Positions 1-64,000 of a DNA stretch of 64,000 bases are shown here, in pieces (positions within the stretch are counted from its first letter, which is position 1; every line of letters begins with the position of its first letter). The stretch is from Pedobacter cryoconitis (GTDB lineage: Bacteria; Bacteroidota; Bacteroidia; Sphingobacteriales; Sphingobacteriaceae), in NCBI GenBank assembly GCA_019352875.1, contig JAAAFW010000015.1:186001-250000 (forward strand), given 5' to 3'. The position numbers were made by a program, and so were the translations under genes. A model generated the notes under the pieces. The model ran no database searches and was not told where the DNA came from. It saw only the letters and a program-made list of their open reading frames with translations.

Positions 1-2
1 TC

Positions 3-524
3 CTCTATTTTGTTAGTCATACCGACCCTGAGCTTGTTGAAAATGTCAGAAGTGGAAGAAAACAGGAATTTGCAGCGATGCATCTGGAAGGGGAAGCACC
101 CGACCCTCAGGACCCCGTAACTATGCAGCAGTCCAGACTAAACTGGAGTTTATTAAAAGAAAAACATCATCAGGTTATGTTGCTTTTTTATCAGGCAATT
201 ATCGCGTTGCGTAAACGTCATGCGCAGATTCATTCCGATGAAAAAGAACTGACCAGGTGTATTGCGCTGAAAGAGCTAAACTGTCTTCTTTTGGAACGCA
301 GCACAACCGGAAGTTCGGAACTGATATTTTGCCTGATGAACTTCTCCGTGGAAATACAACAAATTTCCATTCCTGTAAATATTAAACTGGCCGGGGTGCT
401 TTTTAATTCTGCGGCCCAGATCTGGGGCGGACCGGGAGATATTTCTGCAGGCCGGCAACCAGAACATCAGCAAATTTCAATTCAACCAGAATCTTTTATT
501 GTATACCAGGCAAATTATGTTTAA
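3..524 (+). CDS. treZ: Malto-oligosyltrehalose trehalohydrolase, C-terminal part
   Basis: This is the 3' end of TreZ, which hydrolyses maltooligosyl-trehalose to release trehalose in the cytoplasm. The reading frame is open from base 3; its first residues (LYFVSHTDPELVENVRSGRK) match the conserved block where TreZ proteins describe the end of the catalytic barrel. The last ~120 residues are a beta-rich C-terminal domain. The apparent internal ATG at 78 is not the start, because the frame continues upstream off the window. Its stop (522-524) overlaps the start of treY (517) by 8 bases, so the two genes are translationally coupled. Identification relies on this short segment plus the treY neighbour, and is strong in combination. 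Confidence 0.85.
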   Translation, partial: LYFVSHTDPELVENVRSGRKQEFAAMHLEGEAPDPQDPVTMQQSRLNWSLLKEKHHQVMLLFYQAIIALRKRHAQIHSDEKELTRCIALKELNCLLLERSTTGSSELIFCLMNFSVEIQQISIPVNIKLAGVLFNSAAQIWGGPGDISAGRQPEHQQISIQPESFIVYQANYV

Positions 525-3500
525 TCCTAACTCAACTTACCGGGTGCAGTTCCACTCCGGATTTACGTTTGCCGATTTTGAGGCTATCATTCCTTATCTG
601 AGCCGCTTAGGTATCAGCACTATATATGCGTCCCCGATTTTTGCCGCAGTTCCCGGCAGTACACATGGTTACGACGGTACAGATCCGAATATCATCAATC
701 CGGAAATAGGGAGTATCAGTGATTTGAAAAGGATCTCTGCTAAACTTGCCAAATTGGATATGAAATGGATACAGGATATTGTTCCTAACCATATGGCTTA
801 CCATGAACAGAACTCCTGGTTAATGGATGTGCTCAAAAATGGAGAAGCGTCTGCCTATCGTGAATATTTCGATATTCTTTCTACTGATCTTAACCAGGAC
901 CCTTTAATGGCGCCTTTTTTAGGGAAAGATCTTCATGATTGTATCAGAGATGGAGAACTGGAGTTGGTGAAAATTGAGCAAGACTGGTTTATCCGGTATG
1001 GTGAGAATACCTGGCCGCTGCGTGCAGGTACCAACCCGAAAGATTCCCTGGAAAAAATTCTTTCCCGGCAGTATTATCGGCTATGCACATATACCGAGGC
1101 TAATGCGCGCATGAATTACCGTAGGTTTTTTACCGTGAACAGTCTGATCTGCCTGAATATGCAGTATGAAAAGGTATTCGAACATTATCATCGCCTGATT
1201 AAAGAATTGGTTGATGCCGGAATATTCCATGGATTGAGGATTGATCACATTGATGGTTTAATGGACCCTGCCGGATATCTCAACCAGTTGCGAAATCTCT
1301 GTGGTAGTGAGGTTTATATTGTTGTCGAAAAAATTCTTGAACCCGGTGAGGAGCTTCCGGCCAACTGGCCAGTACAGGGTACGACCGGTTATGATTTCCT
1401 TGGGCTGGCGAACCAGTTGTTTACGAATGAAAAGGCAGAAGATAAATTCAGCAGTTTTTATAAGAATCTGCAACACAAATTCGCTCCCGTTACCGTACAA
1501 ATCAGAAAAAAGAAAGAAAGCTTTTTGAATACTTACATGCAGGGTGAGCTTGACAATTTATGTCAGTTGGTTATTACAACGCCCGTTGTAAACAAGACCA
1601 ATCCAGATCAGGAACAAGTTGCGATCATACGTGAAATTATTGCAGAATTGCTAATCAGATGTCCGGTTTACCGTTTCTACGGAAATAAATATCCGCTGGA
1701 GAAATATGAGAAAAAGGTCATCACTTCAATATTTAAAGAATTAGAAGAAAGACTAGAGTATAAGCAATTTATAAAGCTGATAAGCAAGGTTTTATTGGAG
1801 GAAAATATTCATTGCTACCAGCGTCTCATGCAGATTTCCGGTCCCCTCATGGCAAAGGGTGTGGAAGATACTTTAATGTATACTTATAACCGTTTTATAG
1901 GTAACAATGAAGTCGGAGATTCACCTGCATTATTTGGAATCACCCCGGATGAGTTTCATAAAACAATACTCAGCCGTTTTACCGCCTGGCCAATCGCCAT
2001 GAATGCAACAGCTACTCACGATACAAAAAGAGGGGAAGATGCACGTGCCAGGCTTAATGCGCTAACCGATATCCGCCATGTATGGATCAATGAAATCAAT
2101 CGTTGGGAAGAGTTAAATAAAACGTTACATGCAGCGGGCAAACCAGACAGGAATGACGCATACTTTATTTACCAGACTTTAATTGCCACTTATCCTGAAA
2201 CCGAAGACCAGACCCATGGCTACAGGGACCGGCTGCAAACCTATATAGAAAAAGCATTGCGTGAGTCCAAAAGGAATTCTGAATGGGAGGAACCTGATTT
2301 GCAGTATGAAAAGGCAACCTGCGATTTCATAGATGGTCTGCTTAATCCTGAACGTGAATTCTGGAATGTGTTCAACTCTTTCATGACCATTGTTTTCCAG
2401 CAGGCAAGAAAAATAGCTCTGGGGTCGCTGGTTATCAAGTTTGGTACGCCCGGTATTCCGGATACCTACCAGGGAACTGAATTATGGGACTTGAGTATGG
2501 TAGATCCAGACAACCGGAGACCGGTAAACTACACCGAGAGAACCGGCTTCCTGAAACAAATAGAGGAAGGTGATTTTAACCTTGCCGATTCGGTAGAAAA
2601 TGCCGGGGACGGAAAAATTAAATTGTACCTGCTCCGCCAACTGCTGCATTCCAGGTTGAGAAATCCAGATCTTTATGCCAGCGGCCTTTATATTCCTTTA
2701 GAAATTAAGGGTAAATATGCTGCACATCTGGTTGCCTTTGCCAGACGTTCGGGAAATCGCTGGGCGTTATTTGTTGTCTCAATAAACCCCTCAATGGTAC
2801 CTGACCCGGCTTCCGACCTGCAGAACTGGGAAGATACAAAAGTCATTCTGCCTGCTGAGGCTACCGGCAACTACCACGAACTAGTTCATGATGTAAACAT
2901 TAGCGTCTCAGGGGTACTGGAGCTTCAGGATCTTTTTAAGGTATTACCATTTGCTGTACTGGAGTGGCGCGGAGGTCAGCGGCAGCGCGGTGCAGGTATA
3001 TTATTGCACGTCACTTCTCTTCCCTCAAGATATGGGATAGGAGATATCGGGCCAGATGCGTCGAGTTTTTTAGAGAGCCTGGCCATCGCCCGTCAGCAAT
3101 ACTGGCAAATTCTTCCGATTAACCCTGTAACTGCCGGTCAGCTATACTCTCCATATTCTTCTACATCTGCGATGGCTGGCAATGTTTTACTCATTAGTCC
3201 CGAGCTTTTGTTACGCGACGGACTTGTGAATGAGGGGCAGCTATTACAAACACAACTAAAGAACAGCGCCAAAGTTAAGTTTCAGCTTGTAGAAAAAAAG
3301 AAAGATAAACTATTGAAACAGGCATTTGCTTCTTTTCAAGCTTTAAATAAAGAAAACCAGCTGGTCGTCGATTTTAAGCAGTTCCTTAAAGAAGAGGATT
3401 TTTGGCTTGATGATTATGCATTGTATGAAGTGCTCAAAATGATTCAACAGGGGCAGCCCTGGTATCACTGGCCGGAGAAAATCCGCAGCAGGGACGTAGA

Positions 3501-4485
3501 AACTCTGGCTGGTGTAAAAGCAGATTGCCAAGGTGATATGCAGGAAATCAAATGGAGGCAGTTTATCTTTTACCGGCAGTGGCGTGCACTCCGAAAACAA
3601 GCAAATGCCCTGGAGATTAAAATAATCGGAGATCTTCCATTTTATTGCGCACTGGATTCTGTAGATGTATGGGCTAACCAACAGCTCTTTAGTCTGGATA
3701 AGAAAGGTCGTATGAAGGCAGTTGCAGGCGTTCCACCAGATTATTTTAATGCAGACGGGCAGTTATGGGGTATGCCAGTATATAACTGGAAGGAGCTTGC
3801 TAAAACGCAGTATCAATGGTGGACCGCACGCATTGCTAAAAACAGGCGGGATTATGATTTAATCAGAATGGATCATTTTCGTGCATTTCATGCTTATTGG
3901 GAAGTGCCGGCAAATGAGTCTTCGGCCCGCTTTGGTTCCTGGCAGCAGGGGCCGGGGGCTGACTTATTTAACGCGATCTTAAAAGTTCAGCCTGAGCTTC
4001 CATTTATAGCTGAAGATCTTGGCGAGATAACAGACGGCGTATTTCGCCTAAGGGACCGTTTTGGTCTGCCCGGAATGCGCGTTTTACAATTCGCTTTTGG
4101 GCCAGATGCTGCAGATTCTCTTCATGCACCACATAATTTTACCAGTACACATGCAATCGTCTACACTGGTACACATGACAATAATACGCTGAAAGGTTGG
4201 TACAAAGATGAGCTGAATTTAATGGAGCGTTCAAGGATCGAAGCTTATACCGGGCAAACTGTCTCTGCAAAAAACATACATCTGCTTATTATCGGACTTG
4301 CCTATGCATCTGTTGCCGGTATTGCAATAATTCCTATGCAGGATGTTTTGGGTAAAGGATCTGCCTCCAGAATGAATGTCCCGGCTTCAGTTAAAGATAA
4401 CTGGGGATGGAGAATGAAACCAGGAGAATTGAAAAATAATATGCTTGACTACCTGAGATCCCTGGCATTACGTTATGGAAGATAG
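517..4485 (+). CDS. treY: Maltooligosyltrehalose synthase fused to 4-alpha-glucanotransferase
   Basis: A 1322-residue bifunctional cytoplasmic enzyme. Residues 1 to ~820 are GH13 TreY, which isomerises the reducing end of maltodextrins to a trehalose linkage: the start MFNPNSTYRVQFH, the DIVPNHMAY block, the nucleophile region GLRIDHIDGL (~240), the general-acid region YIVVEKIL and the THDTKRGED block are all present. From ~826 (GILLHVTSLPSRYGIGDIG) to the end is a complete GH77 MalQ with the nucleophile in RMDHFRAF (~1118), the acid in AEDLGE (~1167) and GTHDNNTLKGWY. ATG 517 is preferred over an in-frame TTG at 499 because homologues begin there. TreZ and TreY make trehalose, and MalQ would re-lengthen the leftover short maltodextrins. 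Separate enzymes are the common arrangement; the fusion is intact with no stop. Confidence 0.93.
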   Translation: MFNPNSTYRVQFHSGFTFADFEAIIPYLSRLGISTIYASPIFAAVPGSTHGYDGTDPNIINPEIGSISDLKRISAKLAKLDMKWIQDIVPNHMAYHEQNSWLMDVLKNGEASAYREYFDILSTDLNQDPLMAPFLGKDLHDCIRDGELELVKIEQDWFIRYGENTWPLRAGTNPKDSLEKILSRQYYRLCTYTEANARMNYRRFFTVNSLICLNMQYEKVFEHYHRLIKELVDAGIFHGLRIDHIDGLMDPAGYLNQLRNLCGSEVYIVVEKILEPGEELPANWPVQGTTGYDFLGLANQLFTNEKAEDKFSSFYKNLQHKFAPVTVQIRKKKESFLNTYMQGELDNLCQLVITTPVVNKTNPDQEQVAIIREIIAELLIRCPVYRFYGNKYPLEKYEKKVITSIFKELEERLEYKQFIKLISKVLLEENIHCYQRLMQISGPLMAKGVEDTLMYTYNRFIGNNEVGDSPALFGITPDEFHKTILSRFTAWPIAMNATATHDTKRGEDARARLNALTDIRHVWINEINRWEELNKTLHAAGKPDRNDAYFIYQTLIATYPETEDQTHGYRDRLQTYIEKALRESKRNSEWEEPDLQYEKATCDFIDGLLNPEREFWNVFNSFMTIVFQQARKIALGSLVIKFGTPGIPDTYQGTELWDLSMVDPDNRRPVNYTERTGFLKQIEEGDFNLADSVENAGDGKIKLYLLRQLLHSRLRNPDLYASGLYIPLEIKGKYAAHLVAFARRSGNRWALFVVSINPSMVPDPASDLQNWEDTKVILPAEATGNYHELVHDVNISVSGVLELQDLFKVLPFAVLEWRGGQRQRGAGILLHVTSLPSRYGIGDIGPDASSFLESLAIARQQYWQILPINPVTAGQLYSPYSSTSAMAGNVLLISPELLLRDGLVNEGQLLQTQLKNSAKVKFQLVEKKKDKLLKQAFASFQALNKENQLVVDFKQFLKEEDFWLDDYALYEVLKMIQQGQPWYHWPEKIRSRDVETLAGVKADCQGDMQEIKWRQFIFYRQWRALRKQANALEIKIIGDLPFYCALDSVDVWANQQLFSLDKKGRMKAVAGVPPDYFNADGQLWGMPVYNWKELAKTQYQWWTARIAKNRRDYDLIRMDHFRAFHAYWEVPANESSARFGSWQQGPGADLFNAILKVQPELPFIAEDLGEITDGVFRLRDRFGLPGMRVLQFAFGPDAADSLHAPHNFTSTHAIVYTGTHDNNTLKGWYKDELNLMERSRIEAYTGQTVSAKNIHLLIIGLAYASVAGIAIIPMQDVLGKGSASRMNVPASVKDNWGWRMKPGELKNNMLDYLRSLALRYGR

Positions 4486-4573
4486 GTGTAAAAATACGTT
4501 TTTTTGAATTGAGACAAACTTTTAGTCTTCTGATTTGTAATTGCTTAATCAGGTGCATTTAAATCTTTGAAAG

Positions 4574-5095
4574 ATGAAACAGGGAATTGCAGAAAGTCTT
4601 CATAACGATGTATTTTATCATAATGATCCTTTAGCCAGTGTCGTTCTTATCGGGAAACCGGATGAATCCTGGATTATGGTTAATGCGGGTACTGCCGATT
4701 CAGGTCCGGAGTTGCTTAATGTAGTGGAGTCCAGATACGGACAAGATAACAGACCGGATTATATTGTATTAACCGATGCACATCCGGACCATGTTGGCGG
4801 CCTTCGTTACCTGCTCGAAAAATGGCAGGTACCGGTTTATGCACATATTAACGAGTTTCGTTTTTTAAACGGCTCAAGCACTTATCCTTTACCGGCAACT
4901 TTTTTTGAAAATGGTCTTTTAACCGATTTTCTTTCTGTTTTCATGCGCCCTGCAGTTAATGTAGCGGCATATCTCAGACCATTACCGCATCATGGGAAAT
5001 TGCCAGGGCTTCCTGAATGGGACTGGATCACTACACCCGGAGAAACCGGAGGACAGGTTTCCTTATTTAGATCTTCCGACGGAATTTTAATCTGA
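4574..5095 (+). pseudogene. Truncated metallo-beta-lactamase-fold hydrolase
   Basis: The 173-residue product begins like MBL-fold hydrolases and carries the metal motif as TDAHPDHVGG, where the usual HxHxDH has Asp in place of the first His. A second ligand region, PLPHHG, follows at ~138. The protein stops directly after a segment (SLFRSSDGILI) that in complete relatives leads into the GD metal ligand and ~70-80 further residues. None of these can be found before the next gene at 5152. The loss of the C-terminal half of the metal site plus the altered first His argue for a decayed gene, although a folded non-catalytic protein cannot be excluded. Its substrate is unknown. Confidence 0.65.
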
Positions 5096-5151
5096 TATTG
5101 GGTTATAAATGTTTTTGTTTTATCACATTCTATTTTAGCTTTACCAGCTAA

Positions 5152-5868
5152 ATGATTGTTATGAATAAAGCTACGAATGCAGAAATCCGGGCGAGATTTG
5201 ACCAGGATGTTGAACGTTTCTCGAATCTTGAAACCGGGCAGTTAACCACAATTGATGCGACCATTACGATGGAGCTCTGTACAGAGGCTGCGAGCTATAT
5301 CAATCCTAATGCCACTGCTCTGCTGGATATTGGCTGTGGTGCGGGTAATTATACTTTAAAAATGCTCTCCAAACTTCCAAATCTAAACTGTACGTTGAAT
5401 GATCTAAGTAAACCTATGCTTGACAAAGCATTTGAAAGGGTCTCTGATGTGACAGCCGGCGATGTAAACGTAATTCATGATGACATGCGCAATCTTGAAC
5501 TCGGCGAAAATACGTTTGACATTGTATTAGCTGCTGCAACGCTCCATCATTTACGTGATGACGCTGACTGGGAAATGGTGTTTCGTAAAATTTTCCTGGC
5601 TTTAAAACCTGGTGGTAGTTTCTGGATCTCTGATCTGATAACACATGACTCTCCGTTAATCGTTGAACTATTTGAATCCCGTTATGGGGCTTATCTGGAA
5701 ACACTGGGGGGATCGGAATATCGTCAAAAAGTTCTTGATTATATTGCTTATGAAGACACACCGCGCTCGCTGAATTACCAGCTGGATCTAATGAAAAGAA
5801 CCGGCTTCCGCGATACTGAGATCTTGCATAAGAATTCTTATTTCGCAGCTTTTGGTGGAGTAAAATAA
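5152..5868 (+). CDS. Class I SAM-dependent methyltransferase
   Basis: A 238-residue Rossmann-fold methyltransferase. Motif I is LLDIGCGAGNYTLKML (~62-77), the acidic loop that contacts SAM is LNDLSKPML (~86), and motif IV/post-motif is VLAAATLHHL, followed by LKPGGSFWISDL. The N-terminus (IRARFDQDVERFSNLETGQ) resembles the CmoA-like/UbiE-related group, but I cannot name the substrate. An ATG at 5161 is an equally good start (MNKATNAEI...). The gene lies 56 bases after the truncated MBL-fold gene in the same direction. Confidence 0.8.
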   Translation: MIVMNKATNAEIRARFDQDVERFSNLETGQLTTIDATITMELCTEAASYINPNATALLDIGCGAGNYTLKMLSKLPNLNCTLNDLSKPMLDKAFERVSDVTAGDVNVIHDDMRNLELGENTFDIVLAAATLHHLRDDADWEMVFRKIFLALKPGGSFWISDLITHDSPLIVELFESRYGAYLETLGGSEYRQKVLDYIAYEDTPRSLNYQLDLMKRTGFRDTEILHKNSYFAAFGGVK

Positions 5869-5928
5869 TATGGTATTGCCTGTATTTTCATTTCTCTTTA
5901 TTTGACTTTTCAACTGCTATTCTACTGG

Positions 5929-6034
5929 GTTGAGATACCGTTGGGATACCCTTGCGATACCCCCTCTATACCGGTTGGGATACCCTTTGGGTAAAGCAAG
6001 GGTATCCCAACGGTATCTCAACAGGTATAGCAAC
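5929..6034. repeat. 11-bp-periodic palindromic repeat array
   Basis: Five units ending in ATACC run head to tail at 5929, 5940, 5951, 5962 and 5973 (11 bp each, the last 12 bp). After a short centre, three inverted units follow at 6001, 6012 and 6024. The outer parts form a perfect 27-bp inverted repeat, 5929-5955 against 5996-6022, separated by 40 bp. Typical units are GTTGGGATACC and GTTGAGATACC. The spacing is one helical turn. I see no coding function. It lies between a gene on the plus strand and one on the minus strand, so it may act as a hairpin, a cruciform, a REP-like element or a phased protein-binding array. No second copy was noticed in the window. Confidence 0.9.
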
Positions 6035-6094
6035 TCCGAATATGATCAACAGGAAAGAGGAGGTAGAAAGATTTGAAATTAGGAGATAATTAAG

Positions 6095-6136
6095 CAGCCC
6101 CAGCTGCTACATTTAAAGATGCAGCAACTGGAGCTG
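6095..6136 (-). terminator. Terminator-like hairpin after the SDR gene
   Basis: Arms 6095-6112 and 6119-6136 (18 nt each, 6-nt loop) pair fully when read as minus-strand RNA, where all three imperfect positions become G-U wobbles. In plus-strand RNA the same positions would be A-C mismatches. This polarity fits a terminator for the minus-strand SDR gene ending at 6152, although the following U-run is weak. Confidence 0.6.
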
Positions 6137-6151
6137 TTTAAACAATTAATT

Positions 6152-7000
6152 CTAGGATTTTACGTGATCGGTACTGTTGGATATTTCTGCCCATTCATCA
6201 ACCTCTTTCGCATTAATTTCCGCTCTTGATCTGAACAGGTCCACCGCATCTTTTCCAACAGGAAGGTGTAAGGGAGGGTTTTCTGACCGCGATAACTGCA
6301 GTACGACTCCGGCCAGTTTAGCAGGGTCGCCCGGCTGGTTGCCATGAAGTCCTGAGACCGCCTTTCTGATCTGACCAACAGTATCCTGATAAGCATCAAT
6401 AATTTTAGCGGATGCCTGATAAGAGTCATTGGATGCGAAGTCTGTACTAAACAGGCCAGGAGCAAGAGCAGTCGTATGAATACCCAAAGGTTTTAACTCT
6501 AATGCTAAACCTTCGGTAATTCCTTCTACAGCATACTTGGTAGAGCCGTATAAGCCGAAACCTGGGGCGGTAGCTCCATATCCAAACAAGGAAGAAATAT
6601 TAATGATGTGCCCCGATTTTCTGCTCCGCATGTGTGGAAGAACAGCGCGCGTTACATTTAAAAGGCCAAATACGTTCGTGTCAAATTGTTTACGCACTTC
6701 GAGATCAGAAACTTCTTCTGTAGCTCCTAAAAGACCGTAACCAGCATTATTGACCAGAATATCTATTTTTCCGAATTGTCCTATTGCCTTATTTACACCG
6801 GCTAGTACCTGATCTTCTATAGTAACGTCTAAAACAACGACCAGCAAATTAGGGTGATTGCTCAGCTTATCTTGTAACAGTACAGGATTGCTACGCACTG
6901 TAGCTACAACTTGATCTCCTGCCTCCAATGCGACTTTAGCGATGTCAAAACCAAAACCTCTTGATGCACCGGTAATTAACCATACTTTTTTATTTTCCAT
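6152..7000 (-). CDS. Short-chain dehydrogenase/reductase
   Basis: A 282-residue classical SDR oxidoreductase using NAD(P)H. It has the cofactor motif TGASRGFG (~10-17), NNAG (~85-88), the catalytic Ser in NISSLFG and YGSTK (Tyr-x-x-x-Lys). The R after TGAS and the R in ATVRSN suggest NADPH preference. The substrate is not evident; such enzymes next to TetR regulators often reduce xenobiotic or reactive carbonyls, but that is inference. The gene starts at 7000, 56 bp from a perfect 18-bp palindrome that recurs before the divergent-neighbour tetR gene, so it is very probably controlled by that regulator. Confidence 0.88.
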   Translation of the reverse strand: MENKKVWLITGASRGFGFDIAKVALEAGDQVVATVRSNPVLLQDKLSNHPNLLVVVLDVTIEDQVLAGVNKAIGQFGKIDILVNNAGYGLLGATEEVSDLEVRKQFDTNVFGLLNVTRAVLPHMRSRKSGHIINISSLFGYGATAPGFGLYGSTKYAVEGITEGLALELKPLGIHTTALAPGLFSTDFASNDSYQASAKIIDAYQDTVGQIRKAVSGLHGNQPGDPAKLAGVVLQLSRSENPPLHLPVGKDAVDLFRSRAEINAKEVDEWAEISNSTDHVKS

Positions 7001-7055
7001 GATATCTGTTTTTTTATTGATTTTAAAATTTAGTTGTCTGTTATTTATCTATAAT

Positions 7056-7073
7056 AATGAACGATCGTTCATT
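7056..7073. promoter_or_regulatory. TetR-type operator upstream of the SDR gene
   Basis: AATGAACGATCGTTCATT is a perfect 18-bp palindrome, 56 bp before the SDR start codon. The same arms, AATGAAC and GTTCATT with a 4-bp centre, occur again at 7707-7724 in front of the tetR gene. This is the form expected of an autoregulating TetR repressor. Confidence 0.8.
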
Positions 7074-7093
7074 TTATTGTTTAAAAAAAAACC

Positions 7094-7681
7094 TTAACAG
7101 GTTTGTTCTTCAATTTCACGTTGCAATATTCGAACTACGGTGCTTATAGCCTGATTATTTCCGGCCACCCGGGACATTAAGATTCCACCTTCTGTCATAG
7201 CAAACATTTTCACAGCAAATTCATCTGCATTCCAGGTACTTTGAAATTCTCCGTTTGTTATTCCCCGCCTGATAATGTCACTAATACCCTGTTTTGATTG
7301 CGCTATAGTTTGATGAATTAATTTGCATATCTGATCATTCGTATCATCTGCTTCCATCCCGAAGTTGAGAATCGGGCATCCACCGGGGATTGGCGGGTTT
7401 AGTGTATCTCTTATGGCATCTAAATAAGCGAATAGCTGATCTTTTGCTGTTTTTGCACGCCCAATACTTTTGTTGACGTAATTTACCAGTTTATTCAGCG
7501 TATAATCTACCACAGCATAGGAAAGTTCGTCTTTGTTTTCAAAATGAACGTACAGACTGCCTTTCGCCATTCTTGTAACAGCAGTGATATCACTTATACT
7601 AGTAGAATTAATTCCTTTGGTATTAAATAAGGGCGACGCTTGCTCAATTATGAATTGTCTGGTTCTTTCTGCTTTGCTCAT
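7094..7681 (-). CDS. TetR/AcrR family transcriptional regulator (copy 1)
   Basis: A 195-residue TetR repressor. The N-terminal helix-turn-helix covers ~10-55 (RTRQFIIEQASPLFNTKGI ... MAKGSLYVHFENKDEL); the C-terminal ligand domain contains the GGCPILNFGMEADD block seen in the TetR_C group linked to efflux and oxidoreductase genes. The upstream in-frame ATG at 7723 lies inside the operator palindrome, so ATG 7681 (MSKAERTRQF) is the better start and matches the start of the paralogue at 9705. It sits immediately upstream of the SDR gene in the same direction, separated by 93 bp with its own operator, so it probably represses both itself and that gene. Confidence 0.9.
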   Translation of the reverse strand: MSKAERTRQFIIEQASPLFNTKGINSTSISDITAVTRMAKGSLYVHFENKDELSYAVVDYTLNKLVNYVNKSIGRAKTAKDQLFAYLDAIRDTLNPPIPGGCPILNFGMEADDTNDQICKLIHQTIAQSKQGISDIIRRGITNGEFQSTWNADEFAVKMFAMTEGGILMSRVAGNNQAISTVVRILQREIEEQTC

Positions 7682-7705
7682 CTTTTTGAATCGTGAAGCA
7701 AATGT

Positions 7706-7725
7706 AAATGAACAGTCGTTCATTT
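7706..7725. promoter_or_regulatory. TetR-type operator upstream of tetR copy 1
   Basis: AAATGAAC and GTTCATTT (8-bp arms, 4-bp centre), 25-44 bp upstream of the tetR start at 7681. It has the same arms as the palindrome at 7056-7073, implying autoregulation by the adjacent repressor. Confidence 0.8.
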
Positions 7726-7837
7726 TTTTAGATTATGATTTTTATTGATCTTCTGATGACAAACGAAGGTAATTAAGTCTTTATTTCATCTGAATATCAT
7801 AATGCTTATTGATACAAATATATATTATACATAATAA

Positions 7838-7868
7838 ACTAAATAGTCTATTTTTGATGCATCAAAAA
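7838..7868 (+). promoter_or_regulatory. Operator overlapping a -7 promoter element of the exporter gene
   Basis: ACTAAATAGTCT at 7838-7849 touches a Bacteroidota -7 element TATTTTTG (7849-7856). A perfect palindrome, TTTTTGATGCATCAAAAA, spans 7851-7868. The first motif recurs as ACTAAATGGTCT at 7953-7964. A repressor bound at 7838 would block the promoter. The exporter starts at 8017, giving a leader of about 150 nt if this promoter is used. Confidence 0.6.
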
Positions 7869-7950
7869 TTTAATGCGCTGATAAATAGATATTATAGGCA
7901 TCCAAATTGTATTTCCAGGATTTAACCTGGTTTTTTTAAGCACCAATAAT

Positions 7951-7964
7951 AGACTAAATGGTCT
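7951..7964 (+). promoter_or_regulatory. Second exporter operator half-palindrome
   Basis: AGACTAAATGGTCT has the inverted ends AGAC/GTCT and shares 11 of 12 bases with 7838-7849, lying 115 bp downstream of it and 52 bp before the exporter start. The motif differs from the AATGAAC-type operator, so it probably belongs to another regulator, plausibly the tetR gene that follows the exporter. Confidence 0.55.
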
Positions 7965-8016
7965 GAAATTAACTGATTGATTTTTCCAGTGTAAAACATA
8001 TAGAACAACTTCTTCA

Positions 8017-9567
8017 ATGAGCCCTTTAAAAAGACAACTGCTAATTATTACCGTTATTCTCGCCGCAATTATGGAGTTAATAGATACTTCAATTGTGAAT
8101 GTTGCTTTATCGTATATGAGTGGGAATTTGGGCTCCACGATAGAAGATACGGCCTGGGTAATCACTTCTTATGCAATAGCAAATGTAATTATCATTCCCA
8201 TTACCGGATTTCTAACGGCCAAACTGGGCAGAAGAAATTATTATATCGGATCGGTTATCCTGTTTACATTCTGTTCGCTATTATGTGGTCAGGCCAATGG
8301 GATCTGGATGCTTGTGTTATTTAGATTTCTTCAGGGGCTTGGCGGAGGTGCGCTTCTCTCTGTTTCCCAGGCAGTCGTTTTTGAACTTTTCCCCAAAGAA
8401 AAACAAGGTGTAGCAGGTGCTTTGTTTGGACTGGGTGTGTTTATTGGCCCCACTATAGGCCCTACACTAGGTGGGATTATAACCGAACATCTAAGCTGGC
8501 CCTGGATTTTCTATATCAATGTGCCTATTGGGATAGCCGTTGCAATTTCATGCTATTTTCTATTGACCGAATCACCTGTAAAGTTGGCCGTTAAAAGAAT
8601 CGACTGGACAGGGATACTATTATTGGTTGTCGGTATCAGTACTTTACAAACCGTCCTGGAAAGGGGTGAGACTGAAGATTGGTTTTCAACGGCATATATT
8701 TGCTGGTTTACAGCTATTGCCGTAATAAGCCTGACCATTTTTGTGTTCTGGGAACTCAAGATCAGCAACCCGGTAGTGAATCTCAGGGTGCTTAAAAGCA
8801 AGACATTGAGTATATCTGCCTTATTGACTTTCGTGACGGGGATTGGCATGTTTACTTCCATATTTTTAACACCGGTAATTGCACAACGTTTGCTTGGTTT
8901 TACGCCGTCCCAGACCGGAATGCTTTTATTACCAGGTGCAATTCTCGCTTTGTTTGCACTGATACTATCTGGTAAACTACTCGAAAGAGGCGTATCTCCA
9001 ATCTTGATTACTGCTTGCGGTTTAATGTGTTTCATCTATTTCAACTGGCGTATGTCACTGATGAGCCTGGATACATCTGCGGCGGAGATTACAATGACCT
9101 TGATTTTCAGAGCACTGGGAATGGCATTTTTAACGGTTCCTTTAACAATAATGGCAGTGTCATCACTCAAACCTGAGGATATTCCACAGGGGGCTGCATT
9201 AAATAATATGATGCGTCAGCTTGGCGGATCTTTCGGAATTTCTATTATTAATACTTATTCTTTCCAGCGTATCGCATTTCACAGAGAGAATCTGATCAGC
9301 AATATCACAGCATCCAATCCTGCGGTTAACGAACGGATTACCAGTTATACAAATTATTTTATCAGTAAAGGTGTAAATGCATTTGAAGCTAAACAGAAAG
9401 CACTTTATCTGATCAATGCAAGTGTCGTTAAACAGTCAACTTTAATGAGCTATCTGGATTCGTATCTTTTGATCGGTGTATTATTTGCACTAGTATTACC
9501 ACTGCTGTTTTTTGTACGGAATGCCGGAAAGCGAAAGCCGCAGGCGATGATATTTTCAGATCACTAG
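8017..9567 (+). CDS. DHA2-family (EmrB/QacA-type) drug exporter
   Basis: A 516-residue inner-membrane proton-driven exporter with about 14 hydrophobic segments, the length and layout of the DHA2 branch of the major facilitator superfamily. It shows the family motif LIDTSIVNVALSYM in the first helix, the loop GFLTAKLGRRN (motif A), RFLQGLGGGALLSVSQA and the antiporter motif C-like GVFIGPTIGPTLGG. ATG 8017 gives a short N-terminus directly before helix 1. No HlyD/EmrA partner is adjacent. It lies between two tetR paralogues and has two ACTAAAT-type boxes upstream. Multidrug efflux is the likely role; substrates cannot be named. Confidence 0.92.
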   Translation: MSPLKRQLLIITVILAAIMELIDTSIVNVALSYMSGNLGSTIEDTAWVITSYAIANVIIIPITGFLTAKLGRRNYYIGSVILFTFCSLLCGQANGIWMLVLFRFLQGLGGGALLSVSQAVVFELFPKEKQGVAGALFGLGVFIGPTIGPTLGGIITEHLSWPWIFYINVPIGIAVAISCYFLLTESPVKLAVKRIDWTGILLLVVGISTLQTVLERGETEDWFSTAYICWFTAIAVISLTIFVFWELKISNPVVNLRVLKSKTLSISALLTFVTGIGMFTSIFLTPVIAQRLLGFTPSQTGMLLLPGAILALFALILSGKLLERGVSPILITACGLMCFIYFNWRMSLMSLDTSAAEITMTLIFRALGMAFLTVPLTIMAVSSLKPEDIPQGAALNNMMRQLGGSFGISIINTYSFQRIAFHRENLISNITASNPAVNERITSYTNYFISKGVNAFEAKQKALYLINASVVKQSTLMSYLDSYLLIGVLFALVLPLLFFVRNAGKRKPQAMIFSDH

Positions 9568-9617
9568 ATGTTGATGATACATAGGTTATATGTAGGATAA
9601 GAAAGAAATCTTCTTTT

Positions 9618-9625
9618 TATCTTTG
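9618..9625 (+). promoter_or_regulatory. -7 promoter element for tetR copy 2
   Basis: TATCTTTG matches TAnnTTTG, 80 bp before the start at 9705. No clear -33 TTTG at the proper spacing was seen. Confidence 0.4.
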
Positions 9626-9704
9626 AAAAATCGACAAACATTTACATTTTCCTTTGTTTACAGGAGAGAGGTTAAATTTTATTGATATTTTAATAAAACA
9701 AAAA

Positions 9705-10292
9705 ATGGGCAAGGCAGAGCGGACAAAACAATTTATTCTGGAGACAGCAGCTCCGATATTTAATCAGAAAGGAATTGCAGGCGTATCAATTGATAATATA
9801 TTGGATGCTGCAAAAGTTGCTAAAGGCTGCCTCTATGGTCATTTCGATAGTAAGAAGGATCTTTCCTATGCTGTAGTCGATTACGCTTTGACCGACCTTA
9901 AAGATAAGTTACATACTGTCGTTAATAAGCCTCAATCTCCTAAACTCAAGCTATTTGCCTATCTTGATTTTTATGCCAACCCTGTAAAATCGTATCTGGC
10001 GGGTGGTTGTCCAATGATTAATTTCGGTATGGAAGCTGATGACACAGACCAGGGTATCAAAAACAGGGTAAAAGAATCTATGCTGCGTTCACAGCAGTTG
10101 ATCGCTGGTATTATAGAAGATGGAAAGAGTGCTGGTGAATTTCAGGCAGACTGGGATTCCGAAGAGTTTGCAATAAAAATGTTCTCGCTTATTGAAGGTA
10201 GTATAGTTGTCAGCAGGGTTTTAGGAAACAAGAAACAGATGCTTCAAATGATTAAATTGCTGAAGGAAGAAATTGAGGGGAAGGTCATTTAA
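9705..10292 (+). CDS. TetR/AcrR family transcriptional regulator (copy 2)
   Basis: A 195-residue TetR repressor that is a clear paralogue of the one at 7094-7681: the same length, the same opening (KAERTKQFI), the same SYAVVDY segment after the HTH and the same GGCPMINFGMEADDT block. An in-frame start at 9654 would add 17 residues, but ATG 9705 aligns exactly with the paralogue. It follows the exporter by 137 bp with a -7 element between them. No AATGAAC-type palindrome lies in front of it. It probably controls the exporter via the ACTAAAT-type boxes, which is inference. Confidence 0.9.
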   Translation: MGKAERTKQFILETAAPIFNQKGIAGVSIDNILDAAKVAKGCLYGHFDSKKDLSYAVVDYALTDLKDKLHTVVNKPQSPKLKLFAYLDFYANPVKSYLAGGCPMINFGMEADDTDQGIKNRVKESMLRSQQLIAGIIEDGKSAGEFQADWDSEEFAIKMFSLIEGSIVVSRVLGNKKQMLQMIKLLKEEIEGKVI

Positions 10293-10293
10293 C

Positions 10294-11538
10294 TTATTTA
10301 ATATGCAACTTTGCGATATTTCTTTTAATGGTTGTGACTTGTTCTGCGGATTTAGTTAACTCAATTGCTGTTTGGTAATGTTTTAATGCTATTTCATCAT
10401 CTACATCTGTATACAGATTCCCCAATAATGCGTAATACAATGCATTATCATTTAATTTAAGTTTTTCGGCCTCATCGATAGCTGCTTGTTTACCATTTGT
10501 TTTAGATAATGTATAGGTACGATTTAGTGCTGCGATGGGGGAGTATTCGAATATAAGCAACTGGTTATAGAGCTGGAGAATGTTTTTCCATTTTTCGGTA
10601 CTATCCACTTTTTGTGTATGCCAATAAGCTATGCTCGCTTCCAGATGATATCTTGAAACCACTGTCCCGGTTGAGGCGCGTCCTAAGTAATAGATACCTT
10701 TTTCAATGAGTTCACGGTTCCAGAGGGTTTCATCCTGATCGTCATACAGGATAGATTCACCGCTTCCATTTTTTCTGGCTTCGAATCTTGAAGCATGAAA
10801 ACACATGAGGGCAAAAAGCGCGTTTACCTCAGGTAAATTAGTTGTTTTATTTTCTATCAAAAGGTAATTCAGGCGCATTGCTTCGGCGCAGAATTCTTTT
10901 CTTAAGGTTGTTTGCTGCGAGCTCGAATAGTAACCCTCCGAGAAAAGGAGATACAAAGTGGTGAGTACAGTGTCCAGCCGGCCGGATATTTCTGTCAGCG
11001 AAGGCTGTTCGATTCTAATATTTGCATCCCTGAGTTTTTCTTTCGCCCGGTTTATTCTTTTGTAGATAACTTCCTTGTTGGACAAAAATGCATCAGCAAT
11101 CTCCTGAATGCCGAAACCACAAAGCAAGTTTAAAGCCAGGGCAATCTGTGCATCAACCGAAATCGCGGAATGACAAACCGCAAATATCATTGCCAGTTGA
11201 CTGTCAGTTATGTTTTTGCTGGAAAAGTCAATGCTGAGCTCTTCAGTTATATTTGTAGATCTTTTGATCTCTTCTGAGATTTTTACCTCAAATATGGAGT
11301 TGTGTTTCAAATAATTCCTGGTTTTATTCTTAGCCACGGCATAAAGCCAGGCAGCAGGATTCTCCGGATTACCATTCATACCCCATATCTCGGTGGCAGC
11401 AAGGAAAGTTTCACTTACAATATCTTCCGCAATTTCTATGTGTTTAATACCAAAGAGATAGCAGAGTACAGAGACCATTTTTCGATACTCTGTTCTGAAT
11501 AAATGTGGTATAAGTTCTCTTTCTTCCATGTCGGACAT
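10294..11538 (-). CDS. ECF42-like RNA polymerase sigma factor with C-terminal TPR-like extension
   Basis: A 414-residue extracytoplasmic-function sigma factor of the long type. Sigma region 2 covers ~15-80 (FRTEYRKMVSVLCYLFG, IVSETFLAATEIW, PAAWLYAVAKNKTRNYLK) and region 4 ~110-175 (FGIQEIADAFLSNKEVIYKRINRAKEKL). A ~230-residue C-terminal domain of the DUF6596/TPR sort follows (EGYY, EALRLNYLL-like, AALNRTY, YYALLGNLY). This layout and the neighbouring DGPF/YCII protein are the hallmarks of the ECF42 group, which has no classical anti-sigma factor; the C-terminal extension is thought to regulate it. A second ATG at 11529 is possible. It converges on tetR copy 2 with a 1-bp gap. Confidence 0.9.
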   Translation of the reverse strand: MSDMEERELIPHLFRTEYRKMVSVLCYLFGIKHIEIAEDIVSETFLAATEIWGMNGNPENPAAWLYAVAKNKTRNYLKHNSIFEVKISEEIKRSTNITEELSIDFSSKNITDSQLAMIFAVCHSAISVDAQIALALNLLCGFGIQEIADAFLSNKEVIYKRINRAKEKLRDANIRIEQPSLTEISGRLDTVLTTLYLLFSEGYYSSSQQTTLRKEFCAEAMRLNYLLIENKTTNLPEVNALFALMCFHASRFEARKNGSGESILYDDQDETLWNRELIEKGIYYLGRASTGTVVSRYHLEASIAYWHTQKVDSTEKWKNILQLYNQLLIFEYSPIAALNRTYTLSKTNGKQAAIDEAEKLKLNDNALYYALLGNLYTDVDDEIALKHYQTAIELTKSAEQVTTIKRNIAKLHIK

Positions 11539-11588
11539 TTATATAAAAGCAGGCCCCTTTTAAAGAGTCCTGCCCTTGATATCATATG

Positions 11589-11939
11589 CTAATCTTCTGC
11601 GTGAGTCGCCTTTCTGATCTCCACATTTCCTCCTAATTGTAGTATAGGACAGTCTTTTGCAATCGACACTGCTTCATCGTAATTATCTACCTTTACGAAA
11701 ATTAAACCTCCAATAGATTCTTTAATCTCGGCATAGGGTCCGTCGGTGACACTTTTATTGGATTTAACAATCTTACCGGCAGTATCCCAGCGCTGTAGTG
11801 GTTTGGCGAGTTTATTTTGCGCACCTATTCCTCCGAGCCAATCCTGCCATAGTTTAACAGAAGCTTGTAGTTGTTCTGGCGACGGTTGTTCCTCTTTGGT
11901 GTTAAAATCTCTTCTGAATATTAATATGAATTCTTCCAT
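11589..11939 (-). CDS. YCII/DGPF-domain protein
   Basis: A 116-residue small cytoplasmic protein of the YCII-related (DGPF) family, with the signature VTDGPYAEIKE (~68-78), GGLIFVKVDNYDEAVSIAKDCP and a beta-rich ferredoxin-like fold. The frame is open upstream to 12026, but ATG 11939 (MEEFILIFRRD) is where family members start. Its biochemical role is unknown. It is the expected partner and probable target of the ECF42-type sigma factor 50 bp downstream in the same direction. Confidence 0.88.
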   Translation of the reverse strand: MEEFILIFRRDFNTKEEQPSPEQLQASVKLWQDWLGGIGAQNKLAKPLQRWDTAGKIVKSNKSVTDGPYAEIKESIGGLIFVKVDNYDEAVSIAKDCPILQLGGNVEIRKATHAED

Positions 11940-12135
11940 AATCAAATGATAATATTTTTTACTAGTTATGAGCCTGTTTAAATTTAGATGATAAAATTGT
12001 TTATAACTTATTTTTAAGCGAAACAAGGACTATTTATTTCTGGTAGCCTTCCTACCTGAAATGAATAGGATGTGGTTGCAGCTAAAAAGAAGTACAAACA
12101 AATGATCAGATGAATTTTAAACAAGCTCTATACTA

Positions 12136-12588
12136 TTAACTGAACTGACCTACCTGATAAGTCCCTGCCTGAGTTGGAAATGCCAGGTTCAGGCGGTTCC
12201 ATGTGTTTATTGTTGTTATAGCAAATGTAAGATCGATAAGCTCTTGTTCAGTAAATTCTTTTATAGCCTCCTGATATACGACATCTGATACGTCACAGGC
12301 GGTGACTGCTTCTGCCCAGCCTAAGGCTGCCCGTTCTCTTGTGGTATAGTAAGGTGTTTCCCTCCAGGCACTTAATCCGTACAGTCGTTGTTCTGTTTCT
12401 CCCTTTGCGCGCGCATCTTTTGAATGCATATCCAGACAGAAGGCGCAGGAATTAATTTGCGATACCCTGAAGAATACCAGTTCAAGCAATGCATTTTCTA
12501 ATGCTGATTTTTTTAGATAACCGCCTATATTATAAAGCAGTTTTAATGCATTTTGTCCTTTTTCCTGAATGTTGATTCTCTGTTCCAT
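12136..12588 (-). CDS. AhpD-like carboxymuconolactone decarboxylase family protein
   Basis: A 150-residue all-helical protein with the redox motif CAFCLDMH (CxxC-xxx-H, ~52-59), typical of AhpD-like alkylhydroperoxidases. The following helix contains WRETPYYTTRERAALGWAEAVT, another family hallmark. It is likely a peroxidase or thiol-disulfide protein rather than a true decarboxylase. It leads a same-strand group with the YCII protein and the ECF sigma factor. Such proteins accompany the related ECF41 sigma factors, so a cluster containing both partner types is notable. Confidence 0.88.
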   Translation of the reverse strand: MEQRINIQEKGQNALKLLYNIGGYLKKSALENALLELVFFRVSQINSCAFCLDMHSKDARAKGETEQRLYGLSAWRETPYYTTRERAALGWAEAVTACDVSDVVYQEAIKEFTEQELIDLTFAITTINTWNRLNLAFPTQAGTYQVGQFS

Positions 12589-12694
12589 TTTTTGAAATTT
12601 TATTGGTTAAAATCTAATGACAACTGAATTCCGGATACTGGACATTTGCTGAGAATTATTTTTATATTTCTTCTCCGGCATATGTTAATGACAG

Positions 12695-12716
12695 ATAAAG
12701 ATAAAAAACTCTTAAT
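12695..12716. promoter_or_regulatory. Candidate Rrf2 operator upstream of the Rrf2 gene
   Basis: ATAAAGA-N8-TCTTAAT (arms match at 6 of 7 positions), 30 bp before the Rrf2 start. The arrangement of arm sequence and 8-bp spacer is the same as the perfect site TAAAAGA-N8-TCTTTTA upstream of the flavohemoglobin gene at 14571-14592. Confidence 0.5.
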
Positions 12717-12746
12717 TTTATTATTATATCTAACTTTGTATGTTAT

Positions 12747-13184
12747 ATGGGGATCTTTTCAAAGACTTGTGAATATGCCATGCGGGCGGTATTTTTTATT
12801 GCACACCGGACAGCTGAAGGAGGGAAGGTAGGTATAAAAGAAATTGCTGAAGGTATAGATTCCCCGGAGCATTTCTTAGCAAAAATTCTGCAGGACTTAA
12901 GCAGACGCAATATTGTCAAATCTGCGAAAGGACCAAACGGAGGTTTCTATATGGACAATATCAGCTTAAAAAGGAGATTGTCTGAAGTAGTGGAAGCGGT
13001 AGACGGAAATGGATTGTTTACAGGATGTGGACTTGGTTTACATTATTGTTCTGAGACTAATCCTTGTCCGCTTCACAACGAATTTAAAGTGATTAGAAAT
13101 CAGATTTTTAATATGCTGCAAAACACAACTATAGAAGATTTTAATGAAGATCTGAATCTTGGAATTACAAGCTTGAAAAAATAG
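12747..13184 (+). CDS. Rrf2-family (NsrR-like) iron-sulfur transcriptional regulator
   Basis: A 145-residue Rrf2 regulator. The winged HTH spans ~1-80 (SKTCEYAMRAVFFIAHRT, SPEHFLAKILQDLSRRNIVKSAKGPNGGF). Three cysteines in CGLGLHYCSETNPCPLH (~91-107) are placed as in the [2Fe-2S]/[4Fe-4S] site of IscR and NsrR. Convergent placement next to flavohemoglobin makes a nitric-oxide sensor role likely. The conserved start SKTCEYAMRA supports ATG 12747. A palindrome of the same form occurs in its own and the hmp promoter, suggesting autoregulation. Confidence 0.88.
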   Translation: MGIFSKTCEYAMRAVFFIAHRTAEGGKVGIKEIAEGIDSPEHFLAKILQDLSRRNIVKSAKGPNGGFYMDNISLKRRLSEVVEAVDGNGLFTGCGLGLHYCSETNPCPLHNEFKVIRNQIFNMLQNTTIEDFNEDLNLGITSLKK

Positions 13185-13188
13185 ATTT

Positions 13189-13225
13189 AAAAAGGTACAG
13201 CCAATTGTTGTTAACCCGCTGTACC
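13189..13225 (-). terminator. Terminator of the flavohemoglobin gene
   Basis: Perfect 8-bp inverted repeat GGTACAGC (13194-13201) and GCTGTACC (13218-13225), followed in minus-strand RNA by a short U-run (13189-13193). It lies 16 bp beyond the hmp stop. Confidence 0.65.
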
Positions 13226-13240
13226 CCTTCAGGGAAAAGA

Positions 13241-14449
13241 TTAAATCAGTTGAAGTGTCTGAGGACCGAATTCTTCAAAGTAGATTGAACTTTTGCTGAC
13301 ACCTATATTAATCAGATCTTTGTACTGTTTCTCTATAAATGGCACTGGGCCGCAAACATAGTAAACCGTCTGATCGGTGTGTATGTCTTTTTCAAGCTTA
13401 TTAAGATCTACCCAGCCTTCATAATGATTTTCCAGATCTGTTTCCGATCCAATGTTATTATAGAAGATATGTTTTTGAATATGCGGGTTTTCGGCAGTCC
13501 ATTTTTCCACGTCCTCTTTAAATGCATGTACATTCTTGTCCCGGCACCCATGAATCCAGGTTCCCTGACGTTGGCCGCCTTTAACCAGGTTTTCTAGCAT
13601 ACTTAGCAGGGGTGTCTGTCCGACTCCTCCGCTTATAAATACTACCGGTCCGTTATGATCTTTTAAAAAGAAGTTTCCTGCAGGTGCTGATACGTCAATA
13701 AGATCGCCAATGTGAATGTTCTGGTGCAGATGATTGCTGATCATTCCTTCCGGTGTATCCTGAATACCTGCTTCTCTTTTAACAGATATACGGTAGTATT
13801 GGCCATTTGGGCCACTAGAAATACTATATTGTCGTGGTTGCAGAAGATTGATTTCAGGTAAAAACAGGCGGATGCTTACGTATTGGCCGGGTGCAAAGTC
13901 TGCTACTTCACCGTGATCTGCGGGATAAAGGTAGAAAGAAGTGATTTCTGCTGATTCTACAACCTTATTTTTTACTAAAAATGGTCTCCAGCCAGACCAG
14001 CCACCCGCTTTCTGAACTTGCTGGATATACAAACTGCTTTCATGACCAGACATCAGTCCTGCCAATTGGAAATAGGCTACTTCCCAGGCTTTTAGTAATT
14101 CAGCTGTTGCGGTTTCTCCCAGCACTTCTGCAATCGAGGCCAGAAGATGTTTTCCAACGATCTGGTAATGTTCTGGTCTGATGCTCAAACTGGTATGTTT
14201 CTGACCAATATGATCAAGAACAGGCAACAACACTTCGGGATTTTCAATATGCTCTGCATAAGCTAGAACCGCCATTGCCAATGCAGTTTGTTGCTTGCCA
14301 TTATGCTGGTTTGCCATGTTGAAGACATGTTTGAGTTCTGGATTGTGTTCAAACATGCGTTTATAGAAGTAAGTTGTTAAGAGTACTCCGTGTTCTTTGA
14401 GGATAGGCACCGTAGCTTTAACGAGTTTTTTTTGTTGAGAAGTAATCAT
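13241..14449 (-). CDS. hmp: Flavohemoglobin, nitric oxide dioxygenase
   Basis: A 402-residue cytoplasmic enzyme that oxidises NO to nitrate with O2 and NAD(P)H, at the normal length. The globin domain is ~1-140, with the B10 Tyr in LLTTYFYKRMF and the proximal His in HIGQKHTSLSIRPEHY. The FAD domain follows (RQYSISSGPNGQYYRISVKRE), then the NAD domain (GGVGQTPLLSMLENL, YYVCGPVPFI). It faces the NsrR-like Rrf2 gene and shares its candidate operator. The upstream region also holds a 17-bp direct repeat (14497-14513 and 14580-14596). Confidence 0.96.
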   Translation of the reverse strand: MITSQQKKLVKATVPILKEHGVLLTTYFYKRMFEHNPELKHVFNMANQHNGKQQTALAMAVLAYAEHIENPEVLLPVLDHIGQKHTSLSIRPEHYQIVGKHLLASIAEVLGETATAELLKAWEVAYFQLAGLMSGHESSLYIQQVQKAGGWSGWRPFLVKNKVVESAEITSFYLYPADHGEVADFAPGQYVSIRLFLPEINLLQPRQYSISSGPNGQYYRISVKREAGIQDTPEGMISNHLHQNIHIGDLIDVSAPAGNFFLKDHNGPVVFISGGVGQTPLLSMLENLVKGGQRQGTWIHGCRDKNVHAFKEDVEKWTAENPHIQKHIFYNNIGSETDLENHYEGWVDLNKLEKDIHTDQTVYYVCGPVPFIEKQYKDLINIGVSKSSIYFEEFGPQTLQLI

Positions 14450-14570
14450 AATTATAAGTTTGAAATAACATAATACATTAACCAGATAATAACACCTTTT
14501 TGTCTTTTATTATAGGGTTATAATAGTTTGATTTTTAATTCCAGTAAAAGTATGTTATGGTTCTCTTATA

Positions 14571-14592
14571 TAAAAGATGTTTTTGTCTTTTA
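14571..14592. promoter_or_regulatory. Candidate Rrf2/NsrR operator of hmp
   Basis: TAAAAGA-N8-TCTTTTA is a perfect inverted repeat, 122 bp upstream of the hmp start. A half-site copy of the right arm lies at 14503-14509 inside the 17-bp direct repeat beginning TTTTTGTCTTTTA. The same form is found upstream of the Rrf2 gene. Confidence 0.6.
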
Positions 14593-14641
14593 TTATTTTA
14601 TTGCTTTTTGCTGATAATAATAATTGGATGGGGAGGTGTCC

Positions 14642-15319
14642 TTATTCTCCCGGACGGACAATAAGCATATAACCTGCACCACGTACATTTACAATACTCA
14701 CTGCGGGATCTTCTTTAAGATGGGCACGAAGCCTGCTGATAAATACATCGAGGCTTCTGCCTGTAAAAAAACTCTCATAGTCCCAAAACTCCTCCAGGAT
14801 TTCTTTCCTTTTTATGATCGAGTTTTTATTTTCAAAGAGTTTTTTAAGCAACTCGGACTCCCGGTAAGAAAGTCTGATATATTTATCATCCAGTATAAGC
14901 CGCTGATTTTTGAAATCTGCGAAGTACTTACCGATCATATCCCGTTTGATCAGGTCGGGATTTCTCAGCTTAAGCTGAAAGTTCATCCTAACAATTAATT
15001 CATCGATACTAAATGGTTTTTTTAAATAATCGTTTGCACCTATTTCGAAACCATAAACAACATCTTTCGTTTGCGTTCTGGCAGTTACAAAAATGATAGG
15101 TATTTTCAGGTCTGTTTCTCTGATTTTTGAAGCGAGTGTGAATCCATCTGTCTCCGGCATCATAATGTCAAGAACAATAATATCCGGTTTTTCGGCAATA
15201 AAGCTACCTAAGGCTTCTTTTGCATTGGTAAAATGTGAAACTTTATATCCCTTATAAAGAAGGCTATCAGCAACAATTTTAGCCAGTCCCTGTTCGTCTT
15301 CTATGTATAATACGTTCAT
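14642..15319 (-). CDS. OmpR-family response regulator
   Basis: A 225-residue response regulator. The receiver domain is ~1-115: acidic pair IEDE (6-9), phospho-acceptor Asp in IIVLDIMMPETDG (~51), Thr/Ser in VTARTQ and Lys in YLKKPFS. A C-terminal winged helix (RLSYRESELLKKLFEN, FWDYESFFTGRSLDVFISRLRAHL, VRGAGYML) binds DNA. It lies 2 bp after the histidine kinase gene, so the two are co-transcribed. The FFTGRSLDV variant is common in Bacteroidota regulators. The target is unknown. Confidence 0.95.
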   Translation of the reverse strand: MNVLYIEDEQGLAKIVADSLLYKGYKVSHFTNAKEALGSFIAEKPDIIVLDIMMPETDGFTLASKIRETDLKIPIIFVTARTQTKDVVYGFEIGANDYLKKPFSIDELIVRMNFQLKLRNPDLIKRDMIGKYFADFKNQRLILDDKYIRLSYRESELLKKLFENKNSIIKRKEILEEFWDYESFFTGRSLDVFISRLRAHLKEDPAVSIVNVRGAGYMLIVRPGE

Positions 15320-15321
15320 AA

Positions 15322-16740
15322 TTAGTCTTTAAAAGTTATAGTGATGGTGAAAGTACTACCGTGTTCGTTGCTTTGCACAGTTATTATTCCTTTGTGCAGT
15401 TCTACGACCTGTTTGACATAAGATAAACCCAGTCCAAAGCCTTTTATAGTAGCTGTTTGCTTGCCAGGAACCCGGAAGAACCTTTCGAAAATATCTTTAT
15501 GGTAAGCTTTAGGTATTCCTATTCCATAGTCAGTTACATGGAGTAACCAGACTCCTTTTTCATAAGTGCTGGCTATGATAATCTTTTTGTTATCAGTAGC
15601 GTACTTAATTGCATTATCAATCAGGTTTCGCACCGCGTTTAAAAGATGAACCGGATCAAGGAATAGGTTTGGTGTATGCGGGTCATAATGGAAAATTAAT
15701 TCAATATCGGTATAAGACAGTTGATAGCTCTCTATAAGTTGTTCCAGCAGCTGGTTAATATTGGTGTGTTTTTTTTCAAGATGCATTTTATCTGTATCGA
15801 AAACTGACTGTTGCAAGATCATTTCGATCAGCTTTGAGAGGTGATCTATTTCATTCTTCGAAATATTCAGATAGAGTTGGGTTTTGTCGCTGTCCTCCAG
15901 AGCACCATAATTTCGCATTGCTTCTACTGCGACGGCTACGGTTGCCAAAGGTGTTTTAAGTTCATGCGTCATGTTATTAATGAAGTCATTTTTCATCAGG
16001 GAAATTTTTCGTTGCGTATATATGGTTATCAGCATATATATCAAACAGCTCGAAGTGATGATAATTAACAGCATTGACCCTCCGAATTGCCATTTCATTT
16101 TATCTATGATATAGGAAGATGGTGCTTTATAAGGAATTGCGCTATATAATTCAGCGGGAACCGAGCTCGTTGCATTTACTCTCCGAGTTATATTAGCAGG
16201 TAAGGTCGTGACTGCCAGCCCGCTTATCGGTGTACCTTGAATTCTGTCTGCCGATATCCGCGGAGCTGTAACTGGTAGTACGGTAATATCTTCCGTTGGA
16301 GCTACTCCCGGAACATTTGTTGGTGTCGTTTTTGCCCAGCCTGATGCTGTAGTTGTCACTAGTTCTGGAAGTCTGGTAGCTCTTACCCCGCGTGCAGCTA
16401 CTCCTGGTGCATCTCTACGAACAATTCTGGTGGTAGCCATACGCGGGATTAATCTTGTCGGGTATGCAATAATAGATTGCGCCACTTGTGGCCTGTCATC
16501 TACTTTTTTTGCATCAGCATGTAATGCCGTCACGGGCTGTAATGAATCCGGAACTACCAATTCCATAGCAGTCATAGCCGGCATAAAAAAATCATATTGA
16601 GTAGAGAACAGCGGCTGACTGCTATAATATTTATAATCTTTATATAACCAGAAAAATTGTGTCAGGATTAAACCGAGAATTGAAATCGTTATAAATCCAA
16701 AGATATATTTGATTCGGTTATTCATACTTAATAATTTCAT
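15322..16740 (-). CDS. Sensor histidine kinase with low-complexity periplasmic domain
   Basis: A 472-residue membrane histidine kinase. TM1 is ~12-31, a periplasmic region ~33-218 and TM2 ~220-241. The HisKA domain has the phospho-His in MTHELKTPL (~259); the ATPase domain has the N box (NAVRNLIDNAIKYA), G1 (DYGIGIP), F box (FERFFR) and G2 (GFGLGLSYVKQV). The periplasmic part is odd: ~95-195 is rich in Thr, Pro, Ala, Val and Arg with no recognisable fold and repeated short phrases such as APGVAARGV and VPGVAPTED. It is paired with the response regulator 2 bp downstream. The signal is unknown. Confidence 0.93.
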   Translation of the reverse strand: MKLLSMNNRIKYIFGFITISILGLILTQFFWLYKDYKYYSSQPLFSTQYDFFMPAMTAMELVVPDSLQPVTALHADAKKVDDRPQVAQSIIAYPTRLIPRMATTRIVRRDAPGVAARGVRATRLPELVTTTASGWAKTTPTNVPGVAPTEDITVLPVTAPRISADRIQGTPISGLAVTTLPANITRRVNATSSVPAELYSAIPYKAPSSYIIDKMKWQFGGSMLLIIITSSCLIYMLITIYTQRKISLMKNDFINNMTHELKTPLATVAVAVEAMRNYGALEDSDKTQLYLNISKNEIDHLSKLIEMILQQSVFDTDKMHLEKKHTNINQLLEQLIESYQLSYTDIELIFHYDPHTPNLFLDPVHLLNAVRNLIDNAIKYATDNKKIIIASTYEKGVWLLHVTDYGIGIPKAYHKDIFERFFRVPGKQTATIKGFGLGLSYVKQVVELHKGIITVQSNEHGSTFTITITFKD

Positions 16741-16853
16741 CGCTCAAATATAATTTTAGGTTATCTAGGATTATCAGGCATTCACACTTTTTAACAAATT
16801 GTAACATTCGTTAACATTTCACGCCTGCATATTTGCCACTGTTAATTACACAA

Positions 16854-18206
16854 ATGGCATTTATGAAATCCAAAACACTTAATTTCTTAATTTTTACCGG
16901 GTTCCTTGCGGCTGTCCTGACAGCCTGTAAGAGTAACAACAAAATCGGATTCGGAGATAATGATCCGCTTACTGTTGAGATCAATGACAGTATAAAAGTT
17001 ATTGCCTCTACCTACTTACTGGATTCTCTGCCATCATCAAATACAGGTACTATTATGCTTGGTGCAAATGATGACCCGGCATTAGGGAAATTGAAAGTAT
17101 CTTCCTATTTCAGGATTAAAGCTCCTGCGCAATCTGACCTGCCAAAAGATGCAGTTTTTGACTCATTGAGTTTGGTATTGAAGTATAGTAAATACAGTTA
17201 TGGAGACACAACTAAATTACAGCAGCTGGTTGTGCATCGTTTAAATCAACTGATTAAGCTACATAAAGTGAACAACGATGTAGAACCGGAAGAGAAACCT
17301 TTATTTGTTACCAATGAGGATGCATTATATACCACGAGTGCTTTTAAATATGACGCTGCGCCAATTGGAACGCATAGTTATAAACCTTCACCAGGAAGTA
17401 AAGACAGCGTTTCCATAAAAATGGACGATAAATGGGGAAAGGAACTATTTAAGATGTTGATTGAAAAAGACAGACGCCTTTCCAGTGCAGATGAGTTCCT
17501 GAATTATTTTAATGGCATGCAGATAGAATCCATTAATAGTTCTGCGATTATTGGATTTAATGTCGACGACCTGAAAATGCTTGTACACTATCATTATCGC
17601 AATACTGCTGGCTTCCCAGAAACTGGGAAGAGTGAATTTGTCATTCATGACAAGCAGTATCAGTTTAACCATATCGATGTAGACCGCCAGGCGACAAGCC
17701 TTAAAGGTCTGAATGAGAAGCATCGCGAAGTTGATGCCTCAACTACCGGTCAACAGCTGTTTTTACAGGGAGGCAGTGGTATTGTCACTAAAATTTTATT
17801 ACCAGGGCTGACGCAATTCATGCACGAACCGGGGATCGTAGTCAATAAAGTGGAACTGATAATTCAAACCAAGCCTTCTTCTTATACGCTTTATAAGGCA
17901 CCGGCTTCACTTATTCTTTTTATAGCCAACGACCGGAATACACCAAAGTTTACTGTTCCTGTTGCCTATGAAACAACCACACAACAGGCAACGCTCCGAC
18001 CGGGTAATGATAATGGAAGCTTAACTACTTTCACTTTCAATCTGTCCGAGTACGCAGATAAGATCAAGAAGGGTGACTATAAAAATACTTCTTTGCTTAT
18101 CAGCCTGCCTGTAGATGATCTTATTAAAACGTTCAACAGGTTACACATTACAAATGATAAATCAACATTGTCAGTCTCGACAAGAATTACTTACACTAAA
18201 TACTAA
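16854..18206 (+). CDS. DUF4270-family lipoprotein
   Basis: About 450 residues, exported lipoprotein: a hydrophobic signal ending LTAC, with Cys as the likely lipid anchor. The body has the DUF4270 style (a repeated beta-rich pattern; DSIKVIASTYLLDSLPSS near the mature N-terminus, then FDSLSLVLKYSKYSYGDTT). ATG 16854 or 16863 (MKSKTLNF) is the start; the TTG at 16833 is less likely. It is followed after 5 bp by a kelch lipoprotein, a pair that recurs in Bacteroidota. The function is unknown, presumably at the cell surface. Confidence 0.82.
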   Translation: MAFMKSKTLNFLIFTGFLAAVLTACKSNNKIGFGDNDPLTVEINDSIKVIASTYLLDSLPSSNTGTIMLGANDDPALGKLKVSSYFRIKAPAQSDLPKDAVFDSLSLVLKYSKYSYGDTTKLQQLVVHRLNQLIKLHKVNNDVEPEEKPLFVTNEDALYTTSAFKYDAAPIGTHSYKPSPGSKDSVSIKMDDKWGKELFKMLIEKDRRLSSADEFLNYFNGMQIESINSSAIIGFNVDDLKMLVHYHYRNTAGFPETGKSEFVIHDKQYQFNHIDVDRQATSLKGLNEKHREVDASTTGQQLFLQGGSGIVTKILLPGLTQFMHEPGIVVNKVELIIQTKPSSYTLYKAPASLILFIANDRNTPKFTVPVAYETTTQQATLRPGNDNGSLTTFTFNLSEYADKIKKGDYKNTSLLISLPVDDLIKTFNRLHITNDKSTLSVSTRITYTKY

Positions 18207-18211
18207 TAAAA

Positions 18212-19189
18212 ATGCTTAAAAAGTTATTAAATCTATCGCTGATCCTAATGATCGTATTCGTCGGTTCTTGTAAAAAATCGGGTGAGGACGATCCGGATGA
18301 ATGGACAAAAGGGTCTGATTTTGAAGGGATTCCAAGAAGTGGAGCGACCAGTTTTGTTATTGATGATATTGTCTATGTAACAGGAGGTTTTGATGGCGAG
18401 AAGCGTCTAAATGATATCTGGTATTACAACAGTAAATTAACGAACTGGTATCGCGTTGCAGAAGCTGATTTTCCGGGAAAAGCGAGGAACTATGCTATGG
18501 GATTTAGCATAAATGGAAAAGGTTACCTGGGTGGTGGTTTTGATGGAACGAATGGGCTTACTGATTTTTATGAATTTGATCCTGTTCAGAAAAAATGGAA
18601 AGCCATTGCCGATCTCCCTGGTGAGGGCAGATACGGAGGCGTTGCCTTCTCTCAGGATGGAAAAGGATATGTGGGAACGGGAACAGGAGTTAACGGAGAT
18701 TTAAAGGATTTTTATAGCTATAATCCAGCTAATAATACCTGGGAGCAGGTAAGCAGTGTTCCGGGTACTAAAAGGGTATATGCGTTTACCTTTACTATCG
18801 GTGGCACTGTTTATGTCGGAAGCGGAAGAAATAACGGACTATACCTGACTGATTTCTGGTCTTACAATGCGAAGACTGATAAATGGAATAGTCTAAAGGA
18901 TCTGAATAATACTGAGAAATCGAACGAATACAATCTGGGCCGTGAAAATGCAGCTACTTTCGTGATGAATAATAAAGGATATATCGTTGGAGGTAGTTCT
19001 GGTTCAGTTTTAAGTAATACCTGGCAATATACTCCTTCAACGGATAGCTGGAAAAAATATCAGGATTTTAAAGGTTACGCAAGAGAATCAGCAATTGGTT
19101 TTTCTATTGGCGACCGGGGATACATTACAACTGGAAGGAATGGAAGCAGTCGTTTCGATGATACCTGGTTGTTTAAACCTAATAATTAA
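18212..19189 (+). CDS. Kelch-repeat lipoprotein
   Basis: A 325-residue lipoprotein with signal peptide and lipobox FVGSC (Cys20), followed by about six kelch blades of the form GKGYLGGGFDG..DFYEFDPVQKKW, spaced ~48-50 residues. The predicted fold is a beta-propeller exposed on the outer membrane or in the periplasm. No catalytic residues of galactose oxidase are recognisable, so binding rather than catalysis is likely. It is co-transcribed with the DUF4270 gene and ends at a clear terminator. Confidence 0.88.
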   Translation: MLKKLLNLSLILMIVFVGSCKKSGEDDPDEWTKGSDFEGIPRSGATSFVIDDIVYVTGGFDGEKRLNDIWYYNSKLTNWYRVAEADFPGKARNYAMGFSINGKGYLGGGFDGTNGLTDFYEFDPVQKKWKAIADLPGEGRYGGVAFSQDGKGYVGTGTGVNGDLKDFYSYNPANNTWEQVSSVPGTKRVYAFTFTIGGTVYVGSGRNNGLYLTDFWSYNAKTDKWNSLKDLNNTEKSNEYNLGRENAATFVMNNKGYIVGGSSGSVLSNTWQYTPSTDSWKKYQDFKGYARESAIGFSIGDRGYITTGRNGSSRFDDTWLFKPNN

Positions 19190-19216
19190 GTATAAGATCT
19201 TTCTATTGTTTTTAAG

Positions 19217-19249
19217 GCAGTCTTCCGTTTTACGGGAGGCTGCTTTTTT
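19217..19249 (+). terminator. Rho-independent terminator after the kelch gene
   Basis: Stem GCAGTCTTCCG / CGGGAGGCTGC (19217-19227 and 19233-19243, with G-U pairs), a 5-nt loop and six T. Confidence 0.85.
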
Positions 19250-19295
19250 AGTTCATATGGTTTTTTAAGAAATGTTATTTGTCAGACATTATAGT

Positions 19296-19314
19296 AATGC
19301 AACTAAGATGCATT
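19296..19314. promoter_or_regulatory. Palindromic candidate metal-regulator (Zur-like) box
   Basis: AATGCAACTAAGATGCATT is a near-perfect 19-bp palindrome (arms AATGCA and TGCATT, inner CT/AG also symmetric), 27 bp before the start of the COG0523 gene. Genes of this family are often under zinc control, so a Zur-type repressor is a reasonable guess; no Zur gene is in the window. Confidence 0.45.
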
Positions 19315-19340
19315 TGATTAAATTTGAAAAAAATAATCAT

Positions 19341-20537
19341 ATGAATAAATTACCTGTAACAGTTCTCAGTGGATTTCTGGGAAGCGGAAAAACTACTTTA
19401 CTTAATCATATTCTGCATAACAAAGAAAATTTGCGTGTCGCTGTGATCGTAAATGATATGAGTGAAGTGAATATAGACGCACAATCGGTTAGAAGTGGTG
19501 GGACGCTTTCCAGGACTGAAGAAAAGCTGGTTGAAATGACTAACGGATGTATTTGCTGTACATTGCGGGAAGACCTGATGCTGGAAGTGGAAAGGCTCGC
19601 CTCAGAAAACCGGTTTGACTATTTACTAATTGAAAGTACAGGTATATCTGAGCCAATACCTGTTGCTCAGACATTTTCTTTTATTGACGAAGAACAGGGA
19701 GTTGATTTGTCCCGTTTCAGCTATGTGGATACCATGGTGACAGTAGTTGATTGTTTTAATTTCTATAAGGATTTTGGATCACCGGAACGATTGAAAGACC
19801 GTCAGCTTACAGATATGGAAGGAGACGAACGGACTATAGTAAATCTACTCACTGACCAGATCGAATTTGCCAACGTAATCATCTTAAATAAAACAGATCT
19901 GATTAAACCATCTGATTTAAATGTTCTAAATGCGCTGATTGAAAAGCTTAATCCGAAGGCCAGGATTATAGAAAGTTTGTATGCTGTCGTAGATCCAAAA
20001 GAGATTATTAACACTGGTTTATTTGATTTTAATACTGCATCTGAATCTGCCGGTTGGATCCAGGAGTTGAACAGCATTCATAAACCGGAAACTGAGTCAT
20101 ACGGAATCAGTTCTGTTGTTTTCCGTGACAAAAGACCTTTCCACCCGATTCGGTTTATGAATTTCCTGGAGAATGATTTTCCAGCTAACTTGATTCGTTC
20201 AAAGGGCTTGTTCTGGCTGGCTGACCGTGCGAAAGAGGCTTTAAACTTTTCCCAAGCAGGCGGTTCATCAAAATTGGAGGGAGCTGGAGTATGGTGGTGT
20301 AATATGCCTTTTAACGAACGGCTTTCCTATCCTGAGTTTATAGAAAACAGGGAATTTATAGAAGCAAAATGGGATAAAGATTTCGGTGACAGGTTAAATG
20401 AAATTGTATTTATAGGGCAACACCTGAACAAGGCAGAGTTGATTGCAAAATTGGAAGAATGTTTATTAGACGACTTTGAATTAAGTGACTTTAAAGCGGG
20501 AAAATTTAACCATTTACAAATAATTAAGAATAACTAA
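19341..20537 (+). CDS. COG0523 GTPase metallochaperone (CobW/ZigA-like)
   Basis: A 398-residue cytoplasmic G3E-family GTPase. It has the Walker [16 protein letters not shown] (~10-24), switch region [10 protein letters not shown], metal motif [11 protein letters not shown] (CxCC, ~72-76), ESTGISEP, base-recognition NKTD (~200) and a C-terminal CobW_C domain ([25 protein letters not shown]). These proteins deliver metal, usually zinc under limitation, to client enzymes. ATG 19341 ([12 protein letters not shown]) is chosen over 19272 because the P-loop then sits at the usual position. It is a single gene with its own palindromic box and terminator, consistent with independent metal control. Confidence 0.92.
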
Positions 20538-20568
20538 TCTGGTACCAACCGTGATACAGTTGCTACAG

Positions 20569-20601
20569 AGGATATGCGATTTAATCGTATATCCTTTTTT
20601 T
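20569..20601 (+). terminator. Terminator after the COG0523 gene
   Basis: Inverted repeat AGGATATGCGAT / TCGTATATCCT (20569-20580, 20585-20595) followed by a run of T. Confidence 0.75.
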
Positions 20602-20953
20602 GTTAGTGGCAATTGATAATTCTTTTTTAATAGCAGGTTAATGGTTTTTTGAAAAATAGTATTAACTTGATGTTGTAAAACGTAATAAAACTGTCCTTCA
20701 GTAAGTTTATTCTTATCTTATTGATATCAAGATGTATAAGGATTTTTTTTGCAGTGATATTTTTCTGTTTTGTGCTGTTTTTCTTCGTGTGGTTTCTGTA
20801 TAAGGAATTTGGTTTCTTAAAGTTATAGTAAGACGTGCTGAAATTATGATTCAGATCATATTTATAGATGATCTGTGATATTATTAATCTTTCTTAGCGT
20901 ATTACATTTGCTTCATAGGCATAAGCTTGTCTTATGCTAAAATATTTTCCACG
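20602..20953 (+). promoter_or_regulatory. Promoter region of the porin-transporter-sdh operon
   Basis: This 352-bp gap is AT-rich and has no convincing ORF. It holds a perfect inverted repeat CAGATCAT-N8-ATGATCTG at 20852-20875, 79 bp before the porin start, and a 10-bp palindrome TTGATATCAA at 20721-20730. The first is a good candidate operator for the six-kilobase operon downstream. Confidence 0.55.
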
Positions 20954-22075
20954 ATGAAAAGAATAGTGAAACTACTTTTAATTTTTAGCCTTTGTAGTTC
21001 GTATGTTAATGGACAGGAGCTCGTCAAGGCAGACTCCACGAAGATTAAAATCACAATGAAAGGTCTCTTTCAGGCCAGATATCTTTTCAGCACTAATAAA
21101 AATATCGATTTAAATGGTTTACATCATTTAGATGGTAAGGCTACTTATAATGATTTTGATATAAAAAGGGCAAGACTTCAGTTTGCCTCTAAAATTTCTG
21201 ACAGGACAGATGTCGTATTGTTATTAAATCTTGCCGATTTTAAATCGGATCCTAAAAACAAAGTTCTTGAAAACGCTTATATTACTTATAAGCTCAATTC
21301 ATTCCTCAACGCAAAGATGGGACAGTTCCGGCCGGCGTTCGGTTTGGAAGATATGTATCCCGTAGATGTAATCAAATCCATGGATTATTCAAATCAGTAT
21401 ACTGCGTTTGGAAATAATGGCTGGCAGAGTTTTCAGATTGGTGCAAGTATTTATGGTGCAACCAAAGGTAGGGTGCCTGTGAAATATGAATTATCTGTTG
21501 TCAACGGAAATAACCGGAACCAGGTTATGGATAATGACAATGGAAAGCATTTTTCTTCCAGGGTCGAATTAGGGCTGGATAAGAAACTGGCAATTAAAGT
21601 CGGACTTAATGGCGGGTTGGCGGTAGTTTCAGGATCAGGTGCTTATGCTTCTGGTATTGATTTATCAGGTACACTTCCTTTAGCTAAAAAGTTGTCGCTG
21701 GAAATGGAAACGGAGTTTAAACAAGGAAATAATCATGTCTTATATTACAGTATCGAGGAGGCGGATCGTGATGGCAATCTGAAAAAATATCAGATGCGCG
21801 GTTTCTATTTCCTGCCGAACCTGCGCTATGCAATAAACTATCATCGCCTCAGCTCTCTTGAGTTTTCCTGCAGATATGAGTATTTTGATAAAGATTTCAG
21901 GCATCCCGGGAGTAAAAGGGAAACATGGACACCCATGCTGAGTGCTGAATTTCTAAAAGCTTATAGCGCAAGAATACAACTTGGTGTAAATATCGATCGG
22001 TATAAACGAAATATCGCGGGTACGACACAATATAATAACTCCACTTTCATCTTACAGGTCCAGTCCAGATTATAA
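20954..22075 (+). CDS. OprO/OprP-type outer-membrane porin
   Basis: A 373-residue outer-membrane beta-barrel. A signal peptide (MKRIVKLLLIFSLCSSYVNG) is followed by the porin O/P pattern: KGLFQARY, FDIKRARLQFASKISDRTDVVLLLNLADF, KMGQFRPAFGLEDMYP, and a C-terminal aromatic/Leu strand (FILQVQSRL). ATG 20954 is used because the TTG at 20927 would put nine residues before the signal. Family members admit phosphate or organic anions. It is the first gene of an operon with a dicarboxylate carrier and succinate dehydrogenase, so dicarboxylate entry is the likely job. Confidence 0.85.
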   Translation: MKRIVKLLLIFSLCSSYVNGQELVKADSTKIKITMKGLFQARYLFSTNKNIDLNGLHHLDGKATYNDFDIKRARLQFASKISDRTDVVLLLNLADFKSDPKNKVLENAYITYKLNSFLNAKMGQFRPAFGLEDMYPVDVIKSMDYSNQYTAFGNNGWQSFQIGASIYGATKGRVPVKYELSVVNGNNRNQVMDNDNGKHFSSRVELGLDKKLAIKVGLNGGLAVVSGSGAYASGIDLSGTLPLAKKLSLEMETEFKQGNNHVLYYSIEEADRDGNLKKYQMRGFYFLPNLRYAINYHRLSSLEFSCRYEYFDKDFRHPGSKRETWTPMLSAEFLKAYSARIQLGVNIDRYKRNIAGTTQYNNSTFILQVQSRL

Positions 22076-22093
22076 TCACTATAATAAATTGTC

Positions 22094-23569
22094 ATGAACG
22101 CCAAATCAACTGTAATAGCTGAACCTCCAGCTAAGGCTCCAAAAGAAATTCAATTGATTCCATTAGCAGCCACTGTAGCTATAGGTGCAATCATTTGGTT
22201 TATTCCTGTTCCAAATGGCGTAAAGCCGGAGGCATGGCACCTGCTTGCTATATTCCTTGCAACTATTTTTGGAATTATCCTGAAAGCAGCGAGTATGGGC
22301 ACACTCTGTATGCTGGCTATTGCACTTGTAGCATTGACAGGGGTACTGGCTCCAGGGGATCCCGGTAAGTCTATAACACTGGCTCTTAAAGGTTTCGGTG
22401 ATAAGGTGATCTGGTTAATCGGAATTAGTTTTTTTATTGCAAGAGGTTTTATAAAGACAGGTTTAGGGAGTAGAATAGCCTATGTTTTTATCAGACTTTT
22501 TGGCAAAAGTTCACTGGGGCTTGCCTATAGTCTTGGTGCCGCTGATTTAATTTTAGCACCTGCTATACCGAGTAACACAGCCAGAGGAGGGGGAATCATT
22601 TATCCGATTATGAAGTCAATGGCTATTAGTTTAGGTTCATTTCCCGATAAAGAGGAAACGCATCGGAAGGTCGGCGCATACCTGACTCTGAACAGTTATT
22701 ACATGAACCTGATAGCTTCGGCTATGTTTCTTACCGGGACTGCAAGTAATCCGATGTGTCAGAAATTTGCTGCCGACCTGGGTATTCATATTAGCTGGAT
22801 GTCCTGGTTCTGGGCTGCAATTATCCCGGGTATCGCCTCAATCCTGATTATTCCCTTTTTACTTTATAAAATATTTCCGCCAGAATTAAAGAAAACGACG
22901 CAGGCACCTGCCATGGCTATTGAAAAGTTGAAGGAAATGGGGGCTATCACCAGAAATGAGATTTTAATGCTCATGGCATTTGTGATATTACTTGTTCTCT
23001 GGGTTACTGGTGATCTGTTTAAAATTGATGCGACTACTACTGCATTTATAGGTTTATCTATTTTATTGCTTACACAGGTTCTGACCTGGGAAGATATCAA
23101 AGCCGAGAAGGGTGCCTGGGATACTATAGTCTGGTTTGCTACATTGGTGATGATGGCCGGCGCTTTAAATGAGCTCGGTTTTATCCCCTGGTTCGGTAAC
23201 CTAATTCAACAATTGTTACTCGAACTTTCCTGGACTATTGCTTTTCCGATTATTATTATCACTTATTTCTTTAGTCACTACCTGTTTGCCAGTGCAACGG
23301 CGCATGTAGCTGCTATGTATGCCGCATTACTGGCGGTAGGAATCGCAATGGGGGTTCCGCCGATGCTGCTTGCCCTGATGCTGGGTTTCACCGGATCATT
23401 ATTTGGCACATTAACCCATTATGCGCATGGCCCGGCGCCGGTATTCTTCGGAAGCACTTATGTAGATATTAAACAATGGTGGATTATGGGTTTAATTATT
23501 GGTATTACTTTGCTGGTAATCTGGATGGGGCTAGGTGGAATCTGGTGGAAAATAGTAGGTGTTTATTAA
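22094..23569 (+). CDS. DASS-family dicarboxylate transporter
   Basis: A 491-residue inner-membrane carrier of the divalent anion:sodium symporter/antiporter family. It has about 12-14 hydrophobic segments, the motif SNTARGGGIIYPI (~157-169) and the second half-repeat HYLFASATAHVAAMYAALL with TGSLFGTLTHYAHGPAPVFFGS. These match the CitT/TtdT/2-oxoglutarate-malate branch, which exchanges succinate, tartrate, citrate or malate. It lies 18 bp after the porin and 17 bp before sdhC, in a tight operon. The exact substrate is open; succinate or fumarate is favoured by context. Confidence 0.9.
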   Translation: MNAKSTVIAEPPAKAPKEIQLIPLAATVAIGAIIWFIPVPNGVKPEAWHLLAIFLATIFGIILKAASMGTLCMLAIALVALTGVLAPGDPGKSITLALKGFGDKVIWLIGISFFIARGFIKTGLGSRIAYVFIRLFGKSSLGLAYSLGAADLILAPAIPSNTARGGGIIYPIMKSMAISLGSFPDKEETHRKVGAYLTLNSYYMNLIASAMFLTGTASNPMCQKFAADLGIHISWMSWFWAAIIPGIASILIIPFLLYKIFPPELKKTTQAPAMAIEKLKEMGAITRNEILMLMAFVILLVLWVTGDLFKIDATTTAFIGLSILLLTQVLTWEDIKAEKGAWDTIVWFATLVMMAGALNELGFIPWFGNLIQQLLLELSWTIAFPIIIITYFFSHYLFASATAHVAAMYAALLAVGIAMGVPPMLLALMLGFTGSLFGTLTHYAHGPAPVFFGSTYVDIKQWWIMGLIIGITLLVIWMGLGGIWWKIVGVY

Positions 23570-23586
23570 TCTAAATTTCTTTGCTT

Positions 23587-24264
23587 ATGAGTGTGGTATT
23601 ATTGGAAAGTACATTGTTGCGAAAAAACTTAATGGCCCTTACGGGTTTGTTCCTGTGTTTTTTCCTGGTTATTCATCTGCTCGGGAATCTGCAGTTGTTA
23701 CTCCCGGCAACGCGTGCCAGTGAAAGCTTTAATAGCTATTCGGCATTATTATCAGGAAACATATTTATCAAGGTTGTGTCCTATATACTTTATTTTTCTT
23801 TGATAGCCCATGCGGTGGACGCCTTGGTTATTACAATTAAAAATAGAAAGACAGCAGGAAAATATGCTTATGATAAAAGGGGCAGTGCAAGTAAATGGTA
23901 TTCCAGGAATATGGGTATACTGGGTTCTTTACTATTAATATTTTTAGTAATACATTTTAAAGATTTTTGGTACGTCTATAAGTTTGAATCGGTGCCGGTA
24001 GATGCTAACGGAAACAAAGATCTTTATGCTGTAGTCATCTATGCTTTTGCTTCCTGGTGGTATGTACTTTTATACGTCCTGTCGATGTTTGCATTAGGAT
24101 ATCATTTACTGCATGGTTTTAAAAGTGCAGTAAGGACATTAGGTGTTTATCACCCTAAATATGCTGGCTTCGTGAATTCTTTCGGTATTATTTACAGTTA
24201 TGCCATAACATTTGGTTTTGCTGTTATTCCAATTTATGTTCATTTTACTCATTTCGGCTTATGA
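23587..24264 (+). CDS. sdhC: Succinate dehydrogenase/fumarate reductase cytochrome b558 subunit
   Basis: A 225-residue membrane anchor of complex II of the Bacteroidota/Bacillus b558 type, with about five transmembrane helices. His residues that can bind two hemes occur in [27 protein letters not shown] and [11 protein letters not shown] 23587 (MSVVLLEST) is taken rather than TTG 23581. Its stop overlaps the sdhA start by four bases (ATGA). It passes electrons between the Fe-S subunit and menaquinone. Confidence 0.93.
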
Positions 24265-26177
24265 CTTTAGACGCTAAAATTCCTGAAGGCCCATTGGAAC
24301 AAAAATGGAGCAGTTATAAGGATCACGCTAAACTGGTTAACCCGGCTAACCGAAAAAAGCTCAGTATAATAATTGTAGGAACCGGACTTGCCGGCGCTTC
24401 TGCGGCCGCATCTATGGCTGAGCAAGGCTATCAGGTGCAATCCTTTTGTTTTCAGGATTCTGCACGCCGGGCGCACTCGGTAGCAGCACAGGGAGGAGTT
24501 AATGCGGCGAAAAATTATCATAATGACGGGGATTCAGTATATAGAATGTTTTATGATACATTAAAAGGTGGCGATTTTAGGTCCAGAGAGGCGAATGTAT
24601 ACCGTCTGGCGGAATGCTCTTTAAATTTAATAGACCAGGCAGTTGCCCAAGGTGTTCCATTTGCACGTGAGTACGGAGGCTATTTAAGTAATCGTTCATT
24701 TGGCGGTGTACAGGTAAGCAGAACCTTTTATGCACGTGGGCAGACCGGTCAGCAGTTGTTATTGGGGGCCTACCAGTCTTTAATGCGGCAGGTGAGCCTC
24801 GGTAAAGTTTATTTGTATTCCCGGCATGAGATGCTGGATCTGGTTGTAGAGAATGGTAAGGCAAAAGGAATAATTGTCAGAAATCTCGATACGGGTGTTT
24901 TGGAGCGGTTTGCCGCAGATGCTGTCGTGATAGCTACCGGTGGATTCGGCAAGATTTACTACCTGTCTACACTCGCTATGGGCTGCAACGGATCTGCTAT
25001 CTGGCGTGCACACCGTCGCGGTGCATTAATGGCTTCTCCAAGCTGGACGCAGATTCACCCGACTTGTTTACCTCAGTCTGGTGGTTATCAGTCAAAACTT
25101 ACGCTGATGTCCGAGTCGCTGCGTAATGATGGCCGTATCTGGGTACCTAAGTTAGAGAATGAAACACGTGAGCCCAACCTGATTCCAGAACAGGAAAGGG
25201 ATTATTACCTGGAAAGAAGATACCCATCTTTTGGAAACCTCGCGCCGAGGGATATTTCCTCCAGAGCTGCTAAAGAAAGAATAGACGCCGGGTTTGGTGT
25301 TGGGGCACAGAAAAATGCCGTATATCTGGATTTCTCCAAAGCTATCAAGGAACAGGGTAAGGATAAGATTACTGAAAAATACGGCAACCTGTTTTCTATG
25401 TATAAAAAGATAACTGCTGATGACGCCTATCAGATACCAATGAAGATATCTCCTGCAGCACATTTTTCAATGGGCGGTTTATGGGTCGATTATGAGTTGA
25501 TGACGACTATACCCGGTCTGTTTGCTATAGGGGAGGCTAATTTTGCAGATCATGGTGCAAACAGGCTTGGTGCAAATTCCCTGTTACAAGCCTGTGTGGA
25601 CGGGTATTTTATACTTCCATATACATTAGCAAATTATCTCTCCGGGGAATTGAAGTCTGCTAAAGTCGGTATTGACAGCCCGGTTTTTGAAGAAGCAGAA
25701 AGAGATGTTCGTAACAGAATAGAAAGACTTGTCGGTATTAAGGGTTCTCAAACGGCCGATTTCTTTCATAAAGAACTCGGTAAATTACTATATGATAAGT
25801 GCGGACTTTCCAGAACAGCAACTGGACTGCAGGAGGCTATCGAGGGAATAGCCAAGCTAAAAGCAGCATTTTATAAAAATCTGCTAATACCCGGTGAGGC
25901 TGACGATATGAATGCAGAACTCGAAAAGGCGGGCCGGGTTGCCGATTATCTGGAGATTGCCAGCCTAATGTGTTTCGACGCTTTAAAGCGCGAGGAATCC
26001 TGTGGTGCTCATTTCAGAGAAGAATATCAGACACCTGAAGGGGAGGCTTTGAGAGATGATGAGAATTTCTGTTATGTATCGGCATGGGAATGGCCCGGTG
26101 ATGACAGGGAGCCCGTTCTGCACCCTGAGCGCCTTGAGTTTGAATTTATAAAATTATCGGTGAGAAGTTATAGCTAA
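24261..26177 (+). CDS. sdhA: Succinate dehydrogenase/fumarate reductase flavoprotein subunit
   Basis: A 638-residue catalytic subunit, full length for the b558-type enzymes. It has the dinucleotide fold [12 protein letters not shown] (~39-50), the FAD-attachment His in [15 protein letters not shown] (His72), the substrate-binding [18 protein letters not shown] with the active-site Arg, and [24 protein letters not shown]. It converts succinate to fumarate or the reverse at the inner face of the cytoplasmic membrane. It is translationally coupled to sdhC and 6 bp from sdhB. The direction cannot be read from the sequence. Confidence 0.96.
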
Positions 26178-26183
26178 GTAATT

Positions 26184-26927
26184 ATGAAAGTACATCTTAA
26201 AATATGGCGTCAGAAAGATGCAGGCAGTGCAGGCAGATTGGTGGACTATGATCTTGATCAGATTGACACACATATGTCCTTTTTAGAAATGATCGATACA
26301 CTGAATGAGCAACTGGTGCTTAAGGGCGAAGTCCCTGTCGAATTTGACCATGATTGCAGGGAAGGTATTTGTGGAATGTGTGCGATGACTATCAATGGAG
26401 AAGTTAATGGTCCGGTCCCAGGATTGACGGTTTGTCAATTGCATATGAGGGAATTTAAAGATTATTCGACAATTTATATCGAGCCGTTCAGAGCTCATGC
26501 TTTCCCATTAAAGCGTGATTTGAAAGTAGACAGATCGGCATTTGACCGGATTATACAGGCGGGAGGTTATATTTCTGCCAGTACAGGCCAGCCAGCTGAA
26601 GCTAATACAATTTTAATTTCCCACGATCAGGCCGAATCTGCATTTGATTCTGCTGCATGCATTGGCTGTGGCGCTTGTGTGGCTACCTGTAAAAATTCGA
26701 GTGCCGCTTTGTTCACCTCAGCAAAAATTTCACATCTGGCTAAAGTTCCGCAAGGTAGAGAGGAAGCGCAGAAACGCGTTCTGAAAATGGTGGCACAGAT
26801 GGATGCGGAAGGTTTTGGTCACTGTAGTAATACAGAGGCCTGTGAGGCGAGGTGTCCTCAGGGAATATCGGTATTAAATATCGCACAAATGAACTGGGAG
26901 TACAATAAAGCTCTTGTTCTGCGCTAA
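26184..26927 (+). CDS. sdhB: Succinate dehydrogenase/fumarate reductase iron-sulfur subunit
   Basis: A 247-residue electron-transfer subunit. The [2Fe-2S] ligands are in CREGICGMCAMTINGE and the Cys of LTVCQLHM (~58-80); the [4Fe-4S]/[3Fe-4S] ligands are in CIGCGACVATCKNSS (~156-170) and CSNTEACEARCPQG (~214-227). It is the last gene of the operon, 6 bp after sdhA, and completes a full complex II. Confidence 0.96.
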   Translation: MKVHLKIWRQKDAGSAGRLVDYDLDQIDTHMSFLEMIDTLNEQLVLKGEVPVEFDHDCREGICGMCAMTINGEVNGPVPGLTVCQLHMREFKDYSTIYIEPFRAHAFPLKRDLKVDRSAFDRIIQAGGYISASTGQPAEANTILISHDQAESAFDSAACIGCGACVATCKNSSAALFTSAKISHLAKVPQGREEAQKRVLKMVAQMDAEGFGHCSNTEACEARCPQGISVLNIAQMNWEYNKALVLR

Positions 26928-27007
26928 CTATGTTGTCGAAATCTGAGTGGTTTGGCATTGTTAATGTGTCTGAGTACTGATTATACAGGTTACTAAATAT
27001 TTTGATT

Positions 27008-27871
27008 ATGAAAATTTCCGTTTTTTACACGCTGCTGTTTTCCGGCAGTGTATTATTTGCAGGTTGCGTGAGCAACAAAAAGTATAATGACTTACAGACT
27101 AATTTTAATCAGTTACAAGAGCGGTCAAGAAGTCTGAACCAGCAGTATCAGCAAGCTCAAAATGAACTTTCGGGTTCTACCGTGAGAGTAAAGAGTTTAG
27201 AAGAGCAAATTGCTTCTGCCCAGGCAAATGTATCTTCTTTGCAGGATGCCTTAAATAAGTGTCTGAACTCAAGTAATCAGGGTAATGTTAATATTTCTAA
27301 GTTAGTCGACGAAATAAACGCATCTAACAGCTATATCAAGCATTTGGTAAATACCAAGAATAAGAGCGATTCCTTAAACCTGGTGCTGACAAACAATCTG
27401 ACCCGTTCATTAAGCCGCGAGGAGATGCGTGATGTCGATGTACAAGTACTTAAAGGAGTTGTGTATATTTCTTTGTCTGACAATATGTTATACAAATCTG
27501 GTAGTTATGAAATATCAGATCAAGCGGGCGAAACATTGAATAAAATTGCGAAGATCATTAAAGACTATAAGGATTACGAAGTACTAATTGAAGGTAATAC
27601 CGATGATGTACCTATTTCTCAGAAAAACATTCGTAACAACTGGGATTTAAGTGCATTGCGGGCATCCTCTGTAGTTCAGTCTTTACAGATGAATTATGGC
27701 GTAGATCCAAAGCGGTTAACCGCAGGTGGCCGCGGAGAATACAATCCTGTTGCTGCTAATGATTCGGAAGCCGGACGAACTAAGAACAGACGTACCCAAA
27801 TTATTATTACTCCAAAACTAGATCAGTTTATGGAATTAATTGGAAAAGCACCTGAAACTGCTCCTCAATAA
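27008..27871 (+). CDS. OmpA-family peptidoglycan-binding lipoprotein
   Basis: A 287-residue lipoprotein: signal peptide and lipobox LFAGC (Cys ~20), a Gln/Ser-rich coiled coil (~25-95; LQERSRSLNQQYQQAQNEL) and a C-terminal OmpA domain (~140-270) with NTDDVPI, NWDLSALRASSVVQSL and the peptidoglycan-binding NDSEAGRTKNRRTQI, where Asp and Arg are retained. It likely tethers the outer membrane to the wall. ATG 27008 is preferred over TTG 27002. Confidence 0.92.
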   Translation: MKISVFYTLLFSGSVLFAGCVSNKKYNDLQTNFNQLQERSRSLNQQYQQAQNELSGSTVRVKSLEEQIASAQANVSSLQDALNKCLNSSNQGNVNISKLVDEINASNSYIKHLVNTKNKSDSLNLVLTNNLTRSLSREEMRDVDVQVLKGVVYISLSDNMLYKSGSYEISDQAGETLNKIAKIIKDYKDYEVLIEGNTDDVPISQKNIRNNWDLSALRASSVVQSLQMNYGVDPKRLTAGGRGEYNPVAANDSEAGRTKNRRTQIIITPKLDQFMELIGKAPETAPQ

Positions 27872-27891
27872 CAGACCGATAAAATTTTCTA

Positions 27892-27919
27892 AATGCCGCC
27901 TGACAAGGCGGCATTTTTT
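27892..27919 (+). terminator. Rho-independent terminator after the OmpA gene
   Basis: Perfect stem AATGCCGCC / GGCGGCATT (27892-27900, 27907-27915), a 6-nt loop and six T. Confidence 0.92.
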
Positions 27920-28113
27920 ATTGTAATCTACCTTGCTATAGGATTGATAATATTTTAATAAATTATAAAATAAATAATTTATTAATTACTGAAAATGTGA
28001 TTTTGTTTGTTCTGGTTATATTATTGTGCCTGTAGTATAAAATTCTTAATACACTGCATGTGGGTGGAAGTTTGATTGCTATCTTAGTTTTTTAATTAAT
28101 TAACTAAAAACAT

Positions 28114-29664
28114 ATGAAGATAAAACTACTCCCATTTGTGGCCGGCGCGATGCTGATCACTTCCCTTGTTCAGGCCCAAACCGCAGATCCCGTAGTCTCT
28201 GGAATTGTCAGGGAGGCAACTGAAAATTCTCAACTTCGTAAACTTGCACACGAGTTATTAGATGTTATAGGACCACGTTTGGTTGGTTCTCCTCAAATCA
28301 AACAAGCCCATGAGTGGGCTGTAGATAAGTATGCGGGTTGGGGGATTTCTGCTAAAAATGAACAGTGGGGAACCTGGAGAGGATGGGATAGAGGCGTTTC
28401 ACATATAGATATGGTTTACCCGCGTGTAAAATCTCTCGAAGGCATGCAACTGGCCTGGAGTCCGGGTACTAACGGAAAAGATATCACTGCAGAAACGATT
28501 ATTCTTCCTTTAGTCACCGATTCCGTGTCTTTCCAAAAATGGCTGCCAAATGCAAAAGGCAAAATCGTAATGATTTCTATGAATCAGCCAACTGGTAGAC
28601 CAGATTATAACTGGGCAGAATTTGCAACCAAAGAATCTTTTGATAAAATTAAAGCTGAGAAGGCAGAAGAAACTAAAGCTTGGGCTGAAAGAATTAAAAA
28701 TACCGGATTCAACGCGAAGAGTTTAGTATTAGCATTAGAAAAAGCAGGTGCTGCAGCCATTATGGCGTCTAACTGGTCAAATGGTTTTGGAGTAAATAAG
28801 ATTTTCGGAGCAAATACAACCAAAATTCCGACGGTAGATATTGCCCTTGAAGATTACGGTTTGTTATACCGGTTGACAGAAGGTGGCTCTAAACCTAAAG
28901 TCCGTATCAAAACTGAGTCTAAAGAATTAGGCGCAGTACCTACTTTTAATACAATAGCATCAATTAAAGGTTCAGAAAAGCCTAACGAATATGTAATTCT
29001 GTCTGCACATTTTGACAGCTGGGATGGTGGAACTGGTGCGACGGATAACGGTACCGGTACCATCGTAATGATGGAAGCTATGCGCATTTTAAAATTAGTT
29101 TACCCAAATCCAAAACGTACAATTTTGGTTGGCCACTGGAGTTCTGAGGAACAAGGATTAAATGGATCAAGAGCTTTCGTAGAAGATCATCCTGAAGTGG
29201 TGAATAATTTACAAGCATTATTTAATCAGGATAATGGGACTGGAAGGATCGTAAATATATCTGGTCAGGGTTTTGCAAAATCGGAAACTTATCTGACCCG
29301 CTGGATAAATAGAATTCCCGAAAAATACCGTGCGGAAATTAAAACAAGTTTCCCTGGTTCTCCAGGCGCAGGTGGTTCTGATTTTGCTTCTTTTGTAGCA
29401 GCAGGTGCACCTGGGTTTTCATTGAGTTCATTAGGATGGAGTTATGGTAATTATACCTGGCATACAAACCGTGATACGTTTGATAAAATCGTATTCGATG
29501 ATGTACAAAGTAATGCAATTGTCGCTGCAATTATGGCTTATGCGGCAAGTGAAGATCCTGAACGGTCTTCGAATGAAAAAAGCATTTTACCTAACAACAC
29601 AAGGACAGGACAACCAGGGGTTTGGCCGACTCCGGTTAAACCAAACCGCAAAGGCGGGCAATAA
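28114..29664 (+). CDS. M28-family secreted zinc aminopeptidase/carboxypeptidase
   Basis: A 516-residue exported peptidase: signal peptide to ~22 (SLVQAQ), a protease-associated insert (~130-260) and the M28 catalytic domain. Zinc ligands and catalytic residues are visible in SAHFDSWDGGTGATDNGTG (His, Asp), WSSEEQGLNGSRAF (Glu pair), NQDNGTG (Asp) and YTWHTNRDTFDKI (final His). Two zinc ions are expected. The role is probably periplasmic or outer-membrane peptide turnover. It is a single gene ending at a strong terminator. Confidence 0.92.
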   Translation: MKIKLLPFVAGAMLITSLVQAQTADPVVSGIVREATENSQLRKLAHELLDVIGPRLVGSPQIKQAHEWAVDKYAGWGISAKNEQWGTWRGWDRGVSHIDMVYPRVKSLEGMQLAWSPGTNGKDITAETIILPLVTDSVSFQKWLPNAKGKIVMISMNQPTGRPDYNWAEFATKESFDKIKAEKAEETKAWAERIKNTGFNAKSLVLALEKAGAAAIMASNWSNGFGVNKIFGANTTKIPTVDIALEDYGLLYRLTEGGSKPKVRIKTESKELGAVPTFNTIASIKGSEKPNEYVILSAHFDSWDGGTGATDNGTGTIVMMEAMRILKLVYPNPKRTILVGHWSSEEQGLNGSRAFVEDHPEVVNNLQALFNQDNGTGRIVNISGQGFAKSETYLTRWINRIPEKYRAEIKTSFPGSPGAGGSDFASFVAAGAPGFSLSSLGWSYGNYTWHTNRDTFDKIVFDDVQSNAIVAAIMAYAASEDPERSSNEKSILPNNTRTGQPGVWPTPVKPNRKGGQ

Positions 29665-29680
29665 AAAAGTACTTAGTAAA

Positions 29681-29708
29681 AAGCCGCCCGGGAGGGCGGC
29701 TTTTTTTT
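29681..29708. terminator. Rho-independent terminator after the M28 peptidase gene
   Basis: Stem AAGCCGCCC / GGGCGGCTT (29681-29689, 29694-29702) followed by eight T. The A-rich left flank would also let it act on the minus strand for the acetyltransferase gene. Confidence 0.92.
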
Positions 29709-29737
29709 AAGGCTCATGTAGAAAATTGATTTAATCT

Positions 29738-30367
29738 TTATTCGTTTTTCTCTAATTTTTCGATGTCCATTGCAGTCAGATACTGAAGATTCTTTGTGAT
29801 TTTTTCAATTTCCCAATCCCACCATTTCAGCTTTAGAAGTTTGCTTATTATATCATCAGCGAATCTCTTTCTAATCGCCACTGCCGGGTTCCCACCTATA
29901 ATGGTATAGGGCTCAACGTCTTTGACTACAGTAGAATTGGTCGCAATTATTGCACCGTCTCCGATGGTAACACCGGCCATTATTGTCGCATTATAGCCGA
30001 TCCATACGTCGTTACCGATGACGATATCGCCTTTTACCGGATACTGCCTTTCGCCCATAGCATTCTCCCAGCCGTTTCCGAATATGGCAAAAGGATAGGT
30101 CGACAAAGCGTTTGTCAGGTGATTAGCTCCATTCATGATAAATTTTACGTCTGAAGCAATCATACAGAATTTACCAATTATGAGCTTATCATTAATAAAA
30201 TCAAATTGATATTTTACGTTTCTTTCAAAATTCTCTACGTTATCAAAATCATCATAATACGTGTAATCGCCGATAATTATATTTGGATTTTTAATAATGT
30301 TCTTAAGAAAGCATAACCTGTCATAACTCTTTAACGGAAATTTTGCTTCTTTATCTGGTCCATTCAT
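29738..30367 (-). CDS. Vat/CatB-type xenobiotic O-acetyltransferase
   Basis: A 209-residue left-handed beta-helix acetyltransferase using acetyl-CoA. It follows the Vat streptogramin A acetyltransferase plan closely: IIIGDYTYYDD, LIIGKFCMIASDVKFIMNGANH (catalytic His), YPFAIFGNGWE, VKGDIVIGNDVWIGYNATIMAGVTIGDGAIIATNSTVVKDVEPYTIIGGNPA, and a C-terminal LLKLKWWDWEIEKI helix. Streptogramin-type antibiotic inactivation is the likely activity, although the CatB group also acts on chloramphenicol and other acceptors. The gene stands alone beside a decayed gene, which fits a local insertion or rearrangement. Confidence 0.87.
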   Translation of the reverse strand: MNGPDKEAKFPLKSYDRLCFLKNIIKNPNIIIGDYTYYDDFDNVENFERNVKYQFDFINDKLIIGKFCMIASDVKFIMNGANHLTNALSTYPFAIFGNGWENAMGERQYPVKGDIVIGNDVWIGYNATIMAGVTIGDGAIIATNSTVVKDVEPYTIIGGNPAVAIRKRFADDIISKLLKLKWWDWEIEKITKNLQYLTAMDIEKLEKNE

Positions 30368-30397
30368 TGTTGTGTAATTTTATTATTGTTTTGATCA

Positions 30398-30730
30398 TCA
30401 GTTAATCCTCAATCTTTTTTGCCGTTTTGAACTCCAATCTCTCGCCAGCATGATTGCTTTTAAACCCGGTGATCCTTTTTTAATATATAAGTCATCCAGA
30501 TAAGCATGCTGTTTGACGCTGTCTTTTGTCGAGACAATTTTATCATAAGCATTCCAGAAATTATCAATATCATAGGTGACCAGTGATTGAGACTTCTTCT
30601 GACTATATGCGACTTTGGAAATGCAAAAGTTAAAAAGAATAACTGCGACTAAACTTTTCGCAATTTTAATAGTGGTTCTTGTAGACGTGAGCATCGGTAA
30701 TTCAAATTTTCTTAAATTATTGCTATTCAT
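30398..30730 (-). pseudogene. N-terminal remnant of a secreted DUF2268-like protein
   Basis: A 110-residue frame with a signal peptide (best start 30694, MLTSTRTTIK ... VAYSQ), followed by a segment (YDIDNFWNAYDKI ... YIKKGSPGLKAIMLARDW) that I recognise from the beginning of ~300-residue DUF2268-type secreted proteins in this family. It stops soon after, and only 30 bp remain before the acetyltransferase start, so the body of the protein is missing. The family assignment is from memory and moderate; the truncation conclusion depends on it. Confidence 0.5.
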
Positions 30731-30834
30731 TACCCAAGCAATGATTAGTCCGACTTCACAGCCGAAATTAAATGTATTCGTAATTTACTAAAATTGTTAA
30801 TTTTAGATAAGGTTAATGTATGTTTTGATATTTA

Positions 30835-31062
30835 ATGAGAAGAAATATGGAAGCGGAAGCTATAGAAGAACTTAAATTGCAGTTCCGGGAAAATACCGGG
30901 CTCGAACCAGAAAAGAATGTTGCAGATTTTGCAGGCTGGCTATTTATGCAAAGGCAAAAAGGTATCAGAGATGTAATCTTAGATCTGAGTGAGCGTAATC
31001 AGAATCAACCTGTTACAGTATCACATCTCAAATCAATCTTGAACAGATTATTATTGTATTAG
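30835..31062 (+). CDS. Small hypothetical protein
   Basis: 75 residues (or 71 from ATG 30847), soluble, with alternating charged and hydrophobic residues predicting helices (AIEELKLQFRENTGLEPEKNVADFAGWLFMQRQKGI). There are no signal peptide, membrane segment or cysteines. I do not recognise the family. It is not overlapped by another plausible gene. Confidence 0.5.
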   Translation: MRRNMEAEAIEELKLQFRENTGLEPEKNVADFAGWLFMQRQKGIRDVILDLSERNQNQPVTVSHLKSILNRLLLY

Positions 31063-31365
31063 ATTGAACTTGTTCAGACAGATCCTTATTAATGAGAGCG
31101 TCAAATTTCAAAGCGAGGATTTAATCAGATGAGTTTTGCTGATCTTTCTCTGTTAAAGGTTTAACATTTTGTTTCGGAGCGATGTATACCGGATAATCTT
31201 CAATTGAGGGGAATTCTAAATATATTGACATAATCTTACTAATTTAGTGTTTGTACTTACAATAAGCCTTAAAAGCCCAAATTGTTTCTATAATCAATAA
31301 AATCGTTACAAGAATTGATAGTGAATCAGATGCGTTTTTTTGTCTGATAACATTGGATTGATCCT
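31063..31365. other. Gene-poor stretch with one possible 36-codon ORF
   Basis: A minus-strand ORF at 31121-31231 would encode 36 residues beginning MSIYLEFPSIEDYPVYIAPK. It has an ATG start and its composition is protein-like, but I recognise no family and no clear promoter. Otherwise I see nothing here. Confidence 0.35.
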
Positions 31366-31403
31366 ATAAAAAAAGCCGCCCCAACGGATAGGAGGCGGCT
31401 TTT
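31366..31403 (-). terminator. Rho-independent terminator of the TonB receptor gene
   Basis: Stem AAAAGCCGCC / GGCGGCTTTT (31371-31380, 31394-31403) with a 13-nt loop and a U-run in the minus-strand RNA, 19 bp beyond the receptor stop. Confidence 0.9.
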
Positions 31404-31422
31404 AACACATAGATAAATGATG

Positions 31423-34005
31423 TTATAATGAATAACGCAACGTTACTCCATAAGTTCTCGGATCACCAAGTACACCGGCGTATAAACCAGAGTTTCCTGC
31501 TGCTGCCTGTAATTGTTCATAATAGTTTTTATTTGCAATATTTCTCGCCCAGACAAATACTGAAAATTTATCCGATTTAAATCCTAATCTGGCATTTAAC
31601 AGTGAATAGCCTTCAACATTTAAAACACGCGATGGGGTTGGATTTGATGAGTATTCTGAACGGTAGCTGGCGTCGGCAGCAATAAAATATCTTCCTGCTG
31701 CAGTAGCCAGGTTACCAGGATTGCTGAATTCTGCACCACCAGAAACATTCCATTTAGAAATACCTGGCAATCTACCGCCGGAAGCATCTTTAAATGCTAC
31801 CTGAGTAGCTACACCATTAATGAGCTCTGTGTGTCCGGTTTCCTCTAATGGTAGTGGTGCGTTTGTGAACTTCACATATTTCCCATCAAGATAGGCCATA
31901 GCAGCATTTAAAGTTAAGAATTTGCCTAACTGGTACGTTCCATCAACCTCCAGGCCTTTCACATTAACTTTTTCTGCATTCGCAAGGTAACCTCTATTTA
32001 CACCTAGCTGTGGCGATTGTACGTTGGTTTGATAATCTTTAATATCTGTATTAAATGCACTTATGTTTACGATTGCGCCTTTTACCGGTTTGGTTTTAAC
32101 ACCCAATTCATAATGTTGAACATACTCGGGTTTAACTACTGCCAGAGACAGGTCTGCTTGTCCATTGGAAGTTGTAGGTAAACCACCAACGTTCACACCA
32201 ACTGGCTTGTATGCTGTCGAGAACGTTCCGTAAGCATTTAGTTTAGTGGTAGGTCTGTAAGACAGCGTAGCATTTCCTGATAAATTGTTGTTGTCTACAC
32301 TGGTGTTGAATTGTTGATTACTGTAAACTGCAGCTTTAAGGGCCAGTAAATCGGCGTTTGAAGTTTGCAGACCTCCATAGGTCACACGGTCATAGTTAAC
32401 GTCTTTTTTATCATAGGTATATCTTAAACCTGGTAAGATATGCAGGTTTTTAAGAAATTCCCAGTCAGCCTGTGCAAATACAGCGGTACTCAATGATTTG
32501 ATTGTAGAATTAGTTCTTATTCCATATCCATCTAATAGACCTGGAGTTGAGTATAGCGCCTGGGCTCCTGTATTACCTGTTTGTACGAATCTCCACTGGT
32601 CTTTACCGACTTCTTCTGTCTGATCTAAACCTTTCAGATTCTGAGCGAGCGCAAATACACCGATAACACCACTTACTTTCTCCGCTATATTACCGGCGTA
32701 TCTAACCTCCTGAGAATATTGATCGTGGCGTGAGTTTCCCTGAGATTTGGTAAGTGCAGATAACTCGGAGAAATCTCTGTCATTTGTAGGGTTCCAGTTC
32801 CAGAATCTCCAGGCAGTAGTTGACGTAAGTGTTCCGTTGCCTATTTTATAATCTACGTTTACGGAGATCCCGCCAATTGACTGATCGTGTTTCCAGGGTG
32901 TATTGGTATTGATCGTTCGGGAAGAAGGATTTACTACAGGCTGCTGATATCCTAAATCAGAAACAATCTTTGCATACTGGCGGTAAGCGCTTCTTTCTGT
33001 TGTGGTAACACCCGCGATCACCAGTGGATAGCCTGCCGGATGCTGAATGCTGACATCACCACTCAGTAATACCTGCAATTTATCTGACGGCGTATAATAT
33101 AACTGACCTTTAAAGCCGAGGTTGTTCTGTCCGCTATACCTGCGTTCTTCTTTGGTGTTAAAAATTGTACCATCCCGCTGAGTTCCTGAAATAGATAGTC
33201 TTGCTGCAAGGTTTTTTGCAACACCACCTGTAACTGATGTTTTCGCCTGCATAAAATTATAGTTTCCGAAGCTAAGTTCAACTTTTCCGCTTGGTGTTTG
33301 CGTTGGTTTAGCAGTGGTGATGTTAAATGCACCTGCAGTTGTATTTTTACCGAACAGCGTTCCTTGTGGACCACGAAGGATTTCTATTTGTTCGATATCA
33401 AGAAAATCCGTAGAAGTGGCAGCCGGACGAGCCTGATAAACGCCGTCTACATAGAAGCCTACTCCAGGATCAATTCCGTCGTTAGTTAATCCGAATGTTG
33501 ATCCTAATCCTCTGATATTAAGTGTAGTGTTCCTGGCATTAGAAGCATATAACTGTACGGAAGGAACCAGCTCTTTTAAACGGTTAACATTAAAAGCTCC
33601 TGCATTTTCTGCTGCTTGTCCGCCGATGACAGTAATTGCAATCGGAACATCCTGTAGGACTTCTGACCGTCTTCTTGATGTTACAACGATCTCATCCAGT
33701 AATTCACTTTCAATCAGAACTAGCTCGAAAGGTGTATCCTGAAGCTTTAAAATCTGAAAATCCTGCGACTTGTATCCAACAGAACTAACCCGAAGATAAA
33801 AGGGGAGGTCTTGCTTTGAGTCGATGCTGAATTTGCCTTCGGCATCTGCAATCGCAGAAATCTTAGTACCTCTGATTAAAACTGTTGCATTTGGTACCGG
33901 GGCACCATTACTGGTTTTTATAATACCTGTTATTGGACTTTGGGCAAAAACATAATTTGCCATAAGTATGAATGACAGTATAATAAGTAAACGTTTCTTC
34001 ATCAT
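31423..34005 (-). CDS. TonB-dependent outer-membrane receptor
   Basis: 860 residues: signal peptide (MMKKRLLIILSFILMANYVFA), a carboxypeptidase-D-like regulatory domain (~23-105), a plug domain (~115-230; NIRGLGSTFGLTNDGIDPGVGF, IEILRGPQGTLFGKNTTAGAFNI) and a 22-strand barrel ending YGVTLRYSL. The plug resembles receptors common in alphaproteobacteria more than SusC proteins, and no SusD partner is adjacent, so a small-molecule ligand rather than a glycan is likely. ATG 34005 is selected because the signal peptide begins there. A Cys-rich leader peptide lies 175 nt upstream, suggesting control by cysteine or sulfur supply. Confidence 0.92.
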   Translation of the reverse strand: MMKKRLLIILSFILMANYVFAQSPITGIIKTSNGAPVPNATVLIRGTKISAIADAEGKFSIDSKQDLPFYLRVSSVGYKSQDFQILKLQDTPFELVLIESELLDEIVVTSRRRSEVLQDVPIAITVIGGQAAENAGAFNVNRLKELVPSVQLYASNARNTTLNIRGLGSTFGLTNDGIDPGVGFYVDGVYQARPAATSTDFLDIEQIEILRGPQGTLFGKNTTAGAFNITTAKPTQTPSGKVELSFGNYNFMQAKTSVTGGVAKNLAARLSISGTQRDGTIFNTKEERRYSGQNNLGFKGQLYYTPSDKLQVLLSGDVSIQHPAGYPLVIAGVTTTERSAYRQYAKIVSDLGYQQPVVNPSSRTINTNTPWKHDQSIGGISVNVDYKIGNGTLTSTTAWRFWNWNPTNDRDFSELSALTKSQGNSRHDQYSQEVRYAGNIAEKVSGVIGVFALAQNLKGLDQTEEVGKDQWRFVQTGNTGAQALYSTPGLLDGYGIRTNSTIKSLSTAVFAQADWEFLKNLHILPGLRYTYDKKDVNYDRVTYGGLQTSNADLLALKAAVYSNQQFNTSVDNNNLSGNATLSYRPTTKLNAYGTFSTAYKPVGVNVGGLPTTSNGQADLSLAVVKPEYVQHYELGVKTKPVKGAIVNISAFNTDIKDYQTNVQSPQLGVNRGYLANAEKVNVKGLEVDGTYQLGKFLTLNAAMAYLDGKYVKFTNAPLPLEETGHTELINGVATQVAFKDASGGRLPGISKWNVSGGAEFSNPGNLATAAGRYFIAADASYRSEYSSNPTPSRVLNVEGYSLLNARLGFKSDKFSVFVWARNIANKNYYEQLQAAAGNSGLYAGVLGDPRTYGVTLRYSL

Positions 34006-34180
34006 ATTAATATTAAATGGTTTTTGATTATACACAGCCAGATATCTGGTGCGTTAGTTTTGGTTGATTTGTTGGGAGATTTGTGCATAGCAAAGCCATG
34101 AGATGGTTTTTGCATCCAGTCAGGTTTAAAATATGCGATGGTATTTAGGCTTTTTTTGCCCGGCGATTACTTGAGCAGAA
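34006..34180 (-). promoter_or_regulatory. Structured leader between Cys-rich peptide and TonB receptor
   Basis: The 175-nt untranslated stretch contains a stem-loop at 34090-34113 (GCAAA/TTTGC and CCAT/ATGG, 3-nt loop) and a perfect 12-bp palindrome CCAGATATCTGG at 34038-34049, 33 nt before the receptor start codon. Both could serve as alternative structures in an attenuator controlled by translation of the leader peptide. This is inference from position. Confidence 0.5.
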
Positions 34181-34243
34181 TCAACAACAACAGTTACAGT
34201 CTAATAGAACGAGCGTTCCTTCTTTAGCTGTTTTTCTTTTCAT
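34181..34243 (-). CDS. Cysteine-rich 20-residue leader peptide
   Basis: An ATG ORF of 20 codons and a TGA stop encodes a basic start (MKRKTAKEG), a hydrophobic middle and the ending L-L-D-C-N-C-C-C. Four of the last five residues are cysteine, all encoded by TGT, directly before the stop. A cluster of one rare amino acid next to the stop of a tiny ORF, upstream of a gene on the same strand, is the classic layout of an attenuation leader, as for trp or his leaders and the actinobacterial Cys-rich leader ORFs. Low cysteinyl-tRNA would stall ribosomes here and alter the downstream structure. Confidence 0.65.
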   Translation of the reverse strand: MKRKTAKEGTLVLLDCNCCC

Positions 34244-34555
34244 TTTTATAAAATGTAAGTCTGTTTTCATTCGGTTAGGTTGTAAAGTTTTATTTTGATT
34301 ATACGAATATAGTATTCTTTTTTAATTAACAAATAAAATCTATAGATTTTGTAGTGTTTATTTTAATGAAGCACCAAAGTACTTGATTTTTGACTGCTAT
34401 TTTGGCTAACCGGGTGATAGATAGGCTGGTTTCAGTCTTTTTGCTTTTAGCCCTGAGTGAAGGGTATCAATAAATCTGGATTACCCGATAACTATTTAGA
34501 CTTATTCCTAATAAAGGATTATATTTGTTCGCTTTGACAGGTAAGTAAATAATTT
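34244..34555 (+). promoter_or_regulatory. Divergent promoter region, leader peptide versus ECF sigma gene
   Basis: AT-rich and without further genes. On the plus strand, TATATTTG at 34520-34527 matches the TAnnTTTG -7 element, 28 bp before the GTG start of the sigma gene. No obvious iron-box palindrome was seen. Confidence 0.5.
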
Positions 34556-35110
34556 GTGAAGATTTTGAAGAATAATAGAGATGATACTCTGCTAAACAAA
34601 ATAGACGATGTAAGTTTTCGCGCTTTGTTTGATCAATATTGGAAACGATTAGTTGCCTTCTGTCAGTATCATACTAACGACGACGAGGTAGCAATGGATA
34701 TTGTTCAGGATATTTTCTGCTCAATATGGAAGCGTAAAGATAGTCTTCGTATAGAGACAAATATGGAACACTACCTTTTCCGTGCGGCCCGGATGAAAAT
34801 TACGGATCATTATCGGGAGAAATTTAAGAAGGAGAATCACAATAGGTGTATTTCAGAAAACTTCTGTGAGAGTATTAATAATACAGAAGAGACAATTCTT
34901 CACAAAGATTTGGACCACTATGTGGATGGGCTTGTCAATAGATTGCCTTGCCGTTGTAAGCAAGTTTATACTTTGAGTCGTAATAGTGGCCTTAGTATTC
35001 CTGAGATAGCTAAACAACTTGTGCTTTCCGAAAAAACAGTGGAAGCTCATTTAACTAAAGCATTGCGTTTCCTCAAAACGTACCTGATTCAACAACCCAA
35101 TGAAAAATAA
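34556..35110 (+). CDS. ECF sigma factor, FecI-like
   Basis: A 184-residue sigma-70 family protein. Region 2 is ~20-90 (FRALFDQYWKRLVAFCQYHT, MDIVQDIFCSIWKRKDSL, MEHYLFRAARMKITDHYR) and region 4 ~125-175 (LPCRCKQVYTLSRNSGLSIPEIAKQLVLSEKTVEAHLTKALRFL). There is no ATG in the right place; GTG 34556 or TTG 34565 must be used. It is followed by a FecR anti-sigma factor, a FecA-like receptor and a PepSY membrane protein, so it drives cell-surface-signalled expression of that uptake locus. Confidence 0.92.
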   Translation: MKILKNNRDDTLLNKIDDVSFRALFDQYWKRLVAFCQYHTNDDEVAMDIVQDIFCSIWKRKDSLRIETNMEHYLFRAARMKITDHYREKFKKENHNRCISENFCESINNTEETILHKDLDHYVDGLVNRLPCRCKQVYTLSRNSGLSIPEIAKQLVLSEKTVEAHLTKALRFLKTYLIQQPNEK

Positions 35111-35169
35111 TTTATTTTTCAACTAAGGGTAAATCCTCTTACCAACGACTTGTATTATAAAAGCGGTTC

Positions 35170-36132
35170 ATGTTGGTAGATCATCATTTATTAGAAAAGT
35201 ACTGGGCAGGGTTATGCACTCCCGAAGAAAGGGAGGCTGTAGAACGATGGATGCTGGACGGAATTCCGGAAGAATCCTATGAACTGCGTCCCCCCGATGT
35301 AGAACCTGTAATAAAAAATCAACTATGGGAACGCATAACTGAGGCCAGCCGCGAAGAAATAAACCCTGATAAGACTATCCGCATGTCAATGTGGTTTAAA
35401 ATGAGTGCAATCGCCGCGATCTTGTTTTTACTGATTGGCGTGGGTATATATATATCACCTGATTCCATACTTGACAAATCTCGCCCAAGCGCTTTAGTGG
35501 CATACCAGGAAGTTAGTCTTCCATATGGAAAGAAAGCCAGTGTAACCTTACCTGACGGAACTAAAGTATTTCTCAATGCAGGAAGCAAATTAAAATATCC
35601 ACCGAAGTTTTCAAAAACAGAAAGAAGAGTTCTATTGGATGGAGAGGCGTTCTTCGAGGTGACAAAAGATCCGAAAAAACCTTTCTTTATCCAGACCAGG
35701 CAAACCACTACCAGGGTATTGGGTACCAGATTTAACCTTCAGAGTTGGGAAGGTTGTTCTGATATATTGAATGTAGAAGAAGGTAGAGTACAATTCAGTG
35801 CCGCAGGATCTATAGATACATTGATACTGCATGCCAATACGCAAGGCGTTTTTGATGGTCATTCACTAACTAAAACCATTGTTAACAGTAGAAACAGAAT
35901 TGCCTGGACCAAAGGTCAAATGATATTTAACGACGTAAAATTAGGTGAAGTAATTATTGAACTGGAGCGTTGGTACGGAGTTAAAATTCATCTGAGTAAC
36001 CCTCAATTAGCAAACAATAGGGTGAAAGTTCAATTTGATAATGCATCGCTTGCCGAGGTATTGCGGGATATCAGCTTTGCACTTAATATTAAATATAAAA
36101 TCAAAGATAAGGAGGTTATGTTGTCGAGATAA
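35170..36132 (+). CDS. FecR-family anti-sigma factor
   Basis: 320 residues: a cytoplasmic sigma-binding part (~1-75), one membrane helix (~76-96; MSAIAAILFLLIGVGIYI) and a periplasmic FecR domain (VSLPYGKKASVTLPDGTKVFLNAGSKLKYP, LDGEAFFEVTKDPKKPFFIQT), then a C-terminal STN-like domain (NDVKLGEVIIELERWYGVKIHL). It holds the sigma factor until the receptor signals ligand binding. It lies between sigma and receptor in the standard order. Confidence 0.94.
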   Translation: MLVDHHLLEKYWAGLCTPEEREAVERWMLDGIPEESYELRPPDVEPVIKNQLWERITEASREEINPDKTIRMSMWFKMSAIAAILFLLIGVGIYISPDSILDKSRPSALVAYQEVSLPYGKKASVTLPDGTKVFLNAGSKLKYPPKFSKTERRVLLDGEAFFEVTKDPKKPFFIQTRQTTTRVLGTRFNLQSWEGCSDILNVEEGRVQFSAAGSIDTLILHANTQGVFDGHSLTKTIVNSRNRIAWTKGQMIFNDVKLGEVIIELERWYGVKIHLSNPQLANNRVKVQFDNASLAEVLRDISFALNIKYKIKDKEVMLSR

Positions 36133-36195
36133 ATACAATTCTTAACAAGAATACCCGGTGTACGCATCGCCAAAATTGTCCACCGGGTAGGAGCA

Positions 36196-38829
36196 ATGAA
36201 ATCTTTAGTTGAATCAATCACATTACTTTTAATCAAAAATATGAACTTTTTGCTATTTAGAGCAACGTTGTTTTCACGTGCATTGAAAACAAGTATTTTA
36301 ATAATTTTAATTTTCGTTACAAGTCTTTCAGCCTGGGGACAGGCTTCCATACTAAAAAAACGTATCAGTGTCCAGGTTAGCAACCTTAGTATCGCTAATG
36401 CACTGGGCGAAATAGAAGCTAAAGCAGGATGCAGCTTTGTTTACAGTCCGGATTTGTTAAATGTAGACCGTAAAATTAGTTTTTCTCATCAGAATGTAAC
36501 TGTGGAATTTATACTTCAGGATATCTTTGGCGACCAAATACGTCGGATTGAAGTACAGGGAAACCGCATCAATATCCAGCCATCTAATGGAAAAGGAACT
36601 ATTTCAGGTAAAGTGATTACAAGTGACGGTCTTCCTGCAGCTTACGTAAATGTTGACATTGAAGACAGAAAAGTACAGGCAGATGAAAATGGACTTTTTA
36701 GTTTTAAGAATATAGAGGCGGGTACCTATAGGATCACCGCAAAATATGTTGGACTAAAGGGTCAGAATCAGGAAGTTACAGTTACGCCTAATGGAGCAGC
36801 TAAGATTTCTTTCACGCTATATGAAGATATGAATGCCTTACAGGAGGTTGTTGTAAATGGAGAACGTGTGAACAGATTTGCAAACAAAACAACCGAATAT
36901 GTATCCCGTCTACCCTTAACAAACCTAGAAAATCCTCAGGTATATAGTGTAGTAACGAAACAGCTTATGCAGGAGCAGGTTATAGTTTCGGTTGCAGATG
37001 CATTGCGTAACGCCGGTGGGGCAGTCGCTATTACCAACCCATCAGGAGGAGTTAGTGCCTATTTCAGAGGATTTGGAACAGGAATTAATGCCCGGAATGG
37101 AATGGAATCTACTTCAGACCGTTCCGCATTAGATTTGGCAAACATTGAGCGTATAGAGGTTATGAAAGGACCGTCAGGAACCTTGTTTGGAGCCTCAGTA
37201 TCGTCTTTTGGCGGGGTTGTTAACGTGGTCACAAAAAAACCGATAGAAGCAAAAAAAACAGAATTAAGTTATACTACGGGTAGCTTTGGCTTAAACCGGT
37301 TGACTGTAGATGTTAATACGCCGTTAGATAATGAAAAACGTGTACTGTTTAGAGTTAATGCCGCATCGCATCGTGAAAGGAGCTTTTTGGATTATGGCTT
37401 CAACAATACCTTTTTACTTGCTCCAAGCATTACCTACAACGTTAATGAGAAGCTTACATTAAATGTAGATGCAGAGTTATTACAGGTACACAATACGCAA
37501 CCTATGAATTATGTATTCAGGTCTGCGGAAATTAAGCAACCCAGTGATTTGTTATTAGATGACCGGAAGTCTTTGTTCCATGATAATGTAGATGTGAAGA
37601 ATTACGCAACCAGGGTCTTTGCTGAGGCAGTATATAAGTTCTCAGATAATTTTAAATCCACGACGCTTTTTTCTTTTGTATCTGAGAATGTAGATCACAG
37701 CTATCAACGACTTGTAATTTGGTCTTCACCGAGTAACGTTACACGTGCATCTTATGTTTATGGTCCTGTGTACAATGGATACACAAATATTCAGCAAAAT
37801 TTTAACGGCAAGCTAAACACAGGAGGGCTTACACATAATATTCTTATCGGGGCGAATTATCGTCATTATAGTTCTAGTTTTCTATTTGCAGAAATACAAC
37901 CTATTGACCAGATTGACGTAACAAAGCCATTTAAACCAATTGTTCGTCAACAAATTGATGATGTAGTAAACTTTGAACCTTTTCCCTCTCCATCGCAGCA
38001 AACAGCTAGTGTTTACGCATCGGACATGATTAATTTATTACCCCGCCTTTCAGCCATGTTATCCTTGCGTCTGGATCGGTACAATAGAAAAGCGATCGAA
38101 GGAGAAGACGGCTATAAACAAACATCATTAGCACCGAAATTGGGTTTGGTATATGAAGTTTTCCCAAAATCTGTATCAATTTTTGCCAATTACATGAGCG
38201 GTTTTCAAAATGTGGCTCCGGTTTCACAACCTAATGGTATTCGCCAGGTGCTGGACCCTATATTCGCTAATCAGGCAGAAGCTGGTTTTAAAGCGGAACT
38301 TCTCGAAAAGAAGTTAAGTTTTACCGCAAGTTATTACCGTATCAATATTGATAATGCAACGCGTATGAATGAAGAATTGTTTACCATACAGGATGGTAAA
38401 CAATTGAGCAAAGGTGTCGACCTGGAATTGATTACGCAACCAATACCGGGTTTGAATATTCTTGCAGGTTACGGATATAATGACAATCGTATTGTAAGAG
38501 CTGAATTAGATGCTAAAATTGACGGAAATAGAGTTGGAAATGCACCTGAGAACGTGGCGAATTTGTGGGCTTCCTATGCATTTCAAAAACAACTTAAAGG
38601 TTTTGGATTTGGTGCAGGTGTAAATTATGTAGATAAAATGTACAGGGCCGCGGACAATAATTTCTCTATTCCGTCTTATACTTTAGTTAATGCCGTAGTT
38701 TTCTACAATAAACAAGCCTGGGGCATACAAGTTAAAGCCAATAATATTTTTAATGAGAAATATTGGGATAGCTGGGCCAATGTTCAGACGCCATCTAATT
38801 TGACAGCTAATCTTTCATTCCGTTTCTAA
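36196..38829 (+). CDS. FecA/FoxA-type TonB-dependent siderophore receptor
   Basis: 877 residues (862 from ATG 36241). A signal peptide precedes an STN signalling domain (~55-125; RISVQVSNLSIANALGEIEAKAG ... VTVEFILQDIF), an extra carboxypeptidase-D-like domain (~130-210), a plug (GVSAYFRGFGTGINARNGM, IERIEVMKGPSGTLFGA) and a barrel ending NLTANLSFRF. The STN domain is what allows contact with FecR, so this is a transducer receptor. The arrangement and the PepSY partner point to ferric-siderophore uptake; the ligand is unknown. Confidence 0.93.
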   Translation: MKSLVESITLLLIKNMNFLLFRATLFSRALKTSILIILIFVTSLSAWGQASILKKRISVQVSNLSIANALGEIEAKAGCSFVYSPDLLNVDRKISFSHQNVTVEFILQDIFGDQIRRIEVQGNRINIQPSNGKGTISGKVITSDGLPAAYVNVDIEDRKVQADENGLFSFKNIEAGTYRITAKYVGLKGQNQEVTVTPNGAAKISFTLYEDMNALQEVVVNGERVNRFANKTTEYVSRLPLTNLENPQVYSVVTKQLMQEQVIVSVADALRNAGGAVAITNPSGGVSAYFRGFGTGINARNGMESTSDRSALDLANIERIEVMKGPSGTLFGASVSSFGGVVNVVTKKPIEAKKTELSYTTGSFGLNRLTVDVNTPLDNEKRVLFRVNAASHRERSFLDYGFNNTFLLAPSITYNVNEKLTLNVDAELLQVHNTQPMNYVFRSAEIKQPSDLLLDDRKSLFHDNVDVKNYATRVFAEAVYKFSDNFKSTTLFSFVSENVDHSYQRLVIWSSPSNVTRASYVYGPVYNGYTNIQQNFNGKLNTGGLTHNILIGANYRHYSSSFLFAEIQPIDQIDVTKPFKPIVRQQIDDVVNFEPFPSPSQQTASVYASDMINLLPRLSAMLSLRLDRYNRKAIEGEDGYKQTSLAPKLGLVYEVFPKSVSIFANYMSGFQNVAPVSQPNGIRQVLDPIFANQAEAGFKAELLEKKLSFTASYYRINIDNATRMNEELFTIQDGKQLSKGVDLELITQPIPGLNILAGYGYNDNRIVRAELDAKIDGNRVGNAPENVANLWASYAFQKQLKGFGFGAGVNYVDKMYRAADNNFSIPSYTLVNAVVFYNKQAWGIQVKANNIFNEKYWDSWANVQTPSNLTANLSFRF

Positions 38830-38839
38830 ATGAGTTTCA

Positions 38840-38872
38840 GGCAGCAGGAGGGCAACTTCTTTGCTGCCTTAT
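38840..38872 (+). terminator. Weak hairpin between receptor and PepSY gene
   Basis: Stem GGCAGCA / TGCTGCC (38840-38846, 38862-38868) followed by TTATT. The T-run is short, so partial read-through into the PepSY gene, 9 bp further on, is expected. Confidence 0.5.
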
Positions 38873-38881
38873 TATTTACAT

Positions 38882-40024
38882 ATGAAGTTAAAAACAATAT
38901 TGATTTCTATCCATTTGTGGGTGGGGATTTTCTCAGGTTTAATAGTCGTTATATTAGGCCTTACAGGGTGCGTACTCACTTTTGTTGACGAAATCCGCCC
39001 GTTGGTATATGCCGACAGATTGGAAGTTCCCTCAACGCAAGGAACGCAGATTTCCCTACAGGAAATGGTACAAAAGGCACAGTATATCTGGGGCAAAGAC
39101 AAACCTGTGTCTGCCTTGGAAATTCAAAATAAGTCAGATAAAACCTTCCATTTCAGATCTTACCAGGAAGATGATAATAATGGAATTTGGTATTGGAATG
39201 AAAAGAAGTTTTATGAGTCATTATTTATGGATCCATACACAGGGAAACTGGTTTTTTATGAGCGTTCCGAATTTGAATTTTTTCGCGTCATTTTATACTT
39301 GCACTGGAGTCTGTTGCTTAAAACAGATTTGGGGCAACCTATTGTCGGGATTGCGACATTATTATATTTAATTTTATTAATAACCGGAGTCTATCTATGG
39401 TGGCCGAAGAATAAAAAGGCGAGGCGTGTGCGGTTTTGGTTTCGTTGGAAAGCTGATACCGGAATTAAACGCAAGAATTATGATTTACATAACATACTTG
39501 GTTTTTATTCTCTGAGTATTGGTATAGTGATCGCATTAACCGGATTGATCTTTGCATTTCCATGGTTTAATACTGGAGTGCAAAGGTTGTTAAATATAAG
39601 AACGCAGGCGGAAATGCCAATATCATTAAATTCTGAGCGGGAAATTCCAAAAGACAAACCCCTGGATAATATTCTGACAGACATTAAAAAGAAATATCCG
39701 GATGCAACAGCCTATCATTTTTATTTTCCGAGAGGCAGTTCATCAGTGGTCACTATACTTGCACGATATGAATCAATTTTTAAAACGACTCAGGCGCAAT
39801 ATAATATAATCTCTGGCCGGTTAATTCAAGCAAACACATTTGACAGGAAAGATAGAGGCGAGAAATTCAGGGATATTAATTATGGTATTCATACGGGAAG
39901 TATTTTAGGCTTACCAAGTAAAATATTGGTCTTTCTGATATCGTTGATTTCTGCTTCTCTTCCGATAACCGGGTTTCTAATCTGGTATAATAAAAAATGG
40001 GGTAAGCGAAGGATGCGCACCTAA
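38882..40024 (+). CDS. PepSY-associated transmembrane protein (putative siderophore reductase)
   Basis: A 380-residue inner-membrane protein with four main hydrophobic segments: ~10-32 (HLWVGIFSGLIVVILGLTGCVLTF), ~150-175 (GIATLLYLILLITGVYLWWP), ~205-230 and ~350-370. Periplasmic PepSY domains sit between them (LEIQNKSDKTFHFRSYQ; DPYTGKLVFYE). Conserved His and WW residues at helix ends fit heme binding, as in membrane ferric-siderophore reductases of the FsrB/PiuB type. It follows a FecA-like receptor, which supports iron release from the imported siderophore. ATG 38882 is used. Confidence 0.86.
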   Translation: MKLKTILISIHLWVGIFSGLIVVILGLTGCVLTFVDEIRPLVYADRLEVPSTQGTQISLQEMVQKAQYIWGKDKPVSALEIQNKSDKTFHFRSYQEDDNNGIWYWNEKKFYESLFMDPYTGKLVFYERSEFEFFRVILYLHWSLLLKTDLGQPIVGIATLLYLILLITGVYLWWPKNKKARRVRFWFRWKADTGIKRKNYDLHNILGFYSLSIGIVIALTGLIFAFPWFNTGVQRLLNIRTQAEMPISLNSEREIPKDKPLDNILTDIKKKYPDATAYHFYFPRGSSSVVTILARYESIFKTTQAQYNIISGRLIQANTFDRKDRGEKFRDINYGIHTGSILGLPSKILVFLISLISASLPITGFLIWYNKKWGKRRMRT

Positions 40025-40029
40025 TAAAA

Positions 40030-41733
40030 CTAAACGTAAGAGGGCTCTTTTAGAACTTGATCGAGGGTTTCTCCATATTTCTTTCGCATACGTTGTTTTG
40101 ATTTTTTCACTGCATCTATTGTAATTCCCAGAAGGTTAGCGACTTCCTGATTGTTCAGCCCTAATTTTTGTAATAAAATAATTCTCAGATTGGATTCAGT
40201 CAATGCAGGTAAGGTATTCAATACATCATAGTAGAAGTCTTCCTTTTCGGCAATGAAGGCATTTTTAAACAGCATCCAGTTTTCATCTGTCATCAGGTGT
40301 GAATCCAGTAAACTTTCTAAAGACTGTCTTTCCGACTCATTCTTAATTTTATCAATTTCATATTCGAGCTGGTCTATTTGTTCATTCTTTTTTTCGAGGT
40401 ATACCTGATAAGATGATAACGTATTATTGGTTTCAGTAAGGAATTGTTCAGAACGGATTTTTTCAAACTCAAAAGAGAGTAGCTTTCTCTCGAAGCGAAG
40501 ACTTTGGAATTTTAAACGCCTTTTATAAGACAGGAATGTAAGAATGATAATTAGGCCAAGTAAGAAACTCACACTCGCCCAGGTCCATTTTAATATAGAG
40601 GACTTGTCCAGTTTAGCCTGTTCTGCTTCTAACTGCCACTTGATTCGTTCCTTTTGCGTTTGCCAGTTCACCTTGTCTACAATTTCCTGACCATCTGTAA
40701 CCGATAGATGCAGATATATTTTGTCGAGCTTTTTCCTCAGTTCTAATTCAGACTGATCGTCATGTTTTGTCTGGGCAATTTTTAACTGCAGTTCTAAGAT
40801 TTCCTTTTCAAAACCTTTTAAATAAAGCTTTGTGGTAGCATATGAAAGTGCGTTACTGATTACTTGCTCTGCCTTTTCTAAATTTCCCAATTTGAAATAG
40901 AGTTTTCCTAGTTGTATTTGAGCATACATGGTATTGCGCTGATCTCCTTTTTTTTCTGAGATATCGATGTCTTCCAAAAGATAGCGCTTCGCCTTGTCTG
41001 TGTCGCCACGTAAGCCATATATATTGGCTAATTCTCCCAGTGCCTTTGCACGACGTACTTCATCATCCGTGGTATTTGCCGATTCTATTGTACGAAGGAA
41101 ATATGCTTCAGCCTTTTCTAGATCATTTTCTTTTAAGTATACGGCGCCGATAGCATAGAGAATGCTACCATAATCATTGGAGGTATGGGGCGTAAGTTTT
41201 AGTGCGGTCTCTAATAATTCGATGGACTTATCATTGTCGTCTATTGTACCAAAAAAATAAGCGTTTTTGATTAGAACGCGGCTTACTTCCGGAATTTTGG
41301 ATTCCGGGAAGGATTCTAATGCACGCGATGTTTTTAAGAAATACGGCAGAGCGCTTATATATTCACTGTATGTATAATAATAATTTCCAAATTGGGTGTT
41401 AGCCCATATCAGAATTCCGGTATGATGGGTTTGCTCTGCTAACGTGATTGATTCATGATATAGCCGCTCACTGATACTATTTTTTTTATCATTTTTTTTC
41501 GAATAGAGATCTGCCAGGAGCGACTTGTAGATTATCTGTAAGAAGGGTTTCTCTTCAATTTTAGATTTTTCGATAAGTGTTTCGAAAGATTCCTTCAAGC
41601 GATCTCCGTCGGTGTAGGGTCGATATTGAGTAAGAATAACATTCCAATGTGTAGGAGAAATTTCTGCTTTGGCATTAGAAGACAAGAGAGTAAGTAATAA
41701 GTAAGTGCAAATTAATTTAAAGTAACGGCTCAT
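40030..41733 (-). CDS. TPR-repeat membrane regulator with C-terminal HTH
   Basis: A 567-residue Bacteroidota-type regulator. A signal sequence (MSRYFKLICTYLLLTLLSSNAKA) is followed by about six tetratricopeptide repeats (~60-320), a transmembrane helix (~385-405; WTWASVSFLLGLIIILTFL), a coiled coil (~415-480) and a LuxR-like HTH at the end (LTESNLRIILLQKLGLNNQEVANLLGITIDAVKKSKQRMRKKYG). The TPR part lies outside the cytoplasm and the HTH inside, so it may respond to envelope signals. It converges on the PepSY gene with a 5-bp gap. Confidence 0.87.
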   Translation of the reverse strand: MSRYFKLICTYLLLTLLSSNAKAEISPTHWNVILTQYRPYTDGDRLKESFETLIEKSKIEEKPFLQIIYKSLLADLYSKKNDKKNSISERLYHESITLAEQTHHTGILIWANTQFGNYYYTYSEYISALPYFLKTSRALESFPESKIPEVSRVLIKNAYFFGTIDDNDKSIELLETALKLTPHTSNDYGSILYAIGAVYLKENDLEKAEAYFLRTIESANTTDDEVRRAKALGELANIYGLRGDTDKAKRYLLEDIDISEKKGDQRNTMYAQIQLGKLYFKLGNLEKAEQVISNALSYATTKLYLKGFEKEILELQLKIAQTKHDDQSELELRKKLDKIYLHLSVTDGQEIVDKVNWQTQKERIKWQLEAEQAKLDKSSILKWTWASVSFLLGLIIILTFLSYKRRLKFQSLRFERKLLSFEFEKIRSEQFLTETNNTLSSYQVYLEKKNEQIDQLEYEIDKIKNESERQSLESLLDSHLMTDENWMLFKNAFIAEKEDFYYDVLNTLPALTESNLRIILLQKLGLNNQEVANLLGITIDAVKKSKQRMRKKYGETLDQVLKEPSYV

Positions 41734-42010
41734 CCCTGTGGTTTTTACCAAAGATAGCTTTTTACCACCAGTCGACTAACCTTATATAGTTGTGAAAAAT
41801 GATTTCTTTAGAGGCGTGTCTTTATATTGATTTAGTAGGTTATTGATAGTCATGCTCCAGAACCCTCCGAACGTCCAATTGTGAACAGAAATTGTTCGGT
41901 AATGAACATTCTAATTTTTTAATACCTTTTCTATTGCCATTCAGTCCACTTTGGTTGGTTAATTTGAAAATGGCATACAATTAGAACCGAAGGCGTAAAT
42001 TCGCTTCATT
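41734..42010. promoter_or_regulatory. Divergent intergenic region
   Basis: No gene. Contains GAACA-N5-TGTTC at 41883-41897, with another GAACA at 41904, a possible regulator site. TGGCAT at 41969 resembles half of a sigma-54 promoter but lacks a proper TTGC at the right distance. Confidence 0.35.
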
Positions 42011-44386
42011 ATGTTTTTCATTAATCTGAAGATTGCTTTACGTAATCTTAAAAAGAACAAAAGCTTTTCGCTGATGAATATCGGCGGTCTGGCCCTTGGC
42101 ATGACTTGCTGTTTATTGTTATTACTCTACGTGAATTATGAATGGGGATACGATAAACAGTTTAAAGACCTCGACCGCATCTTCATCTCGCGGGTAAATA
42201 TTGACGTTAATGGACAGCTAGCTACCACTATCGCTAATCCGGATAGACTTGCAGGAGCGGCATTACAGACTTTGCCCGGAGTTGAGCAGGCAAGCCGTAT
42301 GGACCTGGGCAGAAATAATAATAAGTTGTTTAGTTATAATCAGGAAAAATATAAACTGGAAGCACCATTTGTAGATCCTTCTTTTCTCCAGATTTTTGAT
42401 CAAAAATATATTCATGGAGATGCTCTGACGGCATTAAGTACACCCAACTCTGTCTTGATTACCGCTTCGACAGCCCAAAAGCTATTTGGTAATCAAAATC
42501 CGATCGGGCAAACCATAAAATATGATGACAGGAGATTATTGAAAGTAACAGCTGTTATTGAAGACTTACCTAAAAACCAAAGCCTTCAATATGATGCACT
42601 GCTAAACTGGACATTTTTTCAACAGGAGCATCCTGAAAGTAGGAATAACAGCTGGGGAGGAATTACCTGCATGACGTTTATAAAATTGAAAGATAAAAAT
42701 CAATTTAATGCTGCAGACGCGGTGTTACGTAAAATGATTGACGCCAATGAGAAAAACACACAGCTTGAAGCTTTTTTATTTCCATTTGCAAAATATCATC
42801 TCTACAATGATTTTGTAAACGGAAAACCCTCAGGCGGAAGGATAGATCAGGTAAAATTATTTTCATTTCTGGCTTTCTGCGTATTGCTCATCGCCAGTAT
42901 CAATTATATGAATCTTTCAACCGCGCGTTCAGAAAAACGCGCCAGAGAAGTGGGGGTAAGAAAAACGTTAGGGTCTACAAGGAAAAGTTTAATGGGGCAG
43001 TTTATGACGGAGTCCCTGTTGTTTTCGGTACTTGCTGCAATACTCGCTTTTGGACTTCTTGAACTGAGCCTTCCATATTTTAACAATTTGCTGGGTATTT
43101 CAATGGAAATAGACTATAGTTCTTATCTTTTTTGGATTACACTGGGCGTTATGGTTATATTAACCGGTGTGCTTGCCGGGAGTTATCCGGCATTCTATCT
43201 ATCGTCATTTACCCCGGTTAATGTTTTAAAAGGGATAACTGGAATTGGGCAGTCTTCTTTACCGGTACGTAAGATCTTAGTGATCCTTCAGTTCAGTCTT
43301 TCCATTTGTATGATCATTTGCGCCATAATTATTTATTCTCAAATTCAGTTTATGCAAAGTAAACCATTGGGTTTTTCTAAGAATAACCTGGTCGAAATGA
43401 GTCTGGAGGGAGAATGGAAAAAACCGGAAAAGCTGGAGCTTTTTAAAACTGAACTTAAAAAATCGGGTGTCGTTATTTCAGCAACAGAGTTTGCACAATC
43501 TTTTACCGCGGATGGACCTATTACAGGTAATTTCAGCTGGCCGGGAAAGCCCGATAACGATCATTCAGTTATAAATTTCAGAAGTATAGGTTATGATTTT
43601 AGTACTACAATTGGTACAGAAATCGTTAGTGGCCGGGATTTTTCTCCTAAGTTTGGTACTGATACCTCTAAATCTGTGTTAATCAACGAGGCGTTGGCCG
43701 AGACAATGGGGCTCAAGTCTCCTGTAGGCACGGTAATTCATTGGGGGGAAGATCCATTGACTATTGTTGGCATCCTTAAAAATTACTCAAATGAAAGCAT
43801 TGGGGCGAAAGTACTTCCCACGTTCTTTTATTATGACGAGAAGATAAGTAAGACCTTAATTATGAGAGTTAATCCAGCTGAGAATTTAAGTGTGGCTGTA
43901 AACAAAATTAAAGAAATCAGCAGCCGCCTAAATCCTGCATATCCATCTGAATTAACGTTTGTTGCCCAGGATTTGCAAGACAAACTAAAAAGTGAACGTC
44001 TGTTAAGTGTCTTATCTAATTTCTTCGGTGGCTTTGCAATATTTATTTCCTGTTTAGGGTTACTTGGACTGGCGCTGTATATGGCAGAGCAGCGAAAAAA
44101 AGAAATCAGTATCAGAAAAGTCCTGGGTGCAGACCTGAAAAGTATTTTAATTCTGTTGAACAAAGATTTTATTAAGCTGGTTATGATCTCTAATGTTGTC
44201 GCGTTTCCAGTAGCTTTTATTTTAGCAAGTCATTGGTTAAAAAGCTATGATTACAAGATTTCAATAGCAGCAGGACCTTTTATTACAGCTGCAATAATGT
44301 CATTAGGAATTGCTTTAATTACGGTAAGTCTGCAGAGTTTTAAAGTGGCGAAGGCAAATGCTGTTGATGCACTGAAATACGAATAG
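42011..44386 (+). CDS. FtsX/MacB-type ABC transporter permease
   Basis: 791 residues with the duplicated Bacteroidota permease plan: TM1 at ~20-42 (NIGGLALGMTCCLLLLLYV), a large MacB periplasmic core, three helices ~285-400 (FSFLAFCVLLIASINYMNLSTARSEKRAREVGVRKTLG), a repeat of TM1/core (KILVILQFSLSICMIICAIIIY), and a final three-helix FtsX domain (EQRKKEISIRKVLGADLKSI). It probably works as a mechanotransmission exporter with an ATPase encoded elsewhere, since none is adjacent. Substrate unknown. Confidence 0.92.
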   Translation: MFFINLKIALRNLKKNKSFSLMNIGGLALGMTCCLLLLLYVNYEWGYDKQFKDLDRIFISRVNIDVNGQLATTIANPDRLAGAALQTLPGVEQASRMDLGRNNNKLFSYNQEKYKLEAPFVDPSFLQIFDQKYIHGDALTALSTPNSVLITASTAQKLFGNQNPIGQTIKYDDRRLLKVTAVIEDLPKNQSLQYDALLNWTFFQQEHPESRNNSWGGITCMTFIKLKDKNQFNAADAVLRKMIDANEKNTQLEAFLFPFAKYHLYNDFVNGKPSGGRIDQVKLFSFLAFCVLLIASINYMNLSTARSEKRAREVGVRKTLGSTRKSLMGQFMTESLLFSVLAAILAFGLLELSLPYFNNLLGISMEIDYSSYLFWITLGVMVILTGVLAGSYPAFYLSSFTPVNVLKGITGIGQSSLPVRKILVILQFSLSICMIICAIIIYSQIQFMQSKPLGFSKNNLVEMSLEGEWKKPEKLELFKTELKKSGVVISATEFAQSFTADGPITGNFSWPGKPDNDHSVINFRSIGYDFSTTIGTEIVSGRDFSPKFGTDTSKSVLINEALAETMGLKSPVGTVIHWGEDPLTIVGILKNYSNESIGAKVLPTFFYYDEKISKTLIMRVNPAENLSVAVNKIKEISSRLNPAYPSELTFVAQDLQDKLKSERLLSVLSNFFGGFAIFISCLGLLGLALYMAEQRKKEISIRKVLGADLKSILILLNKDFIKLVMISNVVAFPVAFILASHWLKSYDYKISIAAGPFITAAIMSLGIALITVSLQSFKVAKANAVDALKYE

Positions 44387-44449
44387 TATAATTTAACAGA
44401 ATTACGCTAATTTAACTGCCTGGTCTCGTTGCTAAAAACCTTTCTGATT

Positions 44450-46096
44450 ATGAGATTTTACTTTTTACTGTTGCTTTCTCTAATGGGTTTGAATTGTTCC
44501 GCTCAGTCGGAACGAGGCGCAGTTGCAGTTGAAATCGATTCCTTATTTAAAACTTATAACCGTACAGATGCGCCCGGTTGTGCAGTATTGGTCGTAAAAG
44601 ATAAGGTCGTGGTCTTTGAAAAAGGCTACGGCATGGCTAACCTCGGGTACAATCTACCTATCGTACCTGCGAGTGTTTTTGATATCGCTTCAGTTTCAAA
44701 ACAATTTACCGGTTACGCTATCGCTAAGCTCATACAGCAGGGTAAGGTTTCTATTGATGATGATATTCATAAATATCTTCCCGAGATCCCTCAATTTGGC
44801 AAAACTATCACTATTGGGCATCTGCTGCACCATACAAGTGGACTGCGTGACTGGCCAAGTGCTTTGCATATAGCCGGGTGGCGGTGGGGCGAAATCTTTA
44901 CCTTCGAAGATATTATGCGCATGGTGAAAAAGCAGCAAGACCTCAATTTTGAGCCCGGCTCCAAATATTCATACTCAAATACCGGTTATAATTTGCTGGC
45001 GGCAATAGTTGAAAAAGTCAGCGGACTTAGTTTCCGTAATTGGATGGCTGCCAATTTATTTAAGCCGCTTGGCATGAATTCATCGCAGGTGGCTGATGAT
45101 CATCAGCTGGTAATTAATAATTTAGCTAGCTCTTATGAAAGTAATGGTGAAGGCTTTAATCAGGTTAACGATGCCCTCACGGCTTATGGTTCCAGTTCTA
45201 TTTATAGCTCAGTTGAGGATCTGGCTAAATGGGTAATTTATTTTCAGCAGGGAATGGCTGATAATGATCCGGTTATTTCGCGGATGCTGGAAGAATCAAA
45301 ATTAACTAATGGTAAAAAAAACAGTTATTGTTATGGTCTAATCCAGGACTCGGTAAATGGCGTGAAAACAATAAGCCATAACGGCGGATGGGCAGCCTAT
45401 AATACTGTTATTGTCAACTATCCGGCTGAGCAATTAGCTGTGATTATTTTAAGCAATGCCGGTGGCTTTCATACCGATCCGTTAGCAGCGGCGGTGGCTG
45501 AACTGTTTTTAAAGGATAAAGCCAAAATGCCGATATTAGAGAAACCGAGCGCGGCACCTCTGCCTGCGGTAAAAGTATCCGATAAAATCTTAAAAAATTA
45601 TGCAGGTACATTTAAGCTTGGTTCGGGCTGGTATGCGACTTTTACACTAGAAAAAGGAGAGTTAATGGTACAGGCAAATGGAGAGGGCAAATTCCCGGTC
45701 GAGGCCAAATCAGATTCATTATTTTGGGTGCCAGCTTATCAATCTTCCTTCACGTTTGTAAACACAAACGGTAAGGCTAATGTAGTAAAATACAAAGGCA
45801 TTATGGCCGAAAGGGTTATTCCCATGAAGCTATCTCCTGAGATGTTAAATGCTTTTACTGGCGTCTTTCATAGCCCGGAATTGGAAACAGACTATGTGCT
45901 GAGTGTAGTGAATAGCAAAATACAAGTACACCATATGCGCCTTGGTGACTTCGATTTAGACGCAGATCTGGTCTCACCGGACCTGTTTACAAGTGAGCTG
46001 GGGGCCATTAAATTTGAGAGAAGCAAAGAAGGAAAAATTAGTGGTTTCAAAATATCCAGCGGCAGGGTGAATAATTTGCGATTTGACAAGCGCTGA
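44450..46096 (+). CDS. Serine beta-lactamase-like hydrolase
   Basis: A 548-residue exported class C beta-lactamase/penicillin-binding-fold protein. The signal peptide ends NCSAQ, or with Cys17 as a possible lipid anchor. The catalytic SxxK is in DIASVSKQFTG (~80-90), the YxN motif in YSYSNTGYN and the third motif as SHNGGW (HxG type). An extra C-terminal DUF3471/lipocalin-like region follows (~390-548). This is the esterase/peptidase branch rather than a true antibiotic beta-lactamase. ATG 44450 is preferred to TTG 44429. Confidence 0.9.
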   Translation: MRFYFLLLLSLMGLNCSAQSERGAVAVEIDSLFKTYNRTDAPGCAVLVVKDKVVVFEKGYGMANLGYNLPIVPASVFDIASVSKQFTGYAIAKLIQQGKVSIDDDIHKYLPEIPQFGKTITIGHLLHHTSGLRDWPSALHIAGWRWGEIFTFEDIMRMVKKQQDLNFEPGSKYSYSNTGYNLLAAIVEKVSGLSFRNWMAANLFKPLGMNSSQVADDHQLVINNLASSYESNGEGFNQVNDALTAYGSSSIYSSVEDLAKWVIYFQQGMADNDPVISRMLEESKLTNGKKNSYCYGLIQDSVNGVKTISHNGGWAAYNTVIVNYPAEQLAVIILSNAGGFHTDPLAAAVAELFLKDKAKMPILEKPSAAPLPAVKVSDKILKNYAGTFKLGSGWYATFTLEKGELMVQANGEGKFPVEAKSDSLFWVPAYQSSFTFVNTNGKANVVKYKGIMAERVIPMKLSPEMLNAFTGVFHSPELETDYVLSVVNSKIQVHHMRLGDFDLDADLVSPDLFTSELGAIKFERSKEGKISGFKISSGRVNNLRFDKR

Positions 46097-46181
46097 GACC
46101 GACGTTAATTAAAGTCGAATTTTCAGTAGATAGGGATTAATCTGGTATAATATTCGTTTTTAAATGCAACTTTGAAGTAAG

Positions 46182-47138
46182 ATGAAGGTGAATGATGGCA
46201 ACCGTAAGCAAAATAACCACTCTACTGCAGATAGATTTAAGTTAGGTGCAGCTATTACAGTACTTGTATTGATAATGGTTGCGGTCATATTATTCAGCAA
46301 GAAAACTGACTACGAGACCGCACTGAATACTTTTCGTAATGACTTGCCGGCAGGCTGCAGTCAAGCTTTTTTAATTTCGGCTAATGGTAAAAAGATCTTA
46401 CTGACTGATGCAGTAATGGGTGAAATAGTGGAAGAGGCTGCCACCAGCGATTCAAGTTTTATTACCGTTTCAACACCTAATGGCGGCACGTGGAGGTTGC
46501 TTCTACCTGATAGCACTGAGGTGTGGTTAAATGCAGGTTCCACTCTTACTTATCCGGTTTCCTTTGCCGGGCAAAAAGAGCGTAGAATTCAGCTGAGTGG
46601 AGAAGCCTATTTTGAGGTTTTCAAAGATAAATCACATCCTTTTACAGTAATTAGCCGTGGACAATTACTCGAAGTACAGGGTACCCATTTTAACATTAGC
46701 GCTTATCAGGAGGACCGCCAGGTTAAAACAACGTTGCTGGAGGGATCTGTAACCATAGCGCCATTAGGTTATGTAGGAGGTCACGAGAATCTTCCAATGC
46801 AGAATCTTGCTGTGACGATGAAGCCCGGGCAGCAATGTGTAAATGACGGTGGGAATTTAAAAGTCGCTATTGTAGATGCAAGTTATGCTGTGGCCTGGAA
46901 GGAGGGACATTTTTTGTTTTATAATGAAAGCATAGAGAGTATTATGGAGAAACTGGCACGTTGGTATGATGTGCAGGTGGTGTATGAAGATTCTTTGCTG
47001 AAGCAAGAAACCCGTAACGTGAATATCAGTAGGTCCGTGAATATCTCCAAAGTACTGAATATAATTGCCGATACCGGGAACATTAGGTTTAAAGTGGAAG
47101 GTAAGACAGTATTTGTATCGCGTAATCAAATCCGGTAA
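46182..47138 (+). CDS. Orphan FecR-like protein lacking the sigma-binding region
   Basis: 318 residues. Only ~19 residues precede the membrane helix (~20-41; LGAAITVLVLIMVAVILFS), whereas the FecR at 35170 has ~75. The periplasmic FecR domain is intact (VSTPNGGTWRLLLPDSTEVWLNAGSTLTYP, LSGEAYFEVFKDKSHPFTVIS, VQGTHFNISAYQED), as is the C-terminal domain (YNESIESIMEKLARWYDVQVVY). No sigma factor lies upstream and no receptor downstream; a decayed glycosidase tail follows. It is either a remnant of a regulatory locus or a shortened protein with another role. Confidence 0.82.
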   Translation: MKVNDGNRKQNNHSTADRFKLGAAITVLVLIMVAVILFSKKTDYETALNTFRNDLPAGCSQAFLISANGKKILLTDAVMGEIVEEAATSDSSFITVSTPNGGTWRLLLPDSTEVWLNAGSTLTYPVSFAGQKERRIQLSGEAYFEVFKDKSHPFTVISRGQLLEVQGTHFNISAYQEDRQVKTTLLEGSVTIAPLGYVGGHENLPMQNLAVTMKPGQQCVNDGGNLKVAIVDASYAVAWKEGHFLFYNESIESIMEKLARWYDVQVVYEDSLLKQETRNVNISRSVNISKVLNIIADTGNIRFKVEGKTVFVSRNQIR

Positions 47139-47193
47139 TCGGTAGTTCCGCCGAATCCGAAACTACCGGAAATCCTACCTGAGCAGATAGATC

Positions 47194-47388
47194 GTCAACG
47201 CAGGTTCTATAAGTTTTAATGTAAAGAGGTTGTTCAACTGTATATAGGTAATAAGACAAATTCGAGACATTGCCATTTGGAATAGGGAAATGAAGCAAGT
47301 TAGTGAGCCAGGTAAATTTGATGTAATGATTGGTAAGGCATCAGACAATGTTTTACTGAAGACCTCTTTGGAGTACAAGGGAAAATAA
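47194..47388 (+). pseudogene. Frameshifted C-terminal remnant of a GH3 glycosidase
   Basis: Two frames join to give a GH3 beta-glucosidase fibronectin-III-like tail. Frame 1 at 47223-47255 reads KEVVQLYIGNKT, the conserved EVVQLY strand; a possible VNAG block precedes it at 47194. Frame 2 from 47260 to 47388 reads IRDIAIWNREMKQVSEPGKF then DVMIGKASDNV, the conserved EPG-F-VMIG end of the family. Around 25 residues between the blocks are missing, and the whole catalytic part is absent. This is a relic of a polysaccharide-degrading locus. Confidence 0.75.
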
Positions 47389-47448
47389 GTGGAATGATAC
47401 CTTTAAAAACTTAGTTATTCAGGATCTGCCTGATAGTGAAAATAGTAA

Positions 47449-47477
47449 AGCCTGCAGCGAAAGTTGCAGGCTTTTTT
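47449..47477 (+). terminator. Rho-independent terminator
   Basis: Perfect stem AGCCTGCA / TGCAGGCT (47449-47456, 47465-47472), an 8-nt loop and six T. It probably served the glycosidase operon whose tail precedes it. Confidence 0.88.
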
Positions 47478-47622
47478 CGTTACAATATTGCTCGCAATAA
47501 ATGTTTTAGATGAGTAGGTTTTTGAACTTGAAATTTTAAATGAAGGACTATCGATAATAGTTAATTATTCTCTTTTAGCTGTTTTAATGGGTTTTTCTAA
47601 TCAGTTTCTAATGTCGTGGTCA

Positions 47623-47689
47623 TGATTTCGTCAAATGCTTGATGAAATCACGAAATTCGTTTGACATAGTCTCTGCAATAATATATTTG
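47623..47689 (+). promoter_or_regulatory. Promoter with upstream palindrome for the secretion operon
   Basis: TTTG (47660-47663), an 18-bp spacer and TATATTTG (47682-47689) match the Bacteroidota -33/-7 promoter very well. Just upstream lies an inverted repeat at 47623-47650 (arms TGATTTCGTCAA and TTGATGAAATCA, one mismatch, 4-bp centre), a likely regulator site. The -7 element ends only 7 bp before the ATG at 47697, so the mRNA would be nearly leaderless. Confidence 0.7.
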
Positions 47690-47696
47690 CGGGCAG

Positions 47697-48047
47697 ATGA
47701 TAGCCGTTTTCAGATGTAGAATTGTGATTTGCTTATTCAGTATGGTGTTGTTTTTGGGTTTTGGCCTTAAAGCAACAGTTTCTATTGGTAAATGGTCAGC
47801 TTTCTATCTGGCAATGGAAGATGAGTCCCTCACTGAAGAAGAAAAGAATACTAAGAATGAGAAATCTGGTAGATCTGCAAAAAAGATGTGGTATGTCGAA
47901 TCGTCGGAAACGGATCAGCTTTGGTCAAAAATTTCCATAGCTAGGGAAGCCCACAATAAGGTCTATCTACTAGCTAAACTCTCTGAGCCCAATATCGCAA
48001 TACCCATTGAGCCGCCAGAAAATGCGGCAGGTTTTCTACACGTATAA
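47697..48047 (+). CDS. Small secreted protein preceding the export genes
   Basis: A 116-residue protein with a hydrophobic N-terminus (CLFSMVLFLGFGLKATV) that looks like a signal peptide or anchor. A charged middle (EDESLTEEEKNTKNEKSGRSAKK) and a proline-rich end follow. I recognise no family. It is the first gene after the promoter at 47660-47689 and lies 53 bp before the ABC membrane protein, so it could be a component, regulator or cargo of that system. ATG 47742 is an alternative start that would leave a normal leader but shorten the hydrophobic segment. Confidence 0.6.
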   Translation: MIAVFRCRIVICLFSMVLFLGFGLKATVSIGKWSAFYLAMEDESLTEEEKNTKNEKSGRSAKKMWYVESSETDQLWSKISIAREAHNKVYLLAKLSEPNIAIPIEPPENAAGFLHV

Positions 48048-48100
48048 AATACGGGTAGGTACTTTTTATTTTCCCTGACACTTAAATTTTAAAGTCTATC

Positions 48101-49108
48101 ATGAACAAAAAACATGATGTGCCAGCGCTTAGGCCCTGGCAACGCCTGGTTGGAATACTCCATTATGAGCGGTCCACCATCAATTACATATTTTTTTACG
48201 CGGTATTAATCGGATTGCTCGGGCTGACACTGCCCTTAGGTACAACGGCAATCTTCAATTTGCTGAGCAATGGTTCAATGTATAGTTCTACCTATATCTT
48301 AATCGGGGTAGTGCTCATCGGAATATTGATCGGTGGTTTGCTGCTCATTGGTCAGCTAACTCTTGTTGAGCTTGTTGAGCAAAAGATATTCGCGAGAACC
48401 GCTCTGGAGTTTGCGTACCGTTTGCCACGTATTAAAAAGTCTGAATTATCAGGCGAATATCCACCGGAACTGGTAAACCGTTTCTTTGATATTCTGACAA
48501 TCCAAAAGGGGCTAGCCAAATTAGTCGTAGAAATGATATCCTCAGCGGTGCTGATCTTTTTCAGTGCTATTTTACTATCCTTTTATCACCCGGTGTATAT
48601 GGCTTTCGGGATTTTTATCACATTGGTACTGGCTATTGTGGTTGCACTTTACTATAAAGACGCTGTGCGGACTAGTATACAGGAGTCCGGGCATAAATAT
48701 GAGGTGGTAGCTTACCTAGAAGATATAGCGGCAAACCTGGATCATTATCGTGGGAACAAAAGCAGAATGAAGGAGGCGATGGACAAGACAGATGATATCA
48801 CTTCCAGATACCTTAAAGCGCGTACCGGTCACTTCAAGGTTTTACGTAAATTTTTTGCGAGCTCTATAGTCATACGGGCGATACTGATGGGTGCCCTGCT
48901 TTTGATGGGCTCTTATTTTGTCATCGACAGACAAATGACCTTCGGTCAGTTTGTGGCGGCTGAAGTGATTGTTGTTCAGATCAGCTATGCGGTAGAAAAA
49001 CTTATGACCAGTATGAATACTGTATTCGATATGGTAACCAGTGCAGAAAAGTTGGCGGTAGTAACCGATATGGAGCTGGAAGACGGACAGGAGGTAAATC
49101 ATGGGTAA
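48101..49108 (+). CDS. ABC exporter transmembrane domain without ATPase domain
   Basis: 335 residues covering just the six-helix type 1 ABC exporter membrane domain (IFFYAVLIGLLGLTLPLGTTAIFN, ILIGVVLIGILIGGLLLIGQLTLVELVEQKIF, LVVEMISSAVLIFFSAILLSFYHP, FITLVLAIVVALYY, IVIRAILMGALLLMGSYFVI). It reaches the linker helix (TSAEKLAVVTDMELEDG), where an ATPase domain would normally begin, and stops there. There is no Walker A, signature or Walker B motif, and no C39 peptidase in front. The stop overlaps the HlyD gene by 8 bp, so the ending is a settled arrangement. An ATPase would have to act in trans. Confidence 0.87.
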   Translation: MNKKHDVPALRPWQRLVGILHYERSTINYIFFYAVLIGLLGLTLPLGTTAIFNLLSNGSMYSSTYILIGVVLIGILIGGLLLIGQLTLVELVEQKIFARTALEFAYRLPRIKKSELSGEYPPELVNRFFDILTIQKGLAKLVVEMISSAVLIFFSAILLSFYHPVYMAFGIFITLVLAIVVALYYKDAVRTSIQESGHKYEVVAYLEDIAANLDHYRGNKSRMKEAMDKTDDITSRYLKARTGHFKVLRKFFASSIVIRAILMGALLLMGSYFVIDRQMTFGQFVAAEVIVVQISYAVEKLMTSMNTVFDMVTSAEKLAVVTDMELEDGQEVNHG

Positions 49109-50462
49109 TCATCGTCAGGTAAACCACCAGGCCAATTGGGAAAACCTTGGAGATAAGACCAGCCAGTCTTTACTGCGCATGCGTAAGGTGCTGGTATTGG
49201 AGAGGATCATGCTGGTTGCATTTTTACTGTCGCTTGGTATTTTATTTCTGCCATGGCGGCAGACTATTCCGGGTAAGGGTACTGTTACCGCTTTAAGACC
49301 CCAGGATAGACCTCAGACTATTCAAAACCAAATTGGGGGTCGAATAGAACGCTGGCATGTTAGTGAAGGGCAAAAGGTGCGGCAAGGCGATACCATATTA
49401 CTGATATCAGAGATTAGTCAATCTTACTTTGATCCTGAGCTTCCGCTCAGATTGAAGGAGCAGCTAAAAGCAAAGCAAGGAAGCGAGGCAGCAGCCAAAC
49501 AAAAAATGCGCGCTACTGAAGATCAGATCGGGGCTCTCGGCCGGGGATTAAAATTTCAGCTGGTGTCAGCAGAAAATAAGGTGAAACAGAGCATTAACTA
49601 TGTTCAAAGCGATAGTGCCGACGTAGAGGCCCTGCGTCAGTTTTATCGCGTCAGTCAATCCCGTTTAGCACGTTACGAACAAGGATTTAAAGATGGTCTG
49701 TTTTCTCTTACTGATATCGAGACCCGTCGTTTGAATGTACAGAACGATAATGCGAAGCTGATTGCGCAGGAGAATAAGCTCAACAGTTCGAAACAGTCAA
49801 TGCTTAATGCACAGATCGAATTGGATAATATCAGAGCTAAATACCAGGAATCCCTGGCTAAGGCGCAATCTGATATGGGAACTGCGCTATCTGGACAGGC
49901 GAGTGCTCAGGGCGATATAGCAAAATTACGCAACGAGATTGCAAATATTGATTTTCGCAGAGGTTTGTATGTGGTTCGTGCCCCTCAGGACGGTTACGTG
50001 ATTAAAACCATGAAAGCGGGTATTGGAGAAAACATTAAAGACGGAGAATCTGTAGCTACACTGCAACCTGAAAATCCTTTGGTGGCGGCAGAAATTTACG
50101 TGAATGCAATGGATGTGCCTCTAATGGAAGAAGGGAGTGAAGTTCGGTTACAATTTGAAGGCTGGCCCTCGGTACAGTTTTCTGGCTGGCCGTCGGTAGC
50201 AGTGGGCACATTTGCCGGCAGGGTATTTTCAATAGATAGAATGGTTAGCGCAAATGGTACTTATCGCGTGCTGGTTAAGCAGATGGTTCCGGTTCCTCAG
50301 ACTGACGAGCCCTGGCCAATTCAGTTAAGACAGGGATCAGGGGTGTTTGGCCGGGTCATTTTAAATTCTGTACCAGTTTGGTATGAGATATGGCGACAAT
50401 TAAATGGTTTCCCTCCGAGTCTGGAGAAAGAGCCAAAAAGTACTGGTAATCAGGGTAAATAG
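49101..50462 (+). CDS. HlyD-family membrane fusion protein
   Basis: A 453-residue periplasmic adaptor of a type I secretion-like system. It has one N-terminal membrane helix (~36-54; IMLVAFLLSLGILFLPW), a lipoyl-like half (GTVTALRPQDRPQTIQNQIGGRIERWHVSEGQKVRQGDTIL), a long alpha-helical hairpin (~120-290), the second lipoyl half (VVRAPQDGYVIKTMKAGIGENIKDGESVATL) and a beta-barrel (VAAEIYVNAMDVPLMEEGSEVRLQFEGWPS). It overlaps the ABC membrane gene and lies 9 bp before the TolC gene. Confidence 0.93.
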   Translation: MGNHRQVNHQANWENLGDKTSQSLLRMRKVLVLERIMLVAFLLSLGILFLPWRQTIPGKGTVTALRPQDRPQTIQNQIGGRIERWHVSEGQKVRQGDTILLISEISQSYFDPELPLRLKEQLKAKQGSEAAAKQKMRATEDQIGALGRGLKFQLVSAENKVKQSINYVQSDSADVEALRQFYRVSQSRLARYEQGFKDGLFSLTDIETRRLNVQNDNAKLIAQENKLNSSKQSMLNAQIELDNIRAKYQESLAKAQSDMGTALSGQASAQGDIAKLRNEIANIDFRRGLYVVRAPQDGYVIKTMKAGIGENIKDGESVATLQPENPLVAAEIYVNAMDVPLMEEGSEVRLQFEGWPSVQFSGWPSVAVGTFAGRVFSIDRMVSANGTYRVLVKQMVPVPQTDEPWPIQLRQGSGVFGRVILNSVPVWYEIWRQLNGFPPSLEKEPKSTGNQGK

Positions 50463-50471
50463 AGGTGTTTT

Positions 50472-51893
50472 ATGAAGTTGTTATTAATCTTAATTATATC
50501 TTTGTCCGGTTTGCTGAGCTCCCGTGCACAATCGCAAATCGATACTGCCGATGTATTTCTATTACAGGATCTGGAGGTAATGGTGTTTCGCAATCACCCT
50601 GTAGTTAAACAAGCAGCGCTGCTAAGTGAATCCGCACGTGCCAATGTGATGCAGTCGCTTGGTTATTTCGACCCTGGAATCAAAGCTGGTTTCGACAGGA
50701 AGATGTTTGGCAATACGACCTATTACAATCGCTGGGTGAGCGAACTGAAAGTGCCGCTTTGGCTTGCTGGTGCAGATCTTAAAATAGGATACGACCGTAA
50801 TGTTGGCGATTATGTAAACCCGGAAACCCATACTTCTACAGCTGGTCTGGCTGGTATTGGCCTCAGTATTCCTTTGGGGCAGGGTTTGTTGATAGATTCC
50901 AGAAGGAATATTCTAAGGCAGGCAAAGATTATGGTCAACTATGCAGAAGCCGAGCGTGTAAAGCAAATCAATGCTATTTGGTATAGTATTGTTAAGGATT
51001 ACTGGAACTGGTATTTTTCCTATAATCAGTTTCAGCTGATCAATGAAGGACTGGAGCTGGCACAAACAAGATTTAAGGCAATCAGCAGGCAAACGCTGCT
51101 GGGTGATAAGGCGAGCATTGATTCGGTTGAAGCAGCTATTACAGTGCAGGATCGAATGATTCAGTATGAAAAGATGAAAATAGAGCTGATGAACGCCAGG
51201 CTTACTTTATCTAATCACTTATGGAATGATGAAGCGCAGCCCCTGGAATTGCCGGAGAAGGCCCGCCCGCTTCAGGCCATGCAATTGCATGATAAGCCAC
51301 AAAAGGAAGTATTAGATACTCTGCTGGAATTTGCAGCAGGAAGCCATCCTGAGCTAATCAAGCTGCGTACAAAAGGAGAGCAACTCGCCGTGGAGCGCTC
51401 TTATAGAAAAGAAATGCTGAAACCTAAACTTAATGTAAGCGGATCTTTATTATCTACCCGTAGAAGTTTCAACGGCTACGTCCCTGATAGCTATGATTTC
51501 AATATGGGTAATTATAAGCTCGGATTCGAATTTGCACTACCTCTTTTCCTTCGTGCAGAGCGGGGTAAGTTAAGGGAGGTGAAGATCAAACAACAAGAAT
51601 TAGAGTATGATATGCAGCAATCTAACCGTGAAATCAGGAATTCGGTACTGACCAGTTATAATCATTTAAACGCCTACAGTGAACAGCTTGAGGTACAGGT
51701 GAAAAGCATTTCAAACCAGGAAGTGCTGTTGAATGGTGAATCTTCCAAGTTCGATCTGGGTGAAAGCACGTTATTTTTAATCAATACCCGTGAATCTAAG
51801 TTGATTGACATGAAAATCAAGCGGGAAGAAATGATTTCAGGTTATCAGAAAACATTGGCAGAGCTTTATTATAAAGCTGGTAGCAGGTTGTAG
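50472..51893 (+). CDS. TolC-family outer-membrane channel
   Basis: 473 residues, with a signal peptide (MKLLLILIISLSGLLSSRAQS) and then two repeats of long helices and barrel strands typical of outer-membrane efflux proteins (FRNHPVVKQAALLSESARANVMQSLGYFDPGIKAG; GSHPELIKLRTKGEQLAVERSYRKEMLKPKLNVSGSL; FDLGESTLFLINTRESKLID). It is the outer end of the exporter formed with the HlyD and ABC membrane proteins. Confidence 0.93.
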   Translation: MKLLLILIISLSGLLSSRAQSQIDTADVFLLQDLEVMVFRNHPVVKQAALLSESARANVMQSLGYFDPGIKAGFDRKMFGNTTYYNRWVSELKVPLWLAGADLKIGYDRNVGDYVNPETHTSTAGLAGIGLSIPLGQGLLIDSRRNILRQAKIMVNYAEAERVKQINAIWYSIVKDYWNWYFSYNQFQLINEGLELAQTRFKAISRQTLLGDKASIDSVEAAITVQDRMIQYEKMKIELMNARLTLSNHLWNDEAQPLELPEKARPLQAMQLHDKPQKEVLDTLLEFAAGSHPELIKLRTKGEQLAVERSYRKEMLKPKLNVSGSLLSTRRSFNGYVPDSYDFNMGNYKLGFEFALPLFLRAERGKLREVKIKQQELEYDMQQSNREIRNSVLTSYNHLNAYSEQLEVQVKSISNQEVLLNGESSKFDLGESTLFLINTRESKLIDMKIKREEMISGYQKTLAELYYKAGSRL

Positions 51894-52014
51894 TTTCATT
51901 TAAAGCTGAAATTCACATAGGATAATAATCTTATATAGATGGTTAACTATGCGACAGCTGCCAGGATTATTGGATGATATATTTACCACTATTCAACCAA
52001 ATACTCCGATAATA

Positions 52015-54363
52015 ATGAACAAAAAGCTTCCTTTAGTAATTCTATTCACAACTGCTTTCCTCTCCGGCTTCGGGCAGGATAATAATTTAAAACTCTCTTA
52101 CAATCAGCCAGCAAAGCAATGGGAGGAGAGTCTGCCTCTGGGGAACGGACGACTGGGAATGATGCCAGATGGAGGGATATTAAGTGAAAAAATAGTCTTG
52201 AACGATATTACTTTATGGTCAGGATCACCGCAGGACGCTAATAATTACGAGGCCCACACACGGCTGGAAGAAGTAAGAAAACTAATTGCTGAAGGGAAAA
52301 ATGACCTTGCTCAGGATATTATCAATAAAGATTTTATTTGTAGAGGAGAAGGTTCCGGGAACGGTGTCGGTGCACATATCCCCTTTGGAAGTTACCAGAT
52401 ACTGGCCAACTTAAGTCTAAAATTCTCTTATCCGGAAGCGGACGCAGCCAATCCAAAAGTAGAAGATTACAGAAGAGGTTTATCTCTCGAAGATGCAATT
52501 GCTAACAGCTCATACCGTATTAACGGAGTAAATTATACCAAAGAATATTTTACAAGTTTTGGTGATGATGTGAATATAATCAGAATTTCAGCAGATAAAG
52601 CGAAACAATTAAACTGTAATATCTCTATAGACAGACCGGAAAGGTTTTCTACCGGGATAAAGGGAGAGCGTCTTGAGATATCTGGTGCGCTGGACAATGG
52701 GCATGGTGGAAATGGAATGAAGTATTTCGGTGCAGTTCAGGTAAAGCTAAAGGATGGTACGATGACGACTGGTGAAAATGGACTAACCATTAAAGGCGCT
52801 TCAGAAATTATCCTCTATGTTTCTGCCAAGACAGATTATAACGACCTTAATTTCAAAACAAGTGCTTTGAATATCCTAAACCGGGCCAGCAAGAAAACTT
52901 ATAGCGCACAGAAACAACTGCATACAGCAGCCTATCAGAAATTATTTAACAGAATGAGCATTAAACTGGGGGCAGCTCCTCAGGAATCTATTCCAACTGA
53001 CCAAAGGCTTGTAAATTTTCAAAAAGATCCTCATCTGGATCCTGCACTGCCGGCTTTGTTTTTTCAGTTTAGCAGGTATTTACTGATCAGCAGCATCCGG
53101 GTAGGCCTGCTTCCGCCAAATTTACAAGGGCTATGGGCAAACCAGGTTCAAACACCATGGAACAGTGATTATCATCTTGACCTGAATTTGCAGATGTGCC
53201 ATTGGCCTGTTGAGGTGGCCAATCTTTCCGAATTGAACTTGCCTCTCACAGATTATGTACACGGACTAGTAAAAAATGGCGAAAGAACGGCAAAAGCGTA
53301 CTACAATGCAGAAGGATGGATCGCACATGTGGCGGCCAATATATGGGGTTTTACAGAGCCGGGTGAAAGTGCAAATTGGGGAATTACCAAAGTAGGACCA
53401 GGCTGGCTTTCCAATAATTTATGGACGCATTACCAGTACACCGGTGACAAGAAATACCTTGCAGAAATCTATCCGGTGATAAAAGGAGCGGCCAAATTTT
53501 ATAAAAGCTTGCTGGTCAAAGATGATAAAACAGGCTGGTTGTTAACCTCACCATCATCCTCACCGGAAAATGCTTTTTATCTGCCCAATGGGAAAGAGGC
53601 AAGTATCTGTATCGGGCCCACCATCGATAATCAGATCATGAGAGAACTATTCACTAATGTTGTTTCCGCTTCCACTGAATTGAATCTTGATGCTGATTTA
53701 CGCCGGGAACTTCAGGAAATCATAAGACATCTTGCACCTGTTGCACAGATCTCCAAAGATGGCAGAATAATGGAGTGGATGGAAGATTATAAAGAGGTAG
53801 AGCCTGATCACAGACACATTTCTCATTTATATGGTTTGTATCCTGCCGCATTGATTACTCCTGGGTCTACTCCAGAATTAATTGACGCGTGTAAAAAGAC
53901 ATTAGAGGCAAGAGGAGATGACGGTACAGGCTGGTCATTGGCTTATAAAATGCTCTTCTGGGCAAGGTTACATGATGGAGACAAGGCATTCAAGCTTTAT
54001 AAAGACCTGATGCGTACTACATTGAGAACCGATATTAACTACGGCGCGGGCGGTGGTATCTATCCTAATCTTTTATGTGCTGGCCCGCCATTTCAAATAG
54101 ACGGTAATTTCGGAGGGGCAGCTGCTATTGCAGAGATGTTGATCCAAAGCCATGATGGCTTTATCGATCTGCTGCCGGCAATCCCGTCTGAATGGAGGGC
54201 CTTTGGAGAAATAAAAGGCATCAAAGCACAAGGGAACTATACAATCAATATGTCCTGGAAAGACGGAGTATTAACGGATTATAAGATCTTTTCACCAAAT
54301 CCGGGTAAAGTTAAAGTCAAGGCAAACGGCCAGATCGAAGAAGTAACAGCCACTAAAATTTAA
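52015..54363 (+). CDS. GH95 alpha-L-fucosidase/alpha-L-galactosidase
   Basis: A 782-residue exported glycoside hydrolase of family 95, cutting terminal alpha-1,2-L-fucose (or L-galactose) from glycans by inversion. Signal peptide to ~22 (FLSGFGQ). An N-terminal beta domain (LPLGNGRLGMMPDGG, LNDITLWSGSP) precedes the (alpha/alpha)6 barrel with the acid Glu in TSPSSSPENAF and the Asp in QIDGNFGGAAAIAEML. The segment usually read as NINLQMNYWP is DLNLQMCHWP here (Asp389, Asn391), replacing the first active-site Asn by Asp. ATG 52015 gives the signal peptide. It is followed by genes for fucose breakdown. Confidence 0.93.
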   Translation: MNKKLPLVILFTTAFLSGFGQDNNLKLSYNQPAKQWEESLPLGNGRLGMMPDGGILSEKIVLNDITLWSGSPQDANNYEAHTRLEEVRKLIAEGKNDLAQDIINKDFICRGEGSGNGVGAHIPFGSYQILANLSLKFSYPEADAANPKVEDYRRGLSLEDAIANSSYRINGVNYTKEYFTSFGDDVNIIRISADKAKQLNCNISIDRPERFSTGIKGERLEISGALDNGHGGNGMKYFGAVQVKLKDGTMTTGENGLTIKGASEIILYVSAKTDYNDLNFKTSALNILNRASKKTYSAQKQLHTAAYQKLFNRMSIKLGAAPQESIPTDQRLVNFQKDPHLDPALPALFFQFSRYLLISSIRVGLLPPNLQGLWANQVQTPWNSDYHLDLNLQMCHWPVEVANLSELNLPLTDYVHGLVKNGERTAKAYYNAEGWIAHVAANIWGFTEPGESANWGITKVGPGWLSNNLWTHYQYTGDKKYLAEIYPVIKGAAKFYKSLLVKDDKTGWLLTSPSSSPENAFYLPNGKEASICIGPTIDNQIMRELFTNVVSASTELNLDADLRRELQEIIRHLAPVAQISKDGRIMEWMEDYKEVEPDHRHISHLYGLYPAALITPGSTPELIDACKKTLEARGDDGTGWSLAYKMLFWARLHDGDKAFKLYKDLMRTTLRTDINYGAGGGIYPNLLCAGPPFQIDGNFGGAAAIAEMLIQSHDGFIDLLPAIPSEWRAFGEIKGIKAQGNYTINMSWKDGVLTDYKIFSPNPGKVKVKANGQIEEVTATKI

Positions 54364-54485
54364 TAGGATGAAATAACTGCTTACATCTATCAAAACAGGT
54401 AAAAATATACTACAGAAGGGTAATCCTACAATAAACAAATGCATTCCTGAGCTATATTTTTGGAGCACACAATTGAACTTGATTT

Positions 54486-55259
54486 ATGTTTAAACTTACA
54501 GGAAAAGTTGCTTTAATTACCGGTGGTGGCAGTGGTATTGGACGGTCTATGTCGGTAATTTTTGCAGCTCAGGGTGCAATAGTTATCATTCTTGATATTG
54601 ATGATGCCGGCTCATTGGCAACCATCGATCTGATCCACGAAAATGGCGGAATCGGGCACTATAAAAAATGTAGCGTAGCTGACCAGGATCAGGTAAATAC
54701 TGTGATCAAGGGAATCAAGAGAACTTTCGGAAAGATAGATATTGTCGTAAATAATGCAGGGATCTCGCATGTAGGTAATGTCGAAAAGACTACATCTGCT
54801 GATTTTGAAAAGTTAATTTCAGTGAACGTAAAAGGAGCTTATCATGTGATCAATGCCGCTGTTCCCGGGATGAAAAAGCGAGGCGGTGTTATTTTAAATA
54901 TGACCTCTGTGGCCTCAATGGTAGGCTTGCCAGACCGCTTTGCTTACAGTATGACCAAAGGTGCGGTCTTAGGTATGACCTTATCTGTCGCCAGAGATTA
55001 TTTAAAATATAAGATACGTTGCAATTGTATTTCACCGGCAAGGGTGCATACCCCGTTCGTAGATGGTTTTATCGCAAAAAATTACCCCGGAAATGAAAAA
55101 CAGATTTTCAAGAAATTATCTGCAACTCAACCTATCGGTCGTATGGCACATCCGGATGAAGTAGCCCATCTTGCGCTATACCTTTGCTCAGATGAAGCTG
55201 GATTTATTACAGGGTCCGATTACCCTATCGACGGAGGATTTACCAGACTAAACAATTAA
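54486..55259 (+). CDS. SDR dehydrogenase, probably of L-fucose/2-keto-3-deoxy-L-fuconate
   Basis: A 257-residue classical SDR with TGGGSGIG (~12-19), an NAD-preferring Asp in ILDIDD (~37), NNAG, the catalytic Ser in MTSVASM and YSMTK. The end (ITGSDYPIDGGFTRLN) is typical of sugar-acid SDRs. By itself only NAD-dependent alcohol oxidation can be claimed. Because it precedes an FAH-family diketo-acid hydrolase by 7 bp and follows a fucosidase, oxidation of 2-keto-3-deoxy-L-fuconate to the 2,4-diketo acid is the best fit; oxidation of L-fucose itself is the alternative. Confidence 0.85.
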   Translation: MFKLTGKVALITGGGSGIGRSMSVIFAAQGAIVIILDIDDAGSLATIDLIHENGGIGHYKKCSVADQDQVNTVIKGIKRTFGKIDIVVNNAGISHVGNVEKTTSADFEKLISVNVKGAYHVINAAVPGMKKRGGVILNMTSVASMVGLPDRFAYSMTKGAVLGMTLSVARDYLKYKIRCNCISPARVHTPFVDGFIAKNYPGNEKQIFKKLSATQPIGRMAHPDEVAHLALYLCSDEAGFITGSDYPIDGGFTRLNN

Positions 55260-55266
55260 AATAAGA

Positions 55267-56112
55267 ATGAAACTAATAAGATTTGGCAGTTATAAAAATG
55301 AAAAACCTGGCGTATTAGATGAAAATGGCCGGCGAAAAGACTTATCCTCCTTATTTGTGGACTGGAACTACCAGTTTTTTATGAATGATGGTTTGAGAAA
55401 ATTGGCGGATATAGATCTGAGTGCTTTTCCTGATGTTCCTGAACAGGAACGTTGGGGAGCTTGTGTGGCCAGACCTGGAAAAATAATTTGTATCGGATTA
55501 AACTACTCCGATCATGCTGCGGAATCGGGAATGCCCGTTCCACCGGAGCCAATCGTCTTTCAGAAAGGTGCAAATACCGTTGTCGGTCCTTATGATCCGG
55601 TACTTATTCCCAGAAAAAGTGTTAAAACAGACTGGGAAATTGAACTGGGGATTGTGATTGGAAAAGATGTCCGTTATTTAGAAAATATTGAAGATGCACC
55701 GGCGTACATAGCTGGATATTGTATCTCTCATGATGTTTCAGAAAGAGAGTTTCAGTTGGAGAGAGGCGGACAGTGGACAAAAGGGAAGTCATGCGATAAT
55801 TTCAATCCATTAGGCCCTTACCTGGTGACGGCAGATGAAATTAAAGACGTAAACAATTTAAGTATGTCTCTGCTGGTAAATGGTGAGGTCATGCAAATAG
55901 GAAATACAGATACAATGATTTTCGATTGTAATTATCTCGTCCATTATTTATCGCAATTTATGACACTTGAAGCTGGCGATCTGATTTCAACAGGTACGCC
56001 ACCAGGGGTAGGTTTAGGAATGAAACCGCCGAAATACCTTCAAAGCGGGGATGTTGTTGAATTGACCATTCAAGGTCTTGGCGTACAAAAACAAGTTTGT
56101 GAGTCTGCCTAA
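55267..56112 (+). CDS. FAH-family 2,4-diketo-3-deoxy-L-fuconate hydrolase (putative)
   Basis: A 281-residue cytoplasmic fumarylacetoacetate-hydrolase-fold enzyme. It has the start of the catalytic domain (KIICIGLNYSDHAAESGMPVPPEP), the metal ligands in DWEIELGIVIG (Asp, Glu, Glu), the lid HDVSEREFQLERGGQWTKGKSCDNFNPLGP and the end STGTPPGVGLGMKPPKYL. The GGQWTKGKS segment is typical of the ureidoglycolate-lyase/diketo-fuconate hydrolase subgroup. The expected reaction is cleavage of 2,4-diketo-3-deoxy-L-fuconate to pyruvate and L-lactate. It lies 7 bp after the SDR gene. Confidence 0.87.
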   Translation: MKLIRFGSYKNEKPGVLDENGRRKDLSSLFVDWNYQFFMNDGLRKLADIDLSAFPDVPEQERWGACVARPGKIICIGLNYSDHAAESGMPVPPEPIVFQKGANTVVGPYDPVLIPRKSVKTDWEIELGIVIGKDVRYLENIEDAPAYIAGYCISHDVSEREFQLERGGQWTKGKSCDNFNPLGPYLVTADEIKDVNNLSMSLLVNGEVMQIGNTDTMIFDCNYLVHYLSQFMTLEAGDLISTGTPPGVGLGMKPPKYLQSGDVVELTIQGLGVQKQVCESA

Positions 56113-56148
56113 GCGGATAGAAATCTTACTCTCCTAATCTTTATCTTA

Positions 56149-58956
56149 ATGAACATAGCGACAGGGCTAAAAGAAATTTTGCCCGAAAATAGGATTAAAA
56201 CCAGGTTGATTGACCTGGTTGCCTATGCTTCCGATGCTGGTTTTTATTACTTAAGACCAAAAGCTGTAGTGCAGCCGATTTCTGAAATTGAAATTATTGC
56301 TTTGTTCAGGTTCTCTCATGAACAGCAAATCCCTTTAACGTTTAGAACAGGTGGCACAAGTCTTTCCGGACAAGCCATAACAGACGGAATCCTTGTAGAT
56401 CTGAGCCAGTATTGGAATCAGGTTAAAGTGGAGGAACAAGGAGAATTGATAAGAGTTCAACCTGGAATTACGGGAAGTATGGTAAACGCGCATTTAAAGC
56501 GATACCAAAGAAAAATCGGACCGGACCCATCTAGTATCGATGCAGCCATGATGGGTGGCATACTTTCCAATAATTCGAGTGGTATGTGTTGTGGTGTAAA
56601 GCTGAATGCTTACCATACCACCAGATATATCCGCTTTATCCTGCCTGATGGAAAAACTTTTAATACGGAAAATAAGGCTGACTACAGGCACTTTGAACAG
56701 GATTGCGCTCCGTTGTACCTGAAAATAAAAAATATTCAAGGACAAATGGCAGCAAATAAACAGCTGTATAAACTGATCAGGCAAAAGTATAAGACAAAGA
56801 ATACTGTTGGTTACTCATTGAATGCATTTATAGACCATGAACACCCACTGGATGTGCTTGCACACCTTTTAATAGGAGCAGAGGGAACTCTGGGCTTTAT
56901 TGCAGAAGTAGTAATGGAGACCGTTCCCGATTTTCCATTTAAAAGTACAGCATTTCTGTATTTCCCAGATATCTATGCTGCCTGTCAGGCGATCGTTCCT
57001 TTAACTGTGTCGGGTGCGGAAGCGGTTGAACTGATGGATAGGGCTTCTTTAAAATCTATTGACAGTCTGAAAGGAGTTCCTGACCGTTTAAAAACTTTGC
57101 CGGAATCAGCCTCTGCATTATTAGTTGAATTCCAGGCGGACAATCCGGAGGAACTGCAATTCAGAAAAAATGCATTTTTAGAATCTGCAGCTGCTTTAAA
57201 TATGCTGGAACCACCGCTATTTACTGAGGATATTCATGAACAGGCGTTTTTATGGAAACTCAGAAAAGGAATGTTTCCCGCTGTGGGAGCAGTACGTGCA
57301 AGTGGAACTACGGTGATATTAGAAGATATTGCCTTCCCTGTGGAACAACTTGGAGATGCAATCCTTGATCTTCAACAGCTGTTTAAAAAACATCAATACC
57401 ATGATGCCATCATCTTTGGCCATGCAAAAGATGGAAATATTCACTTTGTGATTACGCAGGCTTTTCATACGAATGCAGAAATTACTCGTTATGATGCATT
57501 TATGCAGGATGTTGTAGAACTGGTTGTTCTTAAATATAACGGGACTTTAAAAGCAGAACATGGAACTGGAAGGAATATGGCTCCGTTTATAGAAACGGAA
57601 TGGGGTGCTGATGCATATCAGATTATGAAAGCTTTAAAGAAAGCGATTGATCCTCAAAACCTGCTTAATCCTGGTGTAATCATTAATGAGAATAAGCAGG
57701 CCCATATCACCAATCTGAAATCTTTGCCTTCTGTAGAACAGGAAGTGGATAAGTGTATAGAATGCGGTTATTGTGAACATAAATGTCCCAGCAGAAACAT
57801 TACCCTAACTCCCCGACAAAGGATTGTGGTTAGAAGGGAACTGACGACGTTAAAAGCAAAAGGCAATAAAAAGGAATTTGATCTGTTGGTCAATCAATAT
57901 CAATATGATGGCCTGGATACTTGTGCTGTGGACGGTTTATGTGCTACCGCCTGTCCGGTAGATATCAATACGGGCGATCTGGTAAAAAGACTGAGAAAGG
58001 AAAACCACGGGCGGTCTGCAAATTTCCTGGCTTTAATGATTGCGAAAAACTTTGCCGGAACAGCATACATTGCGCGACTGGCGATAAAGGCTGGAGTGGG
58101 GATAAATGCTGTTTTTGGTCAGTCGGCTATGAGGAATATTACGCTATCTGTTAAGAAAGTTATCCCTTCTATGCCGTTATGGAGTAATCAGCTTCAGGAC
58201 ATAGGTAGCGTTGTAAAAGGAGATGAAAAAGGGCAGGTAGTTTACTTTTCATCCTGTATCAATAGAATGATGGGCGGTGCAAAAGATGGGAAGAAAAACG
58301 TACTGCAAACATTTATAAGTGTATCTGAGAAAGCGGGAATCAAAGTTTTAATTCCTGATCAGATCAATAATAGTTGCTGTGGACAATTATTCTCCTCTAA
58401 GGGGTATCAGGATGCTCATGCCTATGCAGCAAATGAAACGATTGTAAAACTTTGGGATTGGACATTGCAAGGGAAACTGCCAGTGGTGCTGGATGTAAGC
58501 TCCTGTACCTATACTTTACAACACTGCCGCAACGTATTGACCGACAGCAATAAAATATATTTTGATCAGATGCAAATTATAGATAGTATTGATTATCTAT
58601 ATGACTATGTGCTGCCTGGATTGTCAACTGTGGTCCCGAAAGATAGGATTGTTTTACATCCCGTATGTACGCTTAAAAAGATGGGGCTGGAAGGTAAATT
58701 ATTTAAGATTGCGAGCCGTTTTGCAAACCACGTTGAGATTCCATTAAATTCCGGGTGTTGCGGAATGGCAGGAGATAGGGGATTCCTGTTTCCGGAGTTG
58801 ACTGCCTCAGCTACAGCAGCTGAGGCTGCAGAGGTGAAAAAAGAAAATTACTCTGGCTATTATTCAACGGCCAAGACTTGTGAAATTGCAATGTCCGATG
58901 CCGTAGGAAAAAACTATGAGTCTATTCTTTATCTGGTTGATGAATGTGTCAGTTAG
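56149..58956 (+). CDS. FAD-linked, iron-sulfur D-lactate-dehydrogenase-type oxidoreductase
   Basis: 935 residues with three parts. The FAD-binding PCMH domain is ~30-260 (PLTFRTGGTSLSGQAITDG, GPDPSSIDAAMMGGILSNNSSG), followed by the FAD oxidase C-terminal domain ~260-520 (IFGHAKDGNIHF, EHGTGRNMAPFIETEWG). An iron-sulfur part has two clusters of Cys (CIECGYCEHKCPSR ~541; CAVDGLCATACPVD ~595) and two CCG domains (SSCINRMMG...NSCCGQLFSSKG; HPVCTLKKMG...SGCCGMAGDRG). This is the layout of quinone-linked D-2-hydroxyacid dehydrogenases. Following the fucose hydrolase, it probably oxidises lactate to pyruvate. Confidence 0.9.
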   Translation: MNIATGLKEILPENRIKTRLIDLVAYASDAGFYYLRPKAVVQPISEIEIIALFRFSHEQQIPLTFRTGGTSLSGQAITDGILVDLSQYWNQVKVEEQGELIRVQPGITGSMVNAHLKRYQRKIGPDPSSIDAAMMGGILSNNSSGMCCGVKLNAYHTTRYIRFILPDGKTFNTENKADYRHFEQDCAPLYLKIKNIQGQMAANKQLYKLIRQKYKTKNTVGYSLNAFIDHEHPLDVLAHLLIGAEGTLGFIAEVVMETVPDFPFKSTAFLYFPDIYAACQAIVPLTVSGAEAVELMDRASLKSIDSLKGVPDRLKTLPESASALLVEFQADNPEELQFRKNAFLESAAALNMLEPPLFTEDIHEQAFLWKLRKGMFPAVGAVRASGTTVILEDIAFPVEQLGDAILDLQQLFKKHQYHDAIIFGHAKDGNIHFVITQAFHTNAEITRYDAFMQDVVELVVLKYNGTLKAEHGTGRNMAPFIETEWGADAYQIMKALKKAIDPQNLLNPGVIINENKQAHITNLKSLPSVEQEVDKCIECGYCEHKCPSRNITLTPRQRIVVRRELTTLKAKGNKKEFDLLVNQYQYDGLDTCAVDGLCATACPVDINTGDLVKRLRKENHGRSANFLALMIAKNFAGTAYIARLAIKAGVGINAVFGQSAMRNITLSVKKVIPSMPLWSNQLQDIGSVVKGDEKGQVVYFSSCINRMMGGAKDGKKNVLQTFISVSEKAGIKVLIPDQINNSCCGQLFSSKGYQDAHAYAANETIVKLWDWTLQGKLPVVLDVSSCTYTLQHCRNVLTDSNKIYFDQMQIIDSIDYLYDYVLPGLSTVVPKDRIVLHPVCTLKKMGLEGKLFKIASRFANHVEIPLNSGCCGMAGDRGFLFPELTASATAAEAAEVKKENYSGYYSTAKTCEIAMSDAVGKNYESILYLVDECVS

Positions 58957-59105
58957 TTCTGGTGTCGATAATAGATGCTTATCATTGACTGGAATTTAAA
59001 TATACACCTAATCAAAAAGAGTAAAATTATTAATTTTTCAGAGCTTTAATTTTTATAAAAAATGGCGTAGTTTTAATTAGTATTTGGCCCAATTAGCTAA
59101 TTAGG

Positions 59106-60377
59106 ATGAAAAACAGACAGCTGCTTATTAATGCCGCGCTTGTGATCGGGGTATTAATTATAATGATTACCACCGGCTGCAAAAAAAACAATAATATATC
59201 TGGTGATCAGGAGCCTGGCAAAGAAACGAATCCTGTTGTAAAATTGCCGGATTCTATACTTTTTGTTGGGACGGGAACTATGGATAGCACAGTTATCTAT
59301 TTGCTTAATGCCGCTACGGGGACATTAGTTACTAAGTATAACTACCCTCGCGATGCGCAATCAACCTGGTGTGTTCCTCTGGTTGGAAACGGTTTTTTGT
59401 ACAGTGTAGAAGAGAATAAAATTAATGCTTTAAATATTAATACCGGTGCCGTGATCTGGACAGATTCAATTAAAAGCCGCTATTCGTTTCCACCTGTTTT
59501 ACATAATGATACTTTTTATGGTGTATTCACCAATGCACCAGGGTTGAATTGTGTTGTTTACGGTCTAGACGCTACAAAACAATCTAATACCTTTTTATGG
59601 CAGTATCAACTAAGTGATTATTATAAATCCATTAATTACTACAACGGGATAATTTATATTTCAGGAAGTAATTTGACTGCTTTAGATGCTAAAACCGGTG
59701 CATTGAAATGGACGCTGAACGGTCCGTATTCGTTATCTTCATTAAATAATGGAATAATTATCTCCGGAAATACATTTATAGATGCTAATACCGGTACCCA
59801 GGTAGGCGTGGTGTCTCCATCTTTAGTTGTATCAAATAATTCACAAACGACATCAATTGTATATGCAACAAAAAGTATATTTTTCACAAGGGTCACTAAA
59901 TTCATGACACCCTTAACCTATTCGCAACTTAACGCCTATGATGTATCTACAGGATCTTTAAAATGGAATATCAATGGTGGTGGCGGATACTTAGGTAGCG
60001 ACACACTTAAAACTGTTTACCAAATTTGGAATAATCAACCTATTCTAAAAACAACTTTATCATTAAGCGCCGGAAAATACGGTTCGGTTAAGACAGTTAA
60101 TTACAGCGAATTAGATATGGATACCGGCCAGTTAAAATGGAGTTATACGGCTGGCTTTGGTGGGCAGGATTTTACTGTAAACAACACACTGTATTCTTAT
60201 GGTACTTTTACGCTAAACTTAGCTGCGGGAATACCAGCCAGCAGCAGCATAGTTGCAGCAGACCTGTATACAGGCAGACAGAAGTGGACTAAGAATAATT
60301 TATATGTTCCTAACGGTGGCTCTGTTGCAGTTTGCTTACTTGCAGGAGGTAGGGGCTACTCCGTTTATATGCAATAA
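59106..60377 (+). CDS. PQQ-like beta-propeller lipoprotein
   Basis: 423 residues: lipoprotein signal ending TTGC (Cys ~25), then repeated PQQ-like blades of the type ALNINTGAVIWTDS, ALDAKTGALKWTL, AYDVSTGSLKWNI, ELDMDTGQLKWSY and AADLYTGRQKWTK. The Trp/Gly repeat pattern predicts a beta-propeller. No methanol/glucose dehydrogenase catalytic residues are seen, so a scaffold or binding role is likely. It stands alone, 149 bp after the dehydrogenase gene. Confidence 0.85.
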   Translation: MKNRQLLINAALVIGVLIIMITTGCKKNNNISGDQEPGKETNPVVKLPDSILFVGTGTMDSTVIYLLNAATGTLVTKYNYPRDAQSTWCVPLVGNGFLYSVEENKINALNINTGAVIWTDSIKSRYSFPPVLHNDTFYGVFTNAPGLNCVVYGLDATKQSNTFLWQYQLSDYYKSINYYNGIIYISGSNLTALDAKTGALKWTLNGPYSLSSLNNGIIISGNTFIDANTGTQVGVVSPSLVVSNNSQTTSIVYATKSIFFTRVTKFMTPLTYSQLNAYDVSTGSLKWNINGGGGYLGSDTLKTVYQIWNNQPILKTTLSLSAGKYGSVKTVNYSELDMDTGQLKWSYTAGFGGQDFTVNNTLYSYGTFTLNLAAGIPASSSIVAADLYTGRQKWTKNNLYVPNGGSVAVCLLAGGRGYSVYMQ

Positions 60378-60681
60378 AGACAATTGGCTTGCTCCTAATT
60401 AACTGAAAATGAGTAGAAATATAAATCTAAAAGGGTTTGTTAAAAGTGCCTCCGGGTAGGGTCGAGGCGCATTTTGTCGACTCTTTACGACCACTGAGGT
60501 CTGTTACAGTTTCTTTGCTTTTTTCTAGACCTTCCAATTAGGTATGTAGTCAACCTTGATAGGTTTTTTTAGACCCAAATTTGTTTTGGTATACGTTAAC
60601 TGGTTGGAAAATGTCGAACTGGTAATGGGAGGGGGCCGAAACTCCCAGTTTGTGTAGCTTCATGCATCGAAATCAAATTTC
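60378..60681. other. Convergent intergenic region with a terminator-like hairpin
   Basis: Holds a hairpin TGCCTC / GAGGCGCA (60447-60452, 60464-60471) followed by four T, a likely terminator for the PQQ-like lipoprotein gene. No ORF of interest is seen in the remainder. Confidence 0.55.
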
Positions 60682-61695
60682 CTAATTTTGCTTTTTTAAA
60701 AATGTTCCCGGCGAAACTCCGAATTTCTTTTTGAAAGCAGCAGAAAAATGATTGCTGTGCTGATAGCCGACCCGATACGCTATTTCAGAAATATTCCAAT
60801 TATTAGCATACGATTCGGTCAGTAACTGGTAAGCCAATTCCATCCTGCTTTCGATGATGAAATCGTGTATAGTGCAATTAAATAGCTCCTTAAATCCCGC
60901 TTGGAGCTTTGTACGATTCATAAATGATAAGTAGGAGAGTTCTTCTATACTGTGATTTTTGGAAAGATTAGTACTTATCTTTTCTTTTATAAAGTGTAAA
61001 TGCTCCACTTCCAGCTTTGATAATTTATGGCTAGGGAGTATGTTTTCAACCGTCTGTGCCTGGTGCAGCTGATGTGCCAGTAGCTCCATTAATTTTGCTT
61101 CCAGATACAAGCGCTTGATGTCACCAGTATAAGAACAATCATATAACTCATTAAGCGTTTTAAGTATTTGAGGCGTGATTAAATGGGATTTACCACTAAG
61201 TAATGTCGGCCGCCGACAAGCGATACCATCTATGAAATCTACTGCTAAAGATGGGTTAATACCAATGCGTTCCTTTATCCAGGTTTCGGACAACTCGATA
61301 TCTACAGTCAGGGCATTCTTACAGGGTGGATCTATAAGCATGCCATCCAGCGCGGGTACGTAAAATAGATTAGATTCCCCCTGCCCTGTTGCGATGCTGA
61401 ACTTTTTGTTTCGATGCGTATAATAAGTGGCACCACCAGAAATTTCAAAATGCATTTGTATATAGGGAGAATCTGTACGTACCCAAATCTTTCGCTCCTG
61501 AGCCAATGATCTTTTGTAGAAATTAATGTACACACCATCTAAATGAATACGTCTTCTTTCTTCATACAGCTCTTTACCCTTTTTTAAATCTAAGGTTTCA
61601 ATAATGCGATGTTCCGCAGGGATGGAATAGCCCTCAGGCTCCTCCATGAAGGAAATGATCTCTTTCCTGTCATTATTTAAAAACTCGATATTCAT
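60682..61695 (-). CDS. AraC-family regulator, PchR/YbtA type
   Basis: A 337-residue transcription factor with an N-terminal sensing domain (~1-220) and two C-terminal HTH motifs (~235-335; SIEELSYLSFMNRTKLQAGFKELFNCTIHDFI, NISEIAYRVGYQHSNHFSAAFKKKFGVSPGTFL). The first HTH with the KLQAGFKELF phrase is characteristic of PchR-like regulators that respond to siderophores. It is divergent from a TonB receptor 175 bp away, which is the usual arrangement for regulator and target. Confidence 0.92.
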   Translation of the reverse strand: MNIEFLNNDRKEIISFMEEPEGYSIPAEHRIIETLDLKKGKELYEERRRIHLDGVYINFYKRSLAQERKIWVRTDSPYIQMHFEISGGATYYTHRNKKFSIATGQGESNLFYVPALDGMLIDPPCKNALTVDIELSETWIKERIGINPSLAVDFIDGIACRRPTLLSGKSHLITPQILKTLNELYDCSYTGDIKRLYLEAKLMELLAHQLHQAQTVENILPSHKLSKLEVEHLHFIKEKISTNLSKNHSIEELSYLSFMNRTKLQAGFKELFNCTIHDFIIESRMELAYQLLTESYANNWNISEIAYRVGYQHSNHFSAAFKKKFGVSPGTFLKKQN

Positions 61696-61827
61696 CCGGA
61701 TAATTCTTTTTTAATGCTCCTATATTTTTAACCGTATAATACTTCATTCTTTAATGAGTATTGATTTATCCCCTTAAAAACTGCAAAATCTGTCTTTATT
61801 CCTGCAAATTCTGTAGGCAAATATAGA

Positions 61828-61835
61828 TACTTTTG
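61828..61835 (+). promoter_or_regulatory. -7 promoter element of the TonB receptor
   Basis: TACTTTTG matches TAnnTTTG, 35 bp before the receptor start at 61871. No clear -33 TTTG at the right distance was seen, which would fit a promoter needing the AraC activator. Confidence 0.45.
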
Positions 61836-61870
61836 GCCTTAATTTAAACTAAATCTAAATAAGGTTTGTA

Positions 61871-64000
61871 ATGAAAAAGAATTACAATAAGTACGTTCTC
61901 GTATTTTTCTTCCTGTTTACCTGTTTGCAAATGGTCAATGGCCAGACGAAAGAAGGGGATATAAAGGGAACGGTACATTTTGAAGATGGATCTCCGATTC
62001 CATATGCCATCATAGAAATCACCAAACATAGTCTTCAGATCAAGACAGATGATAATGGACATTTTTCTTTCCGCTTACCCATAGAAAAGGAATACATTAT
62101 CAAAGTAAGTTATATAGGGAAGCGTCAGCAGATCAAAACAGTTTATCTCACAAAAGGGAAAACTGTTGAACTTGATTTCCTGCTTAAGGATGAGGTGCAG
62201 CAATTGTCGGATGTAAAGATTGTTGGAGACAATAGAAATCAAAAGGCCAGAAATGAAGTAGTTAAAGCGGAAATTATTGATACCAAAGCCGCTCAGACAA
62301 AAGCGGCAACCTTAGTAGAGTTGATGAATAGATCGGCAGGTATCAGGGTGCGCCAATCCGGAGGTTTGGGAAGTAATACCAATGTAATGCTAAATGGCTT
62401 TCAAGGGAAATCGATTAAAATACTTAAAGACGGTATTCCTACCGATTATCTGGGTGCATCCTATAATATTTCTGCAACTCCTGTAAACATGCTGGAAAGA
62501 GTAGAAGTGTATAAAGGAGTGCTGCCTACTGAAATCGGAGCGGATGCATTGGGTGGTGCCATCAATATGGTATCAAGAGTAGAAAATAGTGGATTTGCAG
62601 CAATTTCTTATGAGATCGCCTCCTTTAATACCCATCGCCTTTCCTTAAATCTAAAACAGGCGAAAGCGGGCAGCAAGCTTTTCTATGGATTAGACGCTTT
62701 TTACAATTATTCAGATAACAATTATGAGGTGACGGCTAATATTCCTGATCCAGAAAAGTCTACGGTATCTCCAGGAAAAGTAAAGCTATTCCATAATCAG
62801 TATAAACATATGTATGCGGAATTGTACGCAGGGCTTACAGGACTTCCCTGGGCCGATGAACTGAGGATTGGTTTAACGGCATTCTCTATCCATAGAGACA
62901 ATCAGTTTGGAGGATTAATGCAAAAACCCTTTGGTGCTTCAAAAGCAGCTGAAAATTCGCCCATTATTCCTACGCTGCGTTACAAAAAGGACTTTTTAAA
63001 TCATCAGCTATCCATAGATCAGTTTCTGGTCTACAGCGAAATTAAAGGAAGTCAAACCGATACACTGAGGGGTTCTTACGATTGGTATGGCAACTACCAT
63101 GCACCTGTAAATCCGAACAGCAGAGGAGAAGCTGGAAACCCAACTCAATTGGAATTTACCACTTCAAATTTTACTTCAAGAACGGGTTTAGCGTATCGGA
63201 TCGGACCGAAACAATCTCTTGCACTCAACATTGTTTTTAACGATTACAGCCGCACAGGTAAAGATCCCTATGGGCCAACTACAGTAGGTACCAACCCAAT
63301 AGACTTGCAAAGCCTGCCGTCAAATTATACCAAACTGGTGACCAGCCTTGGCTGGAATTCACAATTTATGGATGCTAAAGTAGAAAATCTATTTCAATTG
63401 AAATATTATGGAGCAAGGACGAGTGGTTTAGGCGTGAACGTGAATACAGGGTATTTAAATGAAAATACTTCAAAGGCAAATACCTCAAATTTTGGTATCG
63501 CAGAAGCACTGAAATACAATCTATCAAAACGCACCTATATCCGGGTGTCTGGAGAATTAGCTACCCGTCTTCCGGAACAAACGGAGATTCTAGGGAATGG
63601 TTCTTACGTATTGTCAAACTTTAACATTAAACCAGAGAAGAGTATCAATGGTAATTTAGGATTACGAACCACTCCAACCAATAAACTGGATATTGAGCTG
63701 AACAGTTTTTATAGAATTACTAAAGATTTGATTATCACTGCTCCGGTTAACCTATTGTATGCGCAAAGTGTGAACGTAGAGTCGGTTAGAGGGATAGGCT
63801 TTGAAGCAGATGTACGCTTTAGGCCTACGGATTGGTTAACATTAAACGGAAACAGTACCTATCAGGACTTTCGCTTGTATCAGATTAAAGAGCCGCTGAT
63901 GGAATATTTAGAGGGTGCCAGACTGAGGAATACACCTTATTTCTTCTCTAATCTTGGAGCTGCCTTCCAATTCAAAAATGTAATCCGGTCCACTGATAAG
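61871..64000 (+). CDS. TonB-dependent receptor, partial (runs off the window)
   Basis: The frame is open for 710 codons from ATG 61871 to the last base. The signal peptide (ending MVNGQ) leads to a carboxypeptidase-D-like domain (~25-115; GTVHFEDGSPIPYAIIEI) and a plug (~130-240; LMNRSAGIRVRQSGGLGSNTNVMLNGFQGK, LERVEVYKGVLPTEIGADALGGAINMVS). Barrel strands follow. The C-terminal part lies beyond the window. The divergent PchR-like regulator suggests a ferric-siderophore or other metallophore ligand; no STN domain is present, so it does not signal through FecR. Confidence 0.92.
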   Translation, partial: MKKNYNKYVLVFFFLFTCLQMVNGQTKEGDIKGTVHFEDGSPIPYAIIEITKHSLQIKTDDNGHFSFRLPIEKEYIIKVSYIGKRQQIKTVYLTKGKTVELDFLLKDEVQQLSDVKIVGDNRNQKARNEVVKAEIIDTKAAQTKAATLVELMNRSAGIRVRQSGGLGSNTNVMLNGFQGKSIKILKDGIPTDYLGASYNISATPVNMLERVEVYKGVLPTEIGADALGGAINMVSRVENSGFAAISYEIASFNTHRLSLNLKQAKAGSKLFYGLDAFYNYSDNNYEVTANIPDPEKSTVSPGKVKLFHNQYKHMYAELYAGLTGLPWADELRIGLTAFSIHRDNQFGGLMQKPFGASKAAENSPIIPTLRYKKDFLNHQLSIDQFLVYSEIKGSQTDTLRGSYDWYGNYHAPVNPNSRGEAGNPTQLEFTTSNFTSRTGLAYRIGPKQSLALNIVFNDYSRTGKDPYGPTTVGTNPIDLQSLPSNYTKLVTSLGWNSQFMDAKVENLFQLKYYGARTSGLGVNVNTGYLNENTSKANTSNFGIAEALKYNLSKRTYIRVSGELATRLPEQTEILGNGSYVLSNFNIKPEKSINGNLGLRTTPTNKLDIELNSFYRITKDLIITAPVNLLYAQSVNVESVRGIGFEADVRFRPTDWLTLNGNSTYQDFRLYQIKEPLMEYLEGARLRNTPYFFSNLGAAFQFKNVIRSTDK

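Follow-up and report, generated by a model that had tools for sequence, protein, structure and literature searches.

In Pedobacter cryoconitis, a short open reading frame that ends in a cluster of cysteine codons lies upstream of the gene for a TonB-dependent outer-membrane receptor. This arrangement raises the question of whether the frame is the leader of an attenuator that senses cysteine, and whether the receptor serves sulfur nutrition. An earlier note on the same DNA had favoured both, had named a stem-loop and a 12-bp palindrome as parts of the switch, and had predicted that clustered Cys codons would be kept upstream of receptor orthologues. We examined these proposals in the window (the whole 64,000-nt stretch analysed, positions 186,001 to 250,000 of contig JAAAFW010000015.1) and in orthologous loci. 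The window genome is that of a Pedobacter near P. antarcticus (98% receptor identity). The comparison across species suggests that the leader lets the cell raise sulfur uptake when cysteine is short, and we consider it probable that a Cys-sensing leader-peptide attenuator controls the receptor. The features of the locus are collected in Table 1.

Table 1. Features of the receptor gene and its control region, in window coordinates.
Feature	Position	Strand	Basis
Promoter box CTACAAAATCTATAGATTTTAT, putative operator of an Rrf2-type sulfur regulator	34333..34354	-	Related boxes before orthologues
Candidate Bacteroidota -7 promoter element TATATTCG	34304..34311	-	Alignment with TATMTTYG in type B relatives
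Leader ORF MKTDLHFIKMKRKTAKEGTLVLLDCNCCC-stop, 29 codons (a shorter version, from 34243, in the earlier note)	34181..34270	-	Alignment and ORF reading
Cys run TGT AAC TGT TGT TGT with TGA stop; presumed regulatory codons	34181..34198	-	Sequence
Spacer of 178 nt (C 24%, G 13%); candidate region for Rho loading or translational control	34003..34180	-	Composition
TonB-dependent outer-membrane receptor, 859 aa, with CarboxypepD_reg-like domain, plug and barrel; presumed controlled gene	31423..34002	-	Domain matches

Inspection of the sequence bore out the Cys-ending frame: on the minus strand it can be read from an ATG at 34243 to the run and stop, all four Cys codons are TGT, and the stop lies 178 nt upstream of the receptor ATG at 34002. 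An in-frame ATG at 34270 is the likelier start: when the 29 leaders of the window's type (type B, see below) are translated from their first ATG, their alignment begins at this point, and L086, L148 and L165 lack the internal Met. Four Cys in the last five residues have a probability of about 2e-8 per ORF if residues are assumed independent and Cys makes up 0.75% of them. However, of the 466 window ORFs of 15-60 codons, 4 have three Cys in five residues (the 3-in-5 rule), so the window ORF alone is suggestive and not conclusive; it is conservation upstream of orthologues, and not the lone ORF, that settles the reality of the leader. No known Rfam cis-regulatory RNA matched the window (0 matches) or any of 8 related loci. 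The Bacteroidota -7 consensus is TAnnTTTG. The candidate -7 element sits about 34 nt before the leader ATG, which argues against a leaderless start, and would place the start of transcription roughly 25-30 nt before that ATG.

The receptor was found in 120 of the 145 genus genomes and, class-wide, in only 12 of 295 (E 1e-150); receptor matches in genus genomes that were not retrieved as loci are outside the orthologue counts given here. A short sense ORF with three Cys in five residues was present upstream of 63 of 103 receptor orthologues (400 nt examined), comprising 53 of 80 in the window-plus-named set and 10 of 23 from other genera and families. The antisense strand yielded 0 of 103, dinucleotide shuffles 16 of 2060 and the upstream regions of other genes 6 of 529. 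One locus, L119, was left out of this count (upstream sequence <300 nt), though its leader is present. Within 450 nt, a sense poly-Cys leader was likewise found at 53 of 80 named orthologue loci and an antisense one at none of the 80. Clustered Cys codons are thus kept upstream of orthologues in Pedobacter and in some relatives, as had been predicted, and it is by this comparison that the leader and its Cys run are established as conserved features.

The prediction held less well with distance. Among 34 further family orthologues, mostly more distant, 6 had a sense leader and 1 an antisense one, while a CC pair in a short ORF occurred in 11 sense and 5 antisense cases; the leader is present in Pedobacter and sparse among distant relatives. 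In all, no poly-Cys leader was detected at 40 of the 103 and 28 of the 34 orthologues, including L172 and two Rrf2-linked loci, L241 and L242 (whose genomes are those of L184 and L185). Short ORFs ending RMCC-stop (QKRMCC, LRMRMCC and SRMRMCC) occur at three of the more distant orthologues, L260, L271 and L272. These lie below the three-Cys threshold, so the leader count in distant orthologues may be an underestimate. Two records, one titled Bifidobacterium breve (a MAG; L175) and one Flavobacteriaceae bacterium (L163), hold receptor loci 70-75% identical to those of Pedobacter, and their contigs are probably mislabelled or contaminant. A family-wide scan for TGYAAYTGYTGYTGYTRA gave 46 matches in 41 of 301 genomes and 3 with the reversed pattern, which is a poor control; the scan was dropped as evidence because, of the 30 loci retrieved, this leader was present in just three (the own genome, L026 and L027), and receptor orthologues were used in its place.

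The orthologue leaders are of several types. In type B the Cys run lies at or near the C-terminus and the median spacer is 180 nt. Type A leaders (MKTNQKTRSYCCCSHSKTVIAYFRTSH and kin) carry their Cys residues mid-peptide, with a spacer of about 33 nt, and type C leaders have the form ...NPMCCCMKKNAFNYLKIPIQQ, their Cys codons pairing with CATACAGCA just downstream. Other genera mostly have unrelated peptides, such as MNRIIHSSSPCCCCCCVSCN and MYFNLFISPNFELFVFNKCPCCCC, the exception being L049, a type B leader. The 29 type B leaders carry 3-5 Cys near their end, but as this set was itself chosen by the 3-in-5 rule (with L049 and near-duplicate loci left out), the independent evidence for the Cys run is the count of 63 in 103. 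When 34 hand-picked receptor leaders were compared with Cys masked, they formed 21 groups without similarity at z 5, a comparison that has low power for short peptides and in which three (L059, L060 and L152) were trimmed to an inner Met.

Within type B, the first 14 codons are well conserved (MKTDLHFIKMKRKT). The length of gap runs within the ORF is divisible by three in 160 of 162 pairwise counts, versus 795 of 4419 in the spacer, although these counts are not independent. The share of synonymous changes among single-base codon differences is highest in frame 0, and markedly so only over codons 2-14, where pairwise and likewise non-independent counts gave synonymous:nonsynonymous ratios of 512:977 in frame 0 versus 338:1176 in frame 2; the corresponding values at the 3' end are 386:487 and 360:526. 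The coding signal of the leader is modest. Across the leader types compared, the Cys-codon run is the only broadly conserved feature, and many leaders share little else. Its frequency (63 of 103 over a background of about 1%), the frame-preserving gaps and the turnover of the peptide around a retained run together argue for selection on the Cys codons.

Comparison of the receptor with solved structures led to no ligand assignment, as it gave matches to distant receptors only (pesticin, pyochelin, PQQ, heme and others; best E 1.5e-17). In a minority of lineages, the gene neighbours of the receptor point to sulfur. At L172 the receptor (64% identity) lies within a same-strand run in the order Rrf2, sulfite reductase, uroporphyrinogen methyltransferase (SUMT), receptor, peroxiredoxin, small ORF, siroheme/TauE, aldo/keto-reductase-like, CysH and CysD, with names taken from Pfam or from matches to own-genome proteins and, for the aldo/keto-reductase-like gene, assigned by eye. 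In 3 of 25 loci (L172, L233 and L237) the receptor adjoins or lies among sulfite-reductase genes; at L233 and L237, which are the genomes of L061 and L189, the receptor is divergent from them, and the receptors of L061 and L189 carry poly-Cys leaders. An Rrf2 gene adjoins the receptor in 2 of the 25 (L241 and L242), which lack the leader, as does L172. Single weaker neighbours were seen at L226 and L224, and none of the sought sulfur genes was beside the receptor at 18 of 25.

Three neighbouring genes or gene groups are recorded here in their own right. In the window, divergent from the leader, 34556-38829 (plus strand) encodes an ECF sigma factor, a FecR-type regulator and a siderophore-type TonB receptor and resembles an ordinary iron uptake cluster. 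At 29738-30367 (minus strand) lies a Vat-family-like acetyltransferase gene, a near-cutoff predicted homologue of the streptogramin A O-acetyltransferase family (290 bits against a cutoff of 300). The third is at L144 (about 3960-5010), where a PhyH-type dioxygenase gene near the receptor is preceded, at a distance of 127 nt, by an ORF ending WAGCCCCCC-stop; this gene too may scavenge sulfur under the control of a Cys leader.

The receptor promoter carries a palindromic box near CTACTAAATCTATAGATTTTAT; relative to the -7 element, the box is on the upstream side in type B and immediately downstream in type A. Comparison establishes that the box is shared: related boxes precede receptor orthologues, sulfite-reductase operons and a SUMT gene. 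A matrix built from 27 distinct receptor boxes was applied to 530 control regions, giving a 95th percentile of 7.7 and a 99th of 30.7. Scores exceeded the former in 28 of 30 sulfite-reductase operons (11.4 in the window genome's own), but these operons are all from Pedobacter and not independent, and their scores reach at most 25.6, below the control 99th percentile. The 12 top-scoring controls were 10 genes that share the receptor's intergenic region and 2 SUMT genes. Visual inspection of 6 type C loci showed a similar box ahead of SUMT in every one. The own genome has one Rrf2 homologue at E 1e-8 (56% identity), encoded directly upstream of a SUMT gene. The box is probably bound by an Rrf2-type sulfur regulator. 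Own-genome scans gave few box matches (7 versus 4 in the control, and 4 versus 1), so that the regulon was not defined from one genome. The second own-genome match (2 mismatches; L177, near 1458684 of G000:C10) lies 94 nt upstream of an ORF of 420 aa whose N-terminus is signal-like; this ORF is a possible further regulon member.

The sulfite-reductase operon appears to carry a sister attenuator. In 22 other Pedobacter loci, a hairpin before at least four T was found in 22 of 22 (-9.6 to -20.0 kcal/mol), together with a leader having at least two Cys in 18, one Cys in three and none in L206. These leaders, for example MNFNFIPNKLIAMQIMCCCKTQ or MKTVNLTSMCLYMCCMYP, often contain Met as well, and only 8 of 30 operons have three Cys in five residues. 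All seven operon hairpins tested beat 30 of 30 shuffles, whereas three leaderless loci do not. In the consensus fold of group II, TTTTATAC inside the leader ORF pairs with GTATAAAA after the leader, and two-sided changes were seen in 3 of 18 pairs (group I) and 4 of 33 pairs (group II). The operon leader is absent from L193-L199, the window genome and its nearest relatives, and from L220; three of these loci were tested and had no terminator-like hairpin. In the window genome's own operon (L183, 6405-6440) the box is present and the leader and terminator are absent, as against a hairpin in 22 of 30 sampled Pedobacter loci. Judged by this distribution, attenuation of the operon would have been lost or gained within the genus. 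The sulfur context of the receptor in 5 of 25 loci, the shared promoter box and the Cys/Met leaders of the sulfite-reductase operon back the earlier expectation of a sulfur role, and on comparative grounds the receptor is tied to sulfur assimilation.

The same observations bear on what the Cys run might sense. An alternative to charged tRNA-Cys, which we judge unlikely and yet the best of those considered, is that the nascent peptide or its product arrests the ribosome in response to a metal such as copper, or to redox state. Cys runs can bind metals. Additionally, copper-dependent regulation by bacterial upstream ORFs has been published (PMC9426467, PMC9973294). However, the residues around the Cys run and the position of the run vary widely, which arrest peptides would hardly allow; the recognised neighbouring and co-boxed genes are those of sulfur assimilation; and the Cys/Met leaders of the sulfite-reductase operon come with terminators. 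Charged tRNA-Cys remains the preferred signal.

The conserved first 14 codons of type B would also suit a small protein with a function of its own, a thiol carrier or modified peptide merely sited before the receptor. This we regard as improbable, as neither type A nor type C leaders have the conserved N-terminus, most other-genus leaders in the same position (L049 excepted) lack it too, the peptide has no NCBIfam match, and no neighbour gene, for maturation or otherwise, is conserved at the type B loci. Marginally less credible again is sulfur control by the Rrf2-type operator alone, with the leaders as tolerated by-products. The box is indeed the more widespread element, scoring at least 14.8 in 21 of 23 other-genus or other-family orthologues and lying directly before the leaderless receptors L106, L111 and L126, but the excess of leaders over background, the frame-preserving gaps and the retention of the Cys run through peptide turnover speak against it. 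The chance appearance of an ORF with terminal Cys codons in AT-rich intergenic DNA, for which the four window ORFs under the 3-in-5 rule and the three leaders among 30 CNCCC-stop loci might be cited, is refuted by the counts in sense, antisense, shuffled and other-gene sequence and carries negligible weight.

We thus retain, as the probable reading, an attenuator that senses cysteine through its leader, and consider how it might act on the receptor. Both structures named earlier exist in the spacer. The palindrome CCAGATATCTGG (34038-34049) is conserved only in part among near relatives and is missing from other relatives. The stem-loop GCAAAAACCATCTCATGGCTTTGC (34090-34113) is not a conserved switch; its site is that at which a pattern search located a GGATG...CATCC-like hairpin in 23 of 29 relatives (elsewhere at L148), though not in the window itself. 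With neither conserved as such, their role as a regulatory switch is unsupported. No single RNA structure was found across the leader types, and the type B consensus fold is weak (-0.8 kcal/mol). Pairing of the Cys codons with downstream sequence, clear in type C but not in all type A loci, was rejected as a general mechanism.

A simple scan returned no terminator on the receptor strand. In a first trial, 7 of the 8 spacers selected outperformed 19 or more of their 20 shuffles. Over the full type B set, 7 of 29 spacers beat at least 24 of 25 shuffles under a loose T rule, which the window fails, and 8 of 29 beat at least 48 of 50 under a strict T4 rule; under the latter, 4 of 29 reach -9 kcal/mol or below (L108, L110, L120 and L122) and the window is borderline at -4.6 kcal/mol. 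An intrinsic terminator is possible at those four loci, but no general one was found across the 29 type B spacers, and it was rejected as the general mechanism at the receptor. The earlier proposal of a cysteine attenuator keeps its comparative support (63 of 103 against 0 of 103 antisense) without the named stem-loop and palindrome or a general intrinsic terminator. The type B spacers are C-rich and G-poor, with 22.3% C and 12.4% G versus 0.161 and 0.153 in controls, and in 29 of 29 C exceeds G, but their mean C-over-G excess is also reached by 3.7% of 348 control regions. Such a composition would suit Rho.

In the mechanism that we propose, region 34354-34002 would govern a TonB receptor gene that responds to sulfur. 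Transcription would start at a promoter whose operator-like box is probably the target of an Rrf2-type sulfur regulator, and the transcript would encode the 29-codon leader peptide with its Cys run. Under a shortage of charged cysteinyl-tRNA, the translating ribosome would slow or stall at the Cys run and the receptor would be expressed; when Cys is plentiful, the ribosome would finish and leave, and receptor expression would be lowered. The last step may be Rho-dependent termination in the C-rich, G-poor spacer or translational control, either of which seems more likely than an intrinsic terminator.

Several known systems offer parallels. Attenuators of the trp/his type are transcription attenuators with a leader pairing segment and a terminator, and the sulfite-reductase operon leader, with both, fits this description, whereas the receptor leader lacks a general terminator. 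In the tnaC leader of Escherichia coli, an arrest peptide responds to free tryptophan, whereas the signal proposed here is charged tRNA-Cys. The likeness to tnaC is that a ribosome held at the end of the leader could mask a C-rich Rho site in the spacer. Cys-run leader ORFs precede cys operons without terminators in Actinobacteria, for which Seliverstov et al. 2005 (PMC1262725) suggest Rho as one possibility and name the tna operon as a parallel. Polycysteine short ORFs are known from mycobacteria (Canestrari et al. 2020, as cited in PMC9094748 and PMC13236596), and a citing paper reports translation attenuation in M. smegmatis.

The actinobacterial and mycobacterial leaders resemble those of Pedobacter in being short upstream ORFs with a Cys run near the stop, placed before sulfur genes and with no obvious terminator. 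Unlike the actinobacterial leaders, those described here belong to Bacteroidota, precede an outer-membrane receptor and share a promoter box with sulfite-reductase operons. Unlike the leaderless mycobacterial ORFs, the Pedobacter leader is probably not leaderless, judging by its predicted start site, and the likeness described here is one of layout. In Rhodobacterales, the uORFC-8-2 motif before cysS combines tandem Cys codons with a terminator, and PMC8632094 proposes attenuation by tRNA-Cys. This motif shares with the Pedobacter leaders an upstream ORF with tandem Cys codons, and its layout is nearer to the sulfite-reductase operon than to the receptor; it differs in controlling a tRNA synthetase in Alphaproteobacteria. 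In Flavobacterium, clues for leader-peptide attenuation before amino-acid operons have been presented (PMC9723704). In the literature searched (with most subscription journals outside its scope), we recognised no description of a Cys leader before a TonB receptor.

Taken more broadly, we give somewhat better than even chances to a two-layer sulfur regulon in Bacteroidota, in which an Rrf2-type operator would be fine-tuned by tRNA-Cys leaders of fast peptide turnover, with a terminator on the sulfite-reductase operon and mostly none at a TonB receptor that would import a sulfur compound. If true, this would be, judging by the literature searched, the earliest description of a codon-sensing attenuator at a TonB receptor, and it would extend amino-acid-sensing attenuation to outer-membrane nutrient uptake in Bacteroidota. 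The replacement of the peptide around a retained Cys run would constitute a natural experiment on what an attenuator requires. Finally, an orphan outer-membrane receptor family would be linked to sulfur nutrition, opening a route toward finding its ligand.
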